DNA of 15,441 nt, taken from assembly GCA_903910495.1 (NCBI GenBank), contig CAIVZW010000139.1, forward strand, positions 1 through 15,441, written 5' to 3'. Made by a program: the position numbers and the translations under genes. Below the pieces are notes generated by a model. The model did not search any database. It had not been told where the DNA came from and worked only from the letters and a program-made list of their open reading frames with translations. Of this stretch, positions 1 to 15,441 are shown one piece after another. How positions within the stretch are numbered: the first letter of the stretch is position 1; every line of letters starts with the position of its first letter. Origin of the DNA: an uncultured beta proteobacterium (lineage in GTDB: Bacteria > Pseudomonadota > Gammaproteobacteria > Burkholderiales > Rhodocyclaceae).

Positions 1-301
1 CTGCACCAAAGTCGTATTTCAATTCCTTGATGCGATTCTCACAGTCCGCACGGCCCCGATAGCTGCGCCAGATTTCAGCGTCGGGCAGATTCAGATCGGT
101 TACCAGTGCAGCATAGCGAGCCGCGAAGACTTCATCCTCCGCAAACAATGACAACTGCTTGCCCCTGGCATCCGCTTTGAAATGTATGCTTTGACGTATG
201 CCCACCACCCGCCGAGGCTGACTCCACGCATCCGGCTGAAAGTAAAAACTCACCAACTGAATGCCAGGAAAGTAACAGGTAATGCGCATATTGGGCGGAT
301 A
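1..301 (-). pseudogene. IS1380-family (IS4 superfamily) transposase, 5'-truncated remnant running off the window edge
   Basis: An open minus-strand frame of 100 codons runs from 301 to the window start and has no start codon of its own: a TAA sits at 302-304, directly upstream in frame. The translation contains the IS4-superfamily YREK signature, Y-(2)-R-(3)-E-(6)-K, seen as YRGRADCENRIKELK at about 61-17. The E is the third acidic residue of the DDE catalytic triad. Upstream of it are FYFQPDAWSQPRRVVGIRQ and FKADARGKQLSLF, typical of the beta-strand and insertion region of IS1380-type transposases. The family is usually about 430-500 aa, so the N-terminal two thirds (including the first catalytic Asp residues) is missing and only the C-terminal tail could continue to the left. 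It is judged inactive. I saw no terminal inverted repeat in 302-535. Confidence 0.72.
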
Positions 302-462
302 TTAGCTCGATCAAGCGATCCGAAGATCTCCACTAGTCTGGTAGACCGATGCGGAGCGGCATTACTAACCAATCTCAACCATTCACCACACCAAGAGATT
401 GCGTTTCCAGTATCGCAGTGAATATTCTGGTCAACTGATTCTGACCGACTCCAGGTCTCCAA

Positions 463-492
463 ATACCAAACACTCGGCAGAGTGTTTGGTAT
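463..492 (-). terminator. Perfect 13-bp hairpin, candidate terminator of the cyclodeaminase-like gene
   Basis: ATACCAAACACTC (463-475) and GAGTGTTTGGTAT (480-492) are exact reverse complements around a 4-nt GGCA loop. It lies 44 nt downstream of the stop codon of the minus-strand gene ending at 536. Only a weak T-rich stretch (TATTTGG) follows on the minus strand, so it could be a terminator or a 3'-protective hairpin. It could also belong to the decayed insertion sequence on its other side. Confidence 0.5.
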
Positions 493-535
493 CGCTATTG
501 AGGCGGGTCAGACTTGCTCGGCCATCTATCTCCGA

Positions 536-1657
536 TCAGGCCAATGCGGGCTGATCCCACAATTTCAACTCCTGGCCGATATTTTTTTGAAGTGCGGTCT
601 GATAGACATCGTACCCCCAGCCAATGTCAAATACGGCCATTCCGCACGCGACGAATATAAAATTCTCCTCATCGCTCCTGCGTCCGACTTTTTCTCCTAA
701 GATGATTTGTCCTATCGACGTGAAACTTTGAAAATCTGGAAGCAATTTGTCATCGATTAGGCGATACATCGGTCCGCCAATGACTCCGTTGTAATAATTT
801 TGCTTGTCTCCGGAAGCAATTGCTTCTTCGACATACGCCTCGTGCAGACCGATATGGTCAAGTACGATCCGGTTCTTGATCCAGAAATCGTTATCTCCCT
901 GGGCAGGACCTGAGAGCAGGACTGTCGAGCCTTTCTTGAGCCATTCATTCTTGATGTGCAATGGCTTCAATCTCGAAGCGGCCACAGTCACAACATCTGC
1001 ATCACGGAGCGTCTCCTGCAGATCCATTGATCCAATACCCTCGATATCATATGTGGCTCCTGCCCAAGCAGCCATAGCCTTCGCCTTTTCTTCGAAAAGA
1101 TCAAAGCAATAGACTTTCTTGATTCCTTTGACCTGGGTCATGATATTGGTAAAGCAAGACTTGTTAATCGGGCCGCACCCAATGATGGCCGCTACACTTG
1201 AGCTCTTCCTTGCCAAGTGCCGTGCTGCTACCGCGGGAACAGCGCCAGTACGCGCCGCACTCAGTAGGTTGGCGGACATAAGGCACAGCGGGGCGCCCGT
1301 ATCCTTGTCGTTGAGCATGACTGTCAGGATGGATCGGGGCAGACCTTTCGCGGTATTTGCAGCGTTGGATCCGTACCACTTGTTTCCACAACAATCAAAC
1401 CTGCCGCCTAAATATGCAGGCATCGCAAAAAAACGCCGATCCGGTCCAGCTACCGGCATATTAGGAAAGCGAGTCTCTTTTGGAAAAATAACACCCATCC
1501 CATGGCTGTTGTGATTGCTCCCTCCCATAAGATAATCGCCTTGAGCAAGCAATTTGAATACTTCCTCAGTGACATCTACACATCTTGCCGCTTCATTGAC
1601 GCCGGCAGCTATAGTGTCAGGCTCGGACAAGTACAGGAACTTGATGCTTGTGTTCAT
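536..1657 (-). CDS. Ornithine cyclodeaminase/mu-crystallin family protein (tyramine oxidase subunit B-like)
   Basis: 373 aa NAD(P)-dependent Rossmann protein of the ornithine cyclodeaminase/mu-crystallin family. The start ATG is preceded by AGGAGAG at good spacing. Visible landmarks: K93 in NKWYGSN, matching the substrate-binding Lys region; R136 in SAARTGAVPAVAARHLA, the family's conserved RTGA motif; a dinucleotide loop GCGPIN at 160-165, where the usual third Gly/Ala is Asn; and D186 (CFDLF) at the end of the next strand, which favours NAD over NADP. Overall sequence style (MNTSIKFLYLSEPDTI at the start, ending LWDQPALA) resembles proteins annotated as tyramine oxidase subunit B, but no oxidase partner is in the window. 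Other members are cyclodeaminases, imino-acid reductases or alanine dehydrogenases, so the substrate is open. It lies 329 nt downstream of the enolase-like gene on the same strand and probably has its own promoter. Confidence 0.85.
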   Translation of the reverse strand: MNTSIKFLYLSEPDTIAAGVNEAARCVDVTEEVFKLLAQGDYLMGGSNHNSHGMGVIFPKETRFPNMPVAGPDRRFFAMPAYLGGRFDCCGNKWYGSNAANTAKGLPRSILTVMLNDKDTGAPLCLMSANLLSAARTGAVPAVAARHLARKSSSVAAIIGCGPINKSCFTNIMTQVKGIKKVYCFDLFEEKAKAMAAWAGATYDIEGIGSMDLQETLRDADVVTVAASRLKPLHIKNEWLKKGSTVLLSGPAQGDNDFWIKNRIVLDHIGLHEAYVEEAIASGDKQNYYNGVIGGPMYRLIDDKLLPDFQSFTSIGQIILGEKVGRRSDEENFIFVACGMAVFDIGWGYDVYQTALQKNIGQELKLWDQPALA

Positions 1658-1986
1658 GATCGATCTCTCCTAATCAATTTAATATTGAATACCCTGAAGA
1701 TGCTAAACGCGCTTCAGAGGTTTATGCACTACTCCACAACTGGCAATACAGATAGTTCCTTTCTCTTCCTGGCAAGACGGCAATTGAGCAAGCGTGCCAG
1801 GCTCTAAAGAGCAAGTCGGTAGATGCCGGCAGAAATTGCAGAGATGTAATCGCGCGCAAGAATGAATTTCCTTTGTTTTAGAACTGGCAACTGCCCAATT
1901 GGTATTCATTCAAAAAAGCCATCAGAATTCTTTAAATTGATCTTGGTTAAAACTTCCCCAATGGTCCAAACGGGAGGTCGACTACG
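1658..1986. other. Intergenic region between the enolase-like and cyclodeaminase-like genes
   Basis: A 329-nt spacer. I see no convincing gene: short open frames here lack a ribosome site and protein-like composition. There is no copy of the ATTGTCGACAAT operator. On the minus strand a T6 run (GGCTTTTTTG, near 1911-1920) follows the enolase-like stop by about 70 nt and might end that transcript, but no strong stem precedes it. The promoter of the cyclodeaminase-like gene should be here, but I could not pick one with confidence. Confidence 0.4.
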
Positions 1987-3264
1987 CTAAAACCTGACCA
2001 AATGCTCAATATTGGCCAAGCCGCAACCTGGGCTTAAATCACAAGCACGCATCAGGAAATTTAACTTGTCAATTCGCTCGCCGGAGCGGGGTGCGCCGTT
2101 CTTCTGAAAAGGAACTTGCAGTCCTACCGAGAAATCCATGACGACATCTCTGACAACACCACCAGAACGACCTGATGGAACAGCGATCATCTGGTGTTCT
2201 TTGGCAAACTTGTACGTCTCTAGCGCCTCGGTGATCGTACCCACTTGATTCGGCTTTAATACAAACCCATCAACGGCCTTCGATTGATAGGCTCGTTCCA
2301 GACGCTTGATGTCCGTCACGATCAAATCGTCGCCGATGATGATCGTCCGCGGAATTTCTTTCACGGCTTTCGGATATGCATTCCAGTCGTTTTCATCCAA
2401 CAAATCCTCGATGAATACAAGATTGAATTTCTCTGCCAGTCTCTGCGCATATGAAATCAGATCGTCAGAAGTGATGCGATCGCCTTTTAGCAGATATGTA
2501 TTCGTCGCACTATCGAAAAACTCACTAGATGCGCAGTCGAGCGCAAAAGCCACTTTCTCGTTATAGCCGCAGCGATCAACGGCCTCCTGCATAAGTGACA
2601 AGATCACTTCAGGATCATCTGACGGGGCCTCATAACCGTATGAACTGGCAACCTTGGGATCAGATCCGGAATATTTCGCGATTACTACCTTAAGCTCTTG
2701 AAAAACCTTGACGCCAATCTCTACGGCTTCGTAAATGTCATTTGCCTTGTAGGGCATGATGATAAATTCATTGAAGGACTGAACCAGCCTTTCATTTCGG
2801 CCGCCGTTAATAACATTAAAGCCTGGAATCGGGACGGTCTTTATCTCCTCCCCTGCCAGATAGCGGTAGAGAGCTTGTCCGCTTGCCGCTGCAGCGGCTT
2901 CTATGCATGCGATTGAGGTTGAATAAATTGCATTGCCGCCAAGGTTTGCCTTGTTCTTCGTGCCATCGAGAGCAATCATTTTTTCATCGATTGCGCTTTG
3001 ATCTCTTACGTCCATACCAATTAGCGCAGGGCCGATAATTTCATTCACATTGCGCACGGCTGTATGGACGCTCAGGCCATGGTATTCCTTTGGGTTGCCG
3101 TCTCTCAGTACATACGCCTCATGCATGCCAACCGAAGACCCGGTCGGCGAACTACCGCGCCCCAACACACAATCCTCGGTGACAACATCGACTTCGACCA
3201 TGGGTCGGCATTTGCAGTCGATGAGTTGCCTTGCTTTAATTGATTTGATCTTTGTGTGTTGCAT
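1987..3264 (-). CDS. Divergent enolase-family protein with altered active site
   Basis: 425 aa, close to the usual enolase length. The start at 3264 (MQHTKIKSIKARQ) is chosen because GAAGG lies 8-9 nt upstream and it begins like enolases; the frame is open further upstream but would overlap the kinase gene. Enolase landmarks kept: Mg ligands D243 (DCASSEFF), E286 (FIEDLLDENDW) and D312 (GDDLIVTD); catalytic lysines K337 (LKPNQVGT) and K388 (QKNGAPRSGER); R366-S367 (GRSGG); E166 (FNEF); and the Ser loop GSSVG at 42-46. Changed: the His of GGEHADN is N157 (GGRNERL); the general-acid Glu of DEGGYAP is absent (SSYGYEAP, 207-214); the His of SHRSGE is G365. It follows the glycerate kinase by 43 nt, so the pair is probably co-transcribed. 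Either it dehydrates 2-phosphoglycerate by a modified mechanism or, as I think likelier, it acts on a related phospho-hydroxy acid. Confidence 0.88.
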   Translation of the reverse strand: MQHTKIKSIKARQLIDCKCRPMVEVDVVTEDCVLGRGSSPTGSSVGMHEAYVLRDGNPKEYHGLSVHTAVRNVNEIIGPALIGMDVRDQSAIDEKMIALDGTKNKANLGGNAIYSTSIACIEAAAAASGQALYRYLAGEEIKTVPIPGFNVINGGRNERLVQSFNEFIIMPYKANDIYEAVEIGVKVFQELKVVIAKYSGSDPKVASSYGYEAPSDDPEVILSLMQEAVDRCGYNEKVAFALDCASSEFFDSATNTYLLKGDRITSDDLISYAQRLAEKFNLVFIEDLLDENDWNAYPKAVKEIPRTIIIGDDLIVTDIKRLERAYQSKAVDGFVLKPNQVGTITEALETYKFAKEHQMIAVPSGRSGGVVRDVVMDFSVGLQVPFQKNGAPRSGERIDKLNFLMRACDLSPGCGLANIEHLVRF

Positions 3265-3307
3265 GAAAACTACCTTCGCTAAGCTGAAATGTGACAAATA
3301 CGAAATG

Positions 3308-4711
3308 CTAGTCGAGCGCCGGAATGTACAAAATATTGAAATCGCACAGATTCGTTCCCGTGTTGCCTGTGAATACGGCATCACCTATTGCCGATAGCGC
3401 CTCGTAAGTTGCGTGGCCACGCAGTGCGGCATGAACATCGACGTGAATTCTGACGGCAGTTGCATAGCTTTGGGAATCTGTAATTCCCCCGGCCACCTCG
3501 GTGGTGCCATCGGTGCCCTCGGAGTCGATCGAGAGCATGCACGCCCCTTTCGTTTTTGCCGCCGTGATCGCAAAGCTCAGGGTCAGTTCCTGTGATGGAC
3601 CGCCATGACCCGTAATTTCCTTGTTGTCGGGAATTCGCGTCGTCGTTTCGCCGGCGGTGAGAATCACGCAAGGCGCCTTTACCGGATTGCCGTGTGCTTG
3701 AATCTCGCGGGCAATCGAGGCAAAGAACGTTCCGGCGTCTTTACTTTCGCCTTCGAGGAATGAAGACAAGATAATTGCAGGCATGCCGATCTTTTCCGAT
3801 TCCTCCTTCGCGTAAATGCAGGAGTCAGCCAGTGTATTCAGCAGGTAATAAGTGTTATCGGGGAATTCCTTTGGCGTTTCTCCCTCCGGTCCGACATTCA
3901 TCAAATAATTGACGATAGTTTTCGGAAGTTTGTCGGCGAGGTCATAATCGCTTATGACTCTTCGCGCATCATCAAGCGTTGTCTTGTCTGGCCCAATCGG
4001 AGTACTGGCGTATTTCTTGTAGGGAACCCCTATATCTCCAGTTGGTGGATTTCCCACAGCATCGCTAATGCCCAAACCGATAAATTCAGCACCGACCGAT
4101 TGAATTCGTTTTGCCAACATTCCTCCATTCATCTGCGAGATGTGACGGCGAATGGCATTGATTTCATAGATACCGGCCCCCGATTTAAGCAATACATCGG
4201 TTGCATCAATTTCGTCTTGCAGGGAAATTCCATCAATCGGACAACTCATTAATGCGGAACTTCCACCGCTAATCACGCCGATAAACAGATCCTCAGGTCC
4301 GGAACTATCGACCAAGGCCAGTATTTTCTTCGACGCCAGGTAACCTTGTTCATTCGGAAGCGGATGGCCTCCGACGATGACTTCAGTTTTGTTGAACACA
4401 TCAGTTTCTTCTGCGATTTTTACAATCACAATTCCCTTTGTCAGCTTTTCGCCAAGGATCTCGTCGAAGGCGAGCGCCATGGCATTGCATGCCTTTCCGG
4501 ACCCAACCAAATAGACGTTTCTCTTTCTTGAAAGATCCCAGGATTTGATTCCTATATGGAGAACATCACCTTCCATGTGGGCGATACTCTTTATGCGCTT
4601 ATAGGAATCCAAGCGCTGCAAAGTCGCCTCAGCAATCGCCAGGACGATCTCTCTGGACTGCTGATCTCCGTGAGATACAAGGGCGTCGTAATTCCTTATT
4701 TTCTTAGTCAA
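3308..4711 (-). CDS. Glycerate 2-kinase, MOFRL/DUF4147 family
   Basis: 467 aa, a full-length member of the two-domain bacterial glycerate kinase family (N-terminal DUF4147, C-terminal MOFRL), which phosphorylates D-glycerate with ATP to 2-phosphoglycerate in the cytosol. Family motifs in order: VGSGKA near residue 70, GGHPLPNEQG near 114, SGGSSAL near 150, INAIRRHISQMNGG near 183, GETTTRI near 350, GHGGPSQE, DGTTEVAGG near 400 and the terminal TGTNLCDF. The start is a TTG at 4711-4709 with a perfect GGAGG six bases upstream; no in-frame ATG is better placed. A promoter with an embedded palindromic operator lies about 110 nt upstream (4822-4850). Co-directional with the enolase-like gene. Glycerate is the family's known substrate; a related hydroxy acid cannot be excluded given the odd enolase partner. 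Confidence 0.9.
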   Translation of the reverse strand: MTKKIRNYDALVSHGDQQSREIVLAIAEATLQRLDSYKRIKSIAHMEGDVLHIGIKSWDLSRKRNVYLVGSGKACNAMALAFDEILGEKLTKGIVIVKIAEETDVFNKTEVIVGGHPLPNEQGYLASKKILALVDSSGPEDLFIGVISGGSSALMSCPIDGISLQDEIDATDVLLKSGAGIYEINAIRRHISQMNGGMLAKRIQSVGAEFIGLGISDAVGNPPTGDIGVPYKKYASTPIGPDKTTLDDARRVISDYDLADKLPKTIVNYLMNVGPEGETPKEFPDNTYYLLNTLADSCIYAKEESEKIGMPAIILSSFLEGESKDAGTFFASIAREIQAHGNPVKAPCVILTAGETTTRIPDNKEITGHGGPSQELTLSFAITAAKTKGACMLSIDSEGTDGTTEVAGGITDSQSYATAVRIHVDVHAALRGHATYEALSAIGDAVFTGNTGTNLCDFNILYIPALD

Positions 4712-4821
4712 TTTCTTCCTCCGAATCCCTATCTATTTAACTCGCGGGGCAGCCGTAAGCTATTGGCAATTCTTTGAGTGGAAGGCACTGCTTATCTCCT
4801 TCCATCTGCTTGAGCAATATA

Positions 4822-4853
4822 ATTATTGCCGATTGTCGACAATCATGCAATAA
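4822..4853 (-). promoter_or_regulatory. Operator A and promoter of the glycerate kinase/enolase-like operon
   Basis: A 14-bp perfect palindrome GATTGTCGACAATC (4831-4844) is flanked by TTATTGC and GCAATAA, giving a near-palindrome of about 30 bp. On the minus strand it reads TTGCAT (4850-4845), a 17-nt spacer holding the palindrome, then AATAAT (4827-4822), a plausible sigma-70 promoter facing the kinase gene. The core fits the GT-N-AC half-site pattern of FadR/FCD-type GntR regulators. An operator within the spacer would suit repression. The same extended sequence recurs, inverted, upstream of the TRAP genes. Confidence 0.68.
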
Positions 4854-5132
4854 GAAATAATTTTGGATTGGATACATACCGTTCAAGCGCGGACTTCCAG
4901 CCATGTAGTGCTGACCCGGGCCAAACAGATCGTTTGGCACTGGAGTTGGCGCGACATGTGAGGGGCAGAACTGATCGCGCTCAGTCGATCGGCGAGGATA
5001 ATCGACGGCGCTAAGTATCCCCTGGAAAACAAATTCTGGATTTGGCCAAAGATAAGCCAAGCGGATTACGACAAAGAGCTGGCATCTTTCGATGTAGTTG
5101 ATTTCAAGGAAATTACTCAGTTATTCAGCTGA
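4854..5132 (+). pseudogene. Unrecognised plus-strand gene remnant (3' end, one in-frame stop)
   Basis: A plus-strand frame between a TAA at 4851 and a TGA at 5130-5132 is interrupted only by TGA at 4959-4961. Its translation is unusually protein-like: TSSHVVLTRAKQIVWHWSW before the stop, then GAELIALSRSARIIDGAKYP, LENKFWIWPKISQADYDKE and ASFDVVDFKEITQLFS. There is no start codon or ribosome site at the left, so it reads as the C-terminal end of a decayed gene. I do not recognise the family. It overlaps the 3' end of the gntR gene by 16 nt. The opposite-strand frame 4737-5060 has no protein-like character and is taken as its shadow. Confidence 0.35.
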
Positions 5133-5887
5133 ACACGTGCGTTTTTGCGCGGTTTGAGATTTCTTAATCGAGTTTCTCGGACGCTCTGAATGTTCTTCTG
5201 ACCGTCCCTATCAACCTCTTCCAGACATTGCAAATGATGCAACAGTTTCTTGCCTTCACACTCGTTATGCACTTCAGCCAATGCACCCGCCTCTTGAGCA
5301 TCTCCTCGTAAGATTGCATCGACCAAGGGATGGTGCTGCTCATAAATTGTTTCCGGATCCTCAATTAACGAGTCACTTGACTTGATAACCAGGCGAATCT
5401 GGTTTTCAATATGTTCGTACTGCCACTTAAGTCGCCCATGACCCGCCAAGGAGATAATTGACTTATGCAGAGCGAAATCAGCTTCCGCAATTTCATCTTG
5501 ACGGCCCGACTTGCATGCCCTCATCAATCTGTTGTCGGATTCCGTTAGCTCATCAACTTTACTCTTGTCCAATGTTGTAGCGACCAACTGCGCCGCAAGT
5601 CGCTCAAGGCTCAATCTAAGAGTATAGAGTTCCCAAACATCCCGAGTGGAAAGCGATATAACTGTCCACCCTGTATATGGCACTAACGTAGTAAGACCTT
5701 CCGTCGAAAGCTGGTGGAGAGCCGCACGAATGGTTGCACGTGAAAGTCCCATTTCTTCAGACAACTGAGTCTCCGTTATTCGCGCCCCGAGAGGAATTGT
5801 TCCATCCGTTATCAATAGCCGGAGTGAGTCTGCCGCCTGAACTTCCGCTGAGCGCTTCACTATTTTCTGTGCGTTAAGAATAGTCAT
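5117..5887 (-). CDS. GntR-family transcriptional regulator, FadR/FCD subfamily
   Basis: 256 aa. An N-terminal winged helix-turn-helix (about residues 8-75) has the GntR signature GARITETQLSEEMGLSRATI followed by RAALHQLSTEGL. A C-terminal all-helical FCD ligand domain (about 85-220) shows the usual metal/ligand residues D137 and H141 (EADFALHKSI), H186 (EQHHPLVDAI) and H207 (EVHNECEGKK). Such proteins bind small carboxylates or sugar acids and usually repress nearby catabolic genes. The ATG has AAAGGTGA just upstream. The basic tail (about 230-256) is rich in Arg and Lys. It is the only regulator in the window, and it lies between operator A and operator B, so it is the natural candidate to bind the ATTGTCGACAAT sites. 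No such site is seen in front of its own start, so autoregulation is not evident. Confidence 0.93.
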   Translation of the reverse strand: MTILNAQKIVKRSAEVQAADSLRLLITDGTIPLGARITETQLSEEMGLSRATIRAALHQLSTEGLTTLVPYTGWTVISLSTRDVWELYTLRLSLERLAAQLVATTLDKSKVDELTESDNRLMRACKSGRQDEIAEADFALHKSIISLAGHGRLKWQYEHIENQIRLVIKSSDSLIEDPETIYEQHHPLVDAILRGDAQEAGALAEVHNECEGKKLLHHLQCLEEVDRDGQKNIQSVRETRLRNLKPRKNARVQLNN

Positions 5888-5992
5888 CAGTCACCTTTAT
5901 ACAGACACATTGCTCTTACAAATTGATAGGGTTCAACTACAAGACATCGTAACTTTGAATCTTTATGCGCCTATTTATGTCTTTGCGGAAGA

Positions 5993-6220
5993 CTAGGATA
6001 GCTGATCCATCCTCTGCCCTTTGAACCGTCCATCAAACCTACTGCAGCACAATCGCGACGTCAAGCGAGAACCGTTACTTTCGCCATATCGCAACTGATT
6101 ACGGTCTTCTCCCCGGTTGGGTATCCATTGTCGTCGGACTCGCTTGACTAGATGTTGTAGCCATTGACGCAATTCATCTTTCGTGCGGGTGCTATTGCGA
6201 GCGGCCGTCTCATCGCTCAT
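5993..6220 (-). CDS. Small hypothetical basic protein, uncertain
   Basis: 75 codons from an ATG with AAGGAAG nine bases upstream. The start reads MSDETAARNSTRTKDELRQW and the rest is rich in Arg, Gln and Trp, giving a strongly basic product. I recognise no domain; the length and basicity could fit a fragment of a transposon protein. It is divergent from the TRAP genes and stands 105 nt upstream of the gntR start on the same strand. The ribosome site is the only positive evidence, so this may be a chance frame. Confidence 0.22.
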   Translation of the reverse strand: MSDETAARNSTRTKDELRQWLQHLVKRVRRQWIPNRGEDRNQLRYGESNGSRLTSRLCCSRFDGRFKGQRMDQLS

Positions 6221-6529
6221 GCATCATCACTTCCTTGTGAAATACACGAACACATATGTTGGACTCCACGCAATCGAGGCTCTTCGCAAGCCGACAGAAG
6301 CTCAGTACGGGAGAATAAATTCGAAGCCAGCTGAGTGGGTGAGAACATTTGGGTAACCAGACCGCCCAGTCATAGTTGACCAAAATAACTTACACATACT
6401 TCACTCACGTCGAATTTTACCGGATGGTCAATCTTAACAAAGCCGGAAACGGGATATGTGATATTTCACACTATTTGAAACGGACTTTTATCAACCAGAT
6501 GACATCTTCGATAATTTTATAATTATCTA

Positions 6530-6558
6530 TTGCATTATTGTCGACAATCGGCAATACT
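6530..6558 (+). promoter_or_regulatory. Operator B and promoter of the TRAP transporter genes
   Basis: TTGCAT (6530-6535), a 17-nt spacer and AATACT (6553-6558) form a plausible sigma-70 promoter facing the TRAP genes. The spacer contains ATTGTCGACAAT (6537-6548). Read on the minus strand, about 28 nt here match operator A with one difference. Transcription from this promoter would leave a leader of roughly 245 nt before the TTG start at 6810. Confidence 0.65.
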
Positions 6559-6809
6559 TTTGTCAGTTTCAAGGGGCGGGACCTACAAAGTGTGCTCGTT
6601 TTTTGAAATACATCTTTTTGTCGGTAGATCAGTTCCCTAGAGTAGATATGGCATTGGTAACACATGCTGGGCTGTACTAGCGCACGTATCAAAGATTTTG
6701 TTGTCAGGGCCGTGAGCAGTAATCAATCGTTTCTAGATTGAGCAGGCGGATAGATGTATTTGGTTTGGTAAATAACTAGACATGAGAATAATCCGGGGAG
6801 GGAGAGACC

Positions 6810-8084
6810 TTGGCTCTAACAGTGTTGTGCATAAGTTTCGTTGTGCTGCTCGTGATCGGTTTTCCCATTGCGTTTAATCTGATTCTTAGCTCGATCTTTT
6901 ATCTGATTGCAGGGGATTACCCATTGACGCTCGTGCCGCAGCGTATCTTTCAGGGTATGAATGGCTTTGCCTTGCTTTCGGTGCCATTCTTCATTTTGAC
7001 CGGACAGCTAATGGTCAAGGGAAATCTTCTCAAATCGCTAGTAGACTTCGTCAATGCATTTCTGGGACATGTACGCGGGGCGCTCGCGCTCGTTACGGTC
7101 GGAACCTGTCTCTTCATGGGAGCCATTGTGGGGCTCGCGGTGGCAGAAACCGCATCGCTCGGATCATTCCTAATTCCGATGATGAAGAAGGAGGGCTACA
7201 AACCGGCCTTCGCTTCCGGGGTAATGGCCTGCGCATCCTTACTAGGGCCGATCATGCCGCCAAGCGTATTGATGATTCTGTACTGCATCTCGGTTGGTAA
7301 AACATCAATTGCCGGGATTTTCCTCGCCTCAGTTATCCCGGCTATCGCAATCGCCGTTGCCCAGATGTTAGTGATCTACTTCATTGCCAAAAAGAACAAA
7401 TTGCCCAACCATCTTAAAGCTGACTGGCCTGAGAGATGGATTCAGTTTCGCAAGGCGCTTCCTGCGCTGATGCTTCCCGCCATCATCCTCGGCGGGATTT
7501 TTAGCGGAGTCTTCACTGTAACTGAGGCCTCGGCAGCCGCTGCCGCCTACGCTTTTGTTATTTCAATGCTGGTGATGAAGGACGTCAAGTGGCGTGATCT
7601 TCCGCCGATTTTCATGGAAACTGCCATTACGTCGGGACTCGTGATTCTTTTGGCTGGCGCTGCTACGGTAACCGCCTGGGCGATTGCCAACGAGCAGATT
7701 ATAGACATCATTAGCGCCCCGCTGGCGAATGTCCCTCTGTGGCTCTTCCTTCTTCTGCTCAACATCCTGCTACTGATCAACGGGATGTTCATGGACGACT
7801 ATGCGTCCGTTATAGTGCTGGGCCCTATCTTGGCGCCAATCGCTTGGGCTATGGGTGTGGATCCGCTTCAGATCGGAGTGATCATCTGTGTCAATCTCGT
7901 TATCGGGCTTGCGACGCCGCCATTCGGTATCGTCTTATTCGTGACCAGCCCAATGGCCGGCACGACCATCGAGGAGACATTCAAGGCAGGATGGCCGATG
8001 ATCACCGCCAGCATCGTTGTCCTCTTTCTGTTGACCTACTTCCCGCCAATCACGCTGTGGTTGCCCAGGATGTTTGGTTACTAG
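6810..8084 (+). CDS. dctM: TRAP transporter large membrane subunit (DctM family)
   Basis: 424 aa, very hydrophobic, with roughly a dozen membrane segments. It is the sodium-coupled transport channel of a tripartite ATP-independent periplasmic (TRAP) system. Family motifs: GFPIAFNLILSS at the start, LLSVPFFILTGQLM near residue 55, GAIVGLAVAETASLGSFLIP near 103-122, LLGPIMPPSVLMILY near 143, GVFTVTEASAAAAAYA near 233 and GLATPPFGIVLFV near 367. The start is a TTG preceded by GGGGAGGGAGAG. An ATG at 6782 is in another frame, so the TTG is preferred. It is the first gene of the plus-strand operon, driven from operator/promoter B, with the binding protein 80 nt downstream. Having the M subunit first is uncommon; P-Q-M is more usual. 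Confidence 0.95.
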   Translation: MALTVLCISFVVLLVIGFPIAFNLILSSIFYLIAGDYPLTLVPQRIFQGMNGFALLSVPFFILTGQLMVKGNLLKSLVDFVNAFLGHVRGALALVTVGTCLFMGAIVGLAVAETASLGSFLIPMMKKEGYKPAFASGVMACASLLGPIMPPSVLMILYCISVGKTSIAGIFLASVIPAIAIAVAQMLVIYFIAKKNKLPNHLKADWPERWIQFRKALPALMLPAIILGGIFSGVFTVTEASAAAAAYAFVISMLVMKDVKWRDLPPIFMETAITSGLVILLAGAATVTAWAIANEQIIDIISAPLANVPLWLFLLLLNILLLINGMFMDDYASVIVLGPILAPIAWAMGVDPLQIGVIICVNLVIGLATPPFGIVLFVTSPMAGTTIEETFKAGWPMITASIVVLFLLTYFPPITLWLPRMFGY

Positions 8085-8164
8085 GCAATATTCAAGAGTA
8101 GTGGAAGTCGCATGGAAGCAAGCAGAAGTGTTATTCAACCATCTAGATCAAAGGAGACAAGTCA

Positions 8165-9196
8165 ATGAAAAGCTTTTACTCGTGGACTACCAAGAGTGTC
8201 GTCGTCGTATTGGCACTTCTGTTGTCAAGCCTTGCGTTTTCTGCAACACCCATCAAGGTTCGCGTATCCCTGTGCAACGCAGTGACACATCCACAGTCGA
8301 TCGGCATGCTGATGTTCAAGAAATACGTCGAAGAAAAGACGCAGGGTGGGTTGCAGGTAGCTCTCTATTACAATTCCCAACTCGGTGGTGAGCGGGAATC
8401 AGTGGAACAAGTGGCGAGTGGGGCGTTGGAAATGGCCACCGCGTCAGCTGGCCCCCTGACAACATTCAATAACAAGTTCATGGTTTTGGATATTCCGTTC
8501 GCCTTCGACAGTTATGAGATAGCGTGGGGTGTGCTTGATGGATCGATGGGCCAGGCGCTGCTTGGTTCAAGTGAAAAACAAGGACTCAAGGGTCTTGCCT
8601 ATCTGGAAAATGGCTTTCGTCACGTGACCAACAACGTGAAGCCGATCAACGGCCCGGACGATCTCAAAGGAATTAAGCTGCGGACGATGGAAGCGCCTAT
8701 GCATATGGAGAACTTCAAACTACTTGGCGCAAACCCAACTCCAGTTCCCTGGACAGAGCTGTACATGACGATGCAACAGAAGATTGTTGATGGTCAGGAG
8801 AATCCGTTGGCGAACATATGGGAAGTGAAAATGTTTGAAGTACAGAAATTCACCTCCTTGACCGGCCATATTTACGACCCGATGCCATTGGTCGCAAACC
8901 TCGCGTGGTTCAAGAAACTTCCCAAGGACTATCAATCGGCAATTGAAACGGGCGCTGTGCTGGCCCAGAATTACAGTCGCTATGTCAATATGGCGCGCGA
9001 GTCTTCTATTGTGGCGAAGCTGACCGACAAGGGTATGAAGGTCAATGAATTGACCGTTGCTAGCAAAGACGCTATGCGCACCAAGTCCCAGGCTGCTATT
9101 GTCGAAAAAGTCAAAGCAAAAACCGACAAGAAGTTCGTCGACGATTGGCTGGCGTCGATTGCAGTGATGAAGAAGGATGTGAACGCGGGCTTCTGA
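8165..9196 (+). CDS. dctP: TRAP transporter substrate-binding protein (DctP family)
   Basis: 343 aa periplasmic solute-binding protein. The first 27 residues are a Sec signal peptide: a basic start, a hydrophobic core VVVVLALLLSSLAF and an AFSA cleavage site. AGGAG lies 7-8 nt before the ATG. Conserved features of DctP proteins: LGGERESVEQVASGALEM near 73-90, R173 in GIKLRTMEAP (the arginine that normally pairs with the substrate carboxylate) and DGQENP at 209-214 in the hinge and binding region. This predicts a small organic acid anion as ligand, in keeping with the glycerate kinase and LarA-like genes. A stem-loop follows the stop codon (9218-9247) and may raise the level of this protein over the membrane subunits. 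Confidence 0.95.
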   Translation: MKSFYSWTTKSVVVVLALLLSSLAFSATPIKVRVSLCNAVTHPQSIGMLMFKKYVEEKTQGGLQVALYYNSQLGGERESVEQVASGALEMATASAGPLTTFNNKFMVLDIPFAFDSYEIAWGVLDGSMGQALLGSSEKQGLKGLAYLENGFRHVTNNVKPINGPDDLKGIKLRTMEAPMHMENFKLLGANPTPVPWTELYMTMQQKIVDGQENPLANIWEVKMFEVQKFTSLTGHIYDPMPLVANLAWFKKLPKDYQSAIETGAVLAQNYSRYVNMARESSIVAKLTDKGMKVNELTVASKDAMRTKSQAAIVEKVKAKTDKKFVDDWLASIAVMKKDVNAGF

Positions 9197-9217
9197 TCGT
9201 TCCGTTTAAAGTCAGAA

Positions 9218-9247
9218 ACGGGGGCGCATTGCTGTAGCGTCCCCCGT
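9218..9247 (+). promoter_or_regulatory. Stem-loop between dctP and dctQ
   Basis: ACGGGGGCGC (9218-9227) pairs with GCGTCCCCCGT (9237-9247) with one bulged base and a 9-nt loop. No U-run follows, so full termination is unlikely. A stable hairpin just after a binding-protein gene commonly protects its mRNA or attenuates the next gene; that role is inferred here. Confidence 0.5.
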
Positions 9248-9314
9248 CGCACTGAAGTCCTCTGCATTTGAATGAGCATCCTGATGGCATAACCCGGGTA
9301 CCGGAGCAATCCAA

Positions 9315-9827
9315 ATGGAAAAAATGAGTCTGGAAAAAATTTGCGACTCTGTTGAGAAGACTACGCTTCACGTTACCATGGCGCTCGGCATCGTCATGCT
9401 CATTGTCGCGTGGATGCATGTAACCGGGCGCTATGTATTCAACAGCGCATTAACCTGGTCTGAAGAGTTTCTTCGATTCGCAATCGTCTGGTATGCCCTG
9501 CTCAGTGCGAGCATCCTGCACAAAAGGAATGGTCACCTGGGAATCACCATCATTAGGGAAGCGATGCCGCTTGCTTTGCAACAGAATCTGAAGCGAATAG
9601 TGACCTATTTGGGAACCTTGACGGTGGCGCTTGTAACCGTATTTGGAGCAATACTAGTTTATCGCACACAGGCACAGACCACACCAGCGCTTGGCATATC
9701 AATGGCGTTGCCCTATGCCGCAATCCCATTCAGTTTTCTGCTAATGACCTTTTACGGCATAGTCCATATTATCCGTGATGCAAAAGGACTAGCGCCTCTT
9801 ACTGCCGGGCAATCGGACCATCCTTGA
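9315..9827 (+). CDS. dctQ: TRAP transporter small membrane subunit (DctQ family)
   Basis: 170 aa with four predicted membrane segments (about residues 18-40, 50-67, 90-115 and 128-150), as expected for the DctQ subunit that partners the large channel. Family features: VTGRYVFNSALTWSEEFLRF near 36-55 (the RYVF...WSEE signature) and HKRNGHLGI near 69-77. GGAG stands 8 nt before the chosen ATG; a second ATG at codon 4 is possible. It is the last gene of the TRAP operon and converges with the LarA-like gene, with an inverted repeat between them. Confidence 0.93.
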   Translation: MEKMSLEKICDSVEKTTLHVTMALGIVMLIVAWMHVTGRYVFNSALTWSEEFLRFAIVWYALLSASILHKRNGHLGITIIREAMPLALQQNLKRIVTYLGTLTVALVTVFGAILVYRTQAQTTPALGISMALPYAAIPFSFLLMTFYGIVHIIRDAKGLAPLTAGQSDHP

Positions 9828-9831
9828 ACCA

Positions 9832-9868
9832 CGGTCAATCTTGCGGCAATTTTCAAGAGCCTTGACCG
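9832..9868. terminator. Inverted repeat between convergent dctQ and LarA-like genes
   Basis: CGGTCAA-TCTTG (9832-9843) pairs with CAAGA (9854-9858) and TTGACCG (9862-9868), with a GCC bulge and a 10-nt loop. It sits between two converging genes, where a bidirectional terminator is expected, but neither strand has a good T-run. Confidence 0.4.
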
Positions 9869-9941
9869 CTGCTTGCCTCGGGCGAACAATCGCTTGGATG
9901 ATAGTCATGAGCAATGTCGATGAACTGCTGGTAGATCGAGT

Positions 9942-11222
9942 CTATCGCGCTTTGGTATTCAATGGAGCGAGGGTTCCGTCGGGGGTGAATGCGAGAGGGT
10001 AGGAATTGTCCAGAATCTGTATGTCGGCACGCCCCTGACATTCAGCGAGCAGAGCAGAACTCACTTGCATGACCTCAAGGTCACGGGTGTTGATGATACG
10101 CACAAGGCGCAAAGTCTCCATATCCACAGGTCCGATCGTGGCAATGCCCGCTTCCACGGCGGCATGATCGGTTGGCAGCACCATCGGAATACGCGCATGT
10201 TCAGGCTCAGAGCCGGCGAGCGCGTTTACGTATAAGGCCTGCCGATCGATCTTTGTGTAGAGGCGTTCTGTGATGAAGTCGGCGATACCAACACCGTCGG
10301 CGTTCCCCTTTGAAATATCGGTCAGGTCGCATACAACAATGCGTTTGATGCGCGGAGTTTTTGGATCGGGACCTAAAAGCGGCATCGAAAGGCGGCCGAC
10401 GACTTTCGTATCGAACCCGGAACCGGAAATATCCTTGCCCATTTCGTCAATCACGAGAACGTCAATATCTTCGAACGGCAGTTTCGGAATCATCTTGCGA
10501 GCCAACTTCAGGAGTTTCACCTCTTCGGCGAGAAGCCTTTCCGCAGAAATGACTTTGACCTGGGATGTCTGCGCCAGGCCATCCTCGACGATGCCGACGC
10601 CAAAGAGCAGCGGTCGTGTTTCCAGGATAAGGTTGGCGATCGCTTCAATCGTAGCAGCGTAGCCATGTTTCATGAAGAAACGATGGTATAAGGTGGCGCC
10701 AAACTCCTTTCCCATCCCGATGGCCATCATCTTCATGAGGCCCGATTCAAAACTGTGCGTAAACTCGGTGTGCGACTTGATGCGGTTGACAACGACGAAA
10801 GCGTCAGCCTGAAATGCCGATCGATCCATCACTACGGGCATTCCCGTAGGTAGTTGTCCAACGATCTCGACATCAAGCGATGAAATTATGGGACAGCCCA
10901 TGGTTTTTTCGCTGATGCCGGTACGTGCCAACACCTGTGCTTGTCCTCTTGCGGTGGCAGAACCATGACTACCCATCGCCGGAAACAAATGAGGTCTATA
11001 GCCGGCAGCCTTCAAGCCATTGACCACGGCTTTGACGATCAACGCATAATTCTTGATTCCCCGGCTGCTGCATCCCACTGCCACCCTTGCCCCTGGACGA
11101 ACCTTGAGCGAGGGTACCAGACGCAAGATGCTGTCCTCAATTGAACCCTGGATGTCAACCAGCGGGCGCGACACGATCTGTTGCCTGATCCGTCCCATCA
11201 GAGGATAAGGATTCATTATCAT
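9942..11222 (-). CDS. LarA-like (DUF2088, lactate racemase N-terminal domain) protein
   Basis: 426 aa cytosolic protein related to nickel-pincer lactate racemase LarA. LarA-type residues can be placed: R54 in GCSSRGIKN, H86 in AMGSHGSAT, H151 in NRIKSHTEF, K164 in ESGLMKMMAIGMGK and H180 in TLYHRFF. The K164-H180 spacing of 16 equals that between the cofactor-bound Lys184 and Ni-ligand His200 of Lactobacillus LarA; the H151-K164 spacing is three longer than in LarA. Known LarA homologues racemise or epimerise 2-hydroxy acids, so interconversion of a hydroxy acid such as glycerate is a reasonable guess. No larB, larC or larE cofactor genes are in the window. The start at 11222 lacks a clear ribosome site; an ATG two codons on (11216) is an alternative. 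A promoter and operator C lie 190-255 nt upstream. Confidence 0.85.
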   Translation of the reverse strand: MIMNPYPLMGRIRQQIVSRPLVDIQGSIEDSILRLVPSLKVRPGARVAVGCSSRGIKNYALIVKAVVNGLKAAGYRPHLFPAMGSHGSATARGQAQVLARTGISEKTMGCPIISSLDVEIVGQLPTGMPVVMDRSAFQADAFVVVNRIKSHTEFTHSFESGLMKMMAIGMGKEFGATLYHRFFMKHGYAATIEAIANLILETRPLLFGVGIVEDGLAQTSQVKVISAERLLAEEVKLLKLARKMIPKLPFEDIDVLVIDEMGKDISGSGFDTKVVGRLSMPLLGPDPKTPRIKRIVVCDLTDISKGNADGVGIADFITERLYTKIDRQALYVNALAGSEPEHARIPMVLPTDHAAVEAGIATIGPVDMETLRLVRIINTRDLEVMQVSSALLAECQGRADIQILDNSYPLAFTPDGTLAPLNTKAR

Positions 11223-11412
11223 CGGAGCATAATTCCATCACCAGGTCGAATTACAGAACAATTCTTTTCACTTCACCGTAGGCCGAGGTTAAGGCGATTT
11301 GTTCAAGTTGCGCATAACCTACATCAGTTCGTGTTCTGTCTCGTTCATACCACTTGCCCCATTACAACTGCATGATCGAGTTTTGGCCGATCAAAAGCTA
11401 CTTTGTAATTGG

Positions 11413-11441
11413 CTTATAAGCCGAAAAAATATAAATGCTAA
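11413..11441 (-). promoter_or_regulatory. Candidate promoter of the LarA-like gene
   Basis: On the minus strand TTAGCA (11441-11436), a 17-nt spacer and TATAAG (11418-11413) match sigma-70 elements at 4 of 6 and 5 of 6 positions. The expected start site is near 11406, giving a leader of roughly 185 nt. Operator C is centred about 65 nt upstream of that start. Confidence 0.45.
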
Positions 11442-11460
11442 GGCCACAAACATGCTCAAT

Positions 11461-11488
11461 GCGATATTGTCGACAATTATCGTGCAAT
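11461..11488. promoter_or_regulatory. Operator C, third copy of the ATTGTCGACAAT palindrome
   Basis: ATTGTCGACAAT (11466-11477) is an exact 12-bp match to the cores of operators A and B. The outer flanks differ (GCGAT on the left, TATCGTGC on the right), though TTGCAC on the minus strand keeps part of the TTGCAT box. It lies upstream of the LarA-like gene and links that gene to the same regulator. Confidence 0.62.
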
Positions 11489-11581
11489 CGTCAATCTTGG
11501 AGTTAAGCAGGTGTAGTGGCAACAACATAATGTCCGGTGAATTGTCAATCGGAAATCGAGTTATTGCATCGGCCCCATGAA

Positions 11582-11668
11582 GTATGAACTTCCGTGAAGG
11601 CCGGTATCCAGTACTAGCGTGGATTTATCTCCTGGACCCCGGCTTTCGCCGGGGTGACGACTTCATAC
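11582..11668. repeat. Small interspersed repeat with imperfect inverted arms
   Basis: The outer arms GTATGAA (11582-11588) and TTCATAC (11662-11668) are exact inverted copies. The inner arms CCGTGAAGGCCGGTATCCAG (11592-11611) and CTGGACCCCGGCTTTCGCCG (from 11632) are imperfect inverted copies. The right arm contains a strong hairpin, CCCCGGC-TTTC-GCCGGGG (11637-11654). The pattern matches the widely dispersed non-coding repeats of many proteobacteria. It may serve as a terminator for the serine dehydratase transcript that ends just upstream of it on the minus strand. Confidence 0.6.
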
Positions 11669-11742
11669 ATTTTCGGGCCGGATCAATAGTTCCGAATGAG
11701 AAGTGTTCTAGACAACCAACCGTTGAAGAATGCAAGCACACC

Positions 11743-12982
11743 TCAACTCCCCATGCCGTGGAAGCTGTTCACACCCTTCTTGCGCAACAGATGGATCTTC
11801 GCCAGCCCGCCCTCGGCTGTTTCTCTGTAAATCGATTTCATATTACGCCCGGTTTCCCACATGGTGCTCACCACTTCGTCAAAGGAAACGATGTGCTGAC
11901 CGTCAGAGAGCAGCGCATAGGCCGCGCAATCGACCGCACGAACTGCGGCGATGGCATTGCGCTCAATGCATGGAATCTGCACATAGCCGCCAATCGGATC
12001 ACAGGTGAGTCCCAGATGGTGTTCGAGTCCCATCTCTGCAGCATATTCGATCTGGCGTACGGAGCCCCCCCAATAGCTGAGCAGCAGCTCCAGCGGCCAT
12101 GGCGCATGCTGTTCCTACTTCACCCTGGCAACCGACTTCTGCCCCGGAGATCGAGGCATTGCGTTTGACCACGTTGCCGATCATGCCGGCAGTAGCCAAA
12201 GCCCGAACGATCTTCTCGTCGGAAAGATTCGACTGTTTCTTCAGGAAAAAGAAAACTCCCGGCAAAACGCCGCACGACCCACATGTCGGCGCAGTAACGA
12301 TCTCGCCACCGGCAGCGTTTTCTTCCGATACCGCCAGTGCATAGGCAAAGAGCAAGGCCGTTTGCCCGAAGTAGCCCACCATACTCTGTGCCCGGGCATG
12401 ATAGGCAGAAGCCTTGCGTGGAACGTTGAGCGAACCAGGCAACTTACCCTCGGCGTTGAGGCCACGCTCGATAGTTTTTTGCATGGCCGCCCAGATGTTT
12501 TCCAGATAGGGCCAGATGGCTACTCCTTCGTGCTGCATTACCAGTTCCCAGATCAGCAGACCGTCGCCTTCAGCCTGTTCAAGAATCTCTTGTATGCACG
12601 TGTAAGGATAGACGTCTTGTCCACCATCCGGCTGGCCATCTGCATCAAGCAAGGCGCCTCCACCCACGGAATAGGTGATGCGGGACGAAACGACACGTCC
12701 TGTTTCATCAAGCGCTTCGAATTTCATGCCATTAGGATGGCGCGGAAGCCGTTGTTCGGGTACCCAGACGAGCTCGACAGGAGTCGGAAAGAAAGGTTTG
12801 CTCACGGCCAGATCCGTGAGATGTCCGCGCCCGGTGGCCGCCAGGCTGCCATAGAGCGTGACGCGGATATGCGCCGCTGACGACACGGAATCCCTGAACG
12901 CTTCTGCGGCAAAATTCGGACCCATGGTATGACTGCTCGATGGTCCGATACCAATCCGATAAAGCTCTCTGAGCGATTTCAT
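11743..12982 (-). pseudogene. sdaA: L-serine ammonia-lyase (iron-sulfur, single chain), frameshifted
   Basis: L-serine dehydratase with a [4Fe-4S] cluster, converting L-serine to pyruvate and ammonia. The start at 12982 gives MKSLRELYRIGIGPSSSHTM, the classic N-terminus, with GAAGGG about 10 nt upstream. The first frame carries APTCGSCGVLPG and [15 protein letters not shown] and then runs out of register at LLGG, ending at 11999. The family sequence resumes in another frame from about 12064 ([20 protein letters not shown], then [15 protein letters not shown], then GGLAKIHLL) to a TGA at 11743. The break falls at a run of seven G on the minus strand (12065-12071); six would restore a protein of about 412 aa. 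Two of the three presumed cluster cysteines (LTCDP, PCIERN) lie after the break, so the truncated product should be inactive. This is either a real mutation, slippage or a sequencing error in the homopolymer. Confidence 0.85.
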
Positions 12983-13104
12983 GTACTGCTTACCCTTCAA
13001 AAAGGGGACCCGCGGCTGACGCTTTACTGAAAGCAGAGAGATACAAACCGGCACGATTCGCCGCAACCGGTATTAAGCAGCACTGCCCTGCCTTTACAAC
13101 AGGT

Positions 13105-14562
13105 TTATCTGCTCACCTCCGCGTTAAATTCGTTGATCATGTCATCCAGATCTTCAGTCTGGGTACGTAGGCATCCCCAGTAATTCCGGTAGTCATACCA
13201 CTGGGCACGCAGTTCTTCAACGCTTTTGCCGAGTTGCTCGACCCAGGTGAAATATTTGAGTTGATGAACGCGACGCTTGTCGACGTGCGACAACTCCAGC
13301 ACATGATCAAGCGAAATCCCCGAAAGTCTGTCGAAGTCGCGGTCGACCTGACGCTGGTCGTATGCTCCACGTTCCGCGTTCAGTTCAGCGAGGCGGCTCT
13401 GATACATCGCCATCGAATCGGTAAATACCGTGAACACGACGTCGTGTTCTCCGAGTTCGTAATATTTTGCAAACTTGATGGCGCCGATCATGTTGCCGAT
13501 GCTGGAAATCCCCATCCACTCGAGTTTGTCGAGTACCTCCTTGCCCACGCCGTTTTCGGCCAGCGCCTTTTTCCCGGCCGCTTCGTTGAAGAGGCGAATG
13601 AAGCGAATGGCCAGCTCGTCATCGATGCCAATGGCCGCGTCGGTCTCGCGCATATTGTGAATCCAGGGAATATGCTTGTCGCCAATGCCTTCAATGCGGT
13701 GATCGCCAAAGCCGTTTTCAAGGATGGTCGGGCACTGCAGCGCTTCGGCCACACCGACCTTGGCCCCGGGGAAGGTGTCACGAAGATACGAACCTGCGGC
13801 CATTGTTCCGGCCGAGCCTGAAGCCAGCACCGCGCCGGCAACTGAATCACCCGGCCGGGCAATCTTTCTGAACACCTCCGCCATGGCCGGGCCCGTCACG
13901 TTGTAGTGCCAGAGTGAATTGGGCAGCTGGTCAAACTGGTTGAAGATCACCGCGTCGGGACGCGTCCGTTCCAGTTCGATGCACTTGTCGAAAATTTCCT
14001 TGACGTTGGATTCGCAGCCCGGCGTGGCGATGACTTCTTCGGCCATCGTCCTGAGCCAGTCAAAGCGCTCCTTGGACATACCTTCCGGAAGGATGGCGAC
14101 GGAAGGGCACGAAAGGAGGCGAGAGATGTAGGCTCCTCCCCGACAGTAATTCCCGGTGCTCGGCCAGACGGCCTTTTTTGTCGCCGGGTCGAAGCGTCCC
14201 GTCACTAGTTCAGGCAGGAGGCAGGAAATAGCCGGACCGACCTTGTGTGCTCCGGTGGGAAACCATTTGCCCACGATACCCACGATCCTTGCCTTGGTTC
14301 CCGTGATCGCGCTCGGAAGTTCAACGAAATTGACGCCACCGAATCCGCCACCGTTCTCGACCGGCTCGTTATGCCAGTTGATGCGGAAAAGATTTCTGAC
14401 ATGAACATCCCACAGGCCGATTCCTGCCAGCTCTTTTTTCACGCTGTCAGGTATCTTTGCAGGATCACGCATCTGGGCGTAGGTCGGAAGGATGATCCCT
14501 TTTTCCCGGCAGCGCTGGATGTTCCTTTTTCGTTGTGCTTCATTGATCTTGAGGTCAATCAT
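13105..14562 (-). CDS. PLP-dependent fold-type II enzyme (cysteine synthase/TrpB-like), about 485 aa
   Basis: 485 aa from the ATG at 14562, chosen because AAGGAGA stands just upstream; the longer in-frame start at 14622 would overlap the preceding gene. It belongs to the PALP family of beta-type PLP enzymes. The expected PLP lysine is K107 in KWFPTGAHKVGPA; the substrate-carboxylate loop is STGNYCRGG (135-143); a phosphate-cradle loop SGSAGT lies near 263-270. Other landmarks are AILPEGMSKERFDW, IATPGCESNVKE, EALQCPTILENGFGDHRIEG and a Trp/Tyr-rich tail. This is a distinct longer subgroup usually annotated only as a PLP-dependent enzyme or subunit beta; its reaction (beta-elimination or beta-replacement on an amino acid) is not known to me. 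It is 19 nt downstream of the threonine synthase-like gene, so the two are surely co-transcribed. Confidence 0.85.
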   Translation of the reverse strand: MIDLKINEAQRKRNIQRCREKGIILPTYAQMRDPAKIPDSVKKELAGIGLWDVHVRNLFRINWHNEPVENGGGFGGVNFVELPSAITGTKARIVGIVGKWFPTGAHKVGPAISCLLPELVTGRFDPATKKAVWPSTGNYCRGGAYISRLLSCPSVAILPEGMSKERFDWLRTMAEEVIATPGCESNVKEIFDKCIELERTRPDAVIFNQFDQLPNSLWHYNVTGPAMAEVFRKIARPGDSVAGAVLASGSAGTMAAGSYLRDTFPGAKVGVAEALQCPTILENGFGDHRIEGIGDKHIPWIHNMRETDAAIGIDDELAIRFIRLFNEAAGKKALAENGVGKEVLDKLEWMGISSIGNMIGAIKFAKYYELGEHDVVFTVFTDSMAMYQSRLAELNAERGAYDQRQVDRDFDRLSGISLDHVLELSHVDKRRVHQLKYFTWVEQLGKSVEELRAQWYDYRNYWGCLRTQTEDLDDMINEFNAEVSR

Positions 14563-14581
14563 CGTCTTTCTCCTTGAAATT

Positions 14582-15441
14582 TCACTGTGCCAATCCCAGC
14601 CCACGGGCTGCGGATTGCACATCTTTCAGGCCAGAGCCTGTGATCAGTAAAACGCAGGTTTCCTCGGCAGGAATGGATTTCCGTACCTTGAGCCAGGCCG
14701 AAAACACGGCGCTCGAAGAGGGTTCGGCAAAAAGCCCCGAACTGGAAGCAAGCACTCTCTGGGCCGAAAGGATTTCGGCGTCCGAAACGGTGACCGTCCT
14801 GCCCGCGTATTTCCTGAGCTTGGACAAGGCGTGCATTCCGTTTCGCGGCACGTCTACAGAAATCGAATCAGCTATCGTATCTGAAGGCACCGGGTCAGCA
14901 AAGGCATCGCTTCCGGAACCAGTGGAAACGAAAGCGCGCGCGATAGCACTTGATCCCTCGGCCTGGCAAGCCCAGAGGGTTGGCATTCGGGTGATTCTGC
15001 CCAGCTTGATCAGGTTCTCGAACCCCCGATATACGCCCGCAAGAATGACGCCGTCCCCCACCGGGACAAATACATGGTCGGCAGCACCCGATCCGGCCTT
15101 GATCAAGTCTTCAACTATTTCGAAAGCTACGGTTTTCTTGCCTTCGATGGTCAGGGGGTTATAAGCCGTATTGCGCGAGAGAGAGCCTGTCCTGTCCGAA
15201 TACTCGAGTGAAAGGTCAAAGGCCTTGTCGTAGGTTCCGTTCACCGTGACGAGTTCTGCGCCGTACTGGAGAACCTGGATGCGTTTGGCGAGCGGGGCCT
15301 TTTCGGGAAGGAATACCTTGATGCGAATACCCGCCGCCGCGCCAACAGCGGCCATGCTCGATGCGGCATTGCCGGTAGACGCGAGCACGATCTCCTTGAC
15401 GCCAAACTGTCTGGCAAAGGCCGCGACGAGAAACGACGCCC
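14582..15441 (-). CDS. Threonine synthase-like PLP enzyme, 5' end outside the window
   Basis: The C-terminal 286 or so residues of a fold-type II PLP enzyme; the frame stays open to 15441, so the start and the PLP lysine lie outside. Visible: the substrate loop LASTGNAASSMAAVGAAAG (a threonine synthase-style STGN motif), IKVFLPEKAPLAKRIQVLQY, the PLP phosphate-binding GDGVILAGVYRGFENL, and near the end LFAEPSSSAVFSAWLKV and LLITGSGLKD, as in threonine synthases and threonine/diaminopropionate lyases. Threonine synthase makes L-threonine from O-phosphohomoserine; here the neighbours (another PLP enzyme 19 nt downstream, then a serine dehydratase) point as much to amino-acid degradation as to synthesis. 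The ATG-like start near 15388 is really an internal GTG and was not used. Confidence 0.82.
   Translation of the reverse strand, partial: ASFLVAAFARQFGVKEIVLASTGNAASSMAAVGAAAGIRIKVFLPEKAPLAKRIQVLQYGAELVTVNGTYDKAFDLSLEYSDRTGSLSRNTAYNPLTIEGKKTVAFEIVEDLIKAGSGAADHVFVPVGDGVILAGVYRGFENLIKLGRITRMPTLWACQAEGSSAIARAFVSTGSGSDAFADPVPSDTIADSISVDVPRNGMHALSKLRKYAGRTVTVSDAEILSAQRVLASSSGLFAEPSSSAVFSAWLKVRKSIPAEETCVLLITGSGLKDVQSAARGLGLAQ

Follow-up and report, generated by a model that had tools for sequence, protein, structure and literature searches.

The window analysed here, a 15,441-nucleotide stretch of DNA from an uncultured beta proteobacterium, carries the same 12-bp palindrome in front of three adjacent and unlike transcription units. 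Do these copies unite the units in one regulon, and which protein would read them? Our reading, drawn from sequence comparison, is that the GntR/FCD protein encoded at 5117-5887 uses all three palindromes as its operators, which places the three units in one catabolic regulon. We put the probability of this reading at roughly 85%. The features on which the argument turns are as follows.

536..1657, minus strand: OCD, ornithine cyclodeaminase/mu-crystallin family, third gene of a conserved operon
1987..3384, minus strand: enolase-like protein; the ORF start is too long by about 40 codons
3308..4711, minus strand: glycerate 2-kinase-like protein (DUF4147 and MOFRL)
4832..4843, strand not applicable: predicted operator 1, core ATTGTCGACAAT, upstream of the kinase/enolase-like/OCD operon; matrix score 30.4
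5117..5887, minus strand: 256-aa GntR-family protein carrying an FCD ligand domain, both by Pfam match; candidate reader of the predicted operators
6537..6548, strand not applicable: predicted operator 2, core palindrome, upstream of the TRAP transporter operon; matrix score 29.5
6810..8084, plus strand: TRAP large permease DctM, by domain/family match
8165..9196, plus strand: TRAP solute-binding protein DctP, by domain/family match
9315..9827, plus strand: TRAP small permease DctQ, by domain/family match
9942..11222, minus strand: LarA-like nickel-pincer-nucleotide isomerase, NCBIfam group 22 (NF052515)
11466..11477, strand not applicable: predicted operator 3, core palindrome, upstream of the LarA-like gene; matrix score 21.6

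Rarity and structure of the palindrome

The first-pass annotation had recorded three exact palindromes and no further copy in the window, each copy being intergenic and upstream of a metabolic unit, and we reproduced both observations. Exact copies of ATTGTCGACAAT occur at 4832-4843, 6537-6548 and 11466-11477 only. Site 1 is 121 bp from the TTG start of the glycerate-kinase-like ORF (4711, minus strand), site 2 is 262 bp from the TTG start of dctM (6810, plus strand) and site 3 is 244 bp from the ATG of the LarA-like ORF (11222, minus strand). Among the 19 window matches listed for the palindrome, the 16 that are not exact have two or three mismatches, and a first-order model predicts 0.0017 exact copies in the window. 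Across 19 of the 20 relatives' genomes (L003 was left out), or about 112 Mb as a sum of rounded sizes, the exact 12-mer was found at 21 distinct places, with 0 to 4 per genome. Given this rarity, three copies in 15.4 kb are far above chance, and the many random genomic copies that would have spoken against a regulon were not seen in these relatives.

The palindrome had been assigned to FadR/FCD-type regulators as a GT-N-AC arrangement. The assignment holds, in that both the window's ATTGTCGACAAT and ATTGTCNGACAAT, a 13-bp form seen in relatives, match the FadR/FCD operator form NyGTM-N0-1-KACNy (PMC4494728); the core spacing is GT-N2-AC.

A weight matrix built from 44 sites, all of them from other genomes, scored the three sites at 30.4, 29.5 and 21.6. 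The next-best place in the window scored 1.7, and the top score in 60 first-order random sequences was 14.0. Sites 1 and 2 also share a feature that the annotation had missed: each, when read towards its own downstream gene, is TATTGCATN-ATTGTCGACAAT-CGGCAATA. The outer half-sites extend to about 4825-4851 at site 1 and to about 6529-6555 at site 2, and the flanks of the two sites are identical at 23/32 bases, whereas the fraction of random flank pairs reaching at least 22/32 was 0.0001. Site 3 has no outer half-sites in the same phase; its flanks match those of site 1 at 10/32 bases and those of site 2 at 9/32 (better orientation each), leaving the core alone in common. A minus-strand promoter-like match overlaps site 3, although such matches are weak (3 in the window versus 1.7 in shuffles). 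The Rfam scan of the window gave no match at gathering scores.

Conservation beside the regulator and the kinase operon

The 256-aa protein contains a GntR winged HTH and an FCD domain, both of which pass their Pfam cut-offs, and of the 11 main ORFs that were scanned only this one encodes a regulator, in agreement with the earlier claim of a single regulator gene. Eighty loci of GntR relatives were kept from 115 confirmed in a genome scan. The palindrome, with at most one mismatch, was present within 400 bp upstream of gntR in 41/80 of these loci, whereas 119 control palindromes reached at most 3/80 in the same test; in the other 39/80, no 12-mer was found within that distance. In the window itself, the 400 bp upstream of gntR likewise contain no site, the nearest being about 650 bp away. 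The loci compared gave no match to a possible remnant of a gene near 4950-5108 (plus strand).

The kinase/enolase-like/OCD operon is conserved in Rhizobium, Sinorhizobium, Agrobacterium, Shinella, Erwinia, Pseudomonas and others, and the kinase is 67-74% identical to its counterparts in full triad operons. A script found the 12-mer in 9/20 head promoters of kinase/enolase-like operons (controls, at most 1/20), a count that rose to 11/20 after over-long starts in L019 and L065 were mended manually. Six of the remaining nine head promoters carry the 13-bp form. Erwinia has two exact copies of the 13-mer in 5.9 Mb, one upstream of gntR and the other upstream of the kinase gene. The exact 12-mer likewise occurs twice in the 7.1 Mb of Rhizobium vallis, once in the stretch that separates gntR from the kinase operon and once at the start of a solute-binding (importer) gene, so that R. 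vallis resembles the window in having exact copies at a kinase operon and an importer gene. An Agrobacterium cucumeris plasmid has exact sites upstream of the kinase and of a solute-binding gene, and a further locus, L014, has weaker sites (two mismatches) upstream of gntR, a TRAP operon and an enolase-like/kinase operon. Thus, the site is conserved beside both GntR relatives and kinase-operon orthologues, as the proposed regulon had called for, and this conservation together with the matrix scores supports it. By comparison with relatives, the grouping is supported for the kinase and importer units; the LarA-like unit found no such support in the genomes searched. The best identities of DctP to plasmid-borne relatives were below 60%.

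Operator spacing, 12-bp versus 13-bp, follows regulator clade in these sequence comparisons, a pattern newly seen here. The Fisher test on site forms ignored relatedness and counted L031, whereas L023, having neither site, was excluded. In both loci the kinase gene is partial (262 residues align in L023 and 107 in L031), and neither locus contains an enolase-like or OCD gene. We considered, and did not adopt, a swap of regulators between these operator forms; the enzyme tree mixes both sets, with weak support.

The LarA-like gene and other readings of the sites

The LarA-like protein passes the NF052515 cut-off and has the LarA fold, which places it in group 22. Relatives 66-84% identical to it exist. 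We found no close orthologue in the genomes searched, the samples being part of each taxonomic group; an empty result from a search without a known positive carries no weight. There were 0/19 hits in the relatives' genomes (E<=1e-40), 0/148 in the genus of G010 (E<=1e-100), 0/394 in its family (E<=1e-110), 0/300 in the order of G009 (E<=1e-110), and 0/274 and 2/289 in the classes of G001 and G018, respectively (E<=1e-90). In the order of G010, 9/297 genomes gave hits at E<=1e-60, all distant (35-42% identity). Ten of 11 distant hits were examined with 19 kb around them: none of the window's other proteins had a homologue there (0/10; E<=1e-4), and 1/10 had the 12-mer, with one mismatch, at a distance of about 6-7 kb. 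The predicted membership of the LarA-like gene in the regulon is therefore drawn from this window only. One Haladaptatus plasmid has a group-22-like gene about 25 kb from a kinase/enolase-like pair, and on two further such plasmids both genes are some 24-26 kb apart; we did not take these arrangements as support.

These results bear on the possibility that the regulon consists of sites 1 and 2 only, site 3 being degenerate or foreign and the LarA-like gene standing outside the pathway. Although the missing in-phase half-sites, the score of 21.6 versus about 30 and the lack of a comparative link in the genomes searched all fit this reading, we consider it unlikely: 21 exact copies in about 112 Mb make the 12-mer rare, and several palindromes upstream of gntR in relatives likewise lack outer half-sites.

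A different question is whether the local GntR protein is the reader. The PrpR regulator of the Pseudomonas 2-methylcitrate cycle is also named PmiR. Its predicted 12-bp consensus in P. aeruginosa is identical to ATTGTCGACAAT, and gel shifts showed binding of PrpR to the DNA upstream of prpR (PMC9765439). The exact 12-mer appears in four papers, this one among them, and its 10-base core in 38. Because the 12-mer is this published motif, it could be read by a different FCD GntR, and a PrpR-like protein of the host might read the sites wholly or partly while the local GntR reads elsewhere or shares them. Three of the 21 genome-wide exact copies lie at prpR-like genes in Pseudomonas, and 7/21 lie away from loci of the window's regulator type. 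However, no prp genes are among the window's protein families, the kinase-operon sites accompany relatives of the local GntR, and at sites 1 and 2 the outer half-sites agree with the ones beside these relatives. We regard such a reader as improbable. We rejected the reading of the palindromes as repeats that arose by chance or as hairpins of transcription terminators: a terminator scan did mark stems overlapping sites 1 and 2, but terminator-like sites numbered 2 in the window versus 2.2 in shuffles, the expected copy number is minute and the site is conserved upstream of genes in relatives.

Proposed mechanism and comparison with known systems

Under the preferred reading, in which the local protein unites all three units, a GntR/FCD dimer would bind the core ATTGTC-GACAAT, with outer ATTG half-sites probably strengthening sites 1 and 2. 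The protein would repress, rather than activate, the kinase/enolase-like/OCD operon, the TRAP importer operon and the LarA-like gene. The inducer at the FCD domain may be an early product or the imported substrate itself; it is probably a 2-hydroxy acid, for example a derivative of glycerate, and its binding would lift repression so that import and catabolism are switched on together.

The kinase has DUF4147 and MOFRL domains and is similar to structures 2b8n and 1x3l, and it scores below the NCBIfam glycerate 2-kinase equivalog cut-offs (188.9 versus 550 bits and 142.4 versus 670). The enolase-like protein passes TIGR01060 (359.2 bits; cut-off, 300). The active-site residues of enolase include His159, Glu211 and His373 (yeast numbering). 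The window's protein has Asn, Ser and Gly in their place, with the metal ligands retained, and its close orthologues have Tyr, Ser and Gly in 11/11 aligned. Because three key residues are replaced, the protein is probably not an enolase, and a true enolase channelling glycerate to PEP is doubtful.

We offer only tentatively, at well short of even odds, the joint proposal of an undescribed catabolic route and an operator spacing that changes along with the regulator. A substituted glycerate or other 2,3-dihydroxy acid would be imported, the nickel-pincer isomerase would set it to one stereoform, and the glycerate-kinase-like enzyme would then phosphorylate it at C2. The enolase-like enzyme would split the phosphorylated acid with departure of a group other than enolase's, since it has lost residues around the leaving hydroxyl and phosphate. 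One GntR clade would read the operon through a 2-nt-spaced operator and another through a 3-nt-spaced one.

If correct, the regulon turns three adjacent, unlike units into one testable catabolic system, gives a possible regulatory context to a nickel-pincer isomerase group without a named function, and cautions against assuming that the enolase-like enzyme of the operon is an enolase. Two operator spacings ahead of one operon would also be a useful case for the evolution of GntR specificity. Literature searches returned nothing beyond a review for GntR, glycerate kinase, enolase, TRAP transporter and regulon together, and no match for any three of DUF4147, enolase, glycerate 2-kinase and hydantoinase.

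The window's isomerase shares family and fold with the LarA superfamily, whose lactate racemases also racemise glycerate (PMC7583248, PMC11770544), and within it is a group 22 member by NCBIfam; the term 'group 22' is absent from the main texts of these two papers. PrpR shares the palindrome. The structure 7xp0, which the Pseudomonas prpR product matches at 416 bits, is also the best solved relative of the window's GntR, at only 73.6 bits, and neither PrpR orthology nor, among the window's protein families, neighbouring prp or other 2-methylcitrate genes were found. The regulon type is already known in bacteria, and the palindrome, also printed for PrpR, is thus not unique to the window's regulator. 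Several FadR-subfamily regulators, namely GntR, HpxS, HypR, MdcY, PrpR and UxuR, have a 2-nt GT-AC spacing (PMC4494728). The window's system resembles these 2-nt-spaced FCD regulons in its HTH and FCD protein, its GT-N2-AC core palindrome, its extra half-sites by the core and its sites before catabolic and transport units, and differs from them in the genes concerned, which are kinase, enolase-like, OCD, TRAP and LarA-like.

Three candidate operators in the window

Three exact copies of the 12-bp palindrome ATTGTCGACAAT, and none further in the window, had been reported in the first-pass annotation, and an exact-match scan agreed. The chance expectation under a first-order model is 0.0017 copies. 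The sites and the genes around them are as follows.

536-1657 (-), OCD gene
1987-3384 (-), enolase-like gene
3308-4711 (-), glycerate-kinase-like gene
4832-4843, site 1, 121 bp ahead of the glycerate-kinase-like ORF start
5117-5887 (-), gntR, encoding a 256-aa GntR/FCD regulator
6537-6548, site 2, 262 bp ahead of the dctM start
6810-9827 (+), TRAP transporter genes, in the order M-P-Q
9942-11222 (-), LarA-like nickel-pincer isomerase gene, NCBIfam group 22
11466-11477, site 3, 244 bp ahead of the LarA-like ORF start

When sites 1 and 2 were each oriented toward the gene that they precede, 23 of 32 flanking bases were equal; the likeness of site 3 to these sites was limited to the core. A matrix built from 44 sites, all outside the window, scored the three sites at 30.4, 29.5 and 21.6, with 1.7 for the next best position in the window and 14.0 as the top score in 60 first-order random sequences. 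The 13-bp form, which has a longer spacing between GT and AC, did not occur in the window, and no palindrome was found close upstream of the window gntR gene.

Between site 1 and gntR, an open stretch (4950-5108, +) resembles the C-terminal remnant of a gene since lost; it had no match among the collected relatives' loci. The serine dehydratase gene (11743-13066, -) looks frameshifted, its C-terminal part lying in another frame with 59-62% identity to two relatives, which may reflect gene decay or a sequencing error.

Conservation beside GntR relatives

Loci of GntR relatives were collected for 80 of 115 confirmed. The palindrome, allowing one mismatch, was present in the 400 bp ahead of gntR at 41 of the 80 loci, a rate 50 times that in the remainder of these loci, whereas 119 control palindromes of the same letters reached a maximum of 3/80 (mean 0.08). 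This comparison supports the earlier proposal of a candidate operator, apparently kept beside the regulator's relatives. Alignment of the sites revealed weaker outer half-sites, approximately ATTGNCG-ATTGTCGACAAT-CGNCAAT. Features described for FadR-type GntR regulators in PMC4494728 include additional half-sites at a distance of 7-12 nt from the centre, as well as GT-to-AC spacings of 2 or 3 nt.

A census of either operator form with at most one mismatch identified 105 sites in 81 loci, of which 90 were near an ORF start, 7 were deep within an ORF without a nearby start and 8 were neither. Adjoining ORFs included 35 gntR and 11 kinase ORFs; others that were scanned were single members of the importer binding protein, hydantoinase, amidase and 2-hydroxyacid dehydrogenase families. 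Upstream of gntR, cyanobacterial relatives carry ATTGTTGACAAT, which in one locus (L041, 9860-9871) is part of a perfect 26-bp palindrome; in six other loci it precedes an ORF belonging to a class II aldolase-like cluster (one of these was scanned).

The kinase operon, its operator spacings and its enolase-like protein

A kinase close to that of the window was found in 12 of the 80 loci, 10 of which contained the full triad of kinase, enolase-like and OCD genes. Hosts were Rhizobium, Sinorhizobium, Shinella, Erwinia, Pseudomonas entomophila and two alphaproteobacterial loci; L023 and L031 had a partial kinase only. In the GntR tree, the regulators at kinase loci formed two supported clades, A (window, L012, L025, L026, L027, L036 and L106) and B (L028, L030, L034, L040 and L042). 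The 12-bp form preceded the kinase gene in 7/7 full triads of clade A, and the 13-bp form did so in 5/5 of clade B. Of the two partial loci, L031 (clade B) had the 13-bp form and L023 (clade A) neither, and the 12-bp form was never ahead of the kinase gene in clade B full triads or L031. Over whole loci, the 13-bp form occurred in 12/13 of clade B versus 2/30 of clade A and the 12-bp form in 25/30 of clade A versus 5/13 of clade B, although a Fisher value for this association overstates the case because the loci are related. The two sets were intermixed in the enzyme tree, where support was weak. Five loci (L032, L035, L037, L038 and L057) combine a 12-bp form upstream of gntR with a 13-bp form downstream.

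The enolase-like protein passes the enolase model and retains the metal ligands, both lysines, Glu168, Arg374 and Ser375. At the enolase active-site residues His159, Glu211 and His373 (yeast numbering) it has Asn, Ser and Gly. In all 11 close orthologues that were aligned, these positions hold Tyr, Ser and Gly, so that two of the window protein's three replacements recur in every one of them; Leu, Glu and Glu are found in a distant group (L014, L019, L065 and a Haladaptatus protein). Because three enolase residues are replaced, a plain glycerate-to-PEP route is doubtful.

Proposed regulon membership and relation to PrpR

Sites at both kinase and importer genes, the pattern of the window, recur elsewhere as judged from sequence. 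Of the two exact copies in R. vallis, one separates gntR from the kinase operon and the other is located where a family 3 solute-binding gene begins. An Agrobacterium cucumeris plasmid (L106) has exact sites ahead of the kinase gene and of a solute-binding gene, and its triad adjoins hydantoinase, epimerase, dehydratase and importer genes. The distant L014 has 2-mismatch sites ahead of gntR, a TRAP operon and an enolase-like/kinase operon. The L106 kinase operon lies within a large catabolic-looking cluster (377-22955) with genes for hydantoinase A/B, epimerase, SDR, dihydroxy-acid dehydratase, a DMSP-lyase-like protein and pyruvate carboxylase.

The first-pass annotation was correct on the sequence, and its view that the palindrome-linked units form a regulon of the window GntR protein is most probably correct. 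The unusual parts are the two operator spacings, the enolase-like enzyme and the group 22 isomerase, the last of which, its link being seen in the window only, is a possible member.

The 12-mer is also scarce in whole genomes, with 21 exact copies over 19 genomes of relatives, 5 of which had none. Thirteen copies fell within regulator loci (one, in L019, deep in an ORF) and one just beyond L001, flanked by genes for a kinase and an aldehyde dehydrogenase. Of four copies elsewhere, two were near other FCD GntR genes. The remaining three were at Pseudomonas prpR-like genes, whose products showed 85-100% identity to one another's reference; one product matched the solved structure 7xp0 with 416 bits, and the gene that comes after one of them is PEP mutase/isocitrate lyase-like. 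From these placements, the 12-mer is uncommon and in most cases associated with FCD regulators, but not with the window's regulator alone. The central variant ATTGGCGACAAT was commoner (28 places, 14/19 genomes). The window's candidate operator is the same 12-mer as the motif predicted for Pseudomonas PrpR (PMC9765439); the probable regulon is new, and its regulator is of a well-known kind.
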